IMG/VR virus record: IMGVR_UViG_3300036944_001324
Coordinates: 186,001 to 250,000 of that record
Reading direction: 5' to 3' (one strand)
From: a virus
Length of the DNA: 64,000 bases
Shown: positions 1 through 64,000 of the stretch, one piece after another
How the letters are laid out: each line of letters starts with the position of its first letter
Position numbering within the stretch: the stretch's first letter is position 1
The notes under the pieces: model-generated
The model's database searches: none
Told to the model about the DNA's origin: nothing
Seen by the model: the letters and a program-made list of their open reading frames with translations, nothing else
Program-made: the position numbers and the translations under genes

Positions 1-551
1 CAAAGTACTTCTACATCAAGGACAATGACACTTCCACCAAGAAAGTAACCGGTAGTCTTCACGACTACTACGTGAACAACGGCGGGAGCGATTTGCTTCT
101 TACGTGGTCGTTGTCTGTTGGTGTGGTTGACGACCACACTACGTGGACACTCGCACTGTACGACCTCAGTAACGGTCTTCAGGTTATTCGATGCGATGCA
201 AAGTGTGTCACGGGTAAACCGGATAGTGATGCTCGTGTCATCCATCCCATCACTACTGACGACGACTTGGGTTACAACTTGATCGATGTCGAGATCTTTA
301 TTCGGCGTGTGGGTGTGCTCCTGAAAAACGGTCGCACAGTTATCGTCCGACGTAAAGATAAGACTGCGTTTACGCTCCACCCGTACGCTCTGGAAGCATT
401 GCCTTACGCTGGTGATAAGGGCGAAGTGACTGATGAACGCATCAAAGCCCAAACGTCCGCATGTTTCACTAACGTTATCGAAGTGGAGCTCAAGCAGAAA
501 CCTACCGATGAAAAACGCGGTTACCAGTTCTTGGCTGAACCGCAACGTTAA
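1..551 (+). CDS. Hypothetical protein, 5' end outside window
   Basis: The reading frame is open from the left edge (first full codon at 3) to a TAA at 549-551, so the gene probably begins before the window; an internal GTG at 72 is possible but has no clear ribosome site. The visible product is about 182 residues, soluble, with alternating hydrophobic beta-strand-like segments and no motif that I recognise. It is followed 11 bases later by another small gene, so the two are probably co-transcribed. Confidence 0.75.
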   Translation, partial: KYFYIKDNDTSTKKVTGSLHDYYVNNGGSDLLLTWSLSVGVVDDHTTWTLALYDLSNGLQVIRCDAKCVTGKPDSDARVIHPITTDDDLGYNLIDVEIFIRRVGVLLKNGRTVIVRRKDKTAFTLHPYALEALPYAGDKGEVTDERIKAQTSACFTNVIEVELKQKPTDEKRGYQFLAEPQR

Positions 552-562
552 AGGAAACCATC

Positions 563-829
563 ATGAAAAACTCGATCGACATCGTCGCCTTCATCAAGGC
601 GATCTTCGGTGAGAAGTTCACCGGTCACATCACTGTGCTGGTCGACAAGTACGGCACTGAGATCAAGACGGATAAGTACAAGTCTGACGTGTTTCGCGTC
701 ATTCTGCCTCACCGTGAAGTAGTCGTGTTAGTACAGGGTAAACCGATCCTCACACTGACTAGCGGTCACAACGATCTCACGTTCCACAAGAGCGTATGCG
801 TTGCCGTTACCGCTGTGACTACTGAGTAA
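563..829 (+). CDS. Hypothetical small protein (88 aa)
   Basis: ATG start preceded by AAAGGAAACCATC, a good Shine-Dalgarno spacing. The 88-residue product begins with a short helix (IVAFIKAIFGEKF) followed by beta-rich sequence. It is the last gene before a strong hairpin at 848-872, so it closes the transcript that carries the preceding gene. No family recognised. Confidence 0.75.
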   Translation: MKNSIDIVAFIKAIFGEKFTGHITVLVDKYGTEIKTDKYKSDVFRVILPHREVVVLVQGKPILTLTSGHNDLTFHKSVCVAVTAVTTE

Positions 830-847
830 TTACCGTAACCACCATAA

Positions 848-872
848 GCAAGGAGGGAAATCCCCTCCTTGC
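848..872 (+). terminator. Hairpin terminator with TATG flank
   Basis: GCAAGGAGGG pairs perfectly with CCCTCCTTGC around a five-base loop. CATAA (843-847) and TTATG (875-879) extend the pairing outside the stem. It is one of the recurrent CATAA-hairpin-TTATG modules of this genome. Confidence 0.7.
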
Positions 873-892
873 TCTTATGTCTGAAAGATAAA

Positions 893-1966
893 ATGAGCCA
901 ACAAGACAAACTCTTCCAAGTGCATTGCTTTGTTCAGCACATGGCAAACTTGACCATGGTCGGTTATACGAACGAAGAACGTATCGCGAAGTTACGTTTT
1001 AACTGGGGGTCAGGCGTTATTCGTGCGCTGTATCCCCCGCGCGTTTCAATCATCAAAGACATCAAACCGCGGGAAACCAAGACGTTTATCGAAACGTGGA
1101 AGATCGAAGACGAAGACTTTAACAAACGCCTTACGGAAGTGCTGTACGAGATTGGCGGCTGGCCAAAGTACGACATTTCTGGTGATTTGGTAGTAGATCC
1201 ACTCACTGAAAATGAAAAGGATCTCCTGTCGTGTTACTTGATGTCTTCACTCACATCAAGTAATGCGGAGATAACACTCCAGTACATCGAGGACATTGGG
1301 AAAATCATTAGCAAGACGCCTTTGACGTCTCAACAAATATCCAGCTATTGGGAAACTGGAATCCTCACTAGCGTCGCTGTGACTGTGTCCATCTTCAGCG
1401 ATAATCCATCGAAGCAGGTTGAAGATTTCGAAAAGAAATACAACATCAAAGCCGCTGCTATTGTTAGTCGTTTGGTTGAGATGATTACGAAACTCAATGG
1501 CTGGCCCGTGCGCGTCGATGGTAAGGTTACGGTGTTGAAATTGAGTCCGAAACAACGGCAAGTCTGTTACGAACATGCACGGCGATCGTCTACTATCATG
1601 TTCGATAAGATGATGGAGGGTCTCAACGAACTTTCGCAAACTGAAGTTCTGGACGATATCAGGGCAAACGATCTCTTGCTACGCAGTCGCCGAATTAGTA
1701 GCTGGATTTCAGACATCGGTGAAATGGAAATCCAGAAATACTTCGGTCCTGAAGTTCTGTTCGCAATTAAAGGGTATCAGCGTTCACTGGATGTGATGTA
1801 CAAAGTCATCGACGAAAGCAAAGATGGACCTGATCTCGAACTGATCAAACCCATCGTCAACAACGCGCGAAGTACGATGGCTACCGTCGTTAGTGTGGTG
1901 CTCAGTCGCCCTGCGTCCGCTGCTTTGAAAGTACGGATTAGTCAAGCGGCTGATCTTCTGCGATAA
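893..1966 (+). CDS. Hypothetical protein (357 aa)
   Basis: The start is placed at the ATG at 893 (MSQQDKLF); an in-frame TTG at 869 lies inside the preceding hairpin and is unlikely. The product is mainly helical and soluble, with no membrane segment or catalytic motif visible. Two stretches, near residues 80-110 and 195-225, share the pattern 'GGWP/NGWP..D/VDGxV', which hints at an internal duplication. It stands alone between two terminator hairpins, so it is likely its own transcription unit. Function unknown. Confidence 0.8.
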   Translation: MSQQDKLFQVHCFVQHMANLTMVGYTNEERIAKLRFNWGSGVIRALYPPRVSIIKDIKPRETKTFIETWKIEDEDFNKRLTEVLYEIGGWPKYDISGDLVVDPLTENEKDLLSCYLMSSLTSSNAEITLQYIEDIGKIISKTPLTSQQISSYWETGILTSVAVTVSIFSDNPSKQVEDFEKKYNIKAAAIVSRLVEMITKLNGWPVRVDGKVTVLKLSPKQRQVCYEHARRSSTIMFDKMMEGLNELSQTEVLDDIRANDLLLRSRRISSWISDIGEMEIQKYFGPEVLFAIKGYQRSLDVMYKVIDESKDGPDLELIKPIVNNARSTMATVVSVVLSRPASAALKVRISQAADLLR

Positions 1967-1969
1967 ATA

Positions 1970-2000
1970 AACGAGGGAAGGCCAAAAACCTTCCCTCGTT
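1970..2000 (+). terminator. Hairpin terminator with TATGTCGTC flank
   Basis: AACGAGGGAAGG pairs perfectly over 12 bases with CCTTCCCTCGTT; the loop is CCAAAAA. It is followed by ATGTCGTC and a T-rich run, as expected for an intrinsic terminator on the + strand. Confidence 0.75.
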
Positions 2001-2038
2001 ATGTCGTCTTTTTGTTTTTGAAAAATAAGGACAGTCAA

Positions 2039-2260
2039 ATGGTAAAGCGTTACGATGATCAGACGCCTCAATATCGAGACAGAGATCCTCAACAAACGGC
2101 TGAGTTATCGCAGAAGTTCCGTGAAGAACGTATTAAGCGTATCTGCGCTCAGTACAGCTGCTCGCAAGAAGATGCTATTCGTTTCATCGACTTGCGTGAA
2201 GAAGGCTATTCTGTTTACGAAGCATCGGTAAAGGCAGGTCTTGCTGACCCGCACTTTTAG
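2039..2260 (+). CDS. Hypothetical protein with a possible UBA-like helical fold (73 aa)
   Basis: ATG start at 2039 after AAATAAGGACAGTCAA, which carries an AAGGA ribosome site; an upstream TTG/ATT extension overlaps the terminator tail and is not favoured. The product is charged and helical. Its C-terminal half (SCSQEDAIRFIDLREEGYSVYEASVKAGL) resembles a small helical DNA- or protein-binding unit, but the resemblance is weak. Function unknown. Confidence 0.65.
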   Translation: MVKRYDDQTPQYRDRDPQQTAELSQKFREERIKRICAQYSCSQEDAIRFIDLREEGYSVYEASVKAGLADPHF

Positions 2261-2295
2261 ACGACTTTGGACGCTACGAGACAATAGTGTCAGTT

Positions 2296-2382
2296 ATGGT
2301 GGTGATTTATGGAGTACTAACAATACTCTGTAGCGTTGCCCTTTGGAAGACGTCTAGTCTGTATCCCTTCACCTCCAAATGA
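2296..2382 (+). CDS. Possible hydrophobic microprotein (28 aa)
   Basis: In the 222-base gap before the helicase an ATG at 2296 opens a 28-codon frame. Its first half (MVVIYGVLTILCSVALW) could form one membrane segment. No convincing ribosome site is visible, so this may be chance. Confidence 0.2.
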   Translation: MVVIYGVLTILCSVALWKTSSLYPFTSK

Positions 2383-2482
2383 AGCGGGTGCTACATAAAA
2401 GGGATTATGCGTCTTACCCGAAGAAACCAACAACGCCTTATGAATCAATCATCATTTCAACCTCAAGGATAGATAACAGAAA

Positions 2483-4660
2483 ATGGCTGCCTCTATCAAG
2501 CTGACTGTAGCGTCCCACCACTACAAAGTCGAGCCACGAACTCAGGAAGCAAAGGAAATGCTTTTTGAGTTCACTCGCCGTTTCTTGAAAGTGGACTTTC
2601 AAGGTAACGTTAGATCTATTACCACGTTCGCGGCTGCTAACAAATCGCGGTCGTGGTTCAGATTTCACATCAACAGTCTCACTGAGTTTTACATGTTTGC
2701 GAGAAATCGCAACTACCTGAAAGAACAGATGGAGATTGTGGTTCGGCCTTACATCGAACTAGCCAAGGTCGACCTTCCTGTAAAAGAACACTGGGAGGTT
2801 CGTGTTGATCAAGTACCGATTGTCGACTACCTGACCAAACCCATCGCTGTTGACGAACCCAAAGCCAAGCTAGTGGGACTTCAGACAGGCGGCGGTAAAG
2901 CGATACCGAACGATACGCTCGTTAAAACACCTGATGGTTGGGTGGCTAACAAGGACCTCAAGGTAGGTGATACCATCGTTGCATGGGACGGCACGCACTC
3001 CAAAGTCACTGGTTTGTTCCCTCAGGGTCTGGTTGAAGTCTGCACTATGCGCTTTGACGATGGGCGAGAGCGCGTGTGCTCTTGGGATCACCTCTGGCGC
3101 GTTTACGTTAGCGAGTGTCCTATTCCTCAGGTATTGACGTCCAGGCAAATGGAAAGCCTTCTCTACAGCGGTAAAGGCCTGCGCATCGACTTGCACCTTG
3201 CCGCTACAGAAGAAGACAAAGCCGCTTTCGCAGAAGCCATCAAGGGTAAAGAAGACCCTCACTTGAGCTATCGTTATACCTTGAGACCCAAGTCTCAAGA
3301 AGAGCTGGAACGTCTGACCAAACTAGCCTGGGCTTGTGGCGCCAGAGCTAGCAGTGTCAAGCTTACTGACGAGAAGTTCTTGCTCTACGTTTTCACGAAC
3401 GATGACAGCTTCGCAGCCCGGACTATGTCTGTTGTTGCGATACGCCGCGGTGGTGGATCTAGGGAGATGCAGTGTATCTCCATCGATCATCCTGATCGAC
3501 TCTTCATCATCGAAGACTACATCGTCACTCACAACACGTTCACCGCCATCAAGTCGATCAGTGACATCGGGCACAAAGTAGCTGTCGTGCTCAAGCCAAA
3601 GTACATCGATAAATGGGTGGATGACTTCACCGATGAAACCAAGGGTATTTTGGACATCAGTGAAAAAGAGATCATGACGATCCAAGGTAGCGCAGAGCTC
3701 ATGGCTCTGACTAAACTGGTCGAGATCCCTGGGGCTTTGGACAAGTACAAGATCTTCATCTTCTCTAACCGAACGTTCGACAACTACCTCAAAGCTTACG
3801 AGTTGCTGGGCTCTGACATCACCGCCATGGGTTACATGGTCGAGCCTGACTACCTGTTCGAGCGCATGGGTGTGGGTATTCGCTTGATTGATGAGGTGCA
3901 TGAAGAGTTTCACGCCAACTTCCGGCAGGACTTGTACACACACGTTCACATGTCGATCAGCTTGTCTGCAACGCTGATATCGCGTGATCCTACGCTGATG
4001 CGGATGTATGAGACGGCTTATCCACAGGCAACGCGTTACAAAGCACCGCCTTTGGAGAGGTACACAACGAGTTACGGGGTGTATTACAACTCCAATCCGA
4101 ACTACCGCTTGAAAACTTCCGAGCGAGGTCAGTCCTCCTACAGCCACACGGCTTACGAGAGCTGTATCATGAACAATAAAACGTTCATGAAAGGCTACGG
4201 TGATATGATCAAACACTACCTTGATAAAGGGTTTGTTCAGAACTATGAACCTGGGCACAAAGCTATCGTGTTTGCGGCGACCATCGACATGTGTACCCGG
4301 CTTAAGGATCACTTGTCGGATGCTTACCCGCAGTTCTCTGTGCGGCGCTTTGTAACAGGCGATGATTACCATGCTGACTACCAAGCTCCCGATATTCGTG
4401 TAACGACAATCGGCAAGGGTGGTACGGGTTTGGACATCAAGAACCTCACAGATGCACACATGACTAACGCCTTGGATTCCATTCAGCAAAACATCCAAGC
4501 GTTCGGTCGTCTTCGCAACCTCCTTCCCAAAGAGACAAGGTTCTTTTGGTATACCAATCGACGTGTCCCTAAACACGTCAAGTACCATGCGAAGAAGATG
4601 CAATTGATGAAGGAAAGAGCGCTTAGCGTGTCCAACATCGACTACATGCCACAACTATAG
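2483..4660 (+). CDS. SF2 (DEAD/SNF2-type) helicase with intein
   Basis: A 725-residue precursor; removing residues 140-351 leaves a 513-residue helicase. After splicing, motif I reads QTGGGKT (Walker A). Later motifs of superfamily 2 follow in order: DEVH (motif II, 'LIDEVHEEFH'), SLSATL (motif III), 'KAIVFAATI' (motif IV region), 'VTTIGKGGTGLDIK' (motif V) and 'QAFGRLRN' (motif VI, with the Arg finger). It should unwind or remodel DNA or RNA using ATP, comparable to T4 UvsW-type enzymes, but the exact role is inference. Residues 1-125 are a helical N-terminal domain. The gene is monocistronic between a 222-base leader and a bidirectional terminator. Unspliced protein would lack a working P-loop. 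Confidence 0.88.
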   Translation: MAASIKLTVASHHYKVEPRTQEAKEMLFEFTRRFLKVDFQGNVRSITTFAAANKSRSWFRFHINSLTEFYMFARNRNYLKEQMEIVVRPYIELAKVDLPVKEHWEVRVDQVPIVDYLTKPIAVDEPKAKLVGLQTGGGKAIPNDTLVKTPDGWVANKDLKVGDTIVAWDGTHSKVTGLFPQGLVEVCTMRFDDGRERVCSWDHLWRVYVSECPIPQVLTSRQMESLLYSGKGLRIDLHLAATEEDKAAFAEAIKGKEDPHLSYRYTLRPKSQEELERLTKLAWACGARASSVKLTDEKFLLYVFTNDDSFAARTMSVVAIRRGGGSREMQCISIDHPDRLFIIEDYIVTHNTFTAIKSISDIGHKVAVVLKPKYIDKWVDDFTDETKGILDISEKEIMTIQGSAELMALTKLVEIPGALDKYKIFIFSNRTFDNYLKAYELLGSDITAMGYMVEPDYLFERMGVGIRLIDEVHEEFHANFRQDLYTHVHMSISLSATLISRDPTLMRMYETAYPQATRYKAPPLERYTTSYGVYYNSNPNYRLKTSERGQSSYSHTAYESCIMNNKTFMKGYGDMIKHYLDKGFVQNYEPGHKAIVFAATIDMCTRLKDHLSDAYPQFSVRRFVTGDDYHADYQAPDIRVTTIGKGGTGLDIKNLTDAHMTNALDSIQQNIQAFGRLRNLLPKETRFFWYTNRRVPKHVKYHAKKMQLMKERALSVSNIDYMPQL
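2900..3535 (+). other. Mini-intein with class 3 signature in the Walker A loop
   Basis: Residues A140-N351 of the helicase precursor. The N-terminus is Ala, not Cys or Ser. Block A is 'NDTLVKTPDGW', block B contains S-W-D-H203-L-W205, block F is C331-I-S-I-D, and the end is V-T349-H-N351 followed by Thr+1. W205, C331 and T349 fit the W-C-T triad that defines class 3 inteins, which start splicing from the block F Cys. The roughly 120 residues between blocks B and F contain no clear LAGLIDADG or HNH motif, although 'LTKLAWACGARAS' could be an endonuclease relic. The insertion point is exactly between Lys and Thr of GGGK-T. Confidence 0.88.
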
Positions 4661-4686
4661 CACCACAATGCTTCTGTAAGGCATTT

Positions 4687-4791
4687 TAAGGGCCCTAGAA
4701 GGCCCTAAAATAACATACGGCATAAATGCCCCACCCTATCAACCAAAGGCCCTTAAAAAGGCTTCTGGCGATAGGGTGGGGTATATGCTGT
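4687..4791. terminator. Bidirectional terminator between convergent genes
   Basis: The helicase gene and the minus-strand gene at 4798-5262 converge here. CCCCACCCTATC (4729-4740) pairs perfectly with GATAGGGTGGGG (4770-4781); ACGGCATA and TATGCTGT extend the stem outward. Further pairings involve AAGGGCC (4688-4694) with GGCCCTT (4748-4754), and the local palindrome GGGCCCT. T runs lie on both outer sides. Confidence 0.75.
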
Positions 4792-4797
4792 CTGTTT

Positions 4798-5262
4798 TTA
4801 TTTTGGTCTCGGTAGCTGGATACTGAGGCCATTCTTTCCAAGACCGGCATTTCTCAAGCTGGTTTGCTCATCTTGGAACCGCTCGATCTTTCGAGCTTCA
4901 CTGATCACCAACATGAACTCTCGCATCTCTCGGGGGAGATTCAAGAATTGTTCGACGCTAAGACCAGGATAGAACTCAGCCATGGAACTCTTGGTGTAGA
5001 GATCCAGGGCTGCAAAGAGTGGACCATTTCGACCGTACTCTTCCAGAGGACTCACCGCAATAGAAGACAACGGACGCATGACCATCGCGTTGCCTGCAGT
5101 CTGTAGACCGTAGTAAAGGTCAAAAAGCATATCCACAGCCACTCTCGTGGAATCTTCGTCATCGAACTTGGGCAGAGTGCGAAACGCATGTTCTACGAAA
5201 GCGTAGTCATCGATCGTTTTGCCATCTGCCTTGTACCGGATGCCAAAGTTGGGAGCGGCCAC
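4798..5262 (-). CDS. Hypothetical protein, probable structural cluster member (154 aa)
   Basis: GTG start at 5262, eight bases after the stop of the upstream gene (5271-6860), so the two are translationally close. The product is soluble and mostly helical, with a C-terminal stretch 'LSVEQFLNLPREMREFMLVISEARKIE' of the type found in small tail-assembly proteins. That resemblance is weak and the family was not identified. It is the last gene of a three-gene minus-strand operon ending at the bidirectional terminator. Confidence 0.75.
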   Translation of the reverse strand: MAAPNFGIRYKADGKTIDDYAFVEHAFRTLPKFDDEDSTRVAVDMLFDLYYGLQTAGNAMVMRPLSSIAVSPLEEYGRNGPLFAALDLYTKSSMAEFYPGLSVEQFLNLPREMREFMLVISEARKIERFQDEQTSLRNAGLGKNGLSIQLPRPK

Positions 5263-5270
5263 GTGGTTGC

Positions 5271-6860
5271 TTAACCCCGTTTTCGGATCAACGCAACTTT
5301 CTGGAAGAGGAGGGCGAAAAAAGTAGAGATGGCCTCCACCGGAATGATGGCGGGTGCATCTTCGTCGTCGCCGGCGCCTTCGGTCTGGTGTTGAACACCG
5401 TTGCAGTTGGGGCAGCGATAGTTCGGGATACCGATCACACTGATCAGCGTGGAGTTGCTAAAGTCAACCACACCTTGTTCGAACTGCTCGCGCAGGTCGT
5501 CGTTGGCAGATACCACCAACTCGAAGATGTCTTCCAGGCCGTCTTGGGTGTTCACGATGTCACCATCGATGATCACTTCCTTGACCCATTGCAGGTATTG
5601 GCGGGATGTGCTGACCTTGGCCAGGTCTTGCATGTAGCTGTTGCGCTTTTCGAGGTCCGCGTCCACACCCAAAGCTTCCACAACCGCCGAGGAGATGCCG
5701 GTAACCCAGCGATCGCCGGTGTTCAGGAAGTCGTGCAGGGTCGGGACCTTGTACACCACAGTCATGCGTTGACCGGTGCGGTTGTCCACGAGAACACGCT
5801 GATGACCGAAGTTGGCTGCAAAGCCTGCTTGGTACTTCTCGATCTGTTCCATAGAAACAGAGCGGTTCTTTTTGTTGCTCATGAAAACCAGCTGTTCTTG
5901 CGACAGACGGTTTTGGTTCACGCGCAACATGCGGGCTACGTTGATGCGTTCTTCCACCACGTGGCGGCACTTGTCGGGCGAGTTAACGCACGAGCGGCGG
6001 TAGTTGAAGCCGTTGGGGTAGATGGCTGCTGCCAAAGCCCAGACGATCGTCATGATGTCATGAACAGAGATGACCTTGGTGAGATCGATCTTCTCGTCAG
6101 CGGTGCCGTTGTATTCGCACTCAGCCAGCAGCTCAGCGAACAACTCGGCCGTGTAGACCATGTGGTTGCTGAACGACATGCCGTAGGTCATGCGACCCAG
6201 GGTGATCTTGTTGGAGACGATCTGGCGAGCAAACTCGATCAACCGTGCGTCGCCAGGGGCCTTGACGGTGATCCAGACGCCGGAGTGCCACAGAGGGGCG
6301 CGAAAGAGCGTACCCATCTTGAAGTGACTGAGTGCAGTCAGAACAGCGCGTTCGCCGGAGAGGTTCTTGCCCTTGCCGCTTTCCAGAGCGAGCGAAGCAC
6401 CCGTGAGGGTAGCTCCGTTTTCAGCACGGGGAGCGTGCGTCCAGTTGGCGTTGTGGTCGTTCAGTGCCGGAATCACTTCTTCACCGCCGAGATAACCCAG
6501 ACGACGGCCACGCTGCAGAACATCAGCCCACAGCGAGTCTTCACCCTGCTTGAGGGTGCTCATCTTGTTGATGGCTTCGTCGATCGCCAGACCGAACGTA
6601 GAAGGCAACGGCACGACTTCAGCAGTGCCGTCGAAGTTGCTGGATGTTGCGTCCGGAACCTGCAAGACGTTCTGGCGTTTGGCCAGGAAGTAGCTCTGCA
6701 GTGGAATGCCTTCGTCTTCCTTGGGCTTTGCGGCTGCTTCGGTGGGGATTTCCACCGGGTCATTGTCAGGCTGAGCTGCAGCGGTATTGTCAGGAACTTG
6801 TTCCTGTTTGAGGTCTTCAGCGCCGATGATTTCGCGGTCGGGTTGTTCAGGAGTGGTCAT
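5271..6860 (-). CDS. Probable virion/baseplate protein with C-terminal zinc ribbon
   Basis: 529 residues. The first 60 are acidic, low-complexity and Pro/Ala-rich (probably disordered). A long folded region follows, and near residue 490 the sequence 'YRCPNCNGVQH' gives a CxxC knuckle followed by a hydrophobic end (TFFALLFQKVALI). This layout, a helical body then CPxC and an 'FF' tail, resembles T4 gp26-type baseplate hub proteins, but that is a tentative reading. Two further cysteines (SCVNSPDKC, about residue 300) could contribute to metal binding. Start codon ATG, three bases after the stop of the upstream gene. Confidence 0.75.
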   Translation of the reverse strand: MTTPEQPDREIIGAEDLKQEQVPDNTAAAQPDNDPVEIPTEAAAKPKEDEGIPLQSYFLAKRQNVLQVPDATSSNFDGTAEVVPLPSTFGLAIDEAINKMSTLKQGEDSLWADVLQRGRRLGYLGGEEVIPALNDHNANWTHAPRAENGATLTGASLALESGKGKNLSGERAVLTALSHFKMGTLFRAPLWHSGVWITVKAPGDARLIEFARQIVSNKITLGRMTYGMSFSNHMVYTAELFAELLAECEYNGTADEKIDLTKVISVHDIMTIVWALAAAIYPNGFNYRRSCVNSPDKCRHVVEERINVARMLRVNQNRLSQEQLVFMSNKKNRSVSMEQIEKYQAGFAANFGHQRVLVDNRTGQRMTVVYKVPTLHDFLNTGDRWVTGISSAVVEALGVDADLEKRNSYMQDLAKVSTSRQYLQWVKEVIIDGDIVNTQDGLEDIFELVVSANDDLREQFEQGVVDFSNSTLISVIGIPNYRCPNCNGVQHQTEGAGDDEDAPAIIPVEAISTFFALLFQKVALIRKRG

Positions 6861-6862
6861 GT

Positions 6863-7336
6863 TCAGACAGGGGCTGGGGTGGTTTCAGGGACTTCGGCTT
6901 TGCTGGCCAGTTCAGAGGACTTGCGTTCCACTTCCGCCATGATGGACAGCAGGTAGTGATACGTAGGGATCACGATGGCGTTGACCTGCATCTCGTGCTT
7001 GATGTACGCCTCGGACAACTCGATCACTTGCATGATGTCTTCTTCGGGCTTGAGCGCACCGGTGCGACCAGCGTGAGTTGCGTGGATCTTGTTCAGGTCT
7101 TCCATGAAAGCCTTGACGTCTTCGCCCAGGGTGCGGATGGCCGAGATGGTCTTTTGGCGTTCTGCTTGCGGGATGAACGAAGCGACGCCTTCGATCGAGA
7201 AGAACTTGCTGACCTGATCGGTGACCGTACCCAGCAACCCACGGTTGGTGACGTACAGTGCTTCGATGTCAGACCAGGAGGTGTCGTTTTTGCGTGCGGC
7301 GTCGCGGGCTTTGCGAGCAGCGCTTTTCTGGGTCAT
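6863..7336 (-). CDS. Hypothetical helical protein, structural operon (157 aa)
   Basis: The start is set at the ATG at 7336 (MTQKSAARKARD), preceded by AAGAGG; a longer frame up to 7441 has no ribosome site and covers the promoter region. The product starts with a basic segment and is then helical. It is the first gene of the minus-strand operon that continues into 5271-6860 and 4798-5262. It may be a structural or assembly protein because of its neighbours; no motif proves this. Confidence 0.75.
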   Translation of the reverse strand: MTQKSAARKARDAARKNDTSWSDIEALYVTNRGLLGTVTDQVSKFFSIEGVASFIPQAERQKTISAIRTLGEDVKAFMEDLNKIHATHAGRTGALKPEEDIMQVIELSEAYIKHEMQVNAIVIPTYHYLLSIMAEVERKSSELASKAEVPETTPAPV

Positions 7337-7557
7337 AGTGGCCTCTTGAGAAGAAATAGATGATGATGGAGACAGGGTACTCCGCAGATGATGCGATCGA
7401 GCTGAAAACTTGACATGCGTACTGTATAAAACAACCCGCATATGGCTTTTACTAAAGATTCGTAATCCTTTGATTCTTAGAACCTCTCGTGGTGCTCTCT
7501 ATATGAGTGATTACCACCGCAATAAAAACTCCATACTTCTTTTCACAAGGAAAACGA
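7337..7557. promoter_or_regulatory. Divergent promoter region
   Basis: Two transcription units diverge from this 221-base gap. On the + side there are TATATGAG (7499-7506) and AT-rich sequence before the AAGGAAAACGA ribosome site of the next gene. On the minus side, TTGTTTTATACAG and TATGCGG lie upstream of the gene starting at 7336. No promoter could be assigned with certainty. Confidence 0.4.
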
Positions 7558-8397
7558 ATGACTTCTGAAGTCGTTGATTATTTGAAACTGGTTGCGACAC
7601 CGGAGTACTGCGCGATAGCCGTGGAAACTCTGCGTGTTTTTAGCGACTTTAGCTATTCGGAGCACGAGCAAGAGCTCTTGAACTGCGCGATGGCGCCCGG
7701 GGTCTCCGAAGAGTCGTCGGTGATGCAAGACATTCATTTCACCATGGTGGAGCATTGTCGCAATCTGCTGAGCATGCACCACATCACGCTGGTGGAAGAC
7801 GCAACGCTGGAGTTGATGACTGGTATCTTGCGCGGTATCTACCAGATGCAAGCTTGGGAAGACAAAATGTCTATCAGTCGCATCCTGGAGCAAGATGCGG
7901 ATTGTGAAGAGATCTTTGCAGATCTGATTCATGAAGTGACTGGCATTTCCACAACGCTGGTGATTGACTCGCTGGTGGACTTTGACGACGCGTTCAACAA
8001 ACGCCTCGGACAGATCCTGCAAGGCACCCTTCCCGAAGACAACATCGAGGAAGAAGAAGTCAGTGAAGAACAACTCATTCGGCTTCGCAACTACCACTCG
8101 TTCGCGAACAGTGAAAAGCTGATCGGTTTGCGCCTTGTGCGTTTGGGCTACCGCATCGGTGCTCCGTTTGAGAACTACTACCGCAAAGTCAAGCGCCATT
8201 TCGATACGATGGCGCCTGAGATGTTTGCGCAAGAGATCATTGTGTTGCTGCTGCTCGGCCGCGATACGTGGACGTCTCCAGCCCAAGCCTTCAACGATCA
8301 CAAAGTCATGTTTGAACTGGAGCTGGATGTGGCGAGCCGGATCGATGTCTTGATCCGTGACCAGTGGAATCAGTTCCAGCGTTTCATCCCGTCTTAA
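7558..8397 (+). CDS. Hypothetical protein upstream of the RNAP fragment (279 aa)
   Basis: ATG at 7558 preceded by ACAAGGAAAACGA; in-frame upstream codons lack a ribosome site. The product is acidic and almost entirely helical, with a glutamate-rich linker near residues 165-175 (EDNIEEEEVSEEQL). It ends nine bases before the RNAP beta' fragment and is probably in the same transcript, so it could be a polymerase accessory subunit or a virion protein; nothing in the sequence decides. Family not recognised. Confidence 0.78.
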   Translation: MTSEVVDYLKLVATPEYCAIAVETLRVFSDFSYSEHEQELLNCAMAPGVSEESSVMQDIHFTMVEHCRNLLSMHHITLVEDATLELMTGILRGIYQMQAWEDKMSISRILEQDADCEEIFADLIHEVTGISTTLVIDSLVDFDDAFNKRLGQILQGTLPEDNIEEEEVSEEQLIRLRNYHSFANSEKLIGLRLVRLGYRIGAPFENYYRKVKRHFDTMAPEMFAQEIIVLLLLGRDTWTSPAQAFNDHKVMFELELDVASRIDVLIRDQWNQFQRFIPS

Positions 8398-8406
8398 ACA
8401 GCCATC

Positions 8407-9723
8407 ATGGATAAACTGACCTATTTTCTCAATGCGCTTAACGCGCAAGCGCATCACCAACGCAGCTGGGTGCTCCGCGCCTTCTCGTTGTTCCAAGAAG
8501 ACCCCGAGAGCTGGAAGAGTTCCTTGGAACCTTTTCGGTTAACACTCAGTCCCACGGGCTACGCCTTTGTGGACCCTTCGTCCAAGGACAAGCTCACCCC
8601 TATCGATCTCCCAGAAGGCAGTGTGGACCTCGCTTCCAGGCCTTTGTTCCATGCTTTCGAGACGGTTACTGCACCTGCAGGGTTTCCCTTCTTTCCTGAA
8701 GGCGGTATCACCACTTACGGTAACTTGTTGTTCAACGCTACCGTGTTCTCGGCAGTCGGTAATCGGCTTGGTGTTTTTAACGACTACGTTGACATCGGGA
8801 AGATCGAGAGCAAGCTTCCTGAAATTCTGGTGGATGATCCTGCGCCTGGTGAAACTGTTCCAGAAGGCAAGCTTTCTATTTCTGATCACATCCGTTTCTG
8901 TGATGCGGTCGGTTATCTCCAAGAATTCACGCAGCTGTTCACCCAGGCTTTGACGGAAAAAGCAATAACTCCGCCAACAGGCCTTGAGCAAAAGAAAGCG
9001 GAGATTCTTGAGAAGTACAAGGACAGCTTGAATGATCCACTCACGCAGACCAAGATCTACAGCGAGTTGGTGGCGTTTGACTCTGAATACTTGCGTGGTG
9101 ACCCAAGTGAGTTGTTCCTCATCTCTGCAAAGTCACGCAGCACCGTGCGGCGCAAGTTGTTCTTGATCCAAGGCGCTGAAGCTGGGTTGTCCAACTCTCA
9201 AGAACTTCCCCTCATTACCAACAGTCTGGTAGAAGGTTGGCAAAAGGAAAGCATCCCACAGATCATCGATGTTCTGCGCGCTGGCTCTTTCGACCGTGGC
9301 AGCGAAACAGAACTCGGTGGCGTGGAAGCCAAGTGGCTGATGCGCTCTACGTCCAACATTCGTGTGGTCTATCAGGACTGCGGAACGAAGATGGGGAAAT
9401 ACACCAAGGTGCTCCCTCACAACGTGCACAAAATGGTTGGACGGTATTACACCGCCAACGATCAGGTTGTTCTCATCGAAACTGCTGAGGATGCTAACAA
9501 GCTGGTGGGTCAAAGCGTCTTGTTGCGTGCTCCTCACTACTGCCGGCTTCCCCACACTGACTACTGCCATGTTTGTCTGGGTGTGAAGTTGTCTGCCAAC
9601 AAAGACGGGGTGTCGATGGCCGCTACTGCACGGGGTGGTGGTTTCCTTTCCATCTTCTTGGGTGCTATGCATGCCAAGGTCATGGAAAGTGCTGCGCTTG
9701 ACCTTGAGACGACCTTGACGTAA
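8407..9723 (+). CDS. RNA polymerase beta' subunit, middle/C-terminal fragment
   Basis: 438 residues. The second half follows bacterial beta' through the F-loop/bridge-helix region: 'SAKSRSTVRRKLFLIQGA' aligns with SGARGSAAQIRQLAGM, 'LITNSLVEGW' with PITANFREGL, 'WLMRSTSNIRVV' with YLTRRLVDVAQD, and 'YQDCGT' with DDCGT. 'YCHVCLG' matches the CAHCYG zinc-site part, and 'GVSMAATARGGGFLSIFLGAMH' occupies the place of the trigger helix (GVIAAQSIGEP...MRTFH). The chain stops just after the trigger-helix region, so the rest of beta' must be encoded elsewhere. Split beta and beta' genes are characteristic of the phiKZ group, which has a virion and a non-virion RNAP; which one this belongs to cannot be told here. 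Confidence 0.82.
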   Translation: MDKLTYFLNALNAQAHHQRSWVLRAFSLFQEDPESWKSSLEPFRLTLSPTGYAFVDPSSKDKLTPIDLPEGSVDLASRPLFHAFETVTAPAGFPFFPEGGITTYGNLLFNATVFSAVGNRLGVFNDYVDIGKIESKLPEILVDDPAPGETVPEGKLSISDHIRFCDAVGYLQEFTQLFTQALTEKAITPPTGLEQKKAEILEKYKDSLNDPLTQTKIYSELVAFDSEYLRGDPSELFLISAKSRSTVRRKLFLIQGAEAGLSNSQELPLITNSLVEGWQKESIPQIIDVLRAGSFDRGSETELGGVEAKWLMRSTSNIRVVYQDCGTKMGKYTKVLPHNVHKMVGRYYTANDQVVLIETAEDANKLVGQSVLLRAPHYCRLPHTDYCHVCLGVKLSANKDGVSMAATARGGGFLSIFLGAMHAKVMESAALDLETTLT

Positions 9724-9737
9724 AGCATCCTATGCTC

Positions 9738-9766
9738 GAACCACCTATCGTACTGGTAGGTGGTTC
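9738..9766 (+). terminator. Hairpin terminator after RNAP fragment
   Basis: GAACCACCTA pairs with TAGGTGGTTC over ten bases, followed by TTTCC and, slightly later, a longer T run (TTTTTTATTTT at 9780). TATG is present on the 5' side (9731-9734). Confidence 0.65.
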
Positions 9767-9808
9767 TTTCCATTCCTAGTTTTTTATTTTACATCAAGGA
9801 CAATTGTC

Positions 9809-10636
9809 ATGGGTAACAACCACCGCAAATCTTCCAAGAAAGCCGAACCAATGAACTCCGCATCGCAAGAAACCACCAAGGTTGACGACAGCGTCAAGAC
9901 CGACGTGCAAGAACAAGCCGTCACTGGTCAACAGCCAGATTCCGGCGCTCAAGGCGCTGGTGACCAAACCGCCCAACAACAACCCGACCAGTCTGGCGAA
10001 GGCACCGGTGACGTGACGACCGACGGCGACAGCGCCAAGGCCGAGCAGACGCCCGAGCCCACTCCTGAACCTACACCCGAGCCGACCCCTGCACCTACGC
10101 CGGCACCTGCTCTCGAACCTACGTCGGCACCGGCTGCCGCTCCCGTGCAAGCCGCTGACGTCCTGCGTCAAAAGACGGACTTCGAGCAGTACATCGACGC
10201 GGTGCGCGCCAATGCATCCCCTATGCTCCTGGGTGTCCTCGACAATCTGATCAACTATCAGAACGTCATGAGCCAGAACACCGTCATGTCCAATGAAGTC
10301 ATCACGCAGCAGCAGGGCGTTCTGTGGCGCTCCATCCGCACCGTGCTGAACTCGGCCGACGACTTCGAGCACGGCTTCCAATTGCTGATCAACTTCGCTC
10401 GCCAGTACCGTGAAACCGGTGCGTTCCAGCACCACCTGCTGTTCCGCGGCTTTGATTACACCAAGATGAACGCCGAGACCAGCAAGGCGTTCCAGAAGGT
10501 ACTGGCCATCATCACGGCCGCCGCCGAGCACAAGAGTCGCTCCACCGTGACCAAGACCATCGACCTGGCCCGCGCCATGGAAGGCTCGGTGTTCACCGAC
10601 GAAGCACGCTCGCGCGTGATCGGCTTCTTCAACTAA
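9809..10636 (+). CDS. Hypothetical protein with Pro-Glu/Pro-Ala repeat linker (275 aa)
   Basis: The N-terminal 80 residues are polar and Gln/Asp/Thr-rich, followed around residues 85-110 by tandem PEPT and PAPT units, then a helical domain to the end. Such a flexible stalk joined to a compact domain is typical of surface-exposed or virion-associated phage proteins, but no homologue was recognised. The gene is bounded by hairpins on both sides, so it forms its own unit. The C-terminal half is distinctly GC-rich compared with the genes around it, which suggests high expression or a different history. Confidence 0.8.
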   Translation: MGNNHRKSSKKAEPMNSASQETTKVDDSVKTDVQEQAVTGQQPDSGAQGAGDQTAQQQPDQSGEGTGDVTTDGDSAKAEQTPEPTPEPTPEPTPAPTPAPALEPTSAPAAAPVQAADVLRQKTDFEQYIDAVRANASPMLLGVLDNLINYQNVMSQNTVMSNEVITQQQGVLWRSIRTVLNSADDFEHGFQLLINFARQYRETGAFQHHLLFRGFDYTKMNAETSKAFQKVLAIITAAAEHKSRSTVTKTIDLARAMEGSVFTDEARSRVIGFFN

Positions 10637-10656
10637 ACACCACAACCGGCATAAAC

Positions 10657-10680
10657 GAGAGAAGGCTAAGGCCTTCTCTC
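10657..10680 (+). terminator. Hairpin terminator with CGGCATA/TATGCTG arms
   Basis: GAGAGAAGGC and GCCTTCTCTC form a perfect ten-base stem with loop TAAG. CGGCATA (10647-10653) and TATGCTG (10681-10687) pair outside it. A clear example of the recurrent module. Confidence 0.75.
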
Positions 10681-10710
10681 TATGCTGTCGTTATTTACAG
10701 GAGACAATAA

Positions 10711-11037
10711 ATGGATTTCTCTATCACTGATTTCGTGATTCGGTGGCCACAGACTACCAGGGGTTGGGTGGTATTCATCATGCCGTGGTTTATGTCAACG
10801 ATCACGATCTGGATGACCTATCTTACCGGCATCAAACACCGTAGTACATGGACGGTAGGTCTTTTTGGTCAGGTTTTGTGGACGGCATGGATCGTGATTT
10901 CTAAGTCATGGGAACTCACACCTGTGAACTTAACCCTATGGGTTTTGTACTACCGAAACCACCGCCTGTGGAAGCAAGACGTAACAGCTTCTCGGGATCA
11001 ACTTCAGTTTGTTAATTTGCATCCGCCACATCTGTAA
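10711..11037 (+). CDS. Small membrane protein, holin candidate (108 aa)
   Basis: Ribosome site AGGAGA precedes the ATG. Hydrophobic segments at about residues 18-38, 46-63 and 70-88 would give three membrane spans, with a charged C-terminal tail. It lies directly upstream of the endolysin gene, in the same short transcript, which is the usual place of a holin. A PnuC-like small membrane protein is the alternative, because aromatic residues are frequent (GLFGQVLWTAWIV). Holin is inference from position and topology. Confidence 0.7.
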   Translation: MDFSITDFVIRWPQTTRGWVVFIMPWFMSTITIWMTYLTGIKHRSTWTVGLFGQVLWTAWIVISKSWELTPVNLTLWVLYYRNHRLWKQDVTASRDQLQFVNLHPPHL

Positions 11038-11085
11038 GAAAATCGGGTGTGAATCTGAAACCATTTTTGATGAAAGATCATCCCC

Positions 11086-11886
11086 ATGCCTGAACTGTCT
11101 AAAAATGACCGCGTCTTAGCCCAACGCGCTCTCAACGAAATCACCAGCTCGCAACTGAACACGGATGGTGTTTTTGGCCCTATGACCAAACGAGCTATCG
11201 CCAAGCTCTGCCAGCAATACGCCATGCCGGTTGTTGAAGAAATCAACGACAATGTCTGGGCTATCTTGAGCGCTCACATTGCTGATCGCTTCATTCGCAA
11301 CGAAGACATCATTGCTGCAGCTCGCGGTGTTGGTGTTTTGCCATCTATCGTGTTTGCCCTGTACCAGGTCGAGAGCATCGGTGTTGGTTCGCTTCCTGAT
11401 GGTCGGCCAGTGATTCTGTTTGAACGTCACAAGTTCTACCAGTTCGTCAAGTCCCGTCTGGGTGAACGCACTGCTGAAGAATGGAAATCCAAATACCCCA
11501 ACCTGTGCCACCCCACTTGGAGCCAAAACGCTTACAAGGGTGAAGAGGGTGAGTGGACGCGCCTGGAGCAAGCTCGTACACTCGATGCAACGTGCGCTCT
11601 CATGAGTGCGTCGTGGGGTTTGTTCCAGATCATGGGTTTCAACTTTGCGCTGGCTGGGTACAAGGACGTGCAGTCTTTCGTGGAAGCCATGATTGCGTCT
11701 GAACGCAACCACTTGAACGCCGTTGTGATGTTCATCAAGAACCAACCTGCGTTCTTCAATGCATTGAAGTCCCGCGACTACAACACGATCGCTCGTTTGT
11801 ACAACGGCCCTGCGTACGCTACGCACGGCTACCACACACGTCTGCGTAACGCCGACCAGCTCAATCTTCAGTTCAATAATCAGTAA
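11086..11886 (+). CDS. Endolysin: peptidoglycan-binding plus N-acetylmuramidase domain
   Basis: 266 residues. Residues 8-60 resemble a PG_binding_1 repeat ('LNEITSSQLNTDGVFGPMTKRAIAKLCQ'). The rest matches the phage N-acetylmuramidase family (formerly DUF3380): 'ALYQVESIGVG' carries the presumed catalytic Glu, followed by 'FERHKFYQ', 'SWGLFQIMGFN' and 'IARLYNGP'. It should cleave the glycan backbone of peptidoglycan at the end of infection. An N-terminal binding module and C-terminal catalytic domain is the usual order for endolysins of Gram-negative jumbo phages. It has no signal peptide, so it depends on a holin, plausibly the preceding gene. It could instead be virion-associated. Confidence 0.88.
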   Translation: MPELSKNDRVLAQRALNEITSSQLNTDGVFGPMTKRAIAKLCQQYAMPVVEEINDNVWAILSAHIADRFIRNEDIIAAARGVGVLPSIVFALYQVESIGVGSLPDGRPVILFERHKFYQFVKSRLGERTAEEWKSKYPNLCHPTWSQNAYKGEEGEWTRLEQARTLDATCALMSASWGLFQIMGFNFALAGYKDVQSFVEAMIASERNHLNAVVMFIKNQPAFFNALKSRDYNTIARLYNGPAYATHGYHTRLRNADQLNLQFNNQ

Positions 11887-11909
11887 AGGGAATCTTCTGA
11901 TTCCTTTTT
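11885..11909 (+). terminator. Hairpin terminator after endolysin
   Basis: AAAGGGAATC and GATTCCTTTTT form a stem around TTCT with a T-rich end. This one lacks the TATGCCGTC flank. Confidence 0.6.
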
Positions 11910-11937
11910 AGTCATTCTCCCATAGGAGCTATTTCTC

Positions 11938-14900
11938 GTGAGTACTATTTATCTCGGAACCATCGATGGTGGTGGTGACGGTAAAGCCTTGTTGCTTGCC
12001 GCTATCAATGCGGCGCAAGGCACCAACTACACACTGGTTGATTGGGATTTTGGCATCCCTGAACTGGTGACAGTTCCGCAGCCTACACACAACTCCAAGG
12101 TGGCGTTTGGCCCCAAGGAAGGCACAGGCGCTTACGGTGTCAAGACCATCTACTACAACCGGATTCACGCCAGTGAACTCGGTAACGTCATTGTTCCGTA
12201 CTCCGGTGAGATGTACATCACTGACGTGCTCGCCAAGATCAATGAGAAGTACGGTATCCTCATCAAGCCCGAGGACATCTACGACGCTGTGATCCCGGTG
12301 CCTGGTGGTGGGCAAAACCAAGTGCAAGTGAACTTGGAATTCCGTCCGGAATCCATCATCTTCTACAACGCGGTTCAAATCCAAATCGGACAGAACGACC
12401 CCACTGGCGACACGGTGCCTACCGCTCCTTTTGAAGCGTACCACACCTTCATGTTCAACCAGGCTCAGAACTTCGAGATTGGTGGGACACCGTACGTGAC
12501 GCTGGAGCCTTTCAGCCTTGCGGTTGATCGCGACCGGACGCGCCAACGGGTGGGTTTGATGCGTGACAACACGTTCACCAACAATGCGTCCGCTCACATT
12601 CGTGAGCGCATGACGCTCGCACAGTTCGAAGCTCGCAAGGATTACCTGCCTTTCGTGGGTATGTGGCTTGACGACGTGAGCAAACGTCACTACGCGGTCA
12701 ACCCCGTCGGTGACGTTTACATGAGTGAGTTGAACGTTGATGGTTGGGAGTTCGTTGCCAATGCGCTCGGTTACGACAGCACCGATCCAACGGTTGTGAG
12801 CAACGGGTTCAACAACCCCTACGTCAAAGCTGTGACCACCGACGCTAACGGCGTGACGTGGTTCTTGGCATTGGGATCAGATGGTCTGCCGCGTGTTTAC
12901 AACACGAGCACCAGCCATTCAGTCTGGACACCTATCGCTACGCAGACGCTGCGCATGATCTCGCTCAAAGCTGCGGCGTGGAATAGCGTGAAGGTGCTCG
13001 ACGCACTTCACATCGACAACAAACTGCATTTGCTCATTCGGGCAGGCGAGCAGTACGACATCCACCCGAACAAGAGCCGTGATACTCCTTCTGTGGAAAT
13101 CATCTCCACCAACGGTGGTGGTGTGGACTACTTCCCTCTGGGTGCAACGCTGGCGCAGTACTCCGGTATCGAGCTCGACACGGCTTCTACCGATGGTCAT
13201 TGGACCTTCGTGTCCCCGCGCGCTGGCGCTACGGTGGTGGACATCGCTGCATTGCTTCCGAGCAAGGTGAACAACAACACTTACGCAGTGTTCTACCGGC
13301 ATGTTGCAGGTAGCGAATACGTGGCTTCCATATTGCCTCATTCCTACCTGGGTGATTCGAGCGTTCGCGGCGAGATGAGCCTGCGTGCTTACCAGCTCCC
13401 TCTGGACGACATCCCTGCAGAAGTCGGTGGTGTTCCCGTGACCAACCACTACTTGGACGTGGTGGAGATTGTGGCACCTACCGAAGTAGCTGACTTCAAT
13501 CACTACTTCTTGAAGACCGGTACTCGCACACAGCTGAACTTCCTGTCCTACGGTGTGAAGGTGTTGACGTCGGTGGCTACTCGCACTGCACGCGCTCCTT
13601 GGTTTGAAAGCCAAGTGAACCTGACCTCGTCGCAACAACCCGTACAAGTGGTTGTACAGTGCAAGGGCCTTCGCAACCATCTGTTGTTCCAGAACGCAGA
13701 TGCAGTGCACCGGTTGTTGTTCCGTCAGAACAACAGTCAAACCACTTTCTCTGCCGAGGTGGATAGTTCCATCAAGTTGGCCGGGCATACGGGGTTCTCC
13801 CATGTTTGCACGAATGCAGCTGGCGTGTACGTACCGCCAGCCGTGATTGACTCTCCGCTATTGACAACAGCCTTGACGGTTGATCAGGACTTCGAATCGG
13901 TGTTTGCGGATATCAACTATTCGTTCACCGCCAAGGATGCTACCGACAACTATCGCTGGTACACAGCGACAGCAACCAACCAGCCTTTGGCCTTGCGTAC
14001 CCCAAGTCGCAATTACGCCTTCATGGGTAACGCGCCATGTTTTGTTGGGTCTGAGAACAACGAGCTGATCTACTGGGCGCCTGGCGGTAACGGCGTGTTC
14101 CGCAGCACCAACAAGGGCAAGAGCTGGCAAGAGTTTGCGGCTGCTCCTTCGTTCTACAGCCAAGAGCGTACTCCAACCTCTTTGCTGAACATCATCGGAG
14201 CTGCCAGTCTGCGTTTGCGCCCTGAGCACTTCCTTGAGAGCACCTACGTCAGTGGTGTTCTGATGGTTGAGACGAAGATCAATGAGCCGGTCGAAGTCTA
14301 CGACGTCAACGCTGAGTTGACAAGTCGTGCTACCACCATGGCTGACCACATTCTCTATCGGGTGCAAGCCGGTGACAAGACCTACGTAGCATCAACACCA
14401 CAGACTGGTTACGGTATCAACGCACTGAGCACGTACTCGCCTCGCCGCATTCTGGGCTGGGATACCGATGCGGCTAACAACTTCGAGACCATCGGTCAGT
14501 ACACGACGACGCCAGCCGCGCCGTACGCTACACCGCACAACCTCGACAACTACATGTTCAACATCACTGGAACACTTCGTGATTTCAGTCGTGATGCCAA
14601 GTACTTGGGCTTCCGTCACTGGGTGCTGGTTGACGATGCTGATGTCTGGAGTCTGCACTTCACCAACGCGGTCCAGCCTGAGAAAACGATCGGGATGTTT
14701 GGTTCTGCCAACATCACACTCACTGCGTTCAAACCTGAAGTGAGTTTCCATCTGTGGGACTACTTGGATGCACCTCAGCAGTACATTCCGTATGTCTTCT
14801 ACGGCGGCAAGCGCATTGTCTTGCTTGAGCGTTTGGATGATTTGCTTGACTTCACTGCCACGCAGCACATCCTGAACATTCCGGGTGACAATGGGAACGC

Positions 14901-15312
14901 TTTGGTTCCTGTCCCGATGCACAATGCCAATCGTCGCGATTACTTGCTGGCTCAGAAGGCCAACGGTATCTTCCGTGTGACTTACGTATGGGACGGTATC
15001 AACAAGGTGTCCACGATCGATCTGGAGAAGATCTTTGACCTGGCAGCTGGTGGTCTCAATACCCTTGATATCATCTCCGGTACTCGCACCGGCGTTGCGT
15101 CTCAGAACGCACCGCTTGAAACCATGATCCCTGATCAACTGCCTGAAGGTACTGAGATCGGCTGGTACTGCGTTGGCGTGGATAAACACACCCGCTTTGC
15201 TGATGGTGCTGGTGGTTACACCGAAACTGTTACTGTCGACAGTGCCGACTGCGGCTTCGTGCAGTCGATGGTGGTGGGTGACGGCTCTGGCATCTCCGGA
15301 GGTGAGGGTTGA
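11938..15312 (+). CDS. Large virion structural protein, tail/fibre type (1124 aa)
   Basis: GTG start at 11938 preceded by TAGGAGC. The first 150 residues ('YLGTIDGGGDGKALLLAAINAAQGTNYT' ... 'YSGEMYITDVLAKINEKYGILIKPEDI') resemble an N-terminal domain repeated in jumbo-phage tail and baseplate proteins. The remainder is beta-rich, Ser/Thr/Asn-rich sequence typical of propeller or fibre folds, with one BNR/sialidase-like Asp-box ('FRSTNKGKSWQE', about residue 725). No catalytic residues stand out. It shares a TTGA start-stop overlap with the next gene, so both are made from one message. Probably a tail-tip or fibre component; the exact place in the virion is unknown. Confidence 0.82.
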   Translation: MSTIYLGTIDGGGDGKALLLAAINAAQGTNYTLVDWDFGIPELVTVPQPTHNSKVAFGPKEGTGAYGVKTIYYNRIHASELGNVIVPYSGEMYITDVLAKINEKYGILIKPEDIYDAVIPVPGGGQNQVQVNLEFRPESIIFYNAVQIQIGQNDPTGDTVPTAPFEAYHTFMFNQAQNFEIGGTPYVTLEPFSLAVDRDRTRQRVGLMRDNTFTNNASAHIRERMTLAQFEARKDYLPFVGMWLDDVSKRHYAVNPVGDVYMSELNVDGWEFVANALGYDSTDPTVVSNGFNNPYVKAVTTDANGVTWFLALGSDGLPRVYNTSTSHSVWTPIATQTLRMISLKAAAWNSVKVLDALHIDNKLHLLIRAGEQYDIHPNKSRDTPSVEIISTNGGGVDYFPLGATLAQYSGIELDTASTDGHWTFVSPRAGATVVDIAALLPSKVNNNTYAVFYRHVAGSEYVASILPHSYLGDSSVRGEMSLRAYQLPLDDIPAEVGGVPVTNHYLDVVEIVAPTEVADFNHYFLKTGTRTQLNFLSYGVKVLTSVATRTARAPWFESQVNLTSSQQPVQVVVQCKGLRNHLLFQNADAVHRLLFRQNNSQTTFSAEVDSSIKLAGHTGFSHVCTNAAGVYVPPAVIDSPLLTTALTVDQDFESVFADINYSFTAKDATDNYRWYTATATNQPLALRTPSRNYAFMGNAPCFVGSENNELIYWAPGGNGVFRSTNKGKSWQEFAAAPSFYSQERTPTSLLNIIGAASLRLRPEHFLESTYVSGVLMVETKINEPVEVYDVNAELTSRATTMADHILYRVQAGDKTYVASTPQTGYGINALSTYSPRRILGWDTDAANNFETIGQYTTTPAAPYATPHNLDNYMFNITGTLRDFSRDAKYLGFRHWVLVDDADVWSLHFTNAVQPEKTIGMFGSANITLTAFKPEVSFHLWDYLDAPQQYIPYVFYGGKRIVLLERLDDLLDFTATQHILNIPGDNGNALVPVPMHNANRRDYLLAQKANGIFRVTYVWDGINKVSTIDLEKIFDLAAGGLNTLDIISGTRTGVASQNAPLETMIPDQLPEGTEIGWYCVGVDKHTRFADGAGGYTETVTVDSADCGFVQSMVVGDGSGISGGEG

Positions 15313-16355
15313 GTTGGAACTTAACTCTTGGTGATTACATCGGGGTGGAACTTCCGTTTACGGAGCCCCCCGAGATCGTGATCCCACTGGATGTACAAGT
15401 AGACTTCCCTGACGCTTCGCCGATGGGGGTCTACGTGTTTCCAGCCCTTTACTATGAACTCTACGGTCCCAGTATTGATCCAGCTCCACGGTTGGTGAAT
15501 CAAAACGGGGCCCTAGGAGGGACCATCAACATCGAGCCAGGTGCGTTGAAGACCCGCATTTATTTGCGGTATTCTGCGCAGCCGGGAGCACTCGGTACGC
15601 TACCGCACGGTGATATTCGAAAGTCACTGTTGACGGTGCGACCTGGTAGTGGTGCTTCCATTCCTTCTCTTGGTGAACGTGTTCACCAATTGATACTGGA
15701 TGTTGGATCTACACGCATCACGTGTATTGATGGTACTGGACTGAGTGTGCCGCACATGACCAATTACACGGAGTTGGAACCAGTTGTTTCTTTAGAGAGT
15801 TTCGTCTATAGGGGGTTCAACGCCAACTATTGGGCTAAATTCGTTCTGACTGAACCACCGGTTACTGATTTGGCTTTGCGAGTGGTGGCGTACACAGCCG
15901 CTAGCACACTCACCCCACAGATATCTACTAACAGCACTAATGCCGCTACAAATGCGGGTACTTTTCATCACGCACATCTTTCATTAGGCGGTAGTAATGG
16001 AACGATAGCGGCGGGTGGTTGGACGTTCACACAAGACGCTAACGGTGTGATTACTCCTTCTGTTACTGTTCCTGGAATGACAATTGTGAACCGGTTGGTA
16101 CCTGCTGGAACTGTGGCAATCTTCCACAAAGGCGTGGCCTCAACTGCTTCGCTGGATACATTCCTTGCAGGTATGGGTACTAACCCAGTCGGTTACAACT
16201 ACTTTCGGTATAATCTGGAATCGGTTAACCAACCGCAAGCCTACCGTGGTAAGAACTGGAGAATTCCAGTTTACACGTTCATGCATTCTTTCTTTGCTGG
16301 ACGTGAGGTGACTGAAGCGCCATGGTTCTCTGAGATCACGGACTACGGTCTTTAA
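15309..16355 (+). CDS. Probable virion/adhesin-like protein (348 aa)
   Basis: TTG start overlapping the stop of the preceding structural gene (TTGA). The start is supported by the junction and by lack of another candidate. The product is beta-rich with many Thr, Gly and Pro residues and short hydrophobic strands, and no signal peptide. Position and composition suggest a partner or tip protein for the 1124-residue protein upstream. No family recognised. Base composition in its second half is more AT-rich than the upstream gene. Confidence 0.75.
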   Translation: MSWNLTLGDYIGVELPFTEPPEIVIPLDVQVDFPDASPMGVYVFPALYYELYGPSIDPAPRLVNQNGALGGTINIEPGALKTRIYLRYSAQPGALGTLPHGDIRKSLLTVRPGSGASIPSLGERVHQLILDVGSTRITCIDGTGLSVPHMTNYTELEPVVSLESFVYRGFNANYWAKFVLTEPPVTDLALRVVAYTAASTLTPQISTNSTNAATNAGTFHHAHLSLGGSNGTIAAGGWTFTQDANGVITPSVTVPGMTIVNRLVPAGTVAIFHKGVASTASLDTFLAGMGTNPVGYNYFRYNLESVNQPQAYRGKNWRIPVYTFMHSFFAGREVTEAPWFSEITDYGL

Positions 16356-16360
16356 AGTGT

Positions 16361-16428
16361 AAAGGTCCTGTTCGAGAGAGCAGGACCTTTATGCCGCCTA
16401 AACGGCATAAAAGCAGGCCGTAGCCTGC
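16361..16428. terminator. Double hairpin with mirrored TATGCCG / CGGCATA
   Basis: Between convergent genes. Hairpin 1: AAAGGTCCTG (16361-16370) with CAGGACCTTT (16381-16390). It is followed by ATGCCG, a CCTAAA spacer and CGGCATAA, and then hairpin 2: GCAGGC (16413-16418) with GCCTGC (16423-16428). The two modules are arranged head to head, so each strand sees a hairpin followed by TATGCCG. Confidence 0.75.
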
Positions 16429-16435
16429 CTTGAGC

Positions 16436-16825
16436 TTATTCAGTCCCTGGTAGGTCTGGAAGTGGCACAGATTGCCCTGCGAGACTGTGAGTGCAATCGG
16501 TGAGGAATTGGATAATTCCATCAGTTACATACGAGTGACAATGGATGCACTCGAATCCATCCTCGGCTTCTTCCGGATGTTCTTTGTTGTACGTGCACCA
16601 GCATGAAGAGCCTGGTTTGTGAGAACTCATGTAATGCCCGGACTTCACATCCACGCTAGGGAAGAACGTAGGTGCGTCTACGTTTTGATTCCATTTCCAG
16701 CTGTCTTTGGTACCTGATTCGATAGGCACAACGTGGAAGTCCTTGCAACCTGGACAGAAGAATGCAAGTGATCTTTGTCCTGAAGGCGACTGTAGGTTTC
16801 TAAGTTTGCTCGAAAGTCTTCCCAT
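16436..16825 (-). CDS. Phage zinc-binding protein ('CPGC ... CHSYV' family)
   Basis: 129 residues. Conserved features: 'FFCPGCKDFHVVPI', 'WKWNQNVDAPTFFPSV', 'CWCTY', 'CIHCHSYVTDGIIQFLTDCTHSLAGQSVPLPDLP'. This pattern (CPGC, WxW/FN, PTFxPS, CHSFVxDGxIQFLxDCxHxLAGQ) is shared by a widespread phage family that is often wrongly labelled ammonia monooxygenase. Cys and His clusters suggest zinc binding; the function is unknown. It is a single gene on the minus strand, flanked by the double hairpin and a divergent promoter gap. Confidence 0.82.
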   Translation of the reverse strand: MGRLSSKLRNLQSPSGQRSLAFFCPGCKDFHVVPIESGTKDSWKWNQNVDAPTFFPSVDVKSGHYMSSHKPGSSCWCTYNKEHPEEAEDGFECIHCHSYVTDGIIQFLTDCTHSLAGQSVPLPDLPGTE

Positions 16826-16873
16826 GTGTAACTCCTAAAAAGTGAAATCTATTCAGAAGATTCAAAACTTTTG

Positions 16874-16897
16874 AAGTGATACATTATATCTTGGTAC
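16874..16897 (+). promoter_or_regulatory. Candidate promoter motif (GTGATACATTATAT)
   Basis: AAGTGATACATTATATCTTGG lies in the divergent gap before the gene at 16958. It belongs to the AT-rich motif set also seen at 26491, 30199, 31738, 33581, 38701 and 53681. GTGATGAATCAC just downstream forms a short hairpin. Confidence 0.35.
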
Positions 16898-16957
16898 GGG
16901 TGATGAATCACATGAGGCAAGTTCGTTTTTATACCAACCAAAGACAAGGTGCAAACC

Positions 16958-17521
16958 ATGGGAATGAAAAGAGTTACGGTAGCCAATGTACGCAAGTTCT
17001 CTATCGCAGGTCACATTGTGGATGTACCGATGTACGTCCATCGCAACGTGTCCCAAAGCGGTTGGACAGTCAGTATTGCTGGCATCAAGAAGTACTTTGG
17101 TGATAAGGCATACGGCGGCATGATGCGTGCGCTTGGTGCTGCGAAAGTGTTTCTCGCTGAAGTGGTGCGACAAGACCGTGATACCTTGCTGCAGTACGCT
17201 CAGATCAACGTGATCGCCTACTCGCCCAAGGATGGTAAAAGTGTCGTCCATGCTTCCTTCAAAGACGCCACAACCGGCAAGGATATTATGTATCAACTTG
17301 GTTCAGTAGAACCAGGTATTGATTTCTGGCCGCAGGTGAGCTTTGCTATTCAGGATGTCCCGGTGTGGTTGTCCTGTATCCACGTCAACTATAGCGAAGT
17401 ACTTGATGCATGGTTTTCCATGCATCGCAACCAGATGAACCATATCTACCATCGGGATGACTTCAAGAAATTCCTTGATGAAATTCTCTCTAAGGAACAG
17501 CAAGCTGAGCTTGCGTTCTAA
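16958..17521 (+). CDS. Possible AP2-like DNA-binding protein (187 aa)
   Basis: ATG at 16958 is preferred over an upstream GTG because ACAAGGTG sits at the right distance. Residues 25-75 ('SGWTVSIAGIKKYFGDKAYGG' followed by 'ALGAAKVFLAEVV') follow the strand-strand-strand-helix pattern of phage AP2/ERF-type domains, which bind DNA and often occur with homing nucleases. No nuclease motif is present here. The C-terminal half is unassigned. It begins a long + strand operon of small genes. The AP2 call is tentative. Confidence 0.72.
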   Translation: MGMKRVTVANVRKFSIAGHIVDVPMYVHRNVSQSGWTVSIAGIKKYFGDKAYGGMMRALGAAKVFLAEVVRQDRDTLLQYAQINVIAYSPKDGKSVVHASFKDATTGKDIMYQLGSVEPGIDFWPQVSFAIQDVPVWLSCIHVNYSEVLDAWFSMHRNQMNHIYHRDDFKKFLDEILSKEQQAELAF

Positions 17522-17543
17522 CAACCGCTGAAAGGCAACGATT

Positions 17544-17993
17544 GTGACTGTTACCCGTGCAGACCTCGGACAAAAAGTCTACGAGGTCATGAGCTTGATC
17601 TTTACGCGCTTTACTGCGCCAACAGCGAAGGCTCCTTTGGATCAAGTTGTTGATTCACAAAAACGCTACGATGAGGCTGTGCTCGCTCTGCAGGAACTGT
17701 CGGGCTTTCGCGCTGGTACTCCTCCCTCCATTTCGTCTGAGGATTCGTCGCGTCGCATCAGTGCGCTGAACATGTTGACCAAAGACATCAAGGGCATGCT
17801 GACGCCTTTGATGAAGGGCAAACCCTACGTGATCGGTATTCGCTCTGAACCCGTGAAGATGCGCAACTCCGTGACGTACAAGGAATACGACATCCTTGCC
17901 ACTGTCACGGCCGAGAACAAAACCTTCATGTTCGCGATCAACGATCAAGGTCAGTACATCCTTTCGGACAAGATGTACTGGACAGCTGTTTAA
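17544..17993 (+). CDS. Hypothetical protein (149 aa)
   Basis: GTG start preceded by AAAGGCAACG. The product has a helical first half and a beta-rich second half containing 'YKEYDILATVTAENKTFMFAI'. No signal peptide, membrane segment or catalytic motif. It sits in an operon with short spacings (22 and 23 bases to its neighbours). Function unknown. Confidence 0.75.
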   Translation: MTVTRADLGQKVYEVMSLIFTRFTAPTAKAPLDQVVDSQKRYDEAVLALQELSGFRAGTPPSISSEDSSRRISALNMLTKDIKGMLTPLMKGKPYVIGIRSEPVKMRNSVTYKEYDILATVTAENKTFMFAINDQGQYILSDKMYWTAV

Positions 17994-18016
17994 CCAACCT
18001 ACTTACAGAAAAAGAA

Positions 18017-18349
18017 ATGACCATCAAGATCACTCTGTCTCTTACCAAGGCTGTTGATAGCGTACCCATCATTGCGCCGTCGGTATTCAAGATGCCTACT
18101 CAGATCGCCAGGCTCAAGCATGGCGAGAGTCGGGCCAATGATTACCACAAGTACTTTTGGGCTCGGCTTGGTCATAAGGACACAGATCTGGAGAGAGGGC
18201 TGAATGAGTTGGCTGACAAAGCCGCTGCAGCTGGTCAGCTGAAGCTCTACTGCGAATGCGGAGAGCTGGAAACCTGTCACGGAAACGTCATCCGCGACTA
18301 CTTGGTCTGGGAACTCGGCAAACGAGGTTTCTCGATCAAGGCAAAATAA
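18017..18349 (+). CDS. DUF4326-like protein (110 aa)
   Basis: The C-terminal sequence 'KLYCECGELETCHGNVIRDYL' matches the C-x-C-(x)n-CHG signature of DUF4326, a small family common in phages and often near nucleotide or DNA-modification genes. The preceding '...ARANDYHKYFWARL' type helix also fits the family layout. The cysteine/histidine cluster may bind a metal. Biochemical function is not known. It ends the transcript before a very strong hairpin. Confidence 0.8.
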   Translation: MTIKITLSLTKAVDSVPIIAPSVFKMPTQIARLKHGESRANDYHKYFWARLGHKDTDLERGLNELADKAAAAGQLKLYCECGELETCHGNVIRDYLVWELGKRGFSIKAK

Positions 18350-18354
18350 GCAAT

Positions 18355-18398
18355 CATAAATCCCCTTCTTGACCGTAATGGTGAGAAGGGGATTTATG
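18355..18398 (+). terminator. Fifteen-base-pair hairpin with TATGTCGTC flank
   Basis: CATAAATCCCCTTCT and AGAAGGGGATTTATG are perfectly complementary. Here the CATAA and TTATG arms are continuous with the stem. TCGTC follows, completing TATGTCGTC. Confidence 0.75.
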
Positions 18399-18439
18399 TC
18401 GTCAACGTATAGCACCCCATCTAAAGAAAGACATCTGTC

Positions 18440-18859
18440 ATGAAACGCATCCATCGCAAAATCATCGCCCTGCAGGCTCGTGTAGCACGCCGTGCCGCCA
18501 AGGATCTCGTACGCAACGTCAGCAAAGATCGTTTTCGCTACCAGGCGGCCCGTGGTAAGAACTTCGATCTGTTTAAAGCCAGTTATCGTGCCGGTGGCGC
18601 TAAGCCTACGACTTTGGCCAAGATCATCCGCGCAATTGTGAGTGCTGATCGTAAGTTTGGCGCCTTGGCCTGCAGGCGCGGCGAGTCAGGCAGTCACACC
18701 TACAACCGTATTTACGGTTTTGATTTCAACAATCGTTCTGCGTTCATTCGCATTCTTGTAGGACCTTTCAACGAAGGCCTCATAGAAGAGGATGAAAACG
18801 GTGTCATGTACATCCGTGACGAAAGTTATTTCTCTACCATCGCCCAACTCATCTCTTAA
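18440..18859 (+). CDS. Basic hypothetical protein (139 aa)
   Basis: The first 60 residues are strongly basic (MKRIHRKIIALQARVARRAAKDLVR), compatible with nucleic-acid binding, followed by a mixed region ending in 'FSTIAQLIS'. No known domain seen. It starts a new unit after the 18355 hairpin and is followed by a gene 11 bases downstream. Confidence 0.75.
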   Translation: MKRIHRKIIALQARVARRAAKDLVRNVSKDRFRYQAARGKNFDLFKASYRAGGAKPTTLAKIIRAIVSADRKFGALACRRGESGSHTYNRIYGFDFNNRSAFIRILVGPFNEGLIEEDENGVMYIRDESYFSTIAQLIS

Positions 18860-18870
18860 GGAGTATTTCC

Positions 18871-19482
18871 ATGTCCACTTCCATGATTGTTATCGATTCT
18901 GACAGCCTGCTCGTCGAACGCAAAGAAGGTGCTGATTGCGCCATCTTCCGTCCATTGCGTGTTGCCTCGGAACACGCTGTTACTCAACCGGTTAATGAAG
19001 AACCCCAAGATCCCGACGCTGAACAGCAAGAGGAAGAAGTGGTTCCACACACCGTCGCGATGACTTTGTACAACAGCGATAAGATGCTCACCCCTAAGCA
19101 GATCGCCGACTGGCTTCAGCACATGAAAGTTTCTGAGGTCGATATCGGGCTGCTCCCGGACATTTGCGATGATCTCTTGATTAGCAAACTCACCGCTGTG
19201 TGCTTGTTGTCTGACAACGCTGGCTTTGTGATCCATTCTGTTGTTCGCACTGCCTCTGGTGACTGGGAGTGTGTGACAAAGAAAGGCAGCGTCGACAAGT
19301 ACGCTGTGATCACCAGCGACGGTGTCGTCAATATGAACGACCGTACCCATCAAGCGGATTCTCCAGAAGAACACGCCATCGTGAGCTACGCAACGTATGC
19401 GCGTTACAACGACGAGCTGTCCAACAACTTCGACCACTACGTCGCGATGATCGATGAGATCATCGAAAACGCCCACATCTGA
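18871..19482 (+). CDS. Hypothetical acidic protein (203 aa)
   Basis: Strong ribosome site (AAGGAGTATTTCC). The product has an acidic low-complexity linker at about residues 40-58 (PVNEEPQDPDAEQQEEEVV) that separates a short N-terminal segment from a mixed alpha/beta domain. No signal or catalytic motif. Function unknown. Confidence 0.75.
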   Translation: MSTSMIVIDSDSLLVERKEGADCAIFRPLRVASEHAVTQPVNEEPQDPDAEQQEEEVVPHTVAMTLYNSDKMLTPKQIADWLQHMKVSEVDIGLLPDICDDLLISKLTAVCLLSDNAGFVIHSVVRTASGDWECVTKKGSVDKYAVITSDGVVNMNDRTHQADSPEEHAIVSYATYARYNDELSNNFDHYVAMIDEIIENAHI

Positions 19483-19499
19483 AGAAAGACTTCGCAACT

Positions 19500-19970
19500 A
19501 TGTCACTCCAACGCGACACTAAGCCGATGCGTCCTTACGACGAGCAGTACGAAACCAAGGCTTGCAACGACAAGGAAATCAAGTCTCTGAAGTTCATCAA
19601 TCCACGTGACATGGACTTCAAGTTTGCCGAAGACGAAGACATTCGTGGCGTGGCTTTCGTGATCCATGCCAATGAAGGCCCTCACGAAGGCCTCAAAGGC
19701 GTCTATTTCGGCAAGGGCCCCGTCACCCATGAACTCATGCGACAGTGGGCTTCTGGGCAGGGCAAATACGTGCCAGGACCCAAGCGCATGGAAGACCCGA
19801 ACTACACGTTCGGCTTCTACACGAACAAGGGCCATTTCTTCACACGGCGGGATACCATCTGGCTCGTGGAAGAAAACGGTATCAAGCTGGCCATCCCAAT
19901 GAGCCAAGTGAACTATCGCGACGGCTTGTTGTCTACGGACATCTGGGAAAACGCTAACTCCAGACGCTAA
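19500..19970 (+). CDS. Hypothetical protein (156 aa)
   Basis: ATG start preceded by AAGAAAGACTTCGCAACT. The product has a central glycine/histidine-rich part ('IHANEGPHEGLKGVYFGKGPVTHELMRQW') and aromatic C-terminal strands. Its stop overlaps the next start (TAATG), so translation is coupled. No family recognised. Confidence 0.75.
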   Translation: MSLQRDTKPMRPYDEQYETKACNDKEIKSLKFINPRDMDFKFAEDEDIRGVAFVIHANEGPHEGLKGVYFGKGPVTHELMRQWASGQGKYVPGPKRMEDPNYTFGFYTNKGHFFTRRDTIWLVEENGIKLAIPMSQVNYRDGLLSTDIWENANSRR

Positions 19971-20176
19971 TGTCTCAACGACAAACTGCCAAGGAGAAGT
20001 TCATCGAAGTCTCGACTGACTCTTACGTCGGTCCTGACTCGATGACCATGACGCGAGAGCGCTACCGCGGTAGCGCTCTTTATGGCCTCTGGGTTCTCAG
20101 AGATGCCGATAACGAAGTCCTGGACCAGGACAGCAATCGCCACGATTTAATGGAACGCAACAACTTCCGCATTTGA
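19970..20176 (+). CDS. Hypothetical small protein (68 aa)
   Basis: Starts inside the stop of the preceding gene (TAATG). A short charged product with a predicted beta hairpin. Translational coupling is the main support that it is real; no function can be assigned. Confidence 0.65.
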   Translation: MSQRQTAKEKFIEVSTDSYVGPDSMTMTRERYRGSALYGLWVLRDADNEVLDQDSNRHDLMERNNFRI

Positions 20177-20187
20177 AGGTAACCGCC

Positions 20188-20511
20188 ATGACAACCGAAA
20201 GCCTGAAGTCGATCGTAAAGACCGGCTGCAACGCATTTGCAGTGGGGGCCTTCGTCGTATTTTCAGATGTAACCAGTGGTCGTCTGACTATCCGAGAAGA
20301 TCAGATGGGTAAGTCCATTATCCTGAACGATACCATGCATCGTCTTTTGAACTCGGCGCTGAGGATGTGCGCCATCCTCAATCCCGGTGAGCGTTTTAAT
20401 ACCGATGATCTTCCCGATGGTTTTGTGGAAGCACTCGCATCTAAAGATCTGATTTTTGATGAAGCTCAAAGTCAAAACGGCTTGATAGTCGTAACCAAAA
20501 AAAGGGTGTGA
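20188..20511 (+). CDS. Hypothetical protein (107 aa)
   Basis: ATG at 20188, preceded by GAAGGTAACCGCC; the upstream in-frame TTG at 20173 overlaps the previous stop and is less likely. The product is mixed alpha/beta with a hydrophobic strand near residue 20 (AFAVGAFVVFSDV). Function unknown. Confidence 0.7.
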   Translation: MTTESLKSIVKTGCNAFAVGAFVVFSDVTSGRLTIREDQMGKSIILNDTMHRLLNSALRMCAILNPGERFNTDDLPDGFVEALASKDLIFDEAQSQNGLIVVTKKRV

Positions 20512-20570
20512 CTACCGCCTTGAGTTCTGGTATGGAAAATACCTGCAATAATTCAACTGAAAGAAAAACA

Positions 20571-20912
20571 ATGGCAACGAAAGCAAGTGATCCTGCAATG
20601 GCGGCGTTTGTTCAGACGCTCAAAGCCATGTTCCAAGAAGCGGCTGCTGGTAAACGTCTCGTCTTTAATCCGCTGGGTACTCAGCAAGGCAGCATCTTCA
20701 TCGGTAAGGACTACAAGGTGCTGACGCAGATGTCTCACCCGCACCTGACTGCCGGCATGGGACAGAACTATTACCCCAAGCCAGGGCTGGTGGACGCCCT
20801 CAAAGCAGCGGGTCTTACACTGCAAGAAGAGTTCCTAAAACAACGTTTCTTCTGTGTGACCAAAGCTGGTTGCGAATACCGTCTCATTTTCTGGATTAAC
20901 TCTGACAACTAA
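20571..20912 (+). CDS. Hypothetical protein (113 aa)
   Basis: The start is placed at the ATG at 20571 (MATKASDPAMAAF), preceded by ACTGAAAGAAAAACA; the frame is open to 20508 but without a ribosome site. The product has an amphipathic N-terminal helix and then beta strands ending 'CVTKAGCEYRLIFWINSDN'. No family recognised. Confidence 0.7.
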   Translation: MATKASDPAMAAFVQTLKAMFQEAAAGKRLVFNPLGTQQGSIFIGKDYKVLTQMSHPHLTAGMGQNYYPKPGLVDALKAAGLTLQEEFLKQRFFCVTKAGCEYRLIFWINSDN

Positions 20913-20922
20913 GGAGTCTGTC

Positions 20923-21669
20923 ATGCGAGTTCTTGTTTCTAACACCCCTGTTCAAAAACCATTGTTGGCTGACATCGCTCTGCACAGCTTCATCAACGGT
21001 TCCCTGTTCCTCACGACAGGGATTCAAGTGGAGCACGGAAAGATTCACTTGAGTGACCGCACCATCGTTGAAGACGGCGTTGGCGGCTGGATCAAAAACT
21101 ACAGCCCTGATTCGTGGTGTGCTGTGCTCGGTTACAAGAGCACCAACATCATCCTCGGCGTAGGGATATTCGACAGCTGGTATCTCGATCGCTTGAAAGA
21201 TCAACTCGAGTCCATCCTTGGAAACGAGACCGTCACTATTGAGACGGAGCGGATCTTCTACACCGAAGACGACAAGCTGGAAGCAAGCTTGAAGACATCG
21301 ATCGTCGTTCCCAGCAAACGACTCACGGTTTTGTTGTCCCCGTACAACTACGACCATTCTGAAGGTCAGGACATCGCCGAAGTCGGTGAAGTGGTGACCC
21401 ATCTGGATGGAGTGGAAGATCCTCGTGACAAAAAGGTTTCTGACACTCGCCTGATTATGAAACTTGCTCAGCCTCTTGATCCAGAAGCCGTCAAGAAGGT
21501 GATCGAGGAAAACCCGCACCGGATCTCGCTCGATCCTGATAACGAGAACTTCCATATCCGTCACAGTCCCGGCGGTAAGAAGGAGCGCGGAGTTCTGGAT
21601 GCAGACGGGCAGTTCATTCCACTCCCTGACGATCAACAACCCTGGAAGGATCAAGATGGAACTGTTTAA
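20923..21669 (+). CDS. Hypothetical protein preceding AAA+ ATPase (248 aa)
   Basis: Ribosome site AAGGAG in front of the ATG. The product is soluble and alpha/beta. It overlaps the AAA+ ATPase gene by 14 bases, and that overlap, together with matching gene order, suggests that the two products act together. The C-terminus is charged and Pro/Gly-rich (HSPGGKKERG). No domain recognised. Confidence 0.78.
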   Translation: MRVLVSNTPVQKPLLADIALHSFINGSLFLTTGIQVEHGKIHLSDRTIVEDGVGGWIKNYSPDSWCAVLGYKSTNIILGVGIFDSWYLDRLKDQLESILGNETVTIETERIFYTEDDKLEASLKTSIVVPSKRLTVLLSPYNYDHSEGQDIAEVGEVVTHLDGVEDPRDKKVSDTRLIMKLAQPLDPEAVKKVIEENPHRISLDPDNENFHIRHSPGGKKERGVLDADGQFIPLPDDQQPWKDQDGTV

Positions 21670-23215
21670 ACCAAGGGATCTTGGTAACTGGTCAGCTATG
21701 CGATTCGCTCATCTTTCTTGTGGGGCTCAATTTGCTTTGGCTGAGTGGCTCTGGTGTTTTTCAGTTTTAAGACACTATCGTGAAAAAAGAGTTGCAGAAC
21801 TCTACGAATCTCCAACTCTACGCTATTTCTTCGAAGATGGTTTTTACAGGCCAGCTGATCCCGTTAGCGTCGATATCGCTACGCCTCGTGAGTACGGATT
21901 TTCTAACAGATTTACTAGACGATCCCGAGAAATGCGCACGGAGTTTGTAGGGCAACATTTTTCCATCGTGCCGAAACTGCGAAATCCAGATTTTGATAAA
22001 GGATGGGCATCGTCTACTGAAGACGATACCGAAACCTACGCCACGTACGCATACAGAACTGAAATATTTCACAACGCCATAAAGAAAATGACAAATCAAG
22101 CACCTCAAGCGCAAAACAACAACCTGACGACCGACGAACTTTACGTTCTGGCCATCATCCGACCTAACATCATGACGTCGGAAAACTACGCTTCGACGTT
22201 CATCCGTGACAACGATGTGTTTTTCACGTATGAACACATGGACCCTTCCAAAAAGGTCATGTTATCCAATGTGGACGGCTGGAAGGCTTTCTATGCCGAT
22301 CGTTTCCCAGGTTGCACAGTCAGCGTAGAGAAAGGCGTTCACAAGGGCGATGAAGTGCATTCACTGCGGTTTGTAGTGATGACGTCAGAACGAAAAATGG
22401 TATTGGTCTGGCTGGTGGCTGGGGATACCTATTCCCTCCACTACAAAAATCTGAAAGACGTCGAGGACCTGGTTAAATACATGCAAGGTATGCATGTGCC
22501 TAAAAAGCGAACCATCGTCCGCTGCTACTCAGGTGGCGACAAACTGATCACCAGCTCGGTGACTGTTGATGGTAAGTACCAAATTCATGATGAGTTCTAC
22601 CCGATGGTGGAACATATCGGCGGTATGAACGCTGTTCTGGACGGGTTCAAGAAGTCTTCCAGCAACCTGATGATCTTGGCGGGTCAATGGGGTGGTGGTA
22701 AGAGCGCTTTGTTCCAAGCATTGTGCTACAGCGACGAAAACGAAGCCAACAAGTACTACCTCATAGACGACCCCGCGGTGTATTCCGACTCTGCTTTGTT
22801 TTCTTCATTGATCGGTAAGATCGAAACTAACACCCGTGAGGGCGTTACGTCGTATCTGTTCCTGGAGGAAGCAGACGACTACATCCGCAGCAAGAAGAAC
22901 AACCCCTTCTTGTCTCGTCTGGCCGCCTTGACGGCCGGTGCGGCGCCTCTCAAGCTCAAGATCATGACCGCCACTAACGACAGCAGCGAAAGCGAGATCG
23001 ACAGCGCTCTCACGCGCGGCGGGCGCCTCTACGCGATGATCAAGTTCGGTCTGTTGACGCCCGAGCAAGCCAACACTTCTCGTGCAGTTTTGGATCTGAA
23101 ACCACGTGAGTTCGACAAGAACGTTACGTTGGCTGAGGCGCTGACAGAAGCTCCGATCATCACCGGCGCTGGAACCACCAAGTCCAACCGCATTGCTGTG
23201 GGTTTCACATCGTGA
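21656..23215 (+). CDS. AAA+ ATPase, BCS1-like C-terminal domain (519 aa)
   Basis: Start at 21656 (MELFKPRDLG). The ATPase module occupies about residues 335-470: Walker A 'GQWGGGKSA' (around 343), Walker B 'YLFLEEADD' (around 400; Glu-Glu in place of the usual Asp-Glu), sensor 1 'TATND' (around 438), and 'RGGRLY' (around 453), where the arginine finger of AAA+ proteins of the BCS1/FtsH type normally lies. Residues 1-330 form an unassigned N-terminal substrate or partner domain. It probably remodels or unfolds a protein partner. Overlaps both neighbours by a few bases, so it is part of a tightly coupled operon. Confidence 0.82.
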   Translation: MELFKPRDLGNWSAMRFAHLSCGAQFALAEWLWCFSVLRHYREKRVAELYESPTLRYFFEDGFYRPADPVSVDIATPREYGFSNRFTRRSREMRTEFVGQHFSIVPKLRNPDFDKGWASSTEDDTETYATYAYRTEIFHNAIKKMTNQAPQAQNNNLTTDELYVLAIIRPNIMTSENYASTFIRDNDVFFTYEHMDPSKKVMLSNVDGWKAFYADRFPGCTVSVEKGVHKGDEVHSLRFVVMTSERKMVLVWLVAGDTYSLHYKNLKDVEDLVKYMQGMHVPKKRTIVRCYSGGDKLITSSVTVDGKYQIHDEFYPMVEHIGGMNAVLDGFKKSSSNLMILAGQWGGGKSALFQALCYSDENEANKYYLIDDPAVYSDSALFSSLIGKIETNTREGVTSYLFLEEADDYIRSKKNNPFLSRLAALTAGAAPLKLKIMTATNDSSESEIDSALTRGGRLYAMIKFGLLTPEQANTSRAVLDLKPREFDKNVTLAEALTEAPIITGAGTTKSNRIAVGFTS

Positions 23216-23520
23216 AAACATACCATCGAGAAAAACTGACTGGTAAAACTTCTTACCGGGAAGGTATTTTCGGTGGTTTGGTACTGACTGTGGAAGTAAA
23301 AGAGCAGACTGCAACAGGTACGCTCTTTTACGGCCTCGTGCCAGCCCCGCCGCCGTTTCATTACACCAATGAGCAAAAAGCTCAATGGAATCGAGAACAG
23401 TACGTCAAGACAGAAGACTCCTGGACTACTGTTCGAACTTTCTATCGGGATGCCAAGAAATCCGACATGGTTTTCTTGGAGCAACTAAAGAACCAAGGGC
23501 AAGAAAATGCAGATCAATAA
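23212..23520 (+). CDS. Hypothetical protein (102 aa)
   Basis: GTG start overlapping the AAA+ stop (GTGA). The product is basic and Tyr-rich, with a Pro-rich stretch 'VPAPPPFHYTNEQ' and a C-terminal helix. It overlaps the next gene by 14 bases. No motif recognised; it may be a partner of the adjoining ATPases. Confidence 0.72.
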   Translation: MKTYHREKLTGKTSYREGIFGGLVLTVEVKEQTATGTLFYGLVPAPPPFHYTNEQKAQWNREQYVKTEDSWTTVRTFYRDAKKSDMVFLEQLKNQGQENADQ

Positions 23521-24238
23521 AGTGGCTCAGCGCCGTAAGCGACACCTGGCAGCTCGTCAAGTATCGCTGTTCAAACATTCGTATGTTTTGTACGATAACG
23601 CTCCTGAGGTGAAGTACGACACAAAACGCGGACCCGTCATCATTGCTGGTGAACGCCAAACAGGTAAAACAGTAGCACTGATGCAGATGGCTATCGATCT
23701 CGTGCGAAACACACCGCATCCAGTAAGGGGAAAACGAAACCTGATTGTTATCTCTGTTAGTAACGAGGTCGTTGATAGCATTTGGTGTTTGCTCTACTCG
23801 CTGATGCTCACAGGTGTTCCTGGCAAACAGATCACAGGACCACGTACTTCTGAAATGCTGTTGAAACAATGGCTCAAGAGTTTCAAGATTGACGTTGTGA
23901 TTGGGTCAGAGCGCGCACTCAACATAGAGCCAACTAATTACGAAGTCATCCACAGACTCAACGACGCGCCAGAGCAGCACGGCACGATGTGGCCCGGGAT
24001 GGGGTATTTCGTTCCGGGTGTACGCTGTACGACTATAGCGAAATACAAGCGCGAACAAGCGTTCTCTTACGAATGTTCGATGAGATTCTTGTTCGCTTCT
24101 CAAATCGTAATCGAGACTTCAATAATCGGTAACGATGAAATCGGACACATGGTCAGAGGCACGCTTGCACGCGCGCAGACTATGCCGACTGGTCATAGTT
24201 TCACCATTGGCTTCCTTCCCAAGAAGACCAATGGCTGA
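23507..24238 (+). CDS. P-loop NTPase (243 aa)
   Basis: Walker A 'GERQTGKTV' at about residue 49, in the context strand-GERQTGKT-helix ('VIIAGERQTGKTVALMQMA'), and a following strand 'NLIVISVSNEVVD'. The DExx or Walker B residue is not obvious ('IDVVIGSERAL' around 130 is the best candidate). Short overlaps with both neighbours suggest coupling with the AAA+ ATPase upstream. A helicase-like or packaging-like ATPase is possible, but the substrate cannot be inferred. Confidence 0.75.
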   Translation: MQINKVAQRRKRHLAARQVSLFKHSYVLYDNAPEVKYDTKRGPVIIAGERQTGKTVALMQMAIDLVRNTPHPVRGKRNLIVISVSNEVVDSIWCLLYSLMLTGVPGKQITGPRTSEMLLKQWLKSFKIDVVIGSERALNIEPTNYEVIHRLNDAPEQHGTMWPGMGYFVPGVRCTTIAKYKREQAFSYECSMRFLFASQIVIETSIIGNDEIGHMVRGTLARAQTMPTGHSFTIGFLPKKTNG

Positions 24239-24422
24239 TCCCTCCACATGGGTATACAGACCCCGTTACGGCGGGCTCTTAGATGACATCACACATCAAC
24301 TCAAGCAAAGGAATGAAGATGCCCATACGCGATCACGAATCGAATCGTCAACGCCAACCACGGCGTTTCAGTCGCAAGGTCCGCAAGACGCTGCAAAACG
24401 CTTACCGGAAGTACCTCAATGA
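24231..24422 (+). CDS. Possible small gene overlapping its neighbours (63 aa)
   Basis: The ATG overlaps the stop of the P-loop gene by eight bases, with AAGAAG upstream, typical of coupling. The first 32 residues (MADPSTWVYRPRYGG...) look protein-like, but the second half overlaps 24319-24621 in another frame by about 100 bases and is of low complexity. Either this is a real short gene or the true gene is disrupted. Confidence 0.35.
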   Translation: MADPSTWVYRPRYGGLLDDITHQLKQRNEDAHTRSRIESSTPTTAFQSQGPQDAAKRLPEVPQ

Positions 24423-24621
24423 TTCCCGGGCAAAGATCCGTGAAGATATCCGACGACTGATGCAGTTGAACCGTACCATCGTCCTGAAGAATCGCAAGCG
24501 TTCCAACAAGATCGGCATAGCCGCACAACCTTGCTCTTCTTATCGCGAGAAGAATCCCGAGTTTGGTAACATCGTCATCATTGACTGTCACGGCAGTCAC
24601 ATGATCAGCAAAGCGGGATAA
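24319..24621 (+). CDS. Basic hypothetical protein (100 aa)
   Basis: Start at 24319, with CAAAGGA about seven bases upstream (24313 is an alternative). The N-terminal 70 residues are highly basic and Arg-rich (RQRQPRRFSRKVRK), suggesting nucleic-acid binding. The end contains 'FGNIVIIDCHGSH'. Function unknown. Confidence 0.6.
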   Translation: MPIRDHESNRQRQPRRFSRKVRKTLQNAYRKYLNDSRAKIREDIRRLMQLNRTIVLKNRKRSNKIGIAAQPCSSYREKNPEFGNIVIIDCHGSHMISKAG

Positions 24622-24679
24622 CCATGTCAAAATGACCATCAATGAACTGTTGGTCCAAGAAATAAACGGGTAAAAATCA

Positions 24680-25066
24680 ATGACATCAAATTTACTGATT
24701 GTTTGGGTATTCCTAGTATCGATTACAGCCGTCGTTGCTGCTGTCAGTGCGGTGAAGTTCAAGCTGGACGTTGCAGAGTTTTTTGCCGTGGGGTTTGTCG
24801 CTCTGATTTTGATGCCTGCTCTTTACTTACAACTAATGGCGCTGTATCAGTCACTGACTGTTCAAGAATACAGGATGTTTATCGATGCTTCCATATTCCC
24901 TGCACAGGCCGTGTGGTTCGGGTTCATGCTGGGGGTCATGGCGGTTTGGATGCTCTGGATATTCACCGGTAAACATTCACAAAAAGCCCTCTTCATCTCA
25001 CTTGCCATCGTTACGGTGATTGGTGTCGTTTCGGCGTCAATTATTCATTTTGTTCTCACTAAGTAA
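24680..25066 (+). CDS. Four-span membrane protein (128 aa)
   Basis: Hydrophobic segments at about residues 5-25, 32-52, 73-95 and 103-125 give four membrane spans with short loops and no signal-peptide cleavage site. First of three consecutive membrane or lipoprotein genes (24680-25994) with 5-base and 4-base junctions, so it probably works at the inner membrane with the SPFH-like lipoprotein. No family recognised. Confidence 0.78.
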   Translation: MTSNLLIVWVFLVSITAVVAAVSAVKFKLDVAEFFAVGFVALILMPALYLQLMALYQSLTVQEYRMFIDASIFPAQAVWFGFMLGVMAVWMLWIFTGKHSQKALFISLAIVTVIGVVSASIIHFVLTK

Positions 25067-25071
25067 CTCCC

Positions 25072-25281
25072 ATGGAAAAACATATCAAATTCCTGCGCTT
25101 CATCGCCTTTATCCTGTTCATGGGGTTTCTTTACTTCGTGTTCAGAGCCTATGACACCGGATGGATTTTCAACGTGAGTATTGGAACGTTCTTCCTGCTC
25201 GCTTTGGCGATCTCTACCGTTGTTTACTTCTTCATCGGGCCTGCACTCAAGTGGCTCTTCCCAACCAAGGACAAAAAGTGA
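25072..25281 (+). CDS. Two-span membrane protein (69 aa)
   Basis: Two hydrophobic segments (about 7-25 and 35-58) and a basic C-terminal tail (WLFPTKDKK). Its stop codon overlaps the GTG of the following lipoprotein gene (GTGA), so the two are translationally coupled. Likely an inner-membrane partner of the lipoprotein. Confidence 0.75.
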   Translation: MEKHIKFLRFIAFILFMGFLYFVFRAYDTGWIFNVSIGTFFLLALAISTVVYFFIGPALKWLFPTKDKK

Positions 25282-25994
25282 TCAAAACTTTGAAACTGTT
25301 TTCTCTGCTGCTGGTTGCAGCTTTTCTGGTGGCTTGTAACAAGGCGCCCAGCAACGTACACGTGATCAACACCACGGACTGTGGGGTCACTTGGAAGCAG
25401 ATCCCTACGGGGTCTGCGGTGCCCAAGACCCCGATGCATTGCGAGTACAACGTCGCGTTGCCTAACTGGCCGATGGCCGGTGATGCCGAGTTCCGAACAC
25501 AGTTCCAAAAGAACGTGATGGCCAAGGTACGCATCAGCTACACGTACGAGATCGATGATCCTGTTATGTACGTGAAGGAAGCACGCTACCTCGGCAAAAT
25601 GGGCGGGTCTCTCGAACTGTCGGCCAGCAGCGTTGGTGATCAGTACGAGCTGGCCGAGAACATCATCATCGACAAACGCTTTCGTGAGATCATGACCGAG
25701 ATCACACGCAACATCGATGTGATCACGTTTGACTCAGCCAAGCTCGAAGCCCAGGTGGAAAAAGAAATCACCGATCACCTGAAGAAGAACGGCATCAGTA
25801 TGGGTGACATCGCTATGGTGATCGAGCTCGATGAGTTGACGCGTCTTTCCATCGATACGGTGACGGCCATTCGTTTGTTCGAATCGGCTGGTGCTGCGGA
25901 AGTGGGGCGTGAAGTTCTCAAAGGTCGCGCTAGCGCTACCCGCATCATCGTCAGCAACGATCAACCGTCCAAACAAGCTAGTTCCAAAGACTAG
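25278..25994 (+). CDS. SPFH/prohibitin-like lipoprotein (238 aa)
   Basis: GTG start at 25278, preceded by CAAGGACAAAAA; an upstream in-frame ATG lies inside the preceding gene and would destroy the signal sequence. The N-terminus is a lipoprotein signal (basic start, hydrophobic core, lipobox LVAC at about residue 20). The mature part resembles SPFH/Band-7 proteins: 'VRISYTYEIDDPVMYVKEARYLG' is the strand region, and it is followed by the helical 'LEAQVEKEITDHLKKNGISMGDI' and the Ala/Glu-rich 'ESAGAAEVGREVLKGRASATR'. Such proteins form large oligomeric rings on membranes. Here it would be membrane-anchored, outside the cytoplasm. Confidence 0.8.
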   Translation: MIKTLKLFSLLLVAAFLVACNKAPSNVHVINTTDCGVTWKQIPTGSAVPKTPMHCEYNVALPNWPMAGDAEFRTQFQKNVMAKVRISYTYEIDDPVMYVKEARYLGKMGGSLELSASSVGDQYELAENIIIDKRFREIMTEITRNIDVITFDSAKLEAQVEKEITDHLKKNGISMGDIAMVIELDELTRLSIDTVTAIRLFESAGAAEVGREVLKGRASATRIIVSNDQPSKQASSKD

Positions 25995-26016
25995 CGTTTC
26001 CCGAAAGAAGTTTCGC

Positions 26017-26187
26017 ATGAATCCTCAAGGAATGCCATTCGCTTCGTACATGATCGAAAGACTCATGAACGCGGTGTACAACAGCAAAGGTGCCGTGATG
26101 GCGCAGAAGGGGTCCACCGGACCTCCTGCAGCCCAGGAGAAGCATCTTGCAAAAACATCATCGCGGCGAACGCCGCTTCCAAACTGA
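26017..26187 (+). CDS. Hypothetical small protein (56 aa)
   Basis: ATG at 26017 preceded by GAAAGAAG. The first half is helical (MPFASYMIERLMNAVYNSKG) and the second half is Gly/Pro/Thr-rich. It overlaps the start of the next gene by about 40 bases, so its C-terminus may be compromised. No function visible. Confidence 0.5.
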   Translation: MNPQGMPFASYMIERLMNAVYNSKGAVMAQKGSTGPPAAQEKHLAKTSSRRTPLPN

Positions 26188-26416
26188 ACGCCTGAAAAAG
26201 AAGCGTCAGTTCTATTGGGGTTATAGTCCAGATAGCCCTTTTGAAGAAACGCGAGTTATGTCTATTATCCAATTGTCACGAGTGGTACAGAATCCTGCTA
26301 TCTGCTCGTGTGGTCTTTGTGGTCACGCAGCCCGTGGTTACTATGGAAATGGTTGGGAAGGCAAAACTGTGCAAGAACTGTCAGATCTGGAAGTGATTCG
26401 TAAACATCTGGTCTGA
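26147..26416 (+). CDS. Conserved CSCxxCG small protein (89 aa)
   Basis: TTG start at 26147, chosen because AGGAGA lies eight bases upstream and because the basic N-terminal segment (HHRGERRFQTERLKKKRQFYWG) is part of this family. The centre contains 'CSCGLCGHAARGYYG', matching the CSCxMCGNxR pattern of a small protein seen in many phages and bacteria. The cysteines probably bind metal. Function unknown. Last gene before a hairpin. Confidence 0.75.
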   Translation: MQKHHRGERRFQTERLKKKRQFYWGYSPDSPFEETRVMSIIQLSRVVQNPAICSCGLCGHAARGYYGNGWEGKTVQELSDLEVIRKHLV

Positions 26417-26434
26417 TTACACTAGCAGCATAAA

Positions 26435-26458
26435 ACGAGGTGGGGAAACCCACCTCGT
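26435..26458 (+). terminator. Hairpin terminator with GCATA/TATGCCGTC arms
   Basis: ACGAGGTGGG pairs with CCCACCTCGT around GAAA. GCATA at 26428-26432 and TATGCCGTC after the stem complete the module. Confidence 0.75.
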
Positions 26459-26490
26459 ATGCCGTCTGTAAATGCTTGCTAATAAATAAA

Positions 26491-26510
26491 TCTTGGTCAT
26501 ATATGATCGC
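26491..26510 (+). promoter_or_regulatory. Candidate promoter motif (CTTGGTCATATATGATCG)
   Basis: AT-rich motif 43 bases before the start of the 26553 gene, almost the same as the sites at 30199 and 31738 (CTTGG, then Y, then ATATAT). Proposed as a phage promoter; no transcript data. Confidence 0.4.
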
Positions 26511-26552
26511 TGTGCGTTAAGTCGCCATTCACTATTTTTAAAGGAAGTCGTT

Positions 26553-27839
26553 ATGACAAAAGTAGGACAAAAGAAAGCCGATAAGACTGAAGCGGTAACC
26601 AGTGCAGCAACTGGTCCAGAACTGACCACAGCAGCAACGCTGGGCAGTGAATTCAAAATGAGTGGTGCGAGCGTTACCAAGCATCTCGAAAATGCCAAGG
26701 TGCCAGTCGCATCTACCATGGTGTCCGGCAAGCGTAACTTTGTCTTCTACGACAAGGCCAAAGCCACAGCCGCTATCAAAGCACAGATCGCTGAGAAGGC
26801 CAGGATCGAAGCTGAGAAGGCACGGGCTAAGGAAGCTGCAAAACAGCGTACAGCTGAAAAGTCCGAGTCGAAGCCTGCAGAACAAACAGCAATAGCTGTT
26901 CCGGGTGACGTCAGCAGAATTGCGGCCAACGTTGGCGCTCTGCAGGATCTGGTAATGCTGCATCAGGACATCGCGACCAAGCAGTTCGATCTCCTGAACA
27001 TGAAGGCGGACCGCCTGGAAAAGAAGCAAGTCAACCTCGACAAGGACGTGTTGGCCGCTGCTGTGAAAACGGCAATGGGTGACGGTCTGGCAACTGTGAC
27101 TTCTGCTATTCGCCGTCAGCGCGAAGATGCTGACAAGGAGTTCAATGCTCAGCGTTTGGCTGTCGAGGCGCAGTTTGTGAAAGTCACCAGCCAGCTCGAT
27201 AACTTGCTTCAGCGGGTTTCGGCCTTGACAGATGTTGTTGGTGCGTTGGAAAACACCATCCTCGCCATTCACACAGCTCCGGAGCCACAAGCTCCTATTG
27301 CTGAGTCCAACAAGAGCGGGGAGGCGAATCAGGAACAACATTTTTTTCAAAGCGGCCAGGGCGACAAGCCAGAAGTACCAAAGGATCAAAACTCCTCGCA
27401 TAAAGACGCGGACGTTGTTCCTGCAGGTTCTGGTAAAGCTCGGCGCCAACTTGAACAGGTCCTACGTGATGGACAGTTCGGCAAAGGCACAGACGCGATT
27501 AGTGGCGATTATCAAAAATCACCAAGCGATGAAAAAGCTGTTACGGATGCCGGACCAAAGCCTCGAGTCCTGATCTTGGGTCTGCACGACAATAAGGTCC
27601 GTCATATCGCTAGCTTTAAAAGCAAGCTCGATATGACGATTTTCAACCCTGATGAAGCAACCACTCGGATGGGTAAGACACCTCCAAAGGCGGACTACAT
27701 TATCCAGATGATCGATTACATCTCTCACACCGTCAGCAACAAAGTTGACGCTGGATTGGAGAGCATTCTGATCAGTGGTGGATTGTCGACGCTGCGTCGT
27801 GAGCTCAACAAGATCGTGAAAAAGCACCAGCCGGCATAA
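26553..27839 (+). CDS. Coiled-coil protein with DUF2325-like C-terminal domain (428 aa)
   Basis: ATG at 26553 with AAAGGAAG upstream. Residues 20-70 look like a winged-helix or HTH unit ('TAATLGSEFKMSGASVTKHLENAKV'). A Lys/Ala/Glu-rich helical stretch (about 70-110) and a coiled coil (about 130-230, with many hydrophobic heptads) follow. Residues 336-428 ('KPRVLILGLHDNKVRHIASF', 'ADYIIQMIDYISHTVSNKV', 'ILISGGLSTLRREL') match the DUF2325 pattern of a Rossmann-like fold with a conserved 'SH'. DUF2325 domains occur in bacterial nucleic-acid and stress-related proteins of unknown mechanism. Possibly a DNA-binding phage regulator. Confidence 0.8.
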   Translation: MTKVGQKKADKTEAVTSAATGPELTTAATLGSEFKMSGASVTKHLENAKVPVASTMVSGKRNFVFYDKAKATAAIKAQIAEKARIEAEKARAKEAAKQRTAEKSESKPAEQTAIAVPGDVSRIAANVGALQDLVMLHQDIATKQFDLLNMKADRLEKKQVNLDKDVLAAAVKTAMGDGLATVTSAIRRQREDADKEFNAQRLAVEAQFVKVTSQLDNLLQRVSALTDVVGALENTILAIHTAPEPQAPIAESNKSGEANQEQHFFQSGQGDKPEVPKDQNSSHKDADVVPAGSGKARRQLEQVLRDGQFGKGTDAISGDYQKSPSDEKAVTDAGPKPRVLILGLHDNKVRHIASFKSKLDMTIFNPDEATTRMGKTPPKADYIIQMIDYISHTVSNKVDAGLESILISGGLSTLRRELNKIVKKHQPA

Positions 27840-27845
27840 AAGGTA

Positions 27846-27871
27846 GCTAGGGAAGCTTTTGCTTCCCTAGC
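27846..27871 (+). terminator. Hairpin terminator
   Basis: GCTAGGGAAGC and GCTTCCCTAGC form a perfect 11-base stem with loop TTTT. CATAAAAGG precedes the stem; CTTCTATT follows it. Confidence 0.7.
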
Positions 27872-27912
27872 CTTCTATTCAATTTTTTGTTTCAAAGATA
27901 GTGAGAATCGCA

Positions 27913-28746
27913 ATGAATCAAGAAGTTAAAATTACTGTTCTCAAAGCAGTACGTCAGCCTAAGCCACTTACCGCAAGAGCACCCGCATCTTCTCTACAAG
28001 AACACCGACTGGCTTTCTTGGCAGCGAATAACAAGAGTGGCTTTGCACTAGATGAACTAGGTTCAGATGTACAGAAAGTTGACAGTCTCTTCGACGTCTT
28101 CTTTTTGGTGCGAAGCGTTCAGACGTTAGACAAACCTTTTATAGATCTCTTGATAAAAAGAATCAAGTGTATTTTGAACAGCAACAGTTTAGACTGCGGA
28201 AGAAACGACGCTCGGACGATTATCTACAGGACGCTTGGTTTTCCATCTAAAAAAGCGTTTGACGCCGCCTGCGTCAAGAAAAACTACCAAGAGTTCTGGG
28301 TAAACCCCAAGTACATGGCACCAATGTCTGACTTCAACCTGGAAAAGGAAATCGTTAGATCAGATCCAAATACAGAGGCTTTCCTTGGTCGTATAAATGA
28401 CGGCTTTAAGAAGTCTGGAGAGAGGGCCTTTTACCCGGATCTGCCTTGGAAACAAGTTCTATCATTAATCGAGCTGTTATTGGAACACCAGGGTAAGGTG
28501 CCGCAGCAGAAAGTTCGAAACGTGAGTCGGGTGATTACTCAACAGAGTAAAAATGTAATTCACCACACTGAGGCGCTGACGATTCTTGCGAGGCTTTTAG
28601 GCTACGAAACGTGGCCCAAAGCGTTCAATTCGACTGCAGGCGGTTTCATCAAGTGTCGCCGGTATCCTCACTTCTATACCAAGCTTCTTGAGGAGTTTGG
28701 TCATCTAAGCATGAAAAATCAGTACAAAGAAAATGACAGCAAATAA
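27913..28746 (+). CDS. Hypothetical protein (277 aa)
   Basis: ATG at 27913; an in-frame GTG at 27901 is less likely. Mainly helical and basic, with two regions of similar layout ('LDCGRNDARTIIYRTLGFPSKKAFDAAC' and 'NVIHHTEALTILARLLGYETWPKAFN') that suggest an internal repeat. No enzyme motif. It overlaps the next gene by 14 bases. Confidence 0.75.
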   Translation: MNQEVKITVLKAVRQPKPLTARAPASSLQEHRLAFLAANNKSGFALDELGSDVQKVDSLFDVFFLVRSVQTLDKPFIDLLIKRIKCILNSNSLDCGRNDARTIIYRTLGFPSKKAFDAACVKKNYQEFWVNPKYMAPMSDFNLEKEIVRSDPNTEAFLGRINDGFKKSGERAFYPDLPWKQVLSLIELLLEHQGKVPQQKVRNVSRVITQQSKNVIHHTEALTILARLLGYETWPKAFNSTAGGFIKCRRYPHFYTKLLEEFGHLSMKNQYKENDSK

Positions 28747-28999
28747 AACTGTTAAAGCACTAGTCATTGTTCGTCACTGGATCACCGACCATGTTGTTCG
28801 AGACACCGTCGAATTCGATACAGAGATTGACACGACAGACGAGACCCTGGCGGTTGCCAAGGTTATCGATAATTACACAGCTTTCTTGTGTAATGAGACC
28901 AAGGTCAAGAAGAACCCCGAGTACGACTGGGCGCAAGCCTACGTCAAGGCCAAGACAGATGAGTTGACCCGCTGCTACCTTGAAGTGGTCATTGTTTAG
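28733..28999 (+). CDS. Hypothetical small protein (88 aa)
   Basis: Starts inside the end of the preceding gene. A short alpha/beta product ('TVKALVIVRHWITDHVV' ... 'DELTRCYLEVVIV'), no signal or motif. Function unknown. Confidence 0.68.
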   Translation: MTANKTVKALVIVRHWITDHVVRDTVEFDTEIDTTDETLAVAKVIDNYTAFLCNETKVKKNPEYDWAQAYVKAKTDELTRCYLEVVIV

Positions 29000-29017
29000 T
29001 TAAAGGAAGAATGAGTT

Positions 29018-29632
29018 ATGAAAAACGCTGTAAAAATATATCCTGTCTTCAAAGACACCGGATCGTCTCCTACTGCTGATGCGTTTGTAGACGCATCTGT
29101 GCTGTGCCCTTGGCCGTTCCTGCTCCCTGATGGAAGCAGCGGGCTTACCAGCGCCCTGAAGGTTAACAAGGCTGTCGATCTGATTGGCATTTCACAAAGT
29201 GAAGACATGCTGAAGTCAGGTCTGACGAGGATTAGTGACTGTATTGCTCCTGATATCTACATCGGGAGCATTGTCGCGAACCTTCGCACCATCGACGCCT
29301 TCGGGGTGTACATCATCGACACGTCCGAAAACCCTCAAAGGAACTTTGTTGCCCATCCCGACAGCAACGACAAAATACGGCATCTCAAGATGCGCGCTAA
29401 CCACATTGTCAACTTGAAAGGACATCTTGTTGAATTTGCTGTCTTGTTGTCCGGGCAGGTTAAGTTGGACACGGGTGAGTTCGAAGTTACACCCCTTGGT
29501 ATCGAATTAGTGGGTGTTACCAATAGCGACGGAGATGGCGTTAGTGACGCCACCAAAGCCAATTTCGAACAGCTCGTAAAACGAATCCAAATTCTGGGCG
29601 TCGTACCCGTTTTCTCGTTGGTCGACGCCTAG
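29018..29632 (+). CDS. Hypothetical protein (204 aa)
   Basis: ATG preceded by AAAGGAAGAATGAGTT. Soluble and beta-rich, with Cys at 30 and 75. Contains 'IGSIVANLRTIDAFGVYIIDTSENPQ' and a C-terminal Asp/Gly-rich turn ('TNSDGDGVSD'), which resembles a calcium-binding loop but may be chance. Function unknown. Confidence 0.75.
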   Translation: MKNAVKIYPVFKDTGSSPTADAFVDASVLCPWPFLLPDGSSGLTSALKVNKAVDLIGISQSEDMLKSGLTRISDCIAPDIYIGSIVANLRTIDAFGVYIIDTSENPQRNFVAHPDSNDKIRHLKMRANHIVNLKGHLVEFAVLLSGQVKLDTGEFEVTPLGIELVGVTNSDGDGVSDATKANFEQLVKRIQILGVVPVFSLVDA

Positions 29633-29655
29633 CCTTACGTTTGTGAAAGGTTAAA

Positions 29656-30132
29656 ATGTCTAATCAAACTAAGACGGGTCGAACGTTTAATGACCTTGAC
29701 ATCGGTTCCATGTATGCTTACGCGGCGCCTTCTCCAGAAATAGCTGCGCGTGATAAGGAAAACAAAACACGCAAGACGTGTGACATTCACCTTAAACGCA
29801 TCGCAGATGAACGCAAGGAATACTTCAGTCAAAACGGCCTGGAGGAAACTTATACCCACTCTGACGCCCCTGAGGTCACGATCATTTCTTGGAGCGCATA
29901 CGCCGGTCGCTACCAAGAGATGCTGCTGACAGAGTGCCTGAAGGCTGGCATAACACTGTCTTGGGACGAATCTATCGCCATCATCGACGAGCTAGTGGCT
30001 AATACCAGCGATATCCCCGGAATGGATGCCGATCCGAAGGAATGGGTAGCTAACGCCATGAAGCTCAACAAACTCATGAAGGCAGGCGTTGAGCTTGTTG
30101 TTAACTTTCTTTCACCACGCGCCGCAAAATAA
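29656..30132 (+). CDS. Hypothetical protein (158 aa)
   Basis: ATG with GTGAAAGGTTAAA upstream. Charged, helical N-terminal half and a more hydrophobic C-terminal half (LNKLMKAGVELVVNFLSPRAAK). Last gene before the duplicated intergenic block at 30134. No motif recognised. Confidence 0.73.
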   Translation: MSNQTKTGRTFNDLDIGSMYAYAAPSPEIAARDKENKTRKTCDIHLKRIADERKEYFSQNGLEETYTHSDAPEVTIISWSAYAGRYQEMLLTECLKAGITLSWDESIAIIDELVANTSDIPGMDADPKEWVANAMKLNKLMKAGVELVVNFLSPRAAK

Positions 30133-30133
30133 T

Positions 30134-30205
30134 GGGTCAGCTTTGACGCCATACAGGAGGACCTTTCGGGGTCCTCCTTTTATGTCGATTCTATTTTTTC
30201 TTGGT
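30134..30205 (+). repeat. Intergenic block, copy 1 of 2
   Basis: GGGTCAGCTTTGACGCC, the hairpin, TATGTCGATTC, T-run and CTTGG here are almost identical to 31673-31744. The two copies differ at only a handful of positions, so one is probably a recent duplicate of the other. Confidence 0.85.
30155..30178 (+). terminator. Hairpin terminator (duplicated block, copy 1)
   Basis: AGGAGGACC pairs with GGTCCTCCT around TTTCGG; then TTTTATGTCG and a T run follow. Confidence 0.75.
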
Positions 30206-30218
30206 CACATATGCTTTC
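30199..30218 (+). promoter_or_regulatory. Candidate promoter motif (CTTGGTCACATATGC)
   Basis: AT-rich motif downstream of the hairpin and about 90 bases upstream of the 30308 gene; matches the sites at 26491 and 31738. Confidence 0.4.
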
Positions 30219-30307
30219 TGGGAGATAGAGAGAAAAAATCTTTAAAGCATAGTTGAGTGTTGGTCGCATCAACTGTGTTCCCCTTTCACAGACTACAGGA
30301 GACAGTC

Positions 30308-30595
30308 ATGGCTACAATCGCATCCCTTATCGATACCGTGGGTAATGGTATCGGCGCCTTGAATAAGGATCTCGCATGGCGAGACTCTATTCATACGCGT
30401 GTATATGCAGCTGTCAAGGCTGACTTATACTTCCCCATCTTTAGCCACCCTAATTCCAAGGGTGCTATGGATTGTGCTGACTTCGTTCTGCGCGGTCAGG
30501 GCGGTATCGTGGAAATCGACCATAATCGCAAGATGGCCGAACACCACGTCCAAGTGCTGGAATGCGAAATGGCTGTCAGAGCCGTCGCAGCATAA
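30308..30595 (+). CDS. Hypothetical protein (95 aa)
   Basis: ATG at 30308 with CAGGAGACAGTC upstream; the frame extends to 30257 without a ribosome site. A small mixed product with 'HPNSKGAMDCADFVLRGQGGIVEIDHN'. The leader is 90 bases long and carries AGTTGA/TCAACT, a possible hairpin. Function unknown. Confidence 0.7.
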   Translation: MATIASLIDTVGNGIGALNKDLAWRDSIHTRVYAAVKADLYFPIFSHPNSKGAMDCADFVLRGQGGIVEIDHNRKMAEHHVQVLECEMAVRAVAA

Positions 30596-30676
30596 CCAGT
30601 ACAGCTCACACCACTAGAGCATATTAGTGGTATAAACTTCATTCATTTTTAACTGTCCACTTTAAGGAGTATCCTC

Positions 30677-31003
30677 ATGTTCGAATCTTTCAATGCCGAT
30701 TTCTTCGGCATGTGTCTTTTGTTCGGCTTGGCTTGTCAGCTGAGTATCGAAGTCCTGGTCTTTGGTTGGGAACGAGGTTCGCGGCGGCTGAATAAGGAAA
30801 TCTGGGTGGACTTGCTCAAAACCCAGAAAAACAAACGCCGCATTAGTTGCGCGTTTGTTTTGTCGTTTGCAGCTGTGTGGGTGTTTGGGTTCTTCATGTT
30901 CCCATTGGAAATAGCAGTAGCGACCTTGATTTGTAGTTTGTCTTGGGTTGTCAGCTTGTACTTCACCTACTGCGGCGGTGCTGAGTCATTCGCCGAACGC
31001 TAA
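30677..31003 (+). CDS. Three-span membrane protein (108 aa)
   Basis: AAGGAGTATCCTC ribosome site, the same sequence as before the 31824 gene. Hydrophobic segments at about residues 10-30, 56-75 and 77-98, with a basic loop between the first and second. No motif; inner-membrane location is inferred. Confidence 0.73.
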   Translation: MFESFNADFFGMCLLFGLACQLSIEVLVFGWERGSRRLNKEIWVDLLKTQKNKRRISCAFVLSFAAVWVFGFFMFPLEIAVATLICSLSWVVSLYFTYCGGAESFAER

Positions 31004-31093
31004 CTTCAGCGTTCATTCACAGCTTTTTTCCTGCCCTGCTATTAAAGGGATTAGGCATGGAATACCTCCAGCCATTTTCTAAAGGAAAAATAT

Positions 31094-31654
31094 ATGCTCG
31101 ACTCTAAGACCATCGCCCGCGCCGCCGCCGAAGGGTACACACTCAGAGACGTCATCGCAGCGGGTCGCGTTCAAGCCAAGCGTAATGTCTCGGACGGTTG
31201 CTGCCCGGGTTTTGGCAACCGCATAAACGTCAACCACCAAGAACTCGCTGAAGAAATTTACGGACACTGCCAATACGTAGGTGGCTACATCTACTCAGGC
31301 ACTACTTGGCGCCTGGACAAGCAGAGGCTTGATGTTTACGGCTATAGAAACTCTAGCCGAGTGGGCGAGAGTGTCGACCCACTCCGCACACTGGAAGAAC
31401 TTGTAAGAGTTCTTCAATCCGCTCCTGTCGGAGCACGTATTGAAAGTAGTCATAGCTCCATCAATAACCGTTCGTCTGAAACGCTGGTAAAAACGGCGAC
31501 TGGGTGGAAATCCATTCATGCTCACGACAGCGGGTGGGAATGCGGGGAAGAATTGCACTGGCACAACTTCCACGAAGTGGCGGCCATCATGGGTGTGGCT
31601 CCATCGAACACCTTTATCGCAGTATTCGACGAAGCGCGGAAGAGGTGCTACTGA
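31094..31654 (+). CDS. Hypothetical protein (186 aa)
   Basis: ATG preceded by AAAGGAAAAATAT. The first 60 residues are Cys-containing (DGCCPGFGN); the C-terminal half is rich in Trp, His and Glu ('SGWECGEELHWHNFHEVAAIMGV'). The leader upstream (31004-31093) has no gene. No known family. Ends just before the second copy of the duplicated block. Confidence 0.73.
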   Translation: MLDSKTIARAAAEGYTLRDVIAAGRVQAKRNVSDGCCPGFGNRINVNHQELAEEIYGHCQYVGGYIYSGTTWRLDKQRLDVYGYRNSSRVGESVDPLRTLEELVRVLQSAPVGARIESSHSSINNRSSETLVKTATGWKSIHAHDSGWECGEELHWHNFHEVAAIMGVAPSNTFIAVFDEARKRCY

Positions 31655-31672
31655 ATAAGAGGCTCCCGTGCG

Positions 31673-31744
31673 GGGTCAGCTTTGACATCATATAGGAGGA
31701 CCCTTCGGGGTCCTCCTTTTATGTCGATTCTATTTTTTCTTGGC
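31673..31744 (+). repeat. Intergenic block, copy 2 of 2
   Basis: Near-identical partner of 30134-30205: the GGGTCAGCTTTGACATC start, the hairpin, TATGTCGATTC, T-run and CTTGG. Confidence 0.85.
31694..31717 (+). terminator. Hairpin terminator (duplicated block, copy 2)
   Basis: AGGAGGACCC and GGGTCCTCCT enclose a TTCG tetraloop; then TTTTATGTCG follows. This copy has one more base pair than copy 1. Confidence 0.75.
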
Positions 31745-31757
31745 GATATATACCAGT
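31738..31757 (+). promoter_or_regulatory. Candidate promoter motif (CTTGGCGATATATACC)
   Basis: Third member of the CTTGG-ATATAT sites. CAGGAAGA (31767-31774) and TCTTCCTG (31780-31787) form a hairpin in the putative leader of the 31824 gene. Confidence 0.4.
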
Positions 31758-31823
31758 TGTGAGATACAGGAAGAGTGGTTCTTCCTGGTCTCTTTGTTCA
31801 AACCCTTAAGGAGTATCCTCATC

Positions 31824-32309
31824 ATGACTACAGTAAACAAATTCTCGTTCGAGAACCAAAACCGCGCAAACAACTTGCGTGATAATATGATTGACGCCAT
31901 CATTGATGCTGTCGATTTCTCTCCTTTCGCTACGGCTGGGGAGATTGTTGCTGAGTACCTGGGCAACAAGGGCTTGCGCGATTACGCGCATTCTCAAGTA
32001 GGTGGTATTGCGTATTTTGAAGGTGGTAATGCGCTGGAGCGTCTGAGTAAACTGGTGGACCCAGAACTCGTGACACAAAACTTGGCAATGTTCGCCAGTG
32101 CTCTTCGTGACGCCGACAATGCAACAGTCGCTAAAGTTGCCGCCGAAATGTCTGATGACAATCATGACAGTTCGGAAGGTGTGTTTGGTGGGTATTTGTC
32201 GGTGAAAGGCTTCGAGGCCGAGTTGCTGGAAGTGCTGAGCACTGATGTCATCGGATCGATTCGTAACGGTTTGATCACCAAGCAACACCAAGAAGAATTC
32301 GCCAAGTAA
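31824..32309 (+). CDS. Hypothetical protein (161 aa)
   Basis: ATG at 31824 with the AAGGAGTATCCTCATC leader shared with the 30677 gene. A soluble, mostly helical, acidic product with many short Ala/Leu helices. No motif recognised. It stands alone, with a hairpin terminator just after it. Confidence 0.75.
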   Translation: MTTVNKFSFENQNRANNLRDNMIDAIIDAVDFSPFATAGEIVAEYLGNKGLRDYAHSQVGGIAYFEGGNALERLSKLVDPELVTQNLAMFASALRDADNATVAKVAAEMSDDNHDSSEGVFGGYLSVKGFEAELLEVLSTDVIGSIRNGLITKQHQEEFAK

Positions 32310-32320
32310 TTCCATCTAGG

Positions 32321-32347
32321 GGATCAGGCATCTGCCTGATCCTTTTT
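32321..32347 (+). terminator. Intrinsic terminator
   Basis: GGATCAGGC and GCCTGATCC form a nine-base stem around ATCT, followed by TTTTT. The TATG flank is missing. Confidence 0.75.
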
Positions 32348-32368
32348 CTATTTCAATAAGGGTTTTCC

Positions 32369-33121
32369 ATGTTTTCCAAAATGAAAGTTTTGTTGGTTGT
32401 GTTGTTTGCTTCTGTTATGACTGCTTGCGGTGGTGGCGGAAGTCCTGAGGTGGAAGCTGAACTCAGTAGCTCCAAGTCGTATTCTTACGTAACTGCTTCT
32501 GTGGATGTCGTTGGTGATTCCATCTCCATTGGTGTGAATACGGAAGTGTCACCCATCATGCGTTTGACTGAATACCGTCCTAACTGGGCGGTTGTTCACC
32601 ATTCAGCTGGTGGGTTGCAACTCGACACCATGATTGCTGGTTACTCGGAACCAACACCTGGCGCTCATCCGATCTATTTCCCGATGGGTCCTCAACTGCC
32701 ATTCCCGCAAGTGCAGCGCAGCAGCCGCTATGTTGTGATTGCTTTGGGTGTGAATGATGCTTTGAACAACAGCACGATGCAAGAGGCTGTGCGGTTTGAA
32801 CACAACATGCGTTACGTTATCCGTACGTTGGTTGCAGAAAACCGTGTGCCTGTTCTCACTGGTGTTCCCAATCTGGCTGTGAACCCTGTGTTTCTGAAGC
32901 ATTACAACAACGTCACGTTGATGCTGGCTCAGGAATACGGTTTGGTGCACGCTGGCTGGGGTGAAGCTTACGGGATCGAAGGCGTAGGTAGTGACGGCAT
33001 CCACCCCCACCAAGGTGGCTCTGACATGCTCGCTGGTCGCCTCATCCGCGCTATCGACCAAGCTATCGAGCTTGACAACGCTGGTGTCTACGCCAACATC
33101 CAAATGTTGGCCATGAAGTAA
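32369..33121 (+). CDS. SGNH/GDSL-type esterase lipoprotein (250 aa)
   Basis: The N-terminus is a lipoprotein signal: basic start, hydrophobic core and lipobox VMTAC (Cys at residue 20), then a Gly/Ser linker. The mature part fits an SGNH hydrolase: block I 'VVGDSISIG' with the catalytic Ser, block III 'IALGVNDA' (Asn), and block V 'SDGIHPHQGG', where Asp and His lie three apart. A Gly for block II is plausible in the 'HHSAGG' strand. Such enzymes de-acylate lipids, sugars or acetylated cell-wall polymers; the substrate is unknown. It would be anchored in the envelope of the infected cell or released at lysis. Confidence 0.85.
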   Translation: MFSKMKVLLVVLFASVMTACGGGGSPEVEAELSSSKSYSYVTASVDVVGDSISIGVNTEVSPIMRLTEYRPNWAVVHHSAGGLQLDTMIAGYSEPTPGAHPIYFPMGPQLPFPQVQRSSRYVVIALGVNDALNNSTMQEAVRFEHNMRYVIRTLVAENRVPVLTGVPNLAVNPVFLKHYNNVTLMLAQEYGLVHAGWGEAYGIEGVGSDGIHPHQGGSDMLAGRLIRAIDQAIELDNAGVYANIQMLAMK

Positions 33122-33196
33122 ATGATGATGGCTCTGAACACATCCAGTCTTAGGACTGGGTGTGGGCAGCTATCTTCTTTTTCTTTTGAGGTGACT

Positions 33197-33481
33197 ATGC
33201 ATGGATTTGACTTGACACCGCTTTGGTGGTGGTTTGGTTTCTTGGGGATCTACATCGTTCTTTTTGTGATGCGGAAACTACCACCTCTCAAAGACAAGCC
33301 TTTGTTGTACTACTTCTTGCTGCTCGGTAGCTACGGCTTCATTACCTTGGCGTTCTACGTAAAGTTCAACTACAACTTCACAGTGATCGCCGTGTCGTTT
33401 TTGGCGTGGTTCATCATCACTGGCTTTAAGCTCGCACTACGCGCTTATGTGAACCATCAGGCACGGAACTATCGTCGCTAG
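33197..33481 (+). CDS. Three-span membrane protein (94 aa)
   Basis: Start at 33197, preceded by TGAGGTGACT; the frame is open back to 33122, immediately after the esterase stop, but the upstream codons have no ribosome site. Hydrophobic segments at about 8-26, 36-54 and 60-78 with basic ends. Probably co-transcribed with the SGNH lipoprotein. Confidence 0.72.
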   Translation: MHGFDLTPLWWWFGFLGIYIVLFVMRKLPPLKDKPLLYYFLLLGSYGFITLAFYVKFNYNFTVIAVSFLAWFIITGFKLALRAYVNHQARNYRR

Positions 33482-33494
33482 TAAAAGAATATCA

Positions 33495-33516
33495 CCAAGA
33501 GGGTAGCACCTCTTGG
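33495..33516 (+). terminator. Hairpin terminator with TATGCCGTC flank
   Basis: CCAAGAGG pairs with CCTCTTGG, loop GTAGCA; TTTTATGCCGTCTATTT follows. Confidence 0.7.
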
Positions 33517-33579
33517 TTTTATGCCGTCTATTTCTTTTTTGGTTTGCTATCAGCATCCAAGCCCTATTTAGATCAAGTT

Positions 33580-33604
33580 TTTTCAGTGATATATCATCGT
33601 TAGG
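33580..33604 (+). promoter_or_regulatory. Candidate promoter motif (GTGATATATCATCGTTAGG)
   Basis: AT-rich site 30 bases upstream of the MazG-like gene. It shares ATATCATCGTT-GG with the site at 38701. Confidence 0.4.
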
Positions 33605-33633
33605 ATAGGTACCCACTATTGAAAGATCAATCA

Positions 33634-34008
33634 ATGTCTACATTTACTCTTCACGGCTACCAAGTGGCCGTTGCTTCTTGGCTTCGCAAATGCTTCGGTG
33701 TACAACTGGCCGCCGATAAAGAAGAACGCAACCAGCGCTTCTTCGAAGAGGCCTGTGAGCTGGTCCAAGCCAACGGAATGAGTCAGAGTGCAGCGCACCG
33801 GCTCGTCGATTACGTCTACGGTCGTGAAGTTGGCGAAGTCTCTCAGGAGATTGCGGGCGTGATGGTTTCGTTGTCGGCTTTGGCCGAGACAGCCGGCGTT
33901 AGCGTCAGTGAGGCAGCCAATACAGAACTGGAACGCATCAATCGTCCCGAGATGATCGTGAAGATCAACGAAAAGCAAAAGCTCAAACCGCGTTTCTTGA
34001 ATCAGTAA
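33634..34008 (+). CDS. MazG-like nucleoside triphosphate pyrophosphohydrolase
   Basis: 124 residues; ATG at 33634. The sequence follows a well-known phage/bacterial MazG-like family: 'ADKEERNQRFFEEACELVQANGMS', 'LVDYVYGREVGEVSQEIAGVMVSLSAL', 'AANTELERINRPE', 'KIxEKQKLKP'. The acidic residues FEEACEL and GEVSQEI are the predicted Mg ligands (ExxE...). The enzymes hydrolyse NTPs to NMP and pyrophosphate, and some phage members affect alarmone levels. Upstream of the HAD-like gene in one transcript; the two may act on nucleotides together. Confidence 0.87.
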   Translation: MSTFTLHGYQVAVASWLRKCFGVQLAADKEERNQRFFEEACELVQANGMSQSAAHRLVDYVYGREVGEVSQEIAGVMVSLSALAETAGVSVSEAANTELERINRPEMIVKINEKQKLKPRFLNQ

Positions 34009-34030
34009 TAAACAAAACTAAGGAGGTCCG

Positions 34031-34909
34031 ATGAATATATCTTTAGACTGGGATGGGACAGTTACAGCGGAATCGACTGGTTTCGCCAACTTTGTCAACG
34101 ACATGAGGGCACTTGGTCACAAGGTCTATATCGTGACCATGCGGTACCCTTCGGAATGTGTTCGTGACCCCATGATGCGCAGATGGGCCCACGGTGTGGA
34201 TGGAATCATCCCCACTTCGCGACGTGCGAAAAAAGAAGTTCTGGACGAGCTGAATATTAAAGCTCATATTTACATCGACGACCATCCCGAAGCTGTGAAT
34301 AAGAGCGCTGCAGAGCTTTGGGATAAGCCAAGTCCTGAAGGTACTGTTTTCATCGTTGACCAAGTCACTGGTGAGAACGTCCTGATGGAACTGGATGACC
34401 CTGAAGATGAAAGCTTGATCGATGCGATGGAAAAAGTCCGGGAAAAGCTGCTGCTTCCTCCACCCCCCAAGCTCTCGCCGGCTATTGCGGTGAACAACAC
34501 CAGTTCCGTCCCATCAAGCCTGGATGGAAAGGGCTACCGTGTCAAGCTGGGTGTGTTTGGCGTCACTGGTTCCCAGGGTAACTTCATACCGCCGTTGACT
34601 GAAGAAACGTTGCAGAATAAAAAGCAATGGCCAGTTGTAGAGTCTGGCGTGTGTAGCTTGCGCGCTATGAAGGATTTCTCTATTCCGTTTGACCTGGTTG
34701 TTGGTCGCGTCAGTAACCTTACTGCAACGATGGTTGAAGGTGTGCAAGAGGTCTACGGCGATCTGGTTGTTTTCAACAACGACAGCTTCTTGAATAAGGC
34801 GCTGCAAGAAGAAAATCTGGAGTTGCAGTTCGGACCTTACTACCTTAAGGATGCTAACGGCGTTTTCCACAGTTTGATCGGTTGGGGCGTTAGCGTCGTT
34901 ACCCCTTAA
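34031..34909 (+). CDS. HAD-superfamily hydrolase with C-terminal extension (292 aa)
   Basis: HAD motifs: 'SLDWDGTVT' (motif I, DxDGT/V), 'VYIVTMR' (motif II Thr), a Lys in 'RRAKKEVL' (motif III region), and 'IYIDDHPEAV' (motif IV DD). The catalytic domain covers about residues 1-105. Residues 105-160 are an acidic/proline linker, and residues 170-292 form a separate unassigned domain ('GVFGVTGSQGNFIPPLTEETLQ'). It should be a phosphatase or nucleotidase; the substrate is unknown. Ribosome site AAGGAGG. Part of the MazG-like operon. Confidence 0.83.
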   Translation: MNISLDWDGTVTAESTGFANFVNDMRALGHKVYIVTMRYPSECVRDPMMRRWAHGVDGIIPTSRRAKKEVLDELNIKAHIYIDDHPEAVNKSAAELWDKPSPEGTVFIVDQVTGENVLMELDDPEDESLIDAMEKVREKLLLPPPPKLSPAIAVNNTSSVPSSLDGKGYRVKLGVFGVTGSQGNFIPPLTEETLQNKKQWPVVESGVCSLRAMKDFSIPFDLVVGRVSNLTATMVEGVQEVYGDLVVFNNDSFLNKALQEENLELQFGPYYLKDANGVFHSLIGWGVSVVTP

Positions 34910-34924
34910 ACTTTAACCGGCATA

Positions 34925-34949
34925 AGAGCCTTGCACGACGCAAGGCTCT
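34925..34949 (+). terminator. Hairpin terminator with GGCATA arm
   Basis: AGAGCCTTGC pairs with GCAAGGCTCT; the CCGGCATA flank lies 5' and TGTGTATTTTTC 3'. Confidence 0.7.
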
Positions 34950-34984
34950 GTGTATTTTTCATTGACAAGTAAAGGAAATTCATC

Positions 34985-35386
34985 ATGTTGATCATTCAAA
35001 ACATCTCGATCAAAGACAAGGTTCTGATCGTCGGTGCCAGCAGCCGTGAGATCATCTCCAGCAAAGCAGACTTTGTCTCTGCTCAGCCAGAACCTATCTT
35101 GGTTTTGCAACTTGACTTCGGTAACGGTGACCCACTGACGTCAATGGGCATCACCAAGGAGTTGGTGGAAAAGCTTGATACTCCTTGCCAGGTATTTCTG
35201 GGCATCGCGCAGAACACGTGGAGTGATCTGCCGGTCACCATCAATGAGTTGAACGTAATGATCAGCGAACTTGTCGTTAACGACGACAAAGTGGTTTTCA
35301 ATAAGTACACTGGTATTCTGGCGGAAGCCAATCCATTCCACAAGTACCGTGTTGCTACGCCTGAATTCATTTCTGAACCAAATTAG
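34985..35386 (+). CDS. Hypothetical protein (133 aa)
   Basis: ATG with AAAGGAAATTCATC upstream. Beta-rich start (LIIQNISIKDKVLIVGAS) and mixed remainder. Begins an eleven-gene operon with short gaps and overlaps extending to 38681. No family recognised. Confidence 0.75.
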   Translation: MLIIQNISIKDKVLIVGASSREIISSKADFVSAQPEPILVLQLDFGNGDPLTSMGITKELVEKLDTPCQVFLGIAQNTWSDLPVTINELNVMISELVVNDDKVVFNKYTGILAEANPFHKYRVATPEFISEPN

Positions 35387-35394
35387 GAGTAGTC

Positions 35395-35619
35395 ATGGAA
35401 GCGTTTGTTTTGGTCTGGATGATTGCGGTTGGTAACTCAACGAACACCAACACCTACAAGGTGGACTCAGGCACTGCCCCCTTCCCATCCGAGGTAGCTT
35501 GCCTGACAGCCCAAAAGAACATACTGACTGACATGGATAAATACAACAAAATGACTGAACGCAAATTCAGTATCCACGTCATTTCCATGGACTGTTACGG
35601 AAATAAGAGGACCAAGTAA
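35395..35619 (+). CDS. Small possibly exported protein (74 aa)
   Basis: The N-terminus is hydrophobic (AFVLVWMIAVGNS) and could be a signal peptide or anchor; the rest is polar with two Cys (CLTAQ and CYGNK). The stop overlaps the next start (TAATG). Function unknown. Confidence 0.65.
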   Translation: MEAFVLVWMIAVGNSTNTNTYKVDSGTAPFPSEVACLTAQKNILTDMDKYNKMTERKFSIHVISMDCYGNKRTK

Positions 35620-36002
35620 TGAGCACGCAAAATTCTGTCACTTTGTCTGCTGAAGAAGCCAGGGTTGTCTTTGTGCAACACGTAGCTGGTGTTGTCGAAT
35701 ACTGGGAAAACGAAAAGGGTTCACTCACCAACCGTGAAAGACTCGAAGGTGTAGCATTCAGTATTCTCACTGCCTTGGATGGTAGTGGATTAACGATGCC
35801 GCCTTTTACCGTACGACCCATTCCTGACGAAAAAGGCGGTTTTGATTTCTTTGGAACTGTCTGGCCGGATAAAGACCTCGGTGGAGGTCTGCACGATATC
35901 TTTGATCGGGAGCTTAAAAAGAAACCGGAAGAAAGAACCGAGCTGCAGGGTGTTCTGAAAAGATTCCGGGCCGAGATGGATAACTTTCGCGAAACGCTGT
36001 AA
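35619..36002 (+). CDS. Conserved hypothetical protein (127 aa)
   Basis: Contains 'EARVVFVQHVAGVVEYWENE' and 'RERLEGVAFSILTALDG', a pattern I associate with small conserved phage/bacterial proteins in which YW and RExLEGxAFSIL..LDG recur. No enzyme motif. Coupled to the preceding gene through TAATG and followed by another gene after 15 bases. Confidence 0.75.
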   Translation: MSTQNSVTLSAEEARVVFVQHVAGVVEYWENEKGSLTNRERLEGVAFSILTALDGSGLTMPPFTVRPIPDEKGGFDFFGTVWPDKDLGGGLHDIFDRELKKKPEERTELQGVLKRFRAEMDNFRETL

Positions 36003-36017
36003 CTAGGAAAAGTCAAA

Positions 36018-36500
36018 ATGAACATAGCCAAACTGCACCGCGTCTACCCTCTGACGAACGTTTTTATCAACGACGGTTGTCTTACGCTGGAGTCAACCTA
36101 TCGGATGCGTTTCAATCGTACTTCGGGAAGTCTGGATCTTCCCGATTACGACGTAACACCGTCCACAAAACAGTTGCGTCTGAACCTGGAGCCCATCGGT
36201 GACAACGAAGTACTGGTTGTTGTTGACACCTCTAACAGACAGCTGGCGGGTATTGAGGGTTTCTACGGGTTTTGCTTTTCGGTTGATCTTTCTGCAATCA
36301 CTGAAGAACAATGCAAAATCTTGTTCAGTATCTCTCATGGCGGGAAATACCCCTCAGTTCTTGCAAAGTTCGGATACAAAAGTGTCCAACTGGTCGTGCA
36401 CGAAATCCATGAAAAGGATTCTGGTGTTGATTACAACAGCCGGATCTGCACAATCAGCAACAACGCATATATCGCATTCATAGGTGCTTCAAATGGCTGA
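36018..36500 (+). CDS. Hypothetical protein (160 aa)
   Basis: ATG with AACTAGGAAAAGTCAAA upstream. Beta-rich, with 'VDTSNRQLAGIEGFYGFCFSVDL' and a glycine-rich C-terminal end. Overlaps the next start by eight bases. No family recognised. Confidence 0.75.
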   Translation: MNIAKLHRVYPLTNVFINDGCLTLESTYRMRFNRTSGSLDLPDYDVTPSTKQLRLNLEPIGDNEVLVVVDTSNRQLAGIEGFYGFCFSVDLSAITEEQCKILFSISHGGKYPSVLAKFGYKSVQLVVHEIHEKDSGVDYNSRICTISNNAYIAFIGASNG

Positions 36501-36714
36501 AAAGAATAAGGCTGATATGCCGCAAATTCAACCAGTCGAACGCAATGAATTGCTCGAAGCTCTTAGCGAGATGGTTCGCAAGGGTGAGCCGGTTAATATT
36601 CACGAGGCCATTGCAGTGGCTGAATACCAATCACGGTTTCAGCAAGCACGTGAAGCCAAGAAGACCCAGACCCTCTGGGGTCGTTTCTTGGCGTTCTTCA
36701 ATCACCAGAAATAA
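36493..36714 (+). CDS. Small acidic/basic protein (73 aa)
   Basis: ATG at 36493, overlapping the previous stop. A polar helix-rich product ending in basic residues (WGRFLAFFNHQK). No motif. Confidence 0.65.
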   Translation: MAEKNKADMPQIQPVERNELLEALSEMVRKGEPVNIHEAIAVAEYQSRFQQAREAKKTQTLWGRFLAFFNHQK

Positions 36715-36726
36715 CAAGGACAAGAC

Positions 36727-37140
36727 ATGAGAAACGTTGTAATGAGAAGGCTTGGTAAAGAAGGTATGTCCAACTTGCGGACATACTGGAACCATTCTGA
36801 CTTCCCTTCTGTATTGAAACAAGTGCAAAAGGACTTTCTGGACATGACAGCCATGAAGTCCGTGAGCGGCAAACCGTACGTTGTACTGTGTCTGTTGTTC
36901 ATCCATGCCATTCAAAAACTGATCGCGTTTGAGGCTGGCAAAGACGTCGATGAGTGTTTGCTGCATGAAGCAGTGGCTATCGCTGTTTACGTCACGTCTG
37001 TAAAACCAAGATCCGTTACACCTAATCGGTACTACACGTTGGTAACGACAATGATGGATCTGCAACGACACGATGAAACTTTCAACAAACTCATCGATGC
37101 TTTTCTAACCTGGGATGAAACTGAAGGAAGAAGACCGTGA
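36727..37140 (+). CDS. Hypothetical protein, paralogue of 37476 gene (137 aa)
   Basis: Shares with the 37476 product a YW...F.S.L..V.KDFL..T.....G.P.VV.CLL pattern and the 'CLLHEAVAIAVY' / 'SLLYEAIGIGGFY' helix. The fold appears all-helical. No motif points to a function. Ribosome site ACAAGGACAAGAC. Confidence 0.75.
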   Translation: MRNVVMRRLGKEGMSNLRTYWNHSDFPSVLKQVQKDFLDMTAMKSVSGKPYVVLCLLFIHAIQKLIAFEAGKDVDECLLHEAVAIAVYVTSVKPRSVTPNRYYTLVTTMMDLQRHDETFNKLIDAFLTWDETEGRRP

Positions 37141-37207
37141 AACACAAGGGCTGAACGCGAATAAGTCGTTCTATTCCATATACAACATCTGTTTCAACTA
37201 CTGAACA

Positions 37208-37453
37208 ATGTCGACTGAAAACAAAGAAAAGCGTTTTATCGCTGGAAGCAGATCTGAGTTTTTTAACGGTCTTCAAGGACCGTCAGTATTTTATCCGTTA
37301 AAGCAACACATCGTGAGAGAGAATCTCACGATCGTTGAGCAGGAGAACAGACTAATACTCAGAGCAAGAGATGCTACTGGCGGTTACTACAGTGGGGACG
37401 ACTTCACGATGTACGTCGGAAAGCCGTATAAAGGTACCGTTGGCGATAGCTAA
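37208..37453 (+). CDS. Hypothetical protein (81 aa)
   Basis: ATG at 37208 with a weak upstream ribosome site. Beta-rich, with 'LTIVEQENRLILRARDATGGYYSGDDFTMYVG'. Separates the two paralogues at 36727 and 37476. No family recognised. Confidence 0.65.
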   Translation: MSTENKEKRFIAGSRSEFFNGLQGPSVFYPLKQHIVRENLTIVEQENRLILRARDATGGYYSGDDFTMYVGKPYKGTVGDS

Positions 37454-37475
37454 ACAAACACGAGGAAAACAAAAC

Positions 37476-37880
37476 ATGAGAAAAGAAGCAGTTGATAAAA
37501 ACTTTGGCTCGGCCCTGGAGGCATATTGGACCAGGCCTGTATTCCAGTCTTTACTTCGAGATGTTCGCAAAGACTTCCTCGAAGCGACAGGTCTATCTAC
37601 CCTTGCCGGCGTACCTTTCGTAGTTGCGTGCCTTTTGTTGGCTTCAACCATGGATCGTCTGGCCGCCGGGTACAGTGGATCATCAACCCGTGATGATAGC
37701 CTGCTGTACGAAGCTATCGGCATTGGTGGTTTCTACTGGGGCGGTAACCCACGGCACCCACAAGGGACACGCTATGGTTCGTTGGTATATGCTGTCAGCT
37801 CTGCGCAGTCTGCTAACAAGGATTTCCGGGCGTTTTGTGACTCTTTCATTGCTGAAGTCTTTCAGGACATAAAACCATGA
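37476..37880 (+). CDS. Hypothetical protein, paralogue of 36727 gene (134 aa)
   Basis: ATG at 37476, preceded by CGAGGAAAACAAAAC; an extension to 37371 overlaps the previous gene. Sequence follows the 36727 product in the KDFLEATG..LAGVPFVVACLLL part and the SLLYEAIG part. Ends inside the start of the next gene (ATGA). Confidence 0.75.
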   Translation: MRKEAVDKNFGSALEAYWTRPVFQSLLRDVRKDFLEATGLSTLAGVPFVVACLLLASTMDRLAAGYSGSSTRDDSLLYEAIGIGGFYWGGNPRHPQGTRYGSLVYAVSSAQSANKDFRAFCDSFIAEVFQDIKP

Positions 37881-38254
37881 CGTTCACCTGGTCCCGTAAA
37901 GGCGGTTACGAGTGCTCTAGCACTGGTGACAAACGCTTCTCTGCTTTCCATGCCAAAATGCCAGATGGTCGCACGATCGAGCATCACTACCAATGTGATG
38001 TAAAAGGATACCAACCTGGCGGTCGTGACTGGAAACTTGGTAAAGGCAAGCCACCACTGACACCAATGACTCCTGAAGCCCTCTACGAGGCCTACAAGGC
38101 CTTGTGGGTGACGTGGGCTAAGGCTAACCCTCACCTGATGATGGAACTGCGTTCTAAGGCCTTAGAGCACAACTGCCTTCTCAGCGACATGTACGCTACT
38201 ACATCGGTCAATCAGGCTCATGCCTTGGCCGACTTACTCAACGAAGGATACTGA
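37877..38254 (+). CDS. Conserved phage protein with NQAHALAxxLN motif (125 aa)
   Basis: The sequence 'FSAFHAKMPDGRTIEHHYQCDVKGYQPGG' ... 'GKGKPPLTPMTPEALYEAYKALWVTWAKANP' ... 'NQAHALADLLNEG' corresponds to a small family common in phages (KGY.PGG..W..GKGKPPL and C-terminal NQA.ALA..LN). Its biochemical function is unknown. Starts within the stop of the preceding gene. Confidence 0.8.
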   Translation: MTFTWSRKGGYECSSTGDKRFSAFHAKMPDGRTIEHHYQCDVKGYQPGGRDWKLGKGKPPLTPMTPEALYEAYKALWVTWAKANPHLMMELRSKALEHNCLLSDMYATTSVNQAHALADLLNEGY

Positions 38255-38255
38255 C

Positions 38256-38681
38256 ATGCCTCAAGAAAAAGAAATAGAAGAAGCCAACGCACGTTTGTCC
38301 GTTAATGTTAGCGTACTTCTCGCAAAGAGAATACTGGTCACGCGTGACAACACGTCGTTCAATCCCGAAATAACCCACGACAGTGTGTACGACTTTCTGG
38401 ACGACATTCTTACCGTATTCAACTTCATACCTAATCTTGGTACCTCCGGCATCAAGAAAATGCAGGTCGGTGTGCTCGAAGGTAACACCGGATTTGAATG
38501 GATCTTCCTTTTAAACAACGGGGAAAAGTGCGGCACTGTCATGAAAGCTGATCCGGAGTTCTTTGTGAGTGTGCTGGAAAATTGGTGTAACTGGGGTAAC
38601 TGGGGAAAACCAGAAGACAAAGATTACCTCATCTCTGAACTCGGTAACTTCCATAAGCAGTTGCTTAGAGTTGATTTCTGA
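38256..38681 (+). CDS. Hypothetical protein (141 aa)
   Basis: ATG at 38256, one base after the previous stop. Mixed alpha/beta with aromatic C-terminal repeats (NWCNWGNWGK). No family recognised. Last gene of the operon starting at 34985. Confidence 0.72.
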   Translation: MPQEKEIEEANARLSVNVSVLLAKRILVTRDNTSFNPEITHDSVYDFLDDILTVFNFIPNLGTSGIKKMQVGVLEGNTGFEWIFLLNNGEKCGTVMKADPEFFVSVLENWCNWGNWGKPEDKDYLISELGNFHKQLLRVDF

Positions 38682-38700
38682 GATTGGTGATTTAAAGAAA

Positions 38701-38724
38701 GCCTGGCGACATATCATCGTTTGG
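38701..38724 (+). promoter_or_regulatory. Candidate promoter motif (GCGACATATCATCGTTTGG)
   Basis: Matches the 33580 site over ATATCATCGTT-GG. It sits just upstream of the 38771 gene cluster. Confidence 0.4.
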
Positions 38725-38745
38725 AGGAACAGCACATCCTCCAAA
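38720..38745 (+). other. Leader hairpin
   Basis: TTTGGAGGA (38720-38728) and TCCTCCAAA (38737-38745) pair perfectly. It begins inside the candidate promoter site, so in a transcript starting here it would be a 5' stem-loop of the leader. Confidence 0.5.
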
Positions 38746-38770
38746 CATCCTCAACTTCCAACTTCCTCAG

Positions 38771-39409
38771 ATGAACGCTAAACGTCAACGTCACAACACG
38801 AAATCCAAGGAAAGCGCCTCGCAAGAGCGAATGGCGCATTTCGCTTTCCTCTATGGTGACATCCGAGAGCAGGTGAACTCGGTGGGTTACGAGAGTAACC
38901 TTGCAGGTAAGGAGCTTGCACGTTTTTGCGTGCGTGCTGGGTTAGGTGGTCATGAGCGCGATCAGGCAGTGTTCCTGTACACCACGTTGTGCCACGTGGG
39001 CGTCTGGGTCAAGCAAGCTATTGAATCCGCCGAGATCAATGCCAATAGCAAGGTGCGGCATCTGAAGGCTTTGCGGCACAACTTGTCAGTGGTAACGATT
39101 CCGTATCCACCCATGCTGAACATGGAGCCCTACATCGCGAATCTGCGTGGGTTCTACGAGGCAGCGGATTTTTACGGGCGTGAGAAGTTAAAGCGGATCT
39201 ATCTGATCCAGCATCCGAAAGAAATCAAGACGCGTGTAGTGTTCGACGAGCATCGCACGTTTCAAACGGACGAGTTGATCCAGGGTGTTATTACCCTGGA
39301 GATGGCTCGTCACGCCGGTCACCGCATCAAACTCGGTGACTTCGATGACAAGGTGCAATGGTTCAACGCATTGCTCGAATCTATCAAACCTAAGGAAAGA
39401 AAGAACTAA
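38771..39409 (+). CDS. Hypothetical protein (212 aa)
   Basis: First gene of a four-gene cluster. The product is soluble, helical and His/Lys-rich. Stop and next start overlap (TAATG). No known domain visible. Confidence 0.75.
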   Translation: MNAKRQRHNTKSKESASQERMAHFAFLYGDIREQVNSVGYESNLAGKELARFCVRAGLGGHERDQAVFLYTTLCHVGVWVKQAIESAEINANSKVRHLKALRHNLSVVTIPYPPMLNMEPYIANLRGFYEAADFYGREKLKRIYLIQHPKEIKTRVVFDEHRTFQTDELIQGVITLEMARHAGHRIKLGDFDDKVQWFNALLESIKPKERKN

Positions 39410-40065
39410 TGCTCGTACTCCTGTTGTGGTTCGGGTTGGTTCCTAAGGGACAAGCTATGAAAATGAATCCAGTTAAATTGGTGATCGGAACCATGATAGG
39501 AGTTTTGCTCTTCGTGATGGTGTTTCCGTTCATCTTGATGTTTGAGTTGTTCTGGAGAATGACGCCACACGTCAAGACGTCTAAGCGTGTTATTGCTTTG
39601 GCTGCTCAGTTTGAGTCAGAGGTAACCAAGATCAATCTGAGCACGACAAGCAACACGGCAGCGTTTGAAGCTGTGACTGCTTTGGCTAGACAGCCGCATT
39701 ACAAAGAACTGGTGCAGCGTAGATCGTTGTACCTAGGCATCATGACTATTGCAAGCTACCTTCTTCCTCCCGAGAAGTTCAAGAAGGATGAGTTTGTAGT
39801 AGGTTATTTTGCGCAGATGGGTGCAGGGTTACTTACTGGCAAACCCAAAGAGCTACACATCGCGAACATGTTCGCCAGGGCTCGCAGCGCCAGTGATGTG
39901 GCGGTAGCTTTGATCTACTCTGGATCGCTTGTGGAAGAAGACTTCCGTAGGCATTTTGCAGGCACAAATCCGCAGCATGTGTGTGACTTCCTTGCAGCCA
40001 GCATCGATGAAGTTCTCGCGATGCCTAACGTGGAAAAATACAAAGAGCCGGGACCATGTGGTTGA
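39409..40065 (+). CDS. Membrane-anchored protein (218 aa)
   Basis: The N-terminus has one or two hydrophobic segments (about 2-12 and 22-46), then a soluble helical domain. The start is either 39409 (overlapping the preceding stop) or an ATG at 39457 (MKMNPVKL). The soluble domain is presumably cytoplasmic. No family recognised. Confidence 0.73.
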   Translation: MLVLLLWFGLVPKGQAMKMNPVKLVIGTMIGVLLFVMVFPFILMFELFWRMTPHVKTSKRVIALAAQFESEVTKINLSTTSNTAAFEAVTALARQPHYKELVQRRSLYLGIMTIASYLLPPEKFKKDEFVVGYFAQMGAGLLTGKPKELHIANMFARARSASDVAVALIYSGSLVEEDFRRHFAGTNPQHVCDFLAASIDEVLAMPNVEKYKEPGPCG

Positions 40066-40496
40066 AGTTTGTTGACTGGTTGAAGACCAGCGTACTGCGT
40101 GTCGAAGAGCTCCATTGGATCGAGCGACCTAACTCGTTCGCCAAAACGCTCAAGAAAATCATCACGGAACAAGCCAGTGGTTACATGCGTGATGTTCACT
40201 TCCAGGTGAACCACGTGAACAACCGGACACTGATCAAGGGTTCGGCAACCATGACGCTCTTCGACGGTGAATACACTTTCGAGGACATCGTCTATTTTGA
40301 TGGTGTGCTCGGTAGGACGAGCTTACACATGACCATCAAATGCGAAGCCATTTACCACGGAGTGATACCGTCGATGAATGTGAAGCTTCGTGTGAACGAC
40401 AAGGTTTTCAGTGGTGTAGTGGGTCTTACCATGCGTTTCAAACGCGGGCTTGATGTACTGCATTTGAAACATTCTCGAAATAGCACTTCCCACTAA
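40056..40496 (+). CDS. Hypothetical protein (146 aa)
   Basis: Overlaps the preceding gene by ten bases. Beta-rich with 'LIKGSATMTLFDGEYTFEDIVYFDG'. The first part (NSFAKTLKKIITEQASGYMRD) has a helix-then-beta plan like the following paralogue trio, but no clear identity. Last gene before the 40511 hairpin. Confidence 0.72.
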   Translation: MWLKFVDWLKTSVLRVEELHWIERPNSFAKTLKKIITEQASGYMRDVHFQVNHVNNRTLIKGSATMTLFDGEYTFEDIVYFDGVLGRTSLHMTIKCEAIYHGVIPSMNVKLRVNDKVFSGVVGLTMRFKRGLDVLHLKHSRNSTSH

Positions 40497-40510
40497 CCTA
40501 AAGCAATCAG

Positions 40511-40533
40511 GAGAGGCTATCTGCGGCCTCTCC
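40511..40533 (+). terminator. Hairpin terminator with TATGCCGAC flank
   Basis: GGAGAGGC pairs with GCCTCTCC around TATCTGCG; then TTTTATGCCG follows. Confidence 0.7.
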
Positions 40534-40565
40534 TTTTATGCCGACTACAAAGAAAGGCTAACGCC

Positions 40566-41072
40566 ATGCACAACTTCCTGAACTTTCCTCGTCTGGTTTT
40601 CGACGCTGTTTTCAGCAACAACCTTAAAGACGACAAACCAGGTTACTGGACAACCACCAAGATGGGTGTAGTGACGATGGATGTCACTAACGAGGATTTC
40701 TTGGCATCTCTGAAAAAACAGTTGATCCAAAAAGAGCTCATCGACCATGAACAATCGGTTAACGTCGAATACTCATTCCTCAGTAGTGAACAAGCGGTTG
40801 TCAAGCCAGACGTCGGGCCTGAAAACTTCAGATGGTCAGGCTTCATTCGACTGGACATTCGGGCCGGCGGTAAGTACGCTACTATCACGTTCTTACCGGG
40901 ATTAGATGTAGCGGTGAACGTTCCGTTCTATTATCACTGGTTCCACGAGGGGGTAGTCACTGGTGACACATGTCTTTACTTCGGACAAGAGGACATGGAT
41001 GATCCAGAAGAGCTGCGGGCTTTACTGGCAGAACACATCGCCCATTACATCGCGCAATCTCACGACGTATAA
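40566..41072 (+). CDS. Hypothetical protein, paralogue family A member 1 (168 aa)
   Basis: ATG with AAAGAAAGGCTAACGCC upstream. Key stretch 'SGFIRLDIRAGGKYATITFLPG' is matched by 'GGMVLDIRAGGIYHTFKFNP' in the 41783 product and 'GGFVISVRVNNKYAMLSFSS' in the 41078 product. All three have an N-terminal helical segment ending in a KLxxxL helix, a beta core and a C-terminal helix. Function unknown. Confidence 0.78.
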   Translation: MHNFLNFPRLVFDAVFSNNLKDDKPGYWTTTKMGVVTMDVTNEDFLASLKKQLIQKELIDHEQSVNVEYSFLSSEQAVVKPDVGPENFRWSGFIRLDIRAGGKYATITFLPGLDVAVNVPFYYHWFHEGVVTGDTCLYFGQEDMDDPEELRALLAEHIAHYIAQSHDV

Positions 41073-41077
41073 AAATC

Positions 41078-41560
41078 ATGAATCAAGAAGCATTGAATAA
41101 ACTCACTCCTGGTTTCTTCTTCCAGCGTTTTCTTCAGGACATCGATCCTGATAAACAAACTCCCACAACTCGGCACTGCACGAGACTGATGACTGCTCAA
41201 GTCACCGAACCGTTTTTTCTGAACGAACTCAGGACCAAGATTAACGCCAGAAGTAAGACGCCAGTAGGTGCACTGGAAGTCGGGTTTACTTTCTACGATG
41301 TTCCTACGGAAACTCCGTTTTGTGAAAACGGTGGATTTGTCATTTCTGTAAGAGTGAATAACAAGTACGCCATGCTTAGTTTTTCTTCAAACATGGACTG
41401 GTACGATCATTCGTTAGGGAATTTGAAATCTGAACCTAGTTTCGCAATTATGCGATATGACTTAGTTACTGACGACCCTAACAGGCTTCGTTCCAAGCTA
41501 GCTGAATACATTGCTACTCATTTGGTGGAGTATGTCTTTATTGATTGGGTGCAATCATGA
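41078..41560 (+). CDS. Hypothetical protein, paralogue family A member 2 (160 aa)
   Basis: Second of three related proteins in tandem; the most diverged (RAGG replaced by VNNK). Contains the 'RLRSKLAEYIATHLVEY' C-terminal helix seen as 'ELRALLAEHIAHYIAQ' in member 1. Overlaps the next gene by four bases. Confidence 0.75.
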   Translation: MNQEALNKLTPGFFFQRFLQDIDPDKQTPTTRHCTRLMTAQVTEPFFLNELRTKINARSKTPVGALEVGFTFYDVPTETPFCENGGFVISVRVNNKYAMLSFSSNMDWYDHSLGNLKSEPSFAIMRYDLVTDDPNRLRSKLAEYIATHLVEYVFIDWVQS

Positions 41561-41772
41561 CTTTTCACTACACCTACAACGAGATCAATGTCCAACGTCA
41601 CGACGTTGGTTTCATCGTCAAACAAGTCAAGTCTGTTTTGGCCAGTAAACGTGTCCGATCCATCTGTCTGAACCAGCTGCCGGACGACAACGGCCAGTTG
41701 TACACCACTGAGCAAGCTTCGAGAATCATTGACGCCGTCGTTAACGATTCACTTTACTACCACTACCCGTAA
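41557..41772 (+). CDS. Hypothetical small protein (71 aa)
   Basis: ATG overlapping the preceding stop (ATGA). A short product with a helix-rich end; not a clear member of the surrounding paralogue family. No motif. Confidence 0.65.
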   Translation: MTFHYTYNEINVQRHDVGFIVKQVKSVLASKRVRSICLNQLPDDNGQLYTTEQASRIIDAVVNDSLYYHYP

Positions 41773-41782
41773 AAGACAAATC

Positions 41783-42250
41783 ATGAACAACGAATTCAAC
41801 TACGCTGCGCAATTTCACAGGCTGTTTCTGCATGATCCTGATGTTGCTCTGGTCGGTCACACTTCAGTGATGGGTGTGCGGTCTGTTCCCGTGACCAGTG
41901 AAATGATCGTCTCGAAACTCCAAAAGAAACTGGTTGATCTGAAAGTGATCAAACCTGAAGACACAGTCCAAATGGAGCTGTCCTACTTCGACCATCGCTA
42001 CACCGCTGTCACGCCCGAGAAATTCGAAGAAGGTGGTGGAATGGTGCTGGATATTCGTGCCGGTGGTATTTATCACACTTTCAAGTTTAACCCACGTCAA
42101 GAGCATGATCGTGATTTTGTGTTCTGGTGTTTGCGCAGGCGGCTGGACGCTGATCCAATGGAGATCGAACTCAACAAAATGCACAACGCCGATCGCGAAT
42201 CAATGCACGAAAGCATTGTCAATTTGATCGTCGAGTATTTCACCGATTGA
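41783..42250 (+). CDS. Hypothetical protein, paralogue family A member 3 (155 aa)
   Basis: ATG at 41783. Contains 'LDIRAGGIYHTFKFNP' and the C-terminal helix 'SMHESIVNLIVEYFTD'. Closest to member 1 in the central strand pair. Ends eight bases before DNA ligase. Confidence 0.78.
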   Translation: MNNEFNYAAQFHRLFLHDPDVALVGHTSVMGVRSVPVTSEMIVSKLQKKLVDLKVIKPEDTVQMELSYFDHRYTAVTPEKFEEGGGMVLDIRAGGIYHTFKFNPRQEHDRDFVFWCLRRRLDADPMEIELNKMHNADRESMHESIVNLIVEYFTD

Positions 42251-42257
42251 AAAACAA

Positions 42258-44330
42258 ATGACAAACGAAGAACAAGAGTATCTCAAGATCAACGAGAAGC
42301 TGCGTGAGGCCGCGCCAGCGTACTACGTTGAAGACAAGCCCATCATGACCGATGCCGAATACGATCAATTGATCGTTCGTGCTCGCGAATTGGAAAAGCG
42401 TGTTGATAAAGCGATCGTCGATGCTGAACGCCTGAAGGGTACGCCACTGTACGACGTGGTTGGATCTGTTGCCAAGGGTCTTAAGCCTGCTAAGCATGAG
42501 ACACCTATGCTCAGTTTGCGTACTGAGACGAATACTTCCGATGAACCCATCCGTAATTTCCTGCTGAAAGTGGGAAAGCGGCTGGACGAACTTGGTTTTC
42601 CACCGAATTGTACCAGTTACTGTGCTGAGTACAAATTTGACGGACTGGCTTTGAGCCTCAAGTACAGGGATGGAAAACTTCTCCGTGCAGTTACCCGTGG
42701 CGACGGTTACGAAGGTGAAAACGTTACGCATAACGCTCTCGTCGTTAAAGGCATACCTACGACTATCGGTCTGAAGCGGGATCTGGAAGTTCGTGGTGAA
42801 GTGATGATGACTAAAGAGATGTTTGCTAGTTTGAATAAGCAAGCATTGATAAGCGGAAGTCGTGTCTTTGTAAACCCGCGTAACGCTGCCGCTGGTTCCA
42901 TGCGACTTCTCGATTCGAATGAATGCAAACGACGCGGACTAATCTTTGTTGCTTACAGCGCCATAGGGCCTGCGGTTGATATGGAAACCGACAGCCATCT
43001 CTATCGCATATTGACCTTGGAAAACCTGGGTTTTGAAATCGGGCTTACACCTCTACGTACTAAAACACCAGAGCGACTAGCGGAGTTCTACCAAAAGACT
43101 CTCAATGAACGGACCACAATACCGTTTGAAATCGATGGGGTAGTCTACAAAGTCGACTCTATCGAGCAACAAGAAAAGCTTGGTGTCATCGGTAAAGAAC
43201 CTGTCTGGGCAATTGCTCACAAGTTCCCACCGGAGGAAGCCACCACCAGACTCGAGAGCATCGACATCCAAGTCGGGCGCACTGGCAAGTTCACTCCCGT
43301 CGCCAAGTTGAAGCCTATCTTCGTGGGTGGCGTTACTGTATCGAGCGTGACGCTCAGTAACATCTTCGACGTGCGTCGCAAGGACATCCGTCCAGGCGAT
43401 ACGGTGTTCGTTCGTCGTGCTGGTGACGTGATCCCTGAGATCACGACACGAGCCAACCGTAAGCGTGATGGTTACGTTCCTAACTTCCAGATGCCTCCCC
43501 AGTGTCCGGTTTGCGGCGGACTTGCTATCCGTTTCAAAGGCGAAAGCAACTACCAATGCACCAACAAGTACGAGTGTCCGGCGCAACTCTCTGGCTCCAT
43601 CTTGCATTACGTCAGTCGTGCCTGTATGGACATCGAGGGTTTTGGTGAAGAGACGGTTGACCTGTTGACGAAAGAAGGCTACGTGCGTTCATTCGTTGAC
43701 TTGTACCGCTTGACACCACAGATCCTTACAGAAGTAGGATTGGGTCCGAAGAAAGGACAGAACCTGCTCGACGCCATCGATGGTTCTCGTGTGAACTCTC
43801 TAGCTCGTTTCATCTACGGGCTGGGTATTCGCTATGTGGGTGCCAACACTTCCAAGATTCTTGCTAATCGTTTCAAGACGATCGGTGCGCTCTTTGAAGC
43901 CAAGCGGGAAGAACTCATCAACCTGCCTGACATGGGGCCCGTTACAACGGACTCCGTGGTTTCCTACATCGGCAACGCGCACAGGCGAGCGTTGGTGTTT
44001 GAGACCATTGCGGTGGGTAAGTTGATTCTGACCACCGTAGAGCAACCTCCAAAGCCCGTAGGACCGCTCACAGGCCAATCTTTCGTGGTGTCTGGACGGT
44101 TGACACACTACGAAGCGATAGAGCCTTCTAAGACCCGTGAAGCCTTCATTGATGTTTTGGAGGATCTGGGTGCTTCTGTCACCGATAAGGTGAATAAAGA
44201 TACAACGGCACTTATCATAGGTGAGAAACCTTCGAGCAAGTTAGCCAAAGCGAAAGCTCTGGGCATCCGTGTTATGACAGACAAGGAAGCCATGGAACAG
44301 TTCATGAACCTGGAAGTCTCCACGTTCTAA
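42258..44330 (+). CDS. ligA: NAD-dependent DNA ligase
   Basis: 690 residues, near the usual length of bacterial LigA. Domain Ia helices (1-60) with 'YYVEDKPIMTDAEYDQL'; the adenylation motif 'EYKFDGLALS' with K126; 'GDGYEGENVTHN' and 'EVRGEVMM'; the OB fold around 'VGRTGKFTPVAKLKPI'; a four-Cys zinc finger ('CPVCGG' ... 'CTNKYECPAQL', about 415-445); helix-hairpin-helix repeats; and a BRCT domain from about 602 ('LTGQSFVVSGRL'). It seals nicks in duplex DNA using NAD+. It is complete, so probably active in phage replication and repair. Gene follows the family A paralogues after eight bases. Confidence 0.96.
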   Translation: MTNEEQEYLKINEKLREAAPAYYVEDKPIMTDAEYDQLIVRARELEKRVDKAIVDAERLKGTPLYDVVGSVAKGLKPAKHETPMLSLRTETNTSDEPIRNFLLKVGKRLDELGFPPNCTSYCAEYKFDGLALSLKYRDGKLLRAVTRGDGYEGENVTHNALVVKGIPTTIGLKRDLEVRGEVMMTKEMFASLNKQALISGSRVFVNPRNAAAGSMRLLDSNECKRRGLIFVAYSAIGPAVDMETDSHLYRILTLENLGFEIGLTPLRTKTPERLAEFYQKTLNERTTIPFEIDGVVYKVDSIEQQEKLGVIGKEPVWAIAHKFPPEEATTRLESIDIQVGRTGKFTPVAKLKPIFVGGVTVSSVTLSNIFDVRRKDIRPGDTVFVRRAGDVIPEITTRANRKRDGYVPNFQMPPQCPVCGGLAIRFKGESNYQCTNKYECPAQLSGSILHYVSRACMDIEGFGEETVDLLTKEGYVRSFVDLYRLTPQILTEVGLGPKKGQNLLDAIDGSRVNSLARFIYGLGIRYVGANTSKILANRFKTIGALFEAKREELINLPDMGPVTTDSVVSYIGNAHRRALVFETIAVGKLILTTVEQPPKPVGPLTGQSFVVSGRLTHYEAIEPSKTREAFIDVLEDLGASVTDKVNKDTTALIIGEKPSSKLAKAKALGIRVMTDKEAMEQFMNLEVSTF

Positions 44331-44340
44331 ACGTCATATC

Positions 44341-44369
44341 GCCAGCAGCTTATCGGGCTGCTGGCTTTT
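44341..44369 (+). terminator. Intrinsic terminator after ligA
   Basis: GCCAGCAGC and GCTGCTGGC pair perfectly around TTATCGG, followed by TTTTT. The TATG flank is absent. Confidence 0.78.
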
Positions 44370-44407
44370 TCTATCTCTCTCCAACCAAAGCAAAGGAAAC
44401 TATCATC

Positions 44408-45514
44408 ATGGAAACCAACATCATCACCACCGCAGGACATATGGCTCTGGATGCAGCCATGGAGCATGTTGCGGAACACCACCCAGTTCGCACCGGTCCT
44501 GTCACGGACGCAACCATTAAGTCTGAGACCATCATCAAAAAGGCAACGCCCCACGTGGCGATTGCTTACAACCCCTATTCGCTCGACAGCCTGATGGGTG
44601 CGGCGCAAGCCATTTTCCATCCAGACTACCACAAGGCAAGGCTGGTTCCTTACAACCAGTTCGCATCGACCGACACGCTGATGAACTACACCAAGATCCT
44701 GTTCGTTGGTGTGGAAATCACGCAACTGGATTTCGCCGCCCTGATGTCTGGTACGCAGATGAGTGTGCAGTTGGTCGCTTACCGTGACAGCTATTCCTGG
44801 ATGGACGAGAAGTCCCTCAAGAAACTGGGCGACCGTGTAACGTTCTTGCGTCCCAGTGACGAGTTTGTCAACGAACTGTTGGCCCGTACTGATAACACGG
44901 CGACAAAGATCGTTCAGTTCTGGGTGGACAAGTCCGGTGAAGGCCGGGTGCCGGGCGTTCTGTACAACCTGACGTCGTTGGTATCACGGATGGTGAGCCA
45001 AAGCTATCCTATCCTTTCGTTCCATGTGGACCTCAATGAAGGTACGATGGAATCCGAAGAAGAGATGTCCAACAAGGCACGCATTCACGATGCGGTTGCC
45101 AAGCTGCGCACAGCTCTGGGATCGGTAGAGCCCATGAACGAAGTCCTCGGCCTGACTTTCAAGGCCGATGTCGACGCTTACCTGTCGCACTTTCGCCATG
45201 TCCGCTACACGCTCACGCGTTCACTGCGGATGATGGCGTTTCGTCAGGCTACTGGTGCGTTGTCGTCTACCGTGATCGAGTTGCCAGTCGTCCCAGCCAG
45301 TGAGATGACGCACAGCGACATTTTGCACGCTGCTTTGCAACACTATAAGGAAGTGGTGACTTATGAAGATGTTCGTGAGTATCGCATCTGGCGCATTTAT
45401 TCGGAGAAAGCGCAAGACCGTCAAAAGCTCGTGCACATCTTCAAGCCTGTGATGGTGTGGAGTGAAGGCGCTGTGCTTTGTGCGCTGACACACACCACTA
45501 CGTCAACTGCGTGA
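44408..45514 (+). CDS. Possible degenerate DHH-like phosphoesterase (368 aa)
   Basis: The central part 'HVAIAYNPYSLDSLMGAAQAIF' followed by 'ILFVGVEITQLDFAALM' and 'VAYRDSYSWMDEKS' resembles the order of DHH phosphoesterase motifs (D-x-D-S/G..A, then a VDL strand, then DHH). The usual Asp and His metal ligands are mostly missing, so if related it may have lost catalysis. The C-terminal half is helical and unassigned. It forms its own unit between two hairpins. Alternative: a new family. Confidence 0.73.
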   Translation: METNIITTAGHMALDAAMEHVAEHHPVRTGPVTDATIKSETIIKKATPHVAIAYNPYSLDSLMGAAQAIFHPDYHKARLVPYNQFASTDTLMNYTKILFVGVEITQLDFAALMSGTQMSVQLVAYRDSYSWMDEKSLKKLGDRVTFLRPSDEFVNELLARTDNTATKIVQFWVDKSGEGRVPGVLYNLTSLVSRMVSQSYPILSFHVDLNEGTMESEEEMSNKARIHDAVAKLRTALGSVEPMNEVLGLTFKADVDAYLSHFRHVRYTLTRSLRMMAFRQATGALSSTVIELPVVPASEMTHSDILHAALQHYKEVVTYEDVREYRIWRIYSEKAQDRQKLVHIFKPVMVWSEGAVLCALTHTTTSTA

Positions 45515-45518
45515 TTGT

Positions 45519-45542
45519 TGCAAGGGGGTTACTCCCCTTGCA
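45519..45542 (+). terminator. Hairpin terminator
   Basis: TGCAAGGGG pairs perfectly with CCCCTTGCA around GTTACT. There is no T-run and no TATG. Confidence 0.55.
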
Positions 45543-45569
45543 CGTTACGACTTACTTGGATAAAATAAA

Positions 45570-46154
45570 ATGCAACCTAATTTGATGAATCTGAGTAACG
45601 ATCAAACGTGCCGACTCTTCACCGGCATTATGAGTGAAGGCGCTGCTCAAGACCCCGGCTTGGTTCATTCCATGGCTGACTTCTTCTGGAAGACCACCGA
45701 TAACTACCAAATGTTCTCAGGTGGGGTGTACTTTCGGGATGTGGTTGGTAATGCGTTGTGCTCCAGCTTTGCTATCAGTGTTCTCAAGAACACCATGCTG
45801 ATCACCAATTGTCACTTTGTTGATCCCTTAGAGCTCCCAACTCCCACCGGCGTGGTGACCATTGACCATCGGATGGTGCCTTGCTTTTTGGAAAAGCGAC
45901 ATGAAGAAGATCCCCGCACTGCAACGCGGATTTACTTCAACCCAGAAAGCAAGCATTTCGTATCGGTGAACATTGTCTACGAAGGTGATGCTGCACCAGG
46001 GCCTTTTTCAGACACTGCTAAATTCAAGTTCTATCGGGTCTATCCAGCGTGCATCCATGCACCTTACGAGATCTTCGAGGTCCTGTCTACGTTACTGTGT
46101 CCCGATATTGAACCACCTGAAATCTTGCAGTCCATGTATCGACCCCTTCACTGA
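45570..46154 (+). CDS. Hypothetical protein (194 aa)
   Basis: ATG preceded by TTGGATAAAATAAA, with no Shine-Dalgarno. Mixed alpha/beta with Phe/His-rich strands and several Cys. It sits alone between hairpins, just before the tail-fibre region. No family recognised. Confidence 0.72.
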   Translation: MQPNLMNLSNDQTCRLFTGIMSEGAAQDPGLVHSMADFFWKTTDNYQMFSGGVYFRDVVGNALCSSFAISVLKNTMLITNCHFVDPLELPTPTGVVTIDHRMVPCFLEKRHEEDPRTATRIYFNPESKHFVSVNIVYEGDAAPGPFSDTAKFKFYRVYPACIHAPYEIFEVLSTLLCPDIEPPEILQSMYRPLH

Positions 46155-46179
46155 TGTTATTTGAGTAGTCATGCACGGC

Positions 46180-46262
46180 GAAACAGGAAGAATCCTTTGA
46201 CTCTTTCATACCCAACTACTTGCTCCTTCAATGGGGTGAGTAGTTGGGTTATTCCCTGTTTC
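46180..46262 (+). terminator. Long nested hairpin
   Basis: The inner stem is CCCAACTACT (46211-46220) with AGTAGTTGGG (46239-46248). GAAACAGG (46180-46187) and CCTGTTTC (46255-46262) pair outside. TTTTTTGG follows the outer arm. Confidence 0.65.
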
Positions 46263-46279
46263 TTTTTTGGTCCTCAATA

Positions 46280-47482
46280 ATGCCTTATCCAACCCCCAAC
46301 TATAGCTTGGCCGTTATGGCTAAGACGGCGATTCAGTTCTTTGAACAGAATACCGTACTGGCCGATTTGCAAATTGGTCAAGAGACTGACACCAAACGTT
46401 TCAAAATTGGTGATGGTGTCACTGCGTGGAATACGCTCCCCTACGCTGTACAGGGCAACGAGAACAGCATCTGGGTAGGGTTGTCTCCTGATGTAGGCAA
46501 CCTGCTGGAGCTCACGCTCGCTCGCAATGGCTTCTACCTGAACCCAGTTACGTTCGACGGCACGACGGTGCTCAACCAATCCATCGATGGAACGCTGACA
46601 GACATCACGCCGTACTTGACGGCTAACCAACAGCTGGCTGGCTTCGTAGCGGCTGGTTTGATGATTCGCAAAGTCGTCCTGGCTCTGGGTGCTGACTGGA
46701 ATCTGAATACCACTGACCCCATTCCCGCAACAACCGTCACGCAAGCCATTGACTCCGTCTCTGATGCTTTGACTTCGCTTGCGGGAACTGTTAGTGGTTT
46801 GATCAACGACTCTGCTGTTAGCGCTTCGACCACCTACTCTTCGACCAAGATCGGTACGCTGGTAAATGATGCCATCGCTGCGATCATTGGTGCCGCACCT
46901 GAAGCTCTGAACACAGTCTACGAACTAGCTGCCGCTCTCGGTAACAATCCCGATCTGGTGACGAACATCGTTACTGAGTTGGGACAGACTGTGAAGATCA
47001 CAGCGCAAACCCTGACGGCCCCGCAACAAGCCCAGGCTCGAACCAATATCGGCGCAGCTTCTGCAGCTGATCTGGGTAGCCCGGATGAGAACACTTTGAC
47101 TCTGGAAGCAAAGTACCTGTACGAAAAGTCAATCGCTACAGGCGGTATCGAGATCACAATCGAACCCAATCCATTGGTCATTGTGAAGACCGCTCCATTT
47201 GTGGCTAAAGTCATCTCTGATGGAAGTGTTCATCGAGAAGGTATTTACGCACTGGATACTTCTGGCGGGTCCTTCATCACACAAATGCCTGCAAACCCAC
47301 TGCCGGGTGATGAGGTGGAATACCTCGACTACAACGGGACTTTCGATACGGGACCTGCTGAGCTCTCTCCTAACGGGAAGAAGTTCATGGGACTTAACGA
47401 GAGTTACATTCTCAATCAAAAGAACCGAGGCCGCCGCTTCAAGTTCGTTGATGAGGACAAAGGTTGGATGCCAATGGCCTAA
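46280..47482 (+). CDS. Tail fibre protein with Mtd-like N-terminal domain (400 aa)
   Basis: ATG at 46280 (MPYPTPNYSL). Residues about 15-60 ('FFEQNTVLADLQIGQETDTKRFKIGDGVTAWNTLPYA') match the GEIGxETDTxxxKIGDGxTxWxxLPY motif of the major-tropism-determinant N-terminal domain. A tail-fibre repeat ('EALNTVYELAAALGNNPDLVTNIV') and 'TNIGAA' follow. The C-terminus is beta-rich. It attaches to the virion and probably binds the host surface. It ends convergently with the S74 spike gene. Confidence 0.86.
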   Translation: MPYPTPNYSLAVMAKTAIQFFEQNTVLADLQIGQETDTKRFKIGDGVTAWNTLPYAVQGNENSIWVGLSPDVGNLLELTLARNGFYLNPVTFDGTTVLNQSIDGTLTDITPYLTANQQLAGFVAAGLMIRKVVLALGADWNLNTTDPIPATTVTQAIDSVSDALTSLAGTVSGLINDSAVSASTTYSSTKIGTLVNDAIAAIIGAAPEALNTVYELAAALGNNPDLVTNIVTELGQTVKITAQTLTAPQQAQARTNIGAASAADLGSPDENTLTLEAKYLYEKSIATGGIEITIEPNPLVIVKTAPFVAKVISDGSVHREGIYALDTSGGSFITQMPANPLPGDEVEYLDYNGTFDTGPAELSPNGKKFMGLNESYILNQKNRGRRFKFVDEDKGWMPMA

Positions 47483-47489
47483 CGACATA

Positions 47490-47515
47490 AAGAGCCTCCC
47501 TTTTGGGAGGCTCTT
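47490..47515. terminator. Bidirectional hairpin between convergent fibre genes
   Basis: AAGAGCCTCCC and GGGAGGCTCTT are perfect complements with loop TTTT. CATAA and TTATGCTGC flank the stem. Confidence 0.75.
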
Positions 47516-47522
47516 ATGCTGC

Positions 47523-48869
47523 TTATCCACCAAACCGCATTCCGATGGGTGCTTTCATACGGACGTACTCATCGAATTGCTTCTGAAGCTTTTCATGCTT
47601 CTCTGTCAGTTCTTGGAGAGCTTTCACCAAGACAGGAACAATAGAAGATTCGTTGATCTTCAATTTCTCCAATTGACTGGTGTCAACGATCACTGGTTTG
47701 TCGCCTTCGAGTTCCAGGATGTCTTGGGCAAGCCATCCGTAACGAACTACCCCGACACCAATGTCTGAATCACGGTTCTCGCGATAACGATAAGCGACAG
47801 GCTTGAGCTTCATCACAAAGTCAAGGCCGTGTTGAACGTCAGTGATGTCTGTCTTGTCGCGTTTGTCAGACACAATGGTCCAGGAGACCTTGACGTAAGC
47901 GTGCTCCACCGAAGAGGAACCAACCACGACACGGTTGTTCTCACTGGTCACGTCCATGACAGGGGAGTAAACACCCGCGTTGTTGACACCACCGAGGATG
48001 ATGTTGCCACTACCTGTCGACAAACGAGCACCCGCAGACGAGCCCAGACCGATGTTGTTGTTGCCGCCAATCAAAGAACGAAGTGCTTGGGCACCGACAG
48101 CTGTGTTGCCGTTACCAGTACCGCTAGCGAGTAGAGCTTCGAAGCCGAAGGCTACGTTGTAACTACCCATGTAGTTAAACCGCATGGAATGGTAACCGGA
48201 CGCAACGTTACCAACACCTTGCAGGTTGTTGTGCATGGACTCTTTACCAACCGCTACGTTAAAGCGACCAGTGCTGTTGTCCCGCAATGCAAGAGAGCCA
48301 ATGGCTGTGTTGTCGGAACCCGTGGTGTTGCGACCAAGGGACAAATTACCAATAGCGGTATTGTCATCACCCGTAGTCAGTTTGCCAAGAGCACCATTTC
48401 CAACAGCTGTAGTGTTGGAGGCTTCGGATGAAGATCCGATAGCGCGGGCACCAACGGCGGTGTTGTTGTTACCGGTGGTGTTGAGTGTGAGAGCACGTGC
48501 ACCCAATGCCGTATTGTTGTTCCCGGTGACGTTCAGAGTCAAACTGGAGTAGCCGAGCGAAGTGTTGTAACTGCCGGTGGTATTCTCACGAAGAGAAGCA
48601 AAACCAACCGCAGAGTTCTCTTTGCCGACGGTGGATTCTTTGAGCGCTGCGAAACCAATAGCCGTTTGGCCATGAATGTTTATTGCCGACGACAAAGTAA
48701 AATGACCCACGGCAACGTTGCCGTCACCGAATGAGTTATTCATCAGGGCGCAGCGCCCGATAGCCGTGTTGTTGTTCCCGGTAGTCAGAGCTGCAAGGGA
48801 TGCATAACCGAAGGTTGTATTTGTTCCTGCAGTTGGCGTGCTACTCGTTTGTTGATTGCTATCAGCCAT
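47523..48869 (-). CDS. Tail spike/fibre with YadA-head-like repeats and S74 chaperone (448 aa)
   Basis: Residues 20-290 consist of about 17 repeats of the type 'GNNNTAIGxxAL' and 'TTGSDNTAIGSLAL', as in the trimeric YadA head. The C-terminal 110 residues match the peptidase S74 intramolecular chaperone: 'SDKRDKTDI' (Ser with the Lys that follows), 'PVAYRYRE', 'GWLAQDILE' and a coiled coil at the end. In this family the chaperone drives trimerisation and then cuts itself off. Repeats make the gene prone to recombination, consistent with host-range change. Confidence 0.9.
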   Translation of the reverse strand: MADSNQQTSSTPTAGTNTTFGYASLAALTTGNNNTAIGRCALMNNSFGDGNVAVGHFTLSSAINIHGQTAIGFAALKESTVGKENSAVGFASLRENTTGSYNTSLGYSSLTLNVTGNNNTALGARALTLNTTGNNNTAVGARAIGSSSEASNTTAVGNGALGKLTTGDDNTAIGNLSLGRNTTGSDNTAIGSLALRDNSTGRFNVAVGKESMHNNLQGVGNVASGYHSMRFNYMGSYNVAFGFEALLASGTGNGNTAVGAQALRSLIGGNNNIGLGSSAGARLSTGSGNIILGGVNNAGVYSPVMDVTSENNRVVVGSSSVEHAYVKVSWTIVSDKRDKTDITDVQHGLDFVMKLKPVAYRYRENRDSDIGVGVVRYGWLAQDILELEGDKPVIVDTSQLEKLKINESSIVPVLVKALQELTEKHEKLQKQFDEYVRMKAPIGMRFGG

Positions 48870-48888
48870 TGATATTTCTCTTAATGGG

Positions 48889-49233
48889 TTAGATCAGCAC
48901 TTCATCAACCAACTGGTCGAAACCGTTGTAGGTCAAGGTGAATGTGCGTTGAACCAGCATGGTAGTTCCATCCACGTCGTAGATGGTGTCAGTGCGACGC
49001 GTGTAACGGTTGCTACCGTCTGGCAGAGAAAACACTGCTGTTTTCGCAGTGGTTCCATCAGTACGTTTCCACGTCGTGGTAACAAAGATACCATTGGCAT
49101 CACGACCGGTACGGTAGACCGACAAACCATCAGTTACAACACCCAGCGAAAGGGCGTTGACTTTCTTACTGACAAGACCAACGTCTCGCCCGACGGAACC
49201 AATGCGATTCGAAAGTTCAGTCCAAAGAGACAT
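48889..49233 (-). CDS. Fibre-associated hypothetical protein (114 aa)
   Basis: Beta-rich, with 'GVVTDGLSVYRTGRDANGIFVTTTWKRTDGTTAKTAVFSL'. It lies between the S74 spike and the DUF4376-like gene in the same minus-strand operon, so a small fibre-attachment or chaperone protein is likely. No family recognised. Confidence 0.75.
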   Translation of the reverse strand: MSLWTELSNRIGSVGRDVGLVSKKVNALSLGVVTDGLSVYRTGRDANGIFVTTTWKRTDGTTAKTAVFSLPDGSNRYTRRTDTIYDVDGTTMLVQRTFTLTYNGFDQLVDEVLI

Positions 49234-49247
49234 GATTTATTTTTCCT

Positions 49248-49931
49248 TTACCAGACGATGGCACGAATAGCCTCAATGGTGGCTGCTTGTGCGATTTGTT
49301 GTTTGAGGGTTTGGGCCTTGGAGAAGTTGTACAAGCCCTGCATATACATGGCACTGTAGAACTCTGTCCAGTCCGCAAGGGTTGCTACTTGAACGTAGCT
49401 GTCATCCATGGCCTTCCAACCACCAGGCCAGCCAGGTGGAAGGGCGTTGCGCAGCAAGATGCTTCCGTTAGTTCCATCGATGTCCGAACGAGACAAAGGA
49501 TCGCATGCGATCTTCTTGCCTTTGAACATGAAGAACGAATTGTTGGCAGCAAGGCGCTGCGCGTTGATTTCTTTGTCTTTGGTATTGCGAAGATCGGTCA
49601 GGTACGCATCGAGTTCTTCGAGGGTAGGTTGTCGGTTACCCCACGGATACTCAGAGGGCATCTCTGGTGGGGTTGCGATGTCTTCAACGGGTGGCAGTTC
49701 AAGAGCCAGCCAAGCGAGACCTTGTTCAATGGCATTGTTAAGGGGAGTCAAATCTTCGTTTGTCCAGATGGGGCGTGCTACCACGTTTTGCAAGTGGGTC
49801 ACGTTGTTCTTGAGAGATGCAATGTCTGCTTCTGACTTGGTCTCATCCGCAAGAATGCGGTTGATGGTCGAGACACTAAAGAGTGCCGATGTCAGTTCTT
49901 GAGCAGCACTGCGTTGAATATTGGGCAACAT
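49248..49931 (-). CDS. DUF4376-like tail-fibre accessory protein (227 aa)
   Basis: ATG at 49931 (MLPNIQRSAAQE); the frame is open further but with no ribosome site. The C-terminal half, 'KDKEINAQRLAANNSFFMFKGKKIACDPLSRSDIDGTNG' to 'ATIEAIRAIVW', follows DUF4376: a helix with R and A, an 'F.F.GK.I.CD..S..DI.G' strand pair and a C-terminal helical hairpin. The family accompanies tail-fibre genes, probably as chaperone or connector. First gene of the minus-strand fibre operon. Confidence 0.82.
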   Translation of the reverse strand: MLPNIQRSAAQELTSALFSVSTINRILADETKSEADIASLKNNVTHLQNVVARPIWTNEDLTPLNNAIEQGLAWLALELPPVEDIATPPEMPSEYPWGNRQPTLEELDAYLTDLRNTKDKEINAQRLAANNSFFMFKGKKIACDPLSRSDIDGTNGSILLRNALPPGWPGGWKAMDDSYVQVATLADWTEFYSAMYMQGLYNFSKAQTLKQQIAQAATIEAIRAIVW

Positions 49932-50218
49932 AACAGGGGATTCCTCGTATGCGGTTAAAGGTTGGAACGCTTGAAGCAAATAGGTCGAACTATAGCAGTG
50001 CGTTCGCTGCAGCACATAAAACGCTTGGGCTGAACATTCTAGAGATGCAGGTGGTGATGTGAGTTCGGGAGAAGGTGTGTGGCGTCTATGACTGAAGTCA
50101 TAAAATACAAGAACAAATGGAGTGCTTGGTCTAAAATTATATCTGGCTTCTAATGGTTGTTATCATTGGAACTTTTATGAGATCAATCTTAACCAAACAC
50201 TAATTAGAGGTTTTTCAA
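49932..50218. promoter_or_regulatory. Divergent promoter region of the fibre locus
   Basis: A 287-base gap between divergent genes. TATGACT GA AGTCATA (50087-50102) is a perfect inverted repeat with TATG on each strand. CTTGGTCTAAAATTATATCTGG (50124-50145) resembles the other AT-rich candidate promoters. A frame of 21 codons from 50088 was not accepted as a gene. The TTAGAGG at 50204 is the ribosome site of the next gene. Confidence 0.4.
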
Positions 50219-50809
50219 GTGAAACTCTTGTCCTACAAAGTCATTCGCCCTGGCTTTCAAGCGCTCGGAAGCATCAGCGTACGCATTCGTCTTCGCAGCC
50301 CATTGTCGCACACTGAAGTGATGTATGAGCCTGGTGATGGCGTGGACCATCTGATGCCGGACGGTACCTGTGATCCTGATGAAAACGGTGCTTACTGGTG
50401 CGCGTCTTCGACGGCAGCTGAAAAGCTGCCTCACTATGACAATCTGAAGTTCACCAATCGCCGCGCTGGTAAGTTCGGCGGTGTGCGCTTCAAGCGTATC
50501 GTTCCAAAGCCAGACCACTGGCTGATCCAAGACGTGTTGGGATTTGATCCTGTCAAATCCGCTCAATGGTTCTTCAACAACCTCGGCATGGCCTACGACT
50601 GGAAACACATTCTGTCGTTCATCGCTGTGGGTTGGAACTGGGTGTTCCGTCAAAGTCACGACAAGGTTACCTGTACAGAAGCGTGCGCTGCATCTTTCGG
50701 GTTTCCCGAGGCAGACAACTTCGATCCCAAGAATCTGCCGCCGGTTGTTGAGCGTGTCAATCGCTTGATGGCGGAGTTGTTCAACCAAATGAAAAAGTCT
50801 GGTGAGTAA
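50219..50809 (+). CDS. Permuted papain-like (NlpC/P60 superfamily) protein (196 aa)
   Basis: GTG at 50219 with AGAGGTTTTTCA upstream. His31 in 'LSHTEVMYEPG' precedes Cys152 in 'KVTCTEACAASFG'; this His-first order, together with 'YDW' before the Cys, fits the permuted papain-like fold of the YiiX/YaeF type. Such proteins are cysteine hydrolases (amidases or acyltransferases). It starts the + side fibre operon. It may act on cell-wall or fibre-modification chemistry, but this is inference. Confidence 0.78.
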   Translation: MKLLSYKVIRPGFQALGSISVRIRLRSPLSHTEVMYEPGDGVDHLMPDGTCDPDENGAYWCASSTAAEKLPHYDNLKFTNRRAGKFGGVRFKRIVPKPDHWLIQDVLGFDPVKSAQWFFNNLGMAYDWKHILSFIAVGWNWVFRQSHDKVTCTEACAASFGFPEADNFDPKNLPPVVERVNRLMAELFNQMKKSGE

Positions 50810-50841
50810 GAACTGGACGTTCAATCTAAACGGAACAAGCA

Positions 50842-51702
50842 ATGTTCGATAATTTGATTTTTCGTTACGGCACTGTAACAGGTCCCGGTACGTCCACCAA
50901 CAATGCGCTTGTACTGTGGGATGGGACCAGTGGAACGCTGATCAAAAACAGTACCGTGACGGTCCCGACCAGTGGCTTTCTGGGTGACGTCGTTGGGCCG
51001 GCGAGTACTACCAACAACGCGGTGGCACTCTGGGACGGTACCAGCGGTAGGCTGTTGAAGAACGGGACGCTAACTCTTCCAACCAGCGCTATCGTCGGTA
51101 TCAGCGACACACAAGCACTCACTAACAAAACGGTAAGAGTCGCCGACAATACTAGCGCATGGTCTGGTGCAGCTTTTCTAGAGGTAAAGTCAACACCAGC
51201 GACGGAAGCAGCAGGCGGCACCGGCGGGGCTTTCATGAGCTTTCACCGGTCAAGTGCTCATGCTGTTAACCTTGGTCTGGACGCTAACAACGTCTTTAAG
51301 ATCTCCGGATGGTCACTTGGTAGTCTAGTCCCGTGGTCAGTTACGCACTCAGGTGTCATGCAAGTGTACCGGGCAGTTTATTTCGGTATGTATAATAGCG
51401 TGATTGCAAATACTGCTGCAACTACTGTTGACTTTTCACTGGGTCAAAAAGCTCACTTGACTTTGCAAGCTAGTACCACTATATCGTGCACTTTCCCAGG
51501 CATAGGTAATTACCAGATCCTGATGATTCAAGACGGTACTGGAAACCGAACGATAACATGGGGTGCCGGTCTCGCACCTTTGTACGTTGGTAGTGCCTCA
51601 GCACCGGCTATAAATCTAGCCGCAAACACTATTACGCTGGTGTCAATTTATTGGTCATCCGCTAATGCATTTATCGCTGTCAGCAAAGTGAATGCTGCGT
51701 AA
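50842..51702 (+). CDS. Tail fibre-like protein with tandem LWDGTSG repeats (286 aa)
   Basis: Two copies of a repeat of about 38 residues near the N-terminus share 'NNALVLWDGTSG' / 'NNAVALWDGTSG' and 'LLKNGTLTLPTS'-type ends. The C-terminal half is Thr/Ala/Ser-rich beta sequence. 'NTSAWSGAAFLEVKSTPATEAAGG' forms the transition. Probably a fibre or spike tip. It shares its stop with the start of the next gene (TAATG). Confidence 0.78.
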   Translation: MFDNLIFRYGTVTGPGTSTNNALVLWDGTSGTLIKNSTVTVPTSGFLGDVVGPASTTNNAVALWDGTSGRLLKNGTLTLPTSAIVGISDTQALTNKTVRVADNTSAWSGAAFLEVKSTPATEAAGGTGGAFMSFHRSSAHAVNLGLDANNVFKISGWSLGSLVPWSVTHSGVMQVYRAVYFGMYNSVIANTAATTVDFSLGQKAHLTLQASTTISCTFPGIGNYQILMIQDGTGNRTITWGAGLAPLYVGSASAPAINLAANTITLVSIYWSSANAFIAVSKVNAA

Positions 51703-52193
51703 TGGCTTCCGCAACTCTTACCTTAACAGTTAGTTCTTCCACTGGTTGGGTCAATCCCACCAATGCGTTTGTATCTAACAACGCTTACGCCTCGTACAGC
51801 AGCGTTACTACATCAGGTACTAATTTTTATTTTCGGTTCACCACGAACGCCGCTACTCTTTTACCGGCGAATGCAGTTATAACTGGTGTTCGGATGGATG
51901 TCGAGTACAGGACAAATAACGCGACGCCTCAACCTCGTTTCTGTGCAGGTCCCGGTGATTTTGGCGGTACTGCAAACCCAGTCGTGGTGACAACCACCGA
52001 TGTTGTGTATGTTTTTGGCGGACCAGGTAATACTCTTGGTGCTGTAACGCGTGACGACGTCTCCACCGCTAGTATTCAATTCGGAAACAACGCTGCGGGC
52101 ACCTCTGTTCACTACATCGACAACGTTGTCATGTACGTGGACTGGGAACTACCTAAAGCCGGCAACACTCTTTTTCATGGAGAGAACTTTTGA
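51702..52193 (+). CDS. Beta-rich fibre/adhesin-like protein (163 aa)
   Basis: Ser/Thr/Asn-rich, with a jelly-roll-like strand pattern ('FYFRFTTNAATLLPANAVITGVRMDVEYR' ... 'IDNVVMYVDWEL'). Coupled to both neighbours (TAATG at the start, TGATG at the end). No catalytic motif. Probably a fibre-tip or adhesin component. Confidence 0.75.
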   Translation: MASATLTLTVSSSTGWVNPTNAFVSNNAYASYSSVTTSGTNFYFRFTTNAATLLPANAVITGVRMDVEYRTNNATPQPRFCAGPGDFGGTANPVVVTTTDVVYVFGGPGNTLGAVTRDDVSTASIQFGNNAAGTSVHYIDNVVMYVDWELPKAGNTLFHGENF

Positions 52194-52723
52194 TGTTCTA
52201 CGAACCATCCTCTAAAAAGACCTATGCAAGTATCCAGGACTTCAAACTGGAATACAGGAACACTTCGTTCGGTGAACTCGACACAGAAGAAGAACGCAAT
52301 GTCTTCGGTCTGTTCACCCTTCACGACGTTCGCCCGACTTACGACAGCAAGCTTCAAGTCATTGAAGAAGGCGGTATTGTTAACCGGTCGGGTCTGTGGT
52401 ATAAAAACTACACGGTTAAAGACAAGCAGCTCAGTCACGAAGATCGAGCTCGTATTTTCAACCAGCGTTTTAATGGCGCGTTGATTGCTTTGTTCGATGA
52501 AACTGCAAATGAGCGTGACTACGACACACATACGACCTGTTTGATGCGAGCCGGTTATCCCAACCCGTGGCAAAAGGAAGCTCAAGCCTTCGGTACATGG
52601 ATGGACGGCTGTAACGAAGCTGCGTACAAGATCATGAATCAGATCACTGTTGGTGAAAAGGCAATCCCCAAGGATGTCAAAGAACTGATCAGTAGTTTTC
52701 CCAAGATGGTCTGGCCTGACTAA
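52193..52723 (+). CDS. Tail-fibre accessory-like protein (176 aa)
   Basis: ATG at 52193 (MFYEPSSK), overlapping the previous stop, with GGAGAGAAC upstream. Near residues 120-150, 'RAGYPNPWQKEAQAFGTWMDGCNEAAYKI' resembles the 'RGY..p..EA..~~~W.~~' pattern of phage tail-fibre accessory proteins. The call is tentative. It lies between a fibre-like protein and a glycosyltransferase. Confidence 0.72.
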   Translation: MFYEPSSKKTYASIQDFKLEYRNTSFGELDTEEERNVFGLFTLHDVRPTYDSKLQVIEEGGIVNRSGLWYKNYTVKDKQLSHEDRARIFNQRFNGALIALFDETANERDYDTHTTCLMRAGYPNPWQKEAQAFGTWMDGCNEAAYKIMNQITVGEKAIPKDVKELISSFPKMVWPD

Positions 52724-52732
52724 GACAGCACT

Positions 52733-53680
52733 GTGTTCATTCTCAGTGGAAGGCAACGCATCTTTGTCTCGATAGCGGCTTATCGAGATAGTGAAGCGCC
52801 TGCCACGGTACGTGATTTACTGGAGAAGGCCGACAGACCTCATCTGGTCAAGATCGGCATTCTCAATCAGATTTGTCCCAAAGAAGACATCCGCTGCAAA
52901 GTAGGTGGCTGGACAAATGTTCAAGAGCGTATCGTTGACTACACGGAGTCCAAAGGAGCGTGCTGGGCACGCTCCTACATATGGACGAATCTCCTTGAAG
53001 ACGAAGACTTCGTTCTTCAGATAGACAGCCATAGTCGCTTTGACCATGGCTGGGACACAACGCTGCTTAAAACTTTCGAGAAGCTTCAAGACGCTTCAGC
53101 GGTACTTACCCATTACCCGATGCGGTACGACCCCTTGACGAACGTTAAGAGCGCTCAGATGTACACTCGCTTTGACATCCAGAGTTTCAACCAATACGGG
53201 TTCCCTGTTATTAGCTCGGCGGCGTTGGCACTGAAAGACGCACCGGTAACACCTGCTAAAACAGCTTTCATAGCTGGTGGTTGTTTGTTCACACGGGCAA
53301 GAACCATCAAGAACGTTCCGTACGATCCCCATCTATACTTCCAAGGTGAGGAGATCAACTACGCAATCCGGTTGTGGACACATGGTCACAACCTGTACTT
53401 GCCTAACAAGCCCTTCATGTACCATGACTACGGTAATGGTCGTGCAAGGCGTATGCATTGGCAGGATGTACAGCGATGGAAGCAGATGAACGATCTGTCC
53501 ATCATGCGAAACAAGCATGTTCTTGATCTTGGTATTGCTACTGACCCAGCTTCGTTGATTGATATCGACAAGTACAGTCTTGGTAAACACCGCACCCTGT
53601 CAGATTGGGAGCGATTCTCTGGCGTCTATTTGAGAGCCCAGACCTTGACTGAAAAAGCCAAGACTGGTTCATTCCAGTGA
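52733..53680 (+). CDS. GlcNAc-transferase-like glycosyltransferase (315 aa)
   Basis: GTG start. The order of motifs follows the eukaryote-type UDP-GlcNAc:hydroxyproline/Skp1 glycosyltransferase family (GT60): 'IFVSIAAYRDSEAPATV' (nucleotide strand), 'ARSYIW' and 'DFVLQIDSHSRFDHGWD' with the IDSH metal-binding site (about residue 96), 'GGCLFTRA', 'LYFQGEE', and 'YHDYGNGRARRMHWQD' near the C-terminus. Such enzymes add GlcNAc to protein or polysaccharide acceptors. It lies in the fibre operon, so it may glycosylate a fibre or modify the host surface. The acceptor is unknown. Confidence 0.82.
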   Translation: MFILSGRQRIFVSIAAYRDSEAPATVRDLLEKADRPHLVKIGILNQICPKEDIRCKVGGWTNVQERIVDYTESKGACWARSYIWTNLLEDEDFVLQIDSHSRFDHGWDTTLLKTFEKLQDASAVLTHYPMRYDPLTNVKSAQMYTRFDIQSFNQYGFPVISSAALALKDAPVTPAKTAFIAGGCLFTRARTIKNVPYDPHLYFQGEEINYAIRLWTHGHNLYLPNKPFMYHDYGNGRARRMHWQDVQRWKQMNDLSIMRNKHVLDLGIATDPASLIDIDKYSLGKHRTLSDWERFSGVYLRAQTLTEKAKTGSFQ

Positions 53681-53705
53681 TTTTCAGCAATACATTATCT
53701 ATAGG
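53681..53705 (+). promoter_or_regulatory. Candidate promoter motif (CAGCAATACATTATCTATAGG)
   Basis: Shares ATACATTAT-T with the 16874 site. Located upstream of the 53720 hairpin, before the 53781 gene. Confidence 0.35.
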
Positions 53706-53719
53706 ACGAAAGCATAAGA

Positions 53720-53743
53720 AGCCCAGGCTTTGCGGCCTGGGCT
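53720..53743 (+). terminator. Hairpin with GCATA/TATGCCGTC arms
   Basis: AGCCCAGGC pairs with GCCTGGGCT around TTTGCG. GCATA (53712-53716) and TATGCCGTC extend it. Confidence 0.72.
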
Positions 53744-53780
53744 CTATGCCGTCTTGTCAATCAAAGCGAAAGAAAGTAAC

Positions 53781-54308
53781 ATGAAAGATAAATTTCAACC
53801 CCTGTCAACTGCCGGATATTTGCTAGCAGTTGTTGTTCATAACTGGCACATTCTCTTCGGGAAAATGCAGCTGATGTTTTATAAGCTCTTCGACCAAATG
53901 GAGTGCTTTTGGTACGTTCGGGTTCGGCGGTTTGGTAGTAAGAGTGATTACCATCTCGGCAAGATGGCTTCCAACATAAAGAACGACCCTCAGGCAAGTA
54001 AAGAGCTTCAGCGTCAGTCTATGATCTTCTCGTTGGTCTCGTTGCTTTACGCACATCCTCACGACATTCACAAAGTAATGCGGGTTTTCTATCCACTGAT
54101 GTACATGCGTTTTGCATGGCGGAAATGGTTCTTCCAACGAATGGAGATCGTGTTTGCTGTTGAAGATGAGAAAGATTTGTTGCGGGCTGGTGATCTTTTG
54201 GGATTTGGCTTCCGTGCCAAAATCCAAAGCCGTTATGGTCTTGACATCCTCAACGAATACGAATCCAAAGGAAACCTTCATGAACTTCTCAGTCAAAAAA
54301 CTCAATGA
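53781..54308 (+). CDS. Hypothetical protein (175 aa)
   Basis: ATG at 53781 after GAAAGAAAGTAAC. Helical, aromatic, basic product, rich in Met, Phe and Arg ('MRFAWRKWFFQRMEIVFAVE'). No membrane span is certain. It overlaps the next gene by about 30 bases. Function unknown. Confidence 0.72.
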   Translation: MKDKFQPLSTAGYLLAVVVHNWHILFGKMQLMFYKLFDQMECFWYVRVRRFGSKSDYHLGKMASNIKNDPQASKELQRQSMIFSLVSLLYAHPHDIHKVMRVFYPLMYMRFAWRKWFFQRMEIVFAVEDEKDLLRAGDLLGFGFRAKIQSRYGLDILNEYESKGNLHELLSQKTQ

Positions 54309-54720
54309 TGCCTCCGTTCTCGTTCTGATGGAGTGCGACACTCCACACTTCAAAGGACTGATGCTCTATCCGTTGCCGTTCCTCGGTGAGAACGATGATG
54401 ATGACGTCTGTAAGTTGGTAGCTGAACATCCAACTAAAAAAGTAGATGATTCACATAAAGGCGATCTCGACTATCACGTTATATTTAACCTGACGCCGTA
54501 TAGCGAGTCTGTTGCTCAACTGTTTATGGTGTTTGGTATTCGAACATCTACTGGATTGCTGGCCTTGGCCTGCAATAGCAACGTTCACGATTACATCGTT
54601 CAAAACGCCGGTATTGCAGATTACAAAGTCCTGCCAGCTACTGACCAAATTCACGGTATATTCGATACCATCGATCCGCTGAAGATCGCCAAGTTCGCGT
54701 CGATAATCCGAACAGTCTGA
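54280..54720 (+). CDS. Hypothetical protein (146 aa)
   Basis: ATG at 54280 (MNFSVKKLNDASV), preceded by CAAAGGAAACCTTC; a longer frame lies inside the preceding gene. Mixed alpha/beta, with a hydrophobic central part ('QLFMVFGIRTSTGLLALAC'). No family recognised. Confidence 0.72.
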   Translation: MNFSVKKLNDASVLVLMECDTPHFKGLMLYPLPFLGENDDDDVCKLVAEHPTKKVDDSHKGDLDYHVIFNLTPYSESVAQLFMVFGIRTSTGLLALACNSNVHDYIVQNAGIADYKVLPATDQIHGIFDTIDPLKIAKFASIIRTV

Positions 54721-54754
54721 TCATCCGCATAACCAATGAAAAAGAGAGATTAAC

Positions 54755-55411
54755 ATGCCCTTCGAATTGACTTTCGTGTTGCCAAAGATCGCTTTGTTTT
54801 ACAGTGGGGTCACGGTGTATCATACCTACATTGGGAACATGTTGCGAGGTGGGGAATCTTCCCGGATGTTCACTCTGCACCCCAAAAACCATAAGCACAA
54901 GTTCTCTGCCGTGGTGAATTCCAGCCAGATAGGTAAAGACCCCATCACTTGCATCAAGGAGATGATCGATTACGGTATCGAGACCTATACCACATTCGAT
55001 ACCGAAAGCGGTGAGTACCTCATCTATCGCACTTACGAAGTGCTGGTGGCTAACGATCAGTTGCTCGGCAAATTCTTCTCGAGTATGCATCGCAATTTCT
55101 ACCATCGAAAAGACTCCAACATCTCTAACATGGCTCAGGAAATCATGGATGACAATGAAATGTCGGACATGCTGCGCCAGCTCGGCGGCTTGTACGGCCT
55201 GAAGGACAAAAGCATCGAGGAGATCCTGCAGTTCCTCGCAAGGAACCGAATTGTGCATTTGCTGTTGCTGATGTATTACGACAGCGGAGCCAGCGTTGTC
55301 GACATTTGCGCTAAGTTCGACTTGGAGCATTACGACAAAGCGCAAACCGTTATCGACGCATGGCGAGTTCTTATGCAGGTTCTCGAAAAGCTTGCTGGGA
55401 GTACCGAATGA
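54755..55411 (+). CDS. Hypothetical protein (218 aa)
   Basis: ATG preceded by AAAAAGAGAGATTAAC. Beta-rich N-terminal half and helical C-terminal half ('IEEILQFLARNRIVHLLLLMYY'). Overlaps the next gene by four bases (ATGA). No motif recognised. Confidence 0.75.
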   Translation: MPFELTFVLPKIALFYSGVTVYHTYIGNMLRGGESSRMFTLHPKNHKHKFSAVVNSSQIGKDPITCIKEMIDYGIETYTTFDTESGEYLIYRTYEVLVANDQLLGKFFSSMHRNFYHRKDSNISNMAQEIMDDNEMSDMLRQLGGLYGLKDKSIEEILQFLARNRIVHLLLLMYYDSGASVVDICAKFDLEHYDKAQTVIDAWRVLMQVLEKLAGSTE

Positions 55412-55983
55412 CCACACAGTCGAAGATGCTGCAAGCCGGCAAGAACATGGCTTTCCTGTGTAAGAAAGACCTTGTACGCATCTACTTGCCGTTGATGGTT
55501 AACATCCATTCCTGGAAAGTAGGTGAGTCTTGGAAAAGGACCGCCCTTACCACATGCACGAGCCAACTCATTGATGAGTTTGGAATGGAGTTGATGATGA
55601 TTGCTGAGCAGTGTGGATGGAAGAATTGGCATCAAGCCGATTTTGTCCATTATCTGACAAGTGGTGATCTCGGTTGGTACATCGCTAGTTGGATACTGGA
55701 AACCTCTCCAGCGGTCAGTCGTTTTGATTACGAAGATAACCAGCTCGTATGCTACAGCAAACATTATCAGATAGATACACGGTCTGAGGAGTATGGTCTT
55801 GGATCATTTCAGTTTGCCTGTGCCGTCTACGCAGGCATGTTTGCTGACAACCTCAAAAACAAGGAGGCTCAAAAAGCCAAGTTGTTCGGCGGTGGTCACA
55901 CACACTACATGAAGCTTTGGCCGGGTATGTCACAGCGCAACATTTTGGAAGAAATGACTAACGCTACTCCAACGCTGATTTGA
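55408..55983 (+). CDS. Hypothetical protein (191 aa)
   Basis: ATG at 55408 overlapping the previous stop. Soluble, helical, with several Trp, Cys and His residues ('MIAEQCGWKNWHQADFVHYL'). Ends before the 56000 hairpin. Family not recognised. Confidence 0.75.
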   Translation: MTTQSKMLQAGKNMAFLCKKDLVRIYLPLMVNIHSWKVGESWKRTALTTCTSQLIDEFGMELMMIAEQCGWKNWHQADFVHYLTSGDLGWYIASWILETSPAVSRFDYEDNQLVCYSKHYQIDTRSEEYGLGSFQFACAVYAGMFADNLKNKEAQKAKLFGGGHTHYMKLWPGMSQRNILEEMTNATPTLI

Positions 55984-55999
55984 CATTCATTCATCATAA

Positions 56000-56025
56000 A
56001 AGGCAAGGGTTCATTCCCTTGCCTT
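56000..56025 (+). terminator. Hairpin terminator with CATAA/TTATGTCG arms
   Basis: AAGGCAAGGG pairs with CCCTTGCCTT around TTCATT; CATAA precedes and ATGTCG follows. Confidence 0.72.
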
Positions 56026-56057
56026 ATGTCGTTTAATCTACCATCGAAAGAATTACC

Positions 56058-56921
56058 ATGTCCACGTTACACGCCGAAATGAGTTACGCACTCACAACAG
56101 CTTCAGTAGCTCTTGATGATTTTACCGGTGCCGGAGGTAATTATCAAAACTACATATCGGCTCTTAAAGAAGTAGAGCGTCTGATTCGGCTTGAGATGCA
56201 AACATCAAGGTTTATTTCAGAAAACGCTACTCTGAAAAATACAGAATCTCTTTGTAGTGAGTTGGAACTCACTACAGAACAAAAGGGGATTTTGTGGACA
56301 GCCATGAAATCCAATTACGTTCAATTGGAAAAGGATGGTGTCTTTTGGAACATCGACGGTGTTGATGTTGTTATGGGAACGTTGACGCTGACACCTTTGT
56401 ACGGCGTCGGTGGCGATGTGGTGAAACCATTCACGTTCAGTGTTGCGAGCATGAGCGTTCCAAACATGACTTTCTGCGCCATTGTTAAGTTTGAAGTGGG
56501 TGGAACTCCCAACGGACTGATACACCTGGTAGATCGGCTCGAGATGCTTGATAACAATCTGAAGAAGATCTACGAGCACGCGCGCGTTGTGCAAAACGAC
56601 CCCGTCAATACGGAAGTCTGTGAACTTTTCAAAGAAACTCTTGCGGCTATTCCTCGTGTGTTGACCGGGCCGACTGACGGTACCAACCACGCCATTCGTA
56701 TCTGGTACAACGAGCAAGGTTGGAACGATAATTTCGTCATGCAACTTTTTAACTATTGCGGGAAATGCAGTGGCTGGAGCAGCATGATTGAAGATCACAT
56801 GCGGGGAGGGCGTGTTTACAACATGGCAGAATTGTGTCGTCAAGAGCTCCGGCAAATCCTGAGCATGATGAAAGAACGAGTTGAACAACTGGCAAAGGAA
56901 CACAACCATGACCACCTCTGA
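56058..56921 (+). CDS. Hypothetical protein, recurrent-domain family B (287 aa)
   Basis: ATG preceded by GAAAGAATTACC, an atypical GAAAG ribosome site shared by several genes here. The segment 'VQLEKDGVFWNIDGVDVVMGTLTLTPLYG' to 'MTFCAIVKFEV' has the helix, then 'W.I..VD...', then 'L..P' pattern seen in the 57847 and 58555 products. It overlaps the next gene by 14 bases. No function assigned. Confidence 0.75.
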   Translation: MSTLHAEMSYALTTASVALDDFTGAGGNYQNYISALKEVERLIRLEMQTSRFISENATLKNTESLCSELELTTEQKGILWTAMKSNYVQLEKDGVFWNIDGVDVVMGTLTLTPLYGVGGDVVKPFTFSVASMSVPNMTFCAIVKFEVGGTPNGLIHLVDRLEMLDNNLKKIYEHARVVQNDPVNTEVCELFKETLAAIPRVLTGPTDGTNHAIRIWYNEQGWNDNFVMQLFNYCGKCSGWSSMIEDHMRGGRVYNMAELCRQELRQILSMMKERVEQLAKEHNHDHL

Positions 56922-57351
56922 AACCAAACAAAACCCGATCACCACTCTGGCCGCAGCCTGCACTGCATTCAAAAATGCAGTTCTTACATATGACCTCTCT
57001 ATGGTAGACGGCGGTAACGTCCAAGGTGCCATCAGTGGCGTTATTGGACATGCTGAGAATGTTCGTCATGCTGCTGATACTCTTTGCGCTGAATTCGAGC
57101 GTAATGACAATCCGACGACAGATGACGTCTTTCAGGCAGCCAACAATGCTGCGTTCATTCGTACCAAAGACGGTGAACCTTGGTTGCGCATTGACGCCGT
57201 TGACGGTGGTGTGGATGGTGATGTGGTGTATCCACTCACCATCTTGGCCCACGATGAGAACACCGAAGCAGGAGGTGCGCAGCGCTTGTTGATCGACGAG
57301 ATCGATCCCAAGGCGGTGAGCTTCCAGCGCCTCGTGGAATTCAAACTCTAA
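56908..57351 (+). CDS. Hypothetical protein, recurrent-domain family B (147 aa)
   Basis: ATG at 56908. 'AAFIRTKDGEPWLRIDAVDGGVDGDVVYPLTIL' to 'VSFQRLVEFKL' gives the same strand order as the other family members. A shorter protein consisting mainly of the helix plus domain. No function assigned. Confidence 0.74.
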   Translation: MTTSETKQNPITTLAAACTAFKNAVLTYDLSMVDGGNVQGAISGVIGHAENVRHAADTLCAEFERNDNPTTDDVFQAANNAAFIRTKDGEPWLRIDAVDGGVDGDVVYPLTILAHDENTEAGGAQRLLIDEIDPKAVSFQRLVEFKL

Positions 57352-57366
57352 CAACTGGGTAAAACA

Positions 57367-57768
57367 ATGAGTGAACAAACAGCGCAAATGAGAGCTTTTA
57401 GTGAGCTTCTGCCGGTTGTGAATGAAACGATAGAACAGTTTCGCTACCGCGGTGTGATTGCACCCAAATACAAGGTTGTTATTAACGACCTTATTGTCTT
57501 CATGGAAGCAGCAGTTGTCCTGGATGAAACTGGGCTCGGGCTGAACACCCATGCAAGCTCTAAACGTTTCACAGAACTGGGACTGAAAGAGTCATTCTTG
57601 CGGTTCTACTGGGAGGCATTGCAGTTCTTCACCAACTGGAAGTACTCTCGCGAGCGCGGTGTGTTGGTGACTGAAGAAGAAACTGAATCGCAAATGCGAC
57701 TGGCTTTCGTCTACCTGAACCACATCGTCAGTGTGTTGGGTGAAATCCCATCTATCCGTCCTGCTTAA
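57367..57768 (+). CDS. Hypothetical helical protein (133 aa)
   Basis: ATG 15 bases after the previous stop. All-helical with a conserved-looking 'LRFYWEALQFFTNWKYSRER'. Not a clear member of the recurrent-domain family. No motif recognised. Confidence 0.73.
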   Translation: MSEQTAQMRAFSELLPVVNETIEQFRYRGVIAPKYKVVINDLIVFMEAAVVLDETGLGLNTHASSKRFTELGLKESFLRFYWEALQFFTNWKYSRERGVLVTEEETESQMRLAFVYLNHIVSVLGEIPSIRPA

Positions 57769-57795
57769 AAGCAGAAAATCATTCATCATTACTTA

Positions 57796-57822
57796 CGCAT
57801 GCAATTGTTTCAATTGCATGCG
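57796..57822 (+). terminator. Twelve-base-pair hairpin
   Basis: CGCATGCAATTG pairs perfectly with CAATTGCATGCG around TTT, followed by TTTATAATC. Likely terminator between the 57367 and 57847 genes. Confidence 0.65.
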
Positions 57823-57846
57823 TTTATAATCAACGTAAAGAAAATC

Positions 57847-58500
57847 ATGGCACAAATTCGCATGTCTCCTGAAAATGTTAAACGTGTTCTAGCTACGGCC
57901 AAACTCGCCACGCATTGCCGATTGAGTAATGACCCGATGTGGTACAAAATCGTTTCTGTGGATGACAAAGTTCACGGTGACATCCATCTGGCTCATCCTC
58001 TTGATCCCTCCAACCAAGCCACAAACATAATTTACGTGAAGATGAACACAGACCCGTCTCAGATCCTCTTTTGCAACATTGCAGAAGTTCCTCTGGTTGG
58101 TCCAGCACTTACACCAGCGCAAGAGCTTTTCCAAAAGCTCTTCGATCTCAAACAAGAGATGTTGGGAATTACCAAAAGCATTTCATCCATTAAACACCTC
58201 GACAAAGAGTCTTACAAAGAGTGCCTTTTTGGGATGTACCAGGCGTTGGCTGTGCCAACTAAGCGGATTGGTGTTACCGATAACAAGGCAGCCTACGACT
58301 GGTTTGTTTCTCAGGGTTGTTCTCTAACCACCACCGCTGTGGCCATTGCTTTGTGTGATGAAATCTATTCACACTGGCGAGCCATGGTTACAAAGACAAT
58401 GCTATTCCAAGTAAAACAATCTGGTTACGACGATTGGGAACGTCGATTCAAGCTGATAGACCTCATTATGGAAGATCTGAATAAGCCTCACACAGCATAA
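57847..58500 (+). CDS. Hypothetical protein, family B tandem paralogue 1 (217 aa)
   Basis: ATG at 57847 (MAQIRMSPENVKRV). It is nearly parallel to the 58555 product: 'VKRVLATAKLATHC' / 'VKRVLATAKVATHC', 'KIVSVDD' / 'KIVSVDE', 'HPLDPSNQ' / 'DPLDRSNQ', and 'RRFKLIDLIMEDLNK' / 'RWFKLIDLIMEDLKK'. Both are 217 residues long. The domain at residues 10-75 is the recurrent unit of this region. Function unknown. Confidence 0.8.
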   Translation: MAQIRMSPENVKRVLATAKLATHCRLSNDPMWYKIVSVDDKVHGDIHLAHPLDPSNQATNIIYVKMNTDPSQILFCNIAEVPLVGPALTPAQELFQKLFDLKQEMLGITKSISSIKHLDKESYKECLFGMYQALAVPTKRIGVTDNKAAYDWFVSQGCSLTTTAVAIALCDEIYSHWRAMVTKTMLFQVKQSGYDDWERRFKLIDLIMEDLNKPHTA

Positions 58501-58502
58501 GA

Positions 58503-58525
58503 GCAGAGGGCGCAACGCCCTCTGC
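58503..58525 (+). terminator. Hairpin terminator
   Basis: GCAGAGGGC pairs with GCCCTCTGC around GCAAC; CATAA at 58496-58500 precedes; TTTACTGCGC follows in place of TATGCCG. Confidence 0.68.
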
Positions 58526-58554
58526 TTTACTGCGCAACTTATCCAAATAAAGTC

Positions 58555-59208
58555 ATGAATCAAACTGCCATCTCCCCCAAAGACGTAAAGCGTGTGCTGG
58601 CTACTGCTAAAGTAGCGACCCATTGCAAACCGGCCAACACTACTGTCTGGAACAAGATCGTTAGTGTTGATGAAGAGGACTACTTCATCTACCTTGCTGA
58701 CCCACTCGATCGGTCGAATCAAATCACTTCGTCTATTGAAGTGCGTTTGTTGTATGGTCCAGACCAGTTGGTGTTTGCAAACATTCAAGAAGTTGAATTA
58801 GTGACCCCGGACACCAAGCCCGGCGAAGTGTTGCTTTTTCAATTGCATGAAATCAAACGTGATATGAGCGCCATCATTACCAACGTGACTCGTTTCGATA
58901 AAGTGAAGCGCAAAGATTACCACGAATGTATTGATCGCTTGTACTACGCGTTGATGTCGACGGTAAAGGTCGGTGTTTTTGAGAAAGAGACTTACAGCTG
59001 GTTTCGAAGTCAGCGTTGCTCTTTCACGACTGCAAGTCTGGCTGTCTTGCTTTATAAAGAGACGAACACTCACCGAAATACGCTCTATAACAAGAACGTG
59101 AGCAATTACTCACTGCAGGAAGGGTTCAGCAACTGGGGCCGCTGGTTCAAGTTGATCGACCTAATCATGGAAGACTTGAAAAAGGCTTTCCCACTCACAC
59201 AACTGTAA
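58555..59208 (+). CDS. Hypothetical protein, family B tandem paralogue 2 (217 aa)
   Basis: Second copy of the tandem pair; see the preceding gene. Central part more diverged, ends conserved. The pair arose by duplication and both copies are intact, with separate hairpins after each, so each may be its own transcript. Confidence 0.8.
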   Translation: MNQTAISPKDVKRVLATAKVATHCKPANTTVWNKIVSVDEEDYFIYLADPLDRSNQITSSIEVRLLYGPDQLVFANIQEVELVTPDTKPGEVLLFQLHEIKRDMSAIITNVTRFDKVKRKDYHECIDRLYYALMSTVKVGVFEKETYSWFRSQRCSFTTASLAVLLYKETNTHRNTLYNKNVSNYSLQEGFSNWGRWFKLIDLIMEDLKKAFPLTQL

Positions 59209-59215
59209 GCATAAA

Positions 59216-59240
59216 AGCAAGGGGCGTAAAGCTCCTTGCT
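59216..59240 (+). terminator. Hairpin with GCATAA/TATGCCG arms
   Basis: AGCAAGGGGC pairs with GCTCCTTGCT (one G-T pair). GCATAAA lies before the stem and ATGCCG after it. Confidence 0.7.
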
Positions 59241-59269
59241 ATGCCGTTAATCCATCGAAAGACTGTCAA

Positions 59270-59818
59270 ATGAAAATACCTGGACTCAAACACTACCAGT
59301 TCGACCCTGAGGTCGTCTGTGCGTATTACTTCTCGGCAGCCGCTCACGCTTCCGTCAAGCAAAAGCGCAACTACACAGGCGAGCCTTACATCGTCCATCC
59401 AGCCGGCGTGCTGGAGATACTGATGCAGGCATGCCCTGACAAGGTCACTAACGCGGTCGCTAAGGCCGCTTTGTTGCACGATACAACAGAAGATACCGGG
59501 GTGACTCCTGAATTGATTCTGCAGCTGTTTGGTCAACAGGTGCATGGTTTCGTGAAGTACCTGAGCAAGGCTACTACTTCCAGCTTCGGCAATCGTGCCG
59601 AACGCCAAGCTGTTGAAGTGGCACGTATGCATAAGGCGCCTGAAGAAGTGCAGAACGTCAAAGCCTCTGACCTCATCCACAACCGCCGCAGTATTGCGCT
59701 GCATGATCCAGGCTTCTTGCAAGTGTTCGACTACGAAGCTCACCAGTTGTTTGCTGCTATGCAGTTGGTGGATCGACGCTTGGTTGCACTGTGGGAGAAG
59801 GAAACATCCACCGAATAA
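59270..59818 (+). CDS. Mesh1/SpoT-type HD alarmone hydrolase (182 aa)
   Basis: Full-length single-domain HD protein. The four metal ligands of RelA/SpoT HD and Mesh1 are present: H43 in 'GEPYIVHPAGV', H70-D71 in 'AALLHDTTEDTGVT' (E74 and D75 follow), and D134 in 'VKASDLIHNRRSI'. 'AHASVKQKRNYTGEPYI' corresponds to the AH..Q.RK..G.PYI start. No synthetase domain follows, so the enzyme should only degrade (p)ppGpp (or another 3'-diphosphonucleotide). It could switch off the host stringent response during infection. Confidence 0.9.
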   Translation: MKIPGLKHYQFDPEVVCAYYFSAAAHASVKQKRNYTGEPYIVHPAGVLEILMQACPDKVTNAVAKAALLHDTTEDTGVTPELILQLFGQQVHGFVKYLSKATTSSFGNRAERQAVEVARMHKAPEEVQNVKASDLIHNRRSIALHDPGFLQVFDYEAHQLFAAMQLVDRRLVALWEKETSTE

Positions 59819-59833
59819 CGGAGATACAAAACA

Positions 59834-60574
59834 ATGACTCATTCCCTCAAAGTACGTTGGGCTATTGCTGCGGCTATCGCTAAGGCGACTCACATTCGCA
59901 TAGACGACCAAAAGGAGTTGCGCATTACAAGCAACAGTTCCGACGGCACGAGCGTTACTGTCCAAGACCCCAATTACCCGGACAAGATCATCAAGATCGA
60001 TCTGGATAATCGCAGTCTTGACAGTCTGAAGTTCTGGACTATGACTCCTGTCGTCATTCCTAATAACGAGCCGCTGGTGGCCTACTACGAGCTCCTATGT
60101 TTTAATCTGGCCGTCGGGTTCTCCGACAAGCAAGGTATCGTGGAGCTTAAGGAATCTGTGTTTCAGGTTTGGGAAGACGACATCGAACTGCGCGGCATGC
60201 CCAAGAACGGTGCCAAGATACAGATGGCTTATCACGGCTTACCAGACAGTGTCTACTCCGCCAGCCACCAGATGCGCGACATCTTGGATGATCCCAACTT
60301 CTTGAAGCACAACCAAGCCTACGTGCTGACCATCTGCGTGTTCACAGTAGCCCGTGCATTGCGTGAGCTGCTGCGTAACAAGGGCTTTAATCTTTCCAAC
60401 CTCCATCCCGAGATGCCGCTCATCCTGGACATCCCCGCCGATTGGGAAGCCTGTCGCATCCACAACCTGTGGTGTGGGATCTCTGGTGCTGAGGAGAAAG
60501 TGGTCGAACGTGGTCAACTGTTCGAATCCAAAATGGAAAAAGTCGTGGAGGGGGTTGGGGGGAGGACTCTCTAA
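59834..60574 (+). CDS. Hypothetical protein, distant family B member (246 aa)
   Basis: Residues 5-75 ('VRWAIAAAIAKATHIRIDDQKEL' to 'LKFWTMTPVVI') follow the pattern of the 57847/58555 family: helix, ATH, then strands ending in a hydrophobic segment. The remainder is helical with a Gly/Glu-rich end (VVEGVGGRTL). The stop is followed by the 754-base gene-free region. Confidence 0.74.
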   Translation: MTHSLKVRWAIAAAIAKATHIRIDDQKELRITSNSSDGTSVTVQDPNYPDKIIKIDLDNRSLDSLKFWTMTPVVIPNNEPLVAYYELLCFNLAVGFSDKQGIVELKESVFQVWEDDIELRGMPKNGAKIQMAYHGLPDSVYSASHQMRDILDDPNFLKHNQAYVLTICVFTVARALRELLRNKGFNLSNLHPEMPLILDIPADWEACRIHNLWCGISGAEEKVVERGQLFESKMEKVVEGVGGRTL

Positions 60575-60720
60575 CGCTTCGCTAGTAACTGTCGCTTTTA
60601 CGTTACCACGTAAAAGCTCTTTCAATCTCTTAGATTTCTAATTGAGTTATGAACGTTAGTTCATGATTCTCTTAGGAACTTTGAGGTATCTACTCAGGGG
60701 TTCCTATACCCCTGAGAGTT
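60575..60720 (+). other. Gene-free segment with hairpins, first part
   Basis: No frame of useful length. Hairpins: GCTTTTACGT/ACGTAAAAGC (60594-60617, loop TACC), ATGAAC/GTTCAT (60649-60664, loop GTTA), CTCAGGGG/CCCCTGAG (60693-60716). It may be the trailer of the preceding gene or part of the RNA that follows. Confidence 0.55.
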
Positions 60721-61064
60721 CGTATAAGGCCTTATAAAGCCGACATAAAAGCAGGAGGGTACACTGACCCTCCTGCTGTAGGTAATAACGCCTTATACGA
60801 GCTTTACAGTAGAGACTCGTAGACGAAGTCTACAGTCTCATATCCAGCATGGACAAAAATGTCCATGCTCTCTTTATATCTTATGCGCAAGTCGTCGAGC
60901 TTTTTCGGCGACTGAGAGAGTACACGGAACATGGACAGCCCGCAGGGATGGACAGTGGAGAGTACGAACGAAGGAGCATACCAGGGAGAGAGCGTAAGCG
61001 ATCACACTGAGATACTTCGCCGGGTAGCTACGTATCTCAGATAAGGGGCGTTAGCCCCTTTTTT
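60721..61064 (+). ncRNA. Candidate structured non-coding RNA
   Basis: No coding frame. CGTATAAGGC (60721-60730) pairs perfectly with GCCTTATACG (60790-60799), enclosing GCAGGAGGGT/ACCCTCCTGC (60751-60776). Next: GAGACT-GTAGAC/GTCTAC-AGTCTC (60812-60839), GCATGGACA/TGTCCATGC (60847-60868), AGTCGTCGA/TCGGCGACT (60890-60913), and CTGAGATAC/GTATCTCAG (61007-61040). The array ends with an intrinsic terminator at 61043-61064, which indicates a + strand transcript. The region between 60914 and 61006 has direct repeats (ATGGACAG twice, GAGAGTAC twice). Not a tRNA, and no known class was recognised. Confidence 0.5.
61043..61064 (+). terminator. Intrinsic terminator of candidate ncRNA
   Basis: AAGGGGC/GCCCCTT with loop GTTA, directly followed by TTTT (together TTTTTT). 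A textbook rho-independent end without the TATG flank. Confidence 0.8.
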
Positions 61065-61328
61065 ATTCTTATTCTTATTCTCCATATGATTGTTTACTTA
61101 GTAAACCTAATTAGACATTCGGTGGAGAATAATATCTATCCAGCGTTGGAGAGCTTATAAACGCTGTTACAATGACCCTTGTTTACAAGAGAATGACTAT
61201 TGGATCGACATTAAGTCGACAGATCGAGCAGGTGTGCTACGTTACACCTGCGCTGTAACCCTAGCCTAAGAGCTTGGAGAGCAGTAGATCAAAAAAGTTC
61301 TTATGTTCAACAAACGAGAGAGTCAAAC
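61065..61328 (+). other. Structured leader or second small RNA region
   Basis: No gene. AT-rich repeats ATTCTTATTCTTATTC (61065-61080); ATTCTCC/GGAGAAT (61077-61130) enclosing GTTTAC/GTAAAC; CAGCGTT/AACGCTG (61141-61166); TCGAC/GTCGA (61205-61219); GCAGGTGT/ACACCTGC (61228-61251). ATAATATCTATCC (61128) is a possible promoter. Probably the leader of the 61329 gene, or a second RNA. Confidence 0.45.
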
Positions 61329-62003
61329 ATGACAAACAACCAACACGCCAACGCTGAGAAGATTGAAGTTCAAATTCAAGGTATTTATTTCATAGCGGGC
61401 TTGATCAAAGATCAGTGCCAGAAGCTGTACATGCAAGACCCTCAGGTGTTCTTGGATGACATGCCCACTACGTTCAGCGTATTGGATCTCCTGCAGACCG
61501 CTATGGATTCAGTGAGTAACAACCTGGATAGGTACTTCGGTCCTTATGCGGCGTTTAACGAGCCTCAGCTGACTGATATCGTTTTGGAAACAACTGAAGC
61601 GGTTAACCGCTGCCGCGCTGCGTTCATTGTGGACGAATACCCTGTGGACATGCTGGAGTACCGTGAAACGATGTTGTACAAGCTGCCGCACGTGTACGCT
61701 GGTTTGATAGGGTATGCTGAGCAGCTCAAGTACATGCTCGAAGCTGGTAAGGATCGGGGTCGTATTAGTCCTCGCAGTGTTTCTCGTGTAGTGTTCGATT
61801 TTTATCTGGATGCTATCTTCGAGAAGATCAAGACCAACACCCATGTGTTCATGCATGGTCGTTGGTGGAAGATTGAGAAGTGCGAGATCGATCCTACCGA
61901 TCGTAGCTTGTTTGAGTTGCATCTGGACTTCGATCCTTTGAAGAAGGTTGTGAGTTCTGCTCATAGCTTGCCTTTGATCTATAAGGCTGCTTTCAAGCGT
62001 TAA
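61329..62003 (+). CDS. Hypothetical protein with recurrent family B domain at its end (224 aa)
   Basis: ATG with GAGAGAGTCAAAC upstream, no good Shine-Dalgarno. Residues 1-150 are helical. The last 70 residues ('AIFEKIKTNTHVFMHGRWWKIEKCEIDPTDRSLFELHL' to 'LIYKAAFKR') fit the helix, TH, W.I, strand plan of the family at 56-60 kb. Function unknown. Confidence 0.75.
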   Translation: MTNNQHANAEKIEVQIQGIYFIAGLIKDQCQKLYMQDPQVFLDDMPTTFSVLDLLQTAMDSVSNNLDRYFGPYAAFNEPQLTDIVLETTEAVNRCRAAFIVDEYPVDMLEYRETMLYKLPHVYAGLIGYAEQLKYMLEAGKDRGRISPRSVSRVVFDFYLDAIFEKIKTNTHVFMHGRWWKIEKCEIDPTDRSLFELHLDFDPLKKVVSSAHSLPLIYKAAFKR

Positions 62004-62009
62004 ACTGGT

Positions 62010-62039
62010 AGCCCTAGGGAGTTGGCGCTCCCTAGGGCT
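62010..62039 (+). terminator. Hairpin terminator with TATGCCGTC flank
   Basis: AGCCCTAGGGAG pairs perfectly with CTCCCTAGGGCT around TTGGCG; TTTTATGCCGTC follows. Confidence 0.75.
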
Positions 62040-62122
62040 TTTATGCCGTCTACGGGGCTTTTAGAGGCCTTGTAGGTATGTATGTGAGTGTTATTTTTAA
62101 ATTGTAAAAAGGAAATGAAATC

Positions 62123-63334
62123 ATGAGCGCACATATGCAAATCGCTGAACTTCATATGCTGGGTCTTTACCTGAAGGTAGTGCGAGACCGGATTGATGCT
62201 TCTGCGTCTTCAGATCAACTCTTCCATCCTAAAGCGGAGCTGTATATCCGTAACACGATGATCTTGCTTCACGAGGTTGGTTACAAGAGACTGTTTGACT
62301 GGATGAACGACGACGATAAACAGATCGTTGTTCAAACAGCAAAAGAGTTGGAGTTGTGGTTCGATCCATCAACGGATAAGAAACTCAGGCACGTTTGGTT
62401 CAAACTCACGATGACTGCATGCTTGACTTACATAAAGGACAAAATCGAGACTTACCTGGAAGATCTGATACGTTCAACTGTGTTCTTCGGTAATCGACAC
62501 GTTGCTGAAGAAGCACAAGAAGTGAAAGAACCTTCTATCGAAGAAAAGGTAGCTGAGTTCCTCGAACAAGCTCAGGACCACAAGTACCTTGTTCTGAAAC
62601 ACAACAACTCCACACAGGTCTATGAAATCGACCATGTGTGTAGAACCATGGACGGCGGCCAACCCAGTGTTATAGCTGTGCGTAGTGTTGAAAGTGATGG
62701 GAAAACAGCTAACGCAATTACTTTCTTTATAGCGGCTGTGTTGCTTGGCTCTTATGAGATCAGCTTTTTGGACTCACTACCGTCAGGCAAGATCGATGGT
62801 GAAGCATTGAGCAAATCAATCACTTCACTGGGTAAAACGTGGGATGATGCAAAAACGACATCTTTCATGGAGGAACTCAAACACGCCATGTACGTTGAGA
62901 TGCCGAGTTCGGACGGGCTTCGTTTGGTCTGGAAGAAAATACGCCAAATTGAAGGTATTGAGAAAGGCGTTCGTGCGACTGTTATTCACCTGTCGTCATT
63001 TGACCCGTTGGATACACACGTGGATGCTTATCCACTGATTAGTCTTCCTGTTCCAAAGCTGCGGTTAAAAAGGCACGCACCTGTTGACGAAGACATTCTC
63101 AAAAAGTGGAGTGAGTTTATTGGCGACATTACACGAACCAGCGATAACAACGCGTTGGTGAGCGTGTACAAACCTACCGCTCAGCGCTTTCTGCATATAG
63201 TGGATGTATCGCATCCTGACGCGGTAAACGAGCGTTCTCTTGGAATACTTGATCCAATCACCAAAACATCACTTGTGTGTAGTTTGTCTGATCTCATCTT
63301 GTCTGGGTGGGTCTTACCAGTGGAGCCCAAGTAA
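62123..63334 (+). CDS. Hypothetical protein, possible family B member (403 aa)
   Basis: ATG preceded by AAAGGAAATGAAATC. Two-part product: a helical N-terminal half with an acidic linker (EEAQEVKEPSIEEK, about residue 140) and a mixed C-terminal half. 'EFLEQAQDHKYLVLKHNNSTQVYEIDHV' to 'EISFLDSLPSG' resembles the recurrent unit. No enzyme motif recognised. Confidence 0.75.
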   Translation: MSAHMQIAELHMLGLYLKVVRDRIDASASSDQLFHPKAELYIRNTMILLHEVGYKRLFDWMNDDDKQIVVQTAKELELWFDPSTDKKLRHVWFKLTMTACLTYIKDKIETYLEDLIRSTVFFGNRHVAEEAQEVKEPSIEEKVAEFLEQAQDHKYLVLKHNNSTQVYEIDHVCRTMDGGQPSVIAVRSVESDGKTANAITFFIAAVLLGSYEISFLDSLPSGKIDGEALSKSITSLGKTWDDAKTTSFMEELKHAMYVEMPSSDGLRLVWKKIRQIEGIEKGVRATVIHLSSFDPLDTHVDAYPLISLPVPKLRLKRHAPVDEDILKKWSEFIGDITRTSDNNALVSVYKPTAQRFLHIVDVSHPDAVNERSLGILDPITKTSLVCSLSDLILSGWVLPVEPK

Positions 63335-63338
63335 ATGA

Positions 63339-63383
63339 AAGCTAGTCACATGCGTAGAGTTCTTTTATGTACGTGACTAGCTT
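63339..63383 (+). terminator. Long-loop hairpin
   Basis: AAGCTAGTCAC pairs perfectly with GTGACTAGCTT around a 23-base loop that contains TTTTATG. ATTTC follows. Confidence 0.6.
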
Positions 63384-63441
63384 ATTTCACAGTTCAAAAA
63401 CAATCGTTTGCTATCCCAAACAATCCGTTAAGGAATCCATC

Positions 63442-64000
63442 ATGGAAAACATCAACTTCCCCGCTCTTCGTTCTTTTCTGCTAGCTCTCATCGAGTTGAC
63501 GTTTTTGCCTTCCAAACGTACAGACTTGATTTTTGAAGCACGCCGGATGCGTGAAATGCTCGGTGACATGATCAACAAGCTGACGCCACAACCCACACAA
63601 CAAGAGCTGGACAAACGCATCGATGCATTGCGTAAAGTCGCTAAAGACTCATCGCATTACAGTACCGACGGAAACCTGGTACTGAAAATCATGTTGGTCA
63701 CCGAAACCGGCATTACGGTGCGTGCTAACCCAGTTAGCACAGAACAGACCATCGACTACAAAGACATGGACATCGCAACTACCAAGTTCTACAAGACCAA
63801 CATGGTGGAAGTAACGTTCAACGACATGACCATCCAACCTAACCAGGAAGGTCCTTCAGCGATTGATCAATTGCGCGGACTTGCTGAAACGCAGTTCGAT
63901 CCTGTCCAAGCCAGGAAAGTTGAGTTGCCTCAGGCATGCGAACTTCTCACAGACAAAAAGCTAGCCATGCTCGACCAGTTGTCTGCTACCGTGTCGGACT
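63442..64000 (+). CDS. Hypothetical protein, 3' end outside window (at least 186 aa)
   Basis: ATG at 63442 preceded by TTAAGGAATCCATC, a good ribosome site. The frame is open to the right edge of the window. The first 60 residues are helical (LRSFLLALIELTFLPS). A segment about residues 65-130 ('LRKVAKDSSHYSTDGNLVLKIMLVTETGITVRANPV' to 'NMVEVTFNDM') resembles the recurrent family B unit. Truncated by the window, not by mutation. Confidence 0.78.
   Translation, partial: MENINFPALRSFLLALIELTFLPSKRTDLIFEARRMREMLGDMINKLTPQPTQQELDKRIDALRKVAKDSSHYSTDGNLVLKIMLVTETGITVRANPVSTEQTIDYKDMDIATTKFYKTNMVEVTFNDMTIQPNQEGPSAIDQLRGLAETQFDPVQARKVELPQACELLTDKKLAMLDQLSATVSD

Follow-up and report, generated by a model that had tools for sequence, protein, structure and literature searches.

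The 64,000-nucleotide stretch of phage DNA analysed here (the window) carries a gene for an SF2 helicase whose ATP-binding loop is interrupted by a class 3 intein. With high confidence we read this element as a class 3 intein of the ordinary kind, probably active and no longer equipped with its homing endonuclease, that lies in motif I of an SF2 helicase from a phiKZ-like jumbo phage. Its removal yields a protein of 513 amino acids in which TGGGK-T is restored. The features of the gene, given in window coordinates with residues numbered along the precursor, are as follows.

2483-4660, plus strand: SF2 (XPB/UvsW-like) helicase precursor, 725 aa (PHROGs match, homologue alignment, profile)
2483-2899, plus strand: N-extein, 139 aa, with the Walker A sequence TGGGK at its end, 2885-2899 (alignment)
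2900-3535, plus strand: class 3 intein, 212 aa, running from A1 to H211-N212, residues 140-351 (alignment, profile, AF2 fold)
3089-3097, plus strand: block B His-Leu-Trp, with His203 (B:10) and Trp205 (B:12) (alignment)
3107-3457, plus strand: linker of roughly 117 aa joining block B to block F, without LAGLIDADG (alignment)
3473-3475, plus strand: Cys331, block F:4, the predicted first nucleophile (alignment)
3527-3535, plus strand: block G Thr349 (G:5)-His350-Asn351 (alignment)
3536-3538, plus strand: Thr352, the +1 residue and the Walker A Thr once spliced (alignment)
3536-4657, plus strand: C-extein, 374 aa (alignment)
3890-3901, 3965-3973 and 4496-4516, plus strand: the C-extein helicase motifs DEVH, SAT and QxxGRxR (alignment)

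The window is part of a 271,654-nucleotide IMG/VR virus record from a phiKZ-like jumbo phage. A gene for a phage RNA polymerase beta subunit (phrog_2962, E 5e-108) is located near the helicase gene, and helicase homologues adjoin RNA polymerase genes in phiKZ-like jumbo phages. The extein matches the phrog_16 DNA helicase (PHROGs, E 1.1e-26). Its C-terminal part, searched as a profile, finds XPB/Rad25, FANCM and HsdR, all of which are SF2 proteins. Motifs I, II, III and VI are all present (TGGGK|T, DEVH, SAT and QxxGRxR), and therefore selection presumably still acts on the helicase, which would need splicing. The phage context and the SF2 host gene named by the original prediction are thus both upheld.

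There are no further inteins of this kind elsewhere in the 271,654-nucleotide record. Single-sequence scans of viral contigs found no close relatives of the phage, and blastn with the helicase gene returned two records matching over 81 bp and no close relative. Other genes in the window include one whose product, a tail spike or virion protein, contains a Peptidase_S74 chaperone domain (47526-48869, minus strand) and one for a GlcNAc-type glycosyltransferase (52733-53680, plus strand). There is also a gene for an 1124-amino-acid protein (11938-15312, plus strand) whose first 150 or so residues resemble virion structural families (phrog_1037, E 2e-19), while its other 970 residues lack any PHROGs match.

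Boundaries, signature and fold of the intein

The intein splits Walker A exactly between Lys139 and Thr, reading TGGGK|A...THN|T. Intein-free homologues are found in Burkholderia phage FLC6 (536 aa), Pseudomonas phage DT01 (517 aa), Erwinia phage Ea35-70 (515 aa) and Serratia phage Totoro (505 aa), and in the alignment all four read GK-T or GK-S at the point where the window intein sits. This agreement proves the intein boundaries. The original prediction had placed the insertion at 2900-3535 between the Walker A Lys and Thr, which is exact, and the empty alleles that it proposed to look for exist in these four phages and in Moabite.

Position 1 of the intein is Ala, and no Cys, Ser or Thr is present there, as is demanded of class 3. 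Trp B:12, Cys F:4 and Thr G:5 align with their counterparts in related and in solved class 3 inteins, and these residues (Trp205, Cys331 and Thr349) occupy intein positions 66, 192 and 210. The B:12 residue is W205 of the His-Leu-Trp sequence and not the neighbouring W201. His B:10, the penultimate His350, the terminal Asn351 and Thr352 at +1 complete the class 3 characters, and the published class 3 signature is the same set as that found here (PMC3196547, PMC5222942). The alignment therefore bears out the W-C-T assignment as originally numbered.

When the insert by itself is used as a tblastn query, related phage inteins are recovered with E values of 1e-20 to 1e-21. A profile of the window intein and its relatives, when compared with the PDB, matches solved class 3 inteins at E 1e-14 to 1e-15, namely MchDnaB1 (6RIX/6RIY) and Msm DnaBi1 (6BS8). 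The same profile also matches gp41-1 inteins, the best of which is 6RIZ, a WCT-grafted form. The AlphaFold2 model (pLDDT 93.1) predicts a HINT fold, and its five best structural matches in the PDB are all class 3 inteins (MchDnaB1 and Msm DnaBi1), with 6RIY, 6BS8 and 6RIX at E 3e-8 to 2e-7 and with hedgehog and BIL domains far lower. The sequence, profile and structural matches to phage and class 3 inteins indicate that the insert is not a chance resemblance. Both the profile comparison and the structure prediction had been suggested as checks on the class 3 assignment, which they support together with the full signature. General Pfam and NCBIfam models and PF14890 make no call on the window intein, so annotation pipelines would miss it.

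The two mycobacterial DnaB inteins share the class and the HINT fold with the window intein, and Msm DnaBi1 is likewise inserted in a P-loop. However, the mycobacterial inteins interrupt DnaB-family proteins, precede a Ser at +1 and are 139-146 amino acids long, whereas the window intein has an SF2 helicase host, Thr+1 and 212 amino acids. The TerL1-a inteins of mycobacteriophages, a classic case in which the intein separates the P-loop Lys from the Thr (PMC5050341), also occupy this site in a phage ATPase, but there the extein is a terminase. The class 1 intein gp41-1 (6QAZ) resembles the window intein in its N-terminal block and in its THN end. It begins with Cys1 and lacks Trp B:12 and Cys F:4, whereas the window intein begins with Ala1 and has both.

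Frequency and history among phage inteins

A scan of viral contigs with the intein alignment and two short peptide patterns found at least 521 encoded relatives. Among the matches listed, 81 distinct related phage inteins were examined, and Trp B:12, His B:10, Cys F:4 and the other signature positions are invariant in all 81; the search patterns themselves included Cys F:4 and the THN end, which are thus biased in this set, while Trp B:12 and His B:10 were absent from every pattern. All but two of these listed inteins (79/81) follow a P-loop-type Lys, with Thr or Ser directly after the intein, and their hosts are helicases and other ATPase genes.

There are 80 viral-contig relatives of the helicase that were found with the C-extein alone, without reference to the intein. 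Eleven of them are occupied, all at GK|T and all by inteins that end in THN with Thr at +1, and the 10 inteins that can be read whole are all WCT. The remaining 69 are empty and have Thr (39), Ser (17) or Gly (13) at the +1 position. Far from being rare, P-loop class 3 inteins are common among phages. The original description of the class as uncommon does not stand, given the 521 or more encoded relatives and the 11 of 80 occupied helicases.

A tree of WCT inteins built from 108 splicing-block columns places the window intein on a long branch (1.11) with no supported sister, and within the splicing blocks it is at most 51-56% identical to any relative. To place the helicase inteins on this tree takes nine label changes. 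A single origin for all helicase inteins at the GK|T site was rejected by an AU test (p 0.005) on the same 108 columns, with helicase membership set by a profile cut-off. As read from these few columns, the history fits repeated transfer among P-loop genes. Another P-loop intein, at locus L143:2998-4065, has Cys1 in addition to the full W-C-T set, and thus carries both possible first nucleophiles.

The helicase site in jumbo phages and the probable loss of the endonuclease

The same GK|T site is also occupied in LucasX, Rebecca, KpLz-2_45, VP4B, EL gp40, AerS_266 and FishSpeaker, as judged by alignment. Jumbo-phage inteins that share both the helicase family and the site with the window intein are those of Pseudomonas phage EL (gp40), Vibrio phage VP4B, Klebsiella phage KpLz-2_45, Aeromonas phage PS1, Xanthomonas phage LucasX, Erwinia phage Rebecca and Serratia phage Haymo. 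The jumbo-phage helicase inteins have the WCT, THN and Thr+1 signature in common with the window intein, which is 28-36% identical to the seven compared over the aligned intein. They range from 197 to 359 amino acids, and those of LucasX, Rebecca, AerS_266 and FishSpeaker have LAGLIDADG motifs, whereas the window intein has none. Inteins at this site can be sorted by size into those of 341-359 amino acids with LAGLIDADG, those of 285 and 248 amino acids with damaged motifs, and those of 197-228 amino acids without motifs, the last group being the one that includes the window intein. Empty, reduced and full LAGLIDADG alleles at a single site are the pattern that an ordinary cycle of homing, erosion and loss would give.

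Two pairs of sister phages differ at this site by one clean class 3 insertion. Serratia phage Haymo has a 348-amino-acid class 3 intein, whereas Moabite, recorded as the same species, is empty; their extein DNA is 100% identical upstream and 98.8% identical downstream, and the junction is seamless. Extein DNA of Ea35-70 (empty) and Rebecca (occupied) is 99.3% and 98.6% identical, with a single mismatch in the codon on either side of the junction. The downstream mismatch changes Ser to Thr at +1 in Rebecca, which is the pattern expected of co-conversion during homing. Because sister phages are intein-free at this site, an intein is dispensable there.

Serratia phage 2050HW, in which the gene occupies two ORFs (L013:1489-4051), was considered as a possible case of a naturally split class 3 intein and was rejected. 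In Haymo and BUCT660 the gene is a single intact ORF, shorter by one base than the 2050HW region, and a frameshift or sequencing error is the likelier reading of the 2050HW sequence. Separately, intein-containing helicases are misnamed 'terminase large subunit' in FishSpeaker and phiKT1028, 'DarB-like antirestriction' in PS1 and 'DOD-type homing endonuclease' in AerS_266. The shared intein probably drew these annotations, and the finding thus bears on wrong helicase gene names in public records.

The linker between blocks B and F lies at the endonuclease position and is about 65 residues longer than in minimal class 3 inteins (144-146 aa). An endonuclease domain is absent, as there is no LAGLIDADG motif and no match of the linker to the endonuclease (HEN) profile of the relatives, which agrees with the original statement that no endonuclease domain is evident. 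At 212 amino acids the intein nevertheless exceeds the usual mini-intein size of about 130-150, a range that is not strictly defining.

The full HEN profile gives a non-significant E of about 11 against the linker, and a profile of the HEN tail gives E 3, also not significant, with 6 of 2,000 shuffles scoring higher. An hhalign comparison of reduced inteins matches mainly the region adjoining block B and provides no significant support for a remnant. A Foldseek search with an AF2 model of the linker alone ranks PI-SceI first at a non-significant E of 0.41. In the AF2 model, linker residues 125-165 form a strand-helix-strand-strand element where relatives end their second LAGLIDADG repeat, and Gly147 aligns with this repeat region. 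The whole-intein model scores TM 0.66-0.68 against some PI-SceI structures versus about 0.5 against splicing-only inteins (self-coverage). The linker is a probable endonuclease remnant, for which the fold matches are suggestive and the sequence and linker-fold tests are not significant.

Splicing mechanism and rival explanations

We infer that the window intein splices, and likewise the sequence of its steps and the past of its endonuclease; the mechanism of class 3 is described in PMC3196547, PMC5222942 and PMC7664689. The helicase would be made as a 725-amino-acid precursor that is predicted to be inactive because its ATP-binding loop is split. C331, aided by His203, Trp205 and Thr349, would attack the Lys139-Ala140 bond and form the block F branched intermediate of class 3. 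The N-extein would then pass to Thr352, and cyclisation of Asn351 would release the 212-amino-acid intein, leaving Lys139 joined to Thr352 in a 513-amino-acid helicase with an intact Walker A motif. The intein most likely entered by endonuclease-driven homing, with the endonuclease being lost later.

One alternative is that the same intein has been domesticated as a switch, wherein splicing that responds to redox state, metal or temperature in the infected cell would time helicase activity. The interruption of Walker A and the loss of the LAGLIDADG motifs favour this reading, as does the P-loop class 3 intein of Msm DnaB, which oxidation shuts down by way of a disulfide that links its catalytic Cys to Cys48 (PMC6195587). 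The window intein also has a Cys at position 48. However, this agreement holds by count and not by register, since when counted from the conserved F-x-D-G the Cys48 of the window intein sits at Msm Tyr49, and an Msm-type redox cysteine was therefore rejected for this intein. Moreover, its Cys48 is unique among the 81 listed relatives, 74 of which have Y, F or W there, and sister phages manage without an intein at this site. Domestication as a switch is consequently unlikely. We consider it quite improbable that the intein was retained after endonuclease loss because splicing gates the helicase, for example by redox chemistry on C331 and a nearby Cys. In three other phage class 3 inteins (L107, L116 and L170) the Msm Cys48 column is Cys, and these are better redox candidates than the window intein.

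The long branch and the lost endonuclease could instead mark a decayed, non-splicing intein within a dead helicase, for which the inactive class 3-like intein Arsp-FB24 offers a precedent (PMC3196547). Arsp-FB24 lacks Cys F:4 and His B:10, but the window intein retains both, its catalytic residues and the helicase motifs are all intact and the frame is open, which makes a pseudogene very unlikely. A class 2 route, in which Thr+1 attacks the N-terminal junction directly despite the WCT residues, would suit the missing N-terminal nucleophile. Yet the three WCT mini-inteins tested and others cited all require Cys F:4 (PMC5222942), and Thr is a weak nucleophile, so that this route is highly improbable. 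The chance that the insert is a helicase insertion domain or a cleaving HINT domain rather than an intein is close to negligible: it is favoured by nothing but the shared HINT fold, and is opposed by the cleanly intein-free alleles of relatives and of sister phages, the full splicing signature and the position at which Walker A is split.

The window intein is a divergent addition to a known class, with no sign of domestication found, and as one more such member it is less useful than its surroundings. If true, a splicing-gated helicase would give a jumbo phage a naturally evolved switch that acts after translation. At one helicase site, phiKZ-like and related jumbo phages present all stages of the intein life cycle, from empty alleles to full LAGLIDADG, eroded and reduced ones. 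Sister phages of which one has the intein and the other lacks it provide a natural pair for asking whether a P-loop intein affects the phage.
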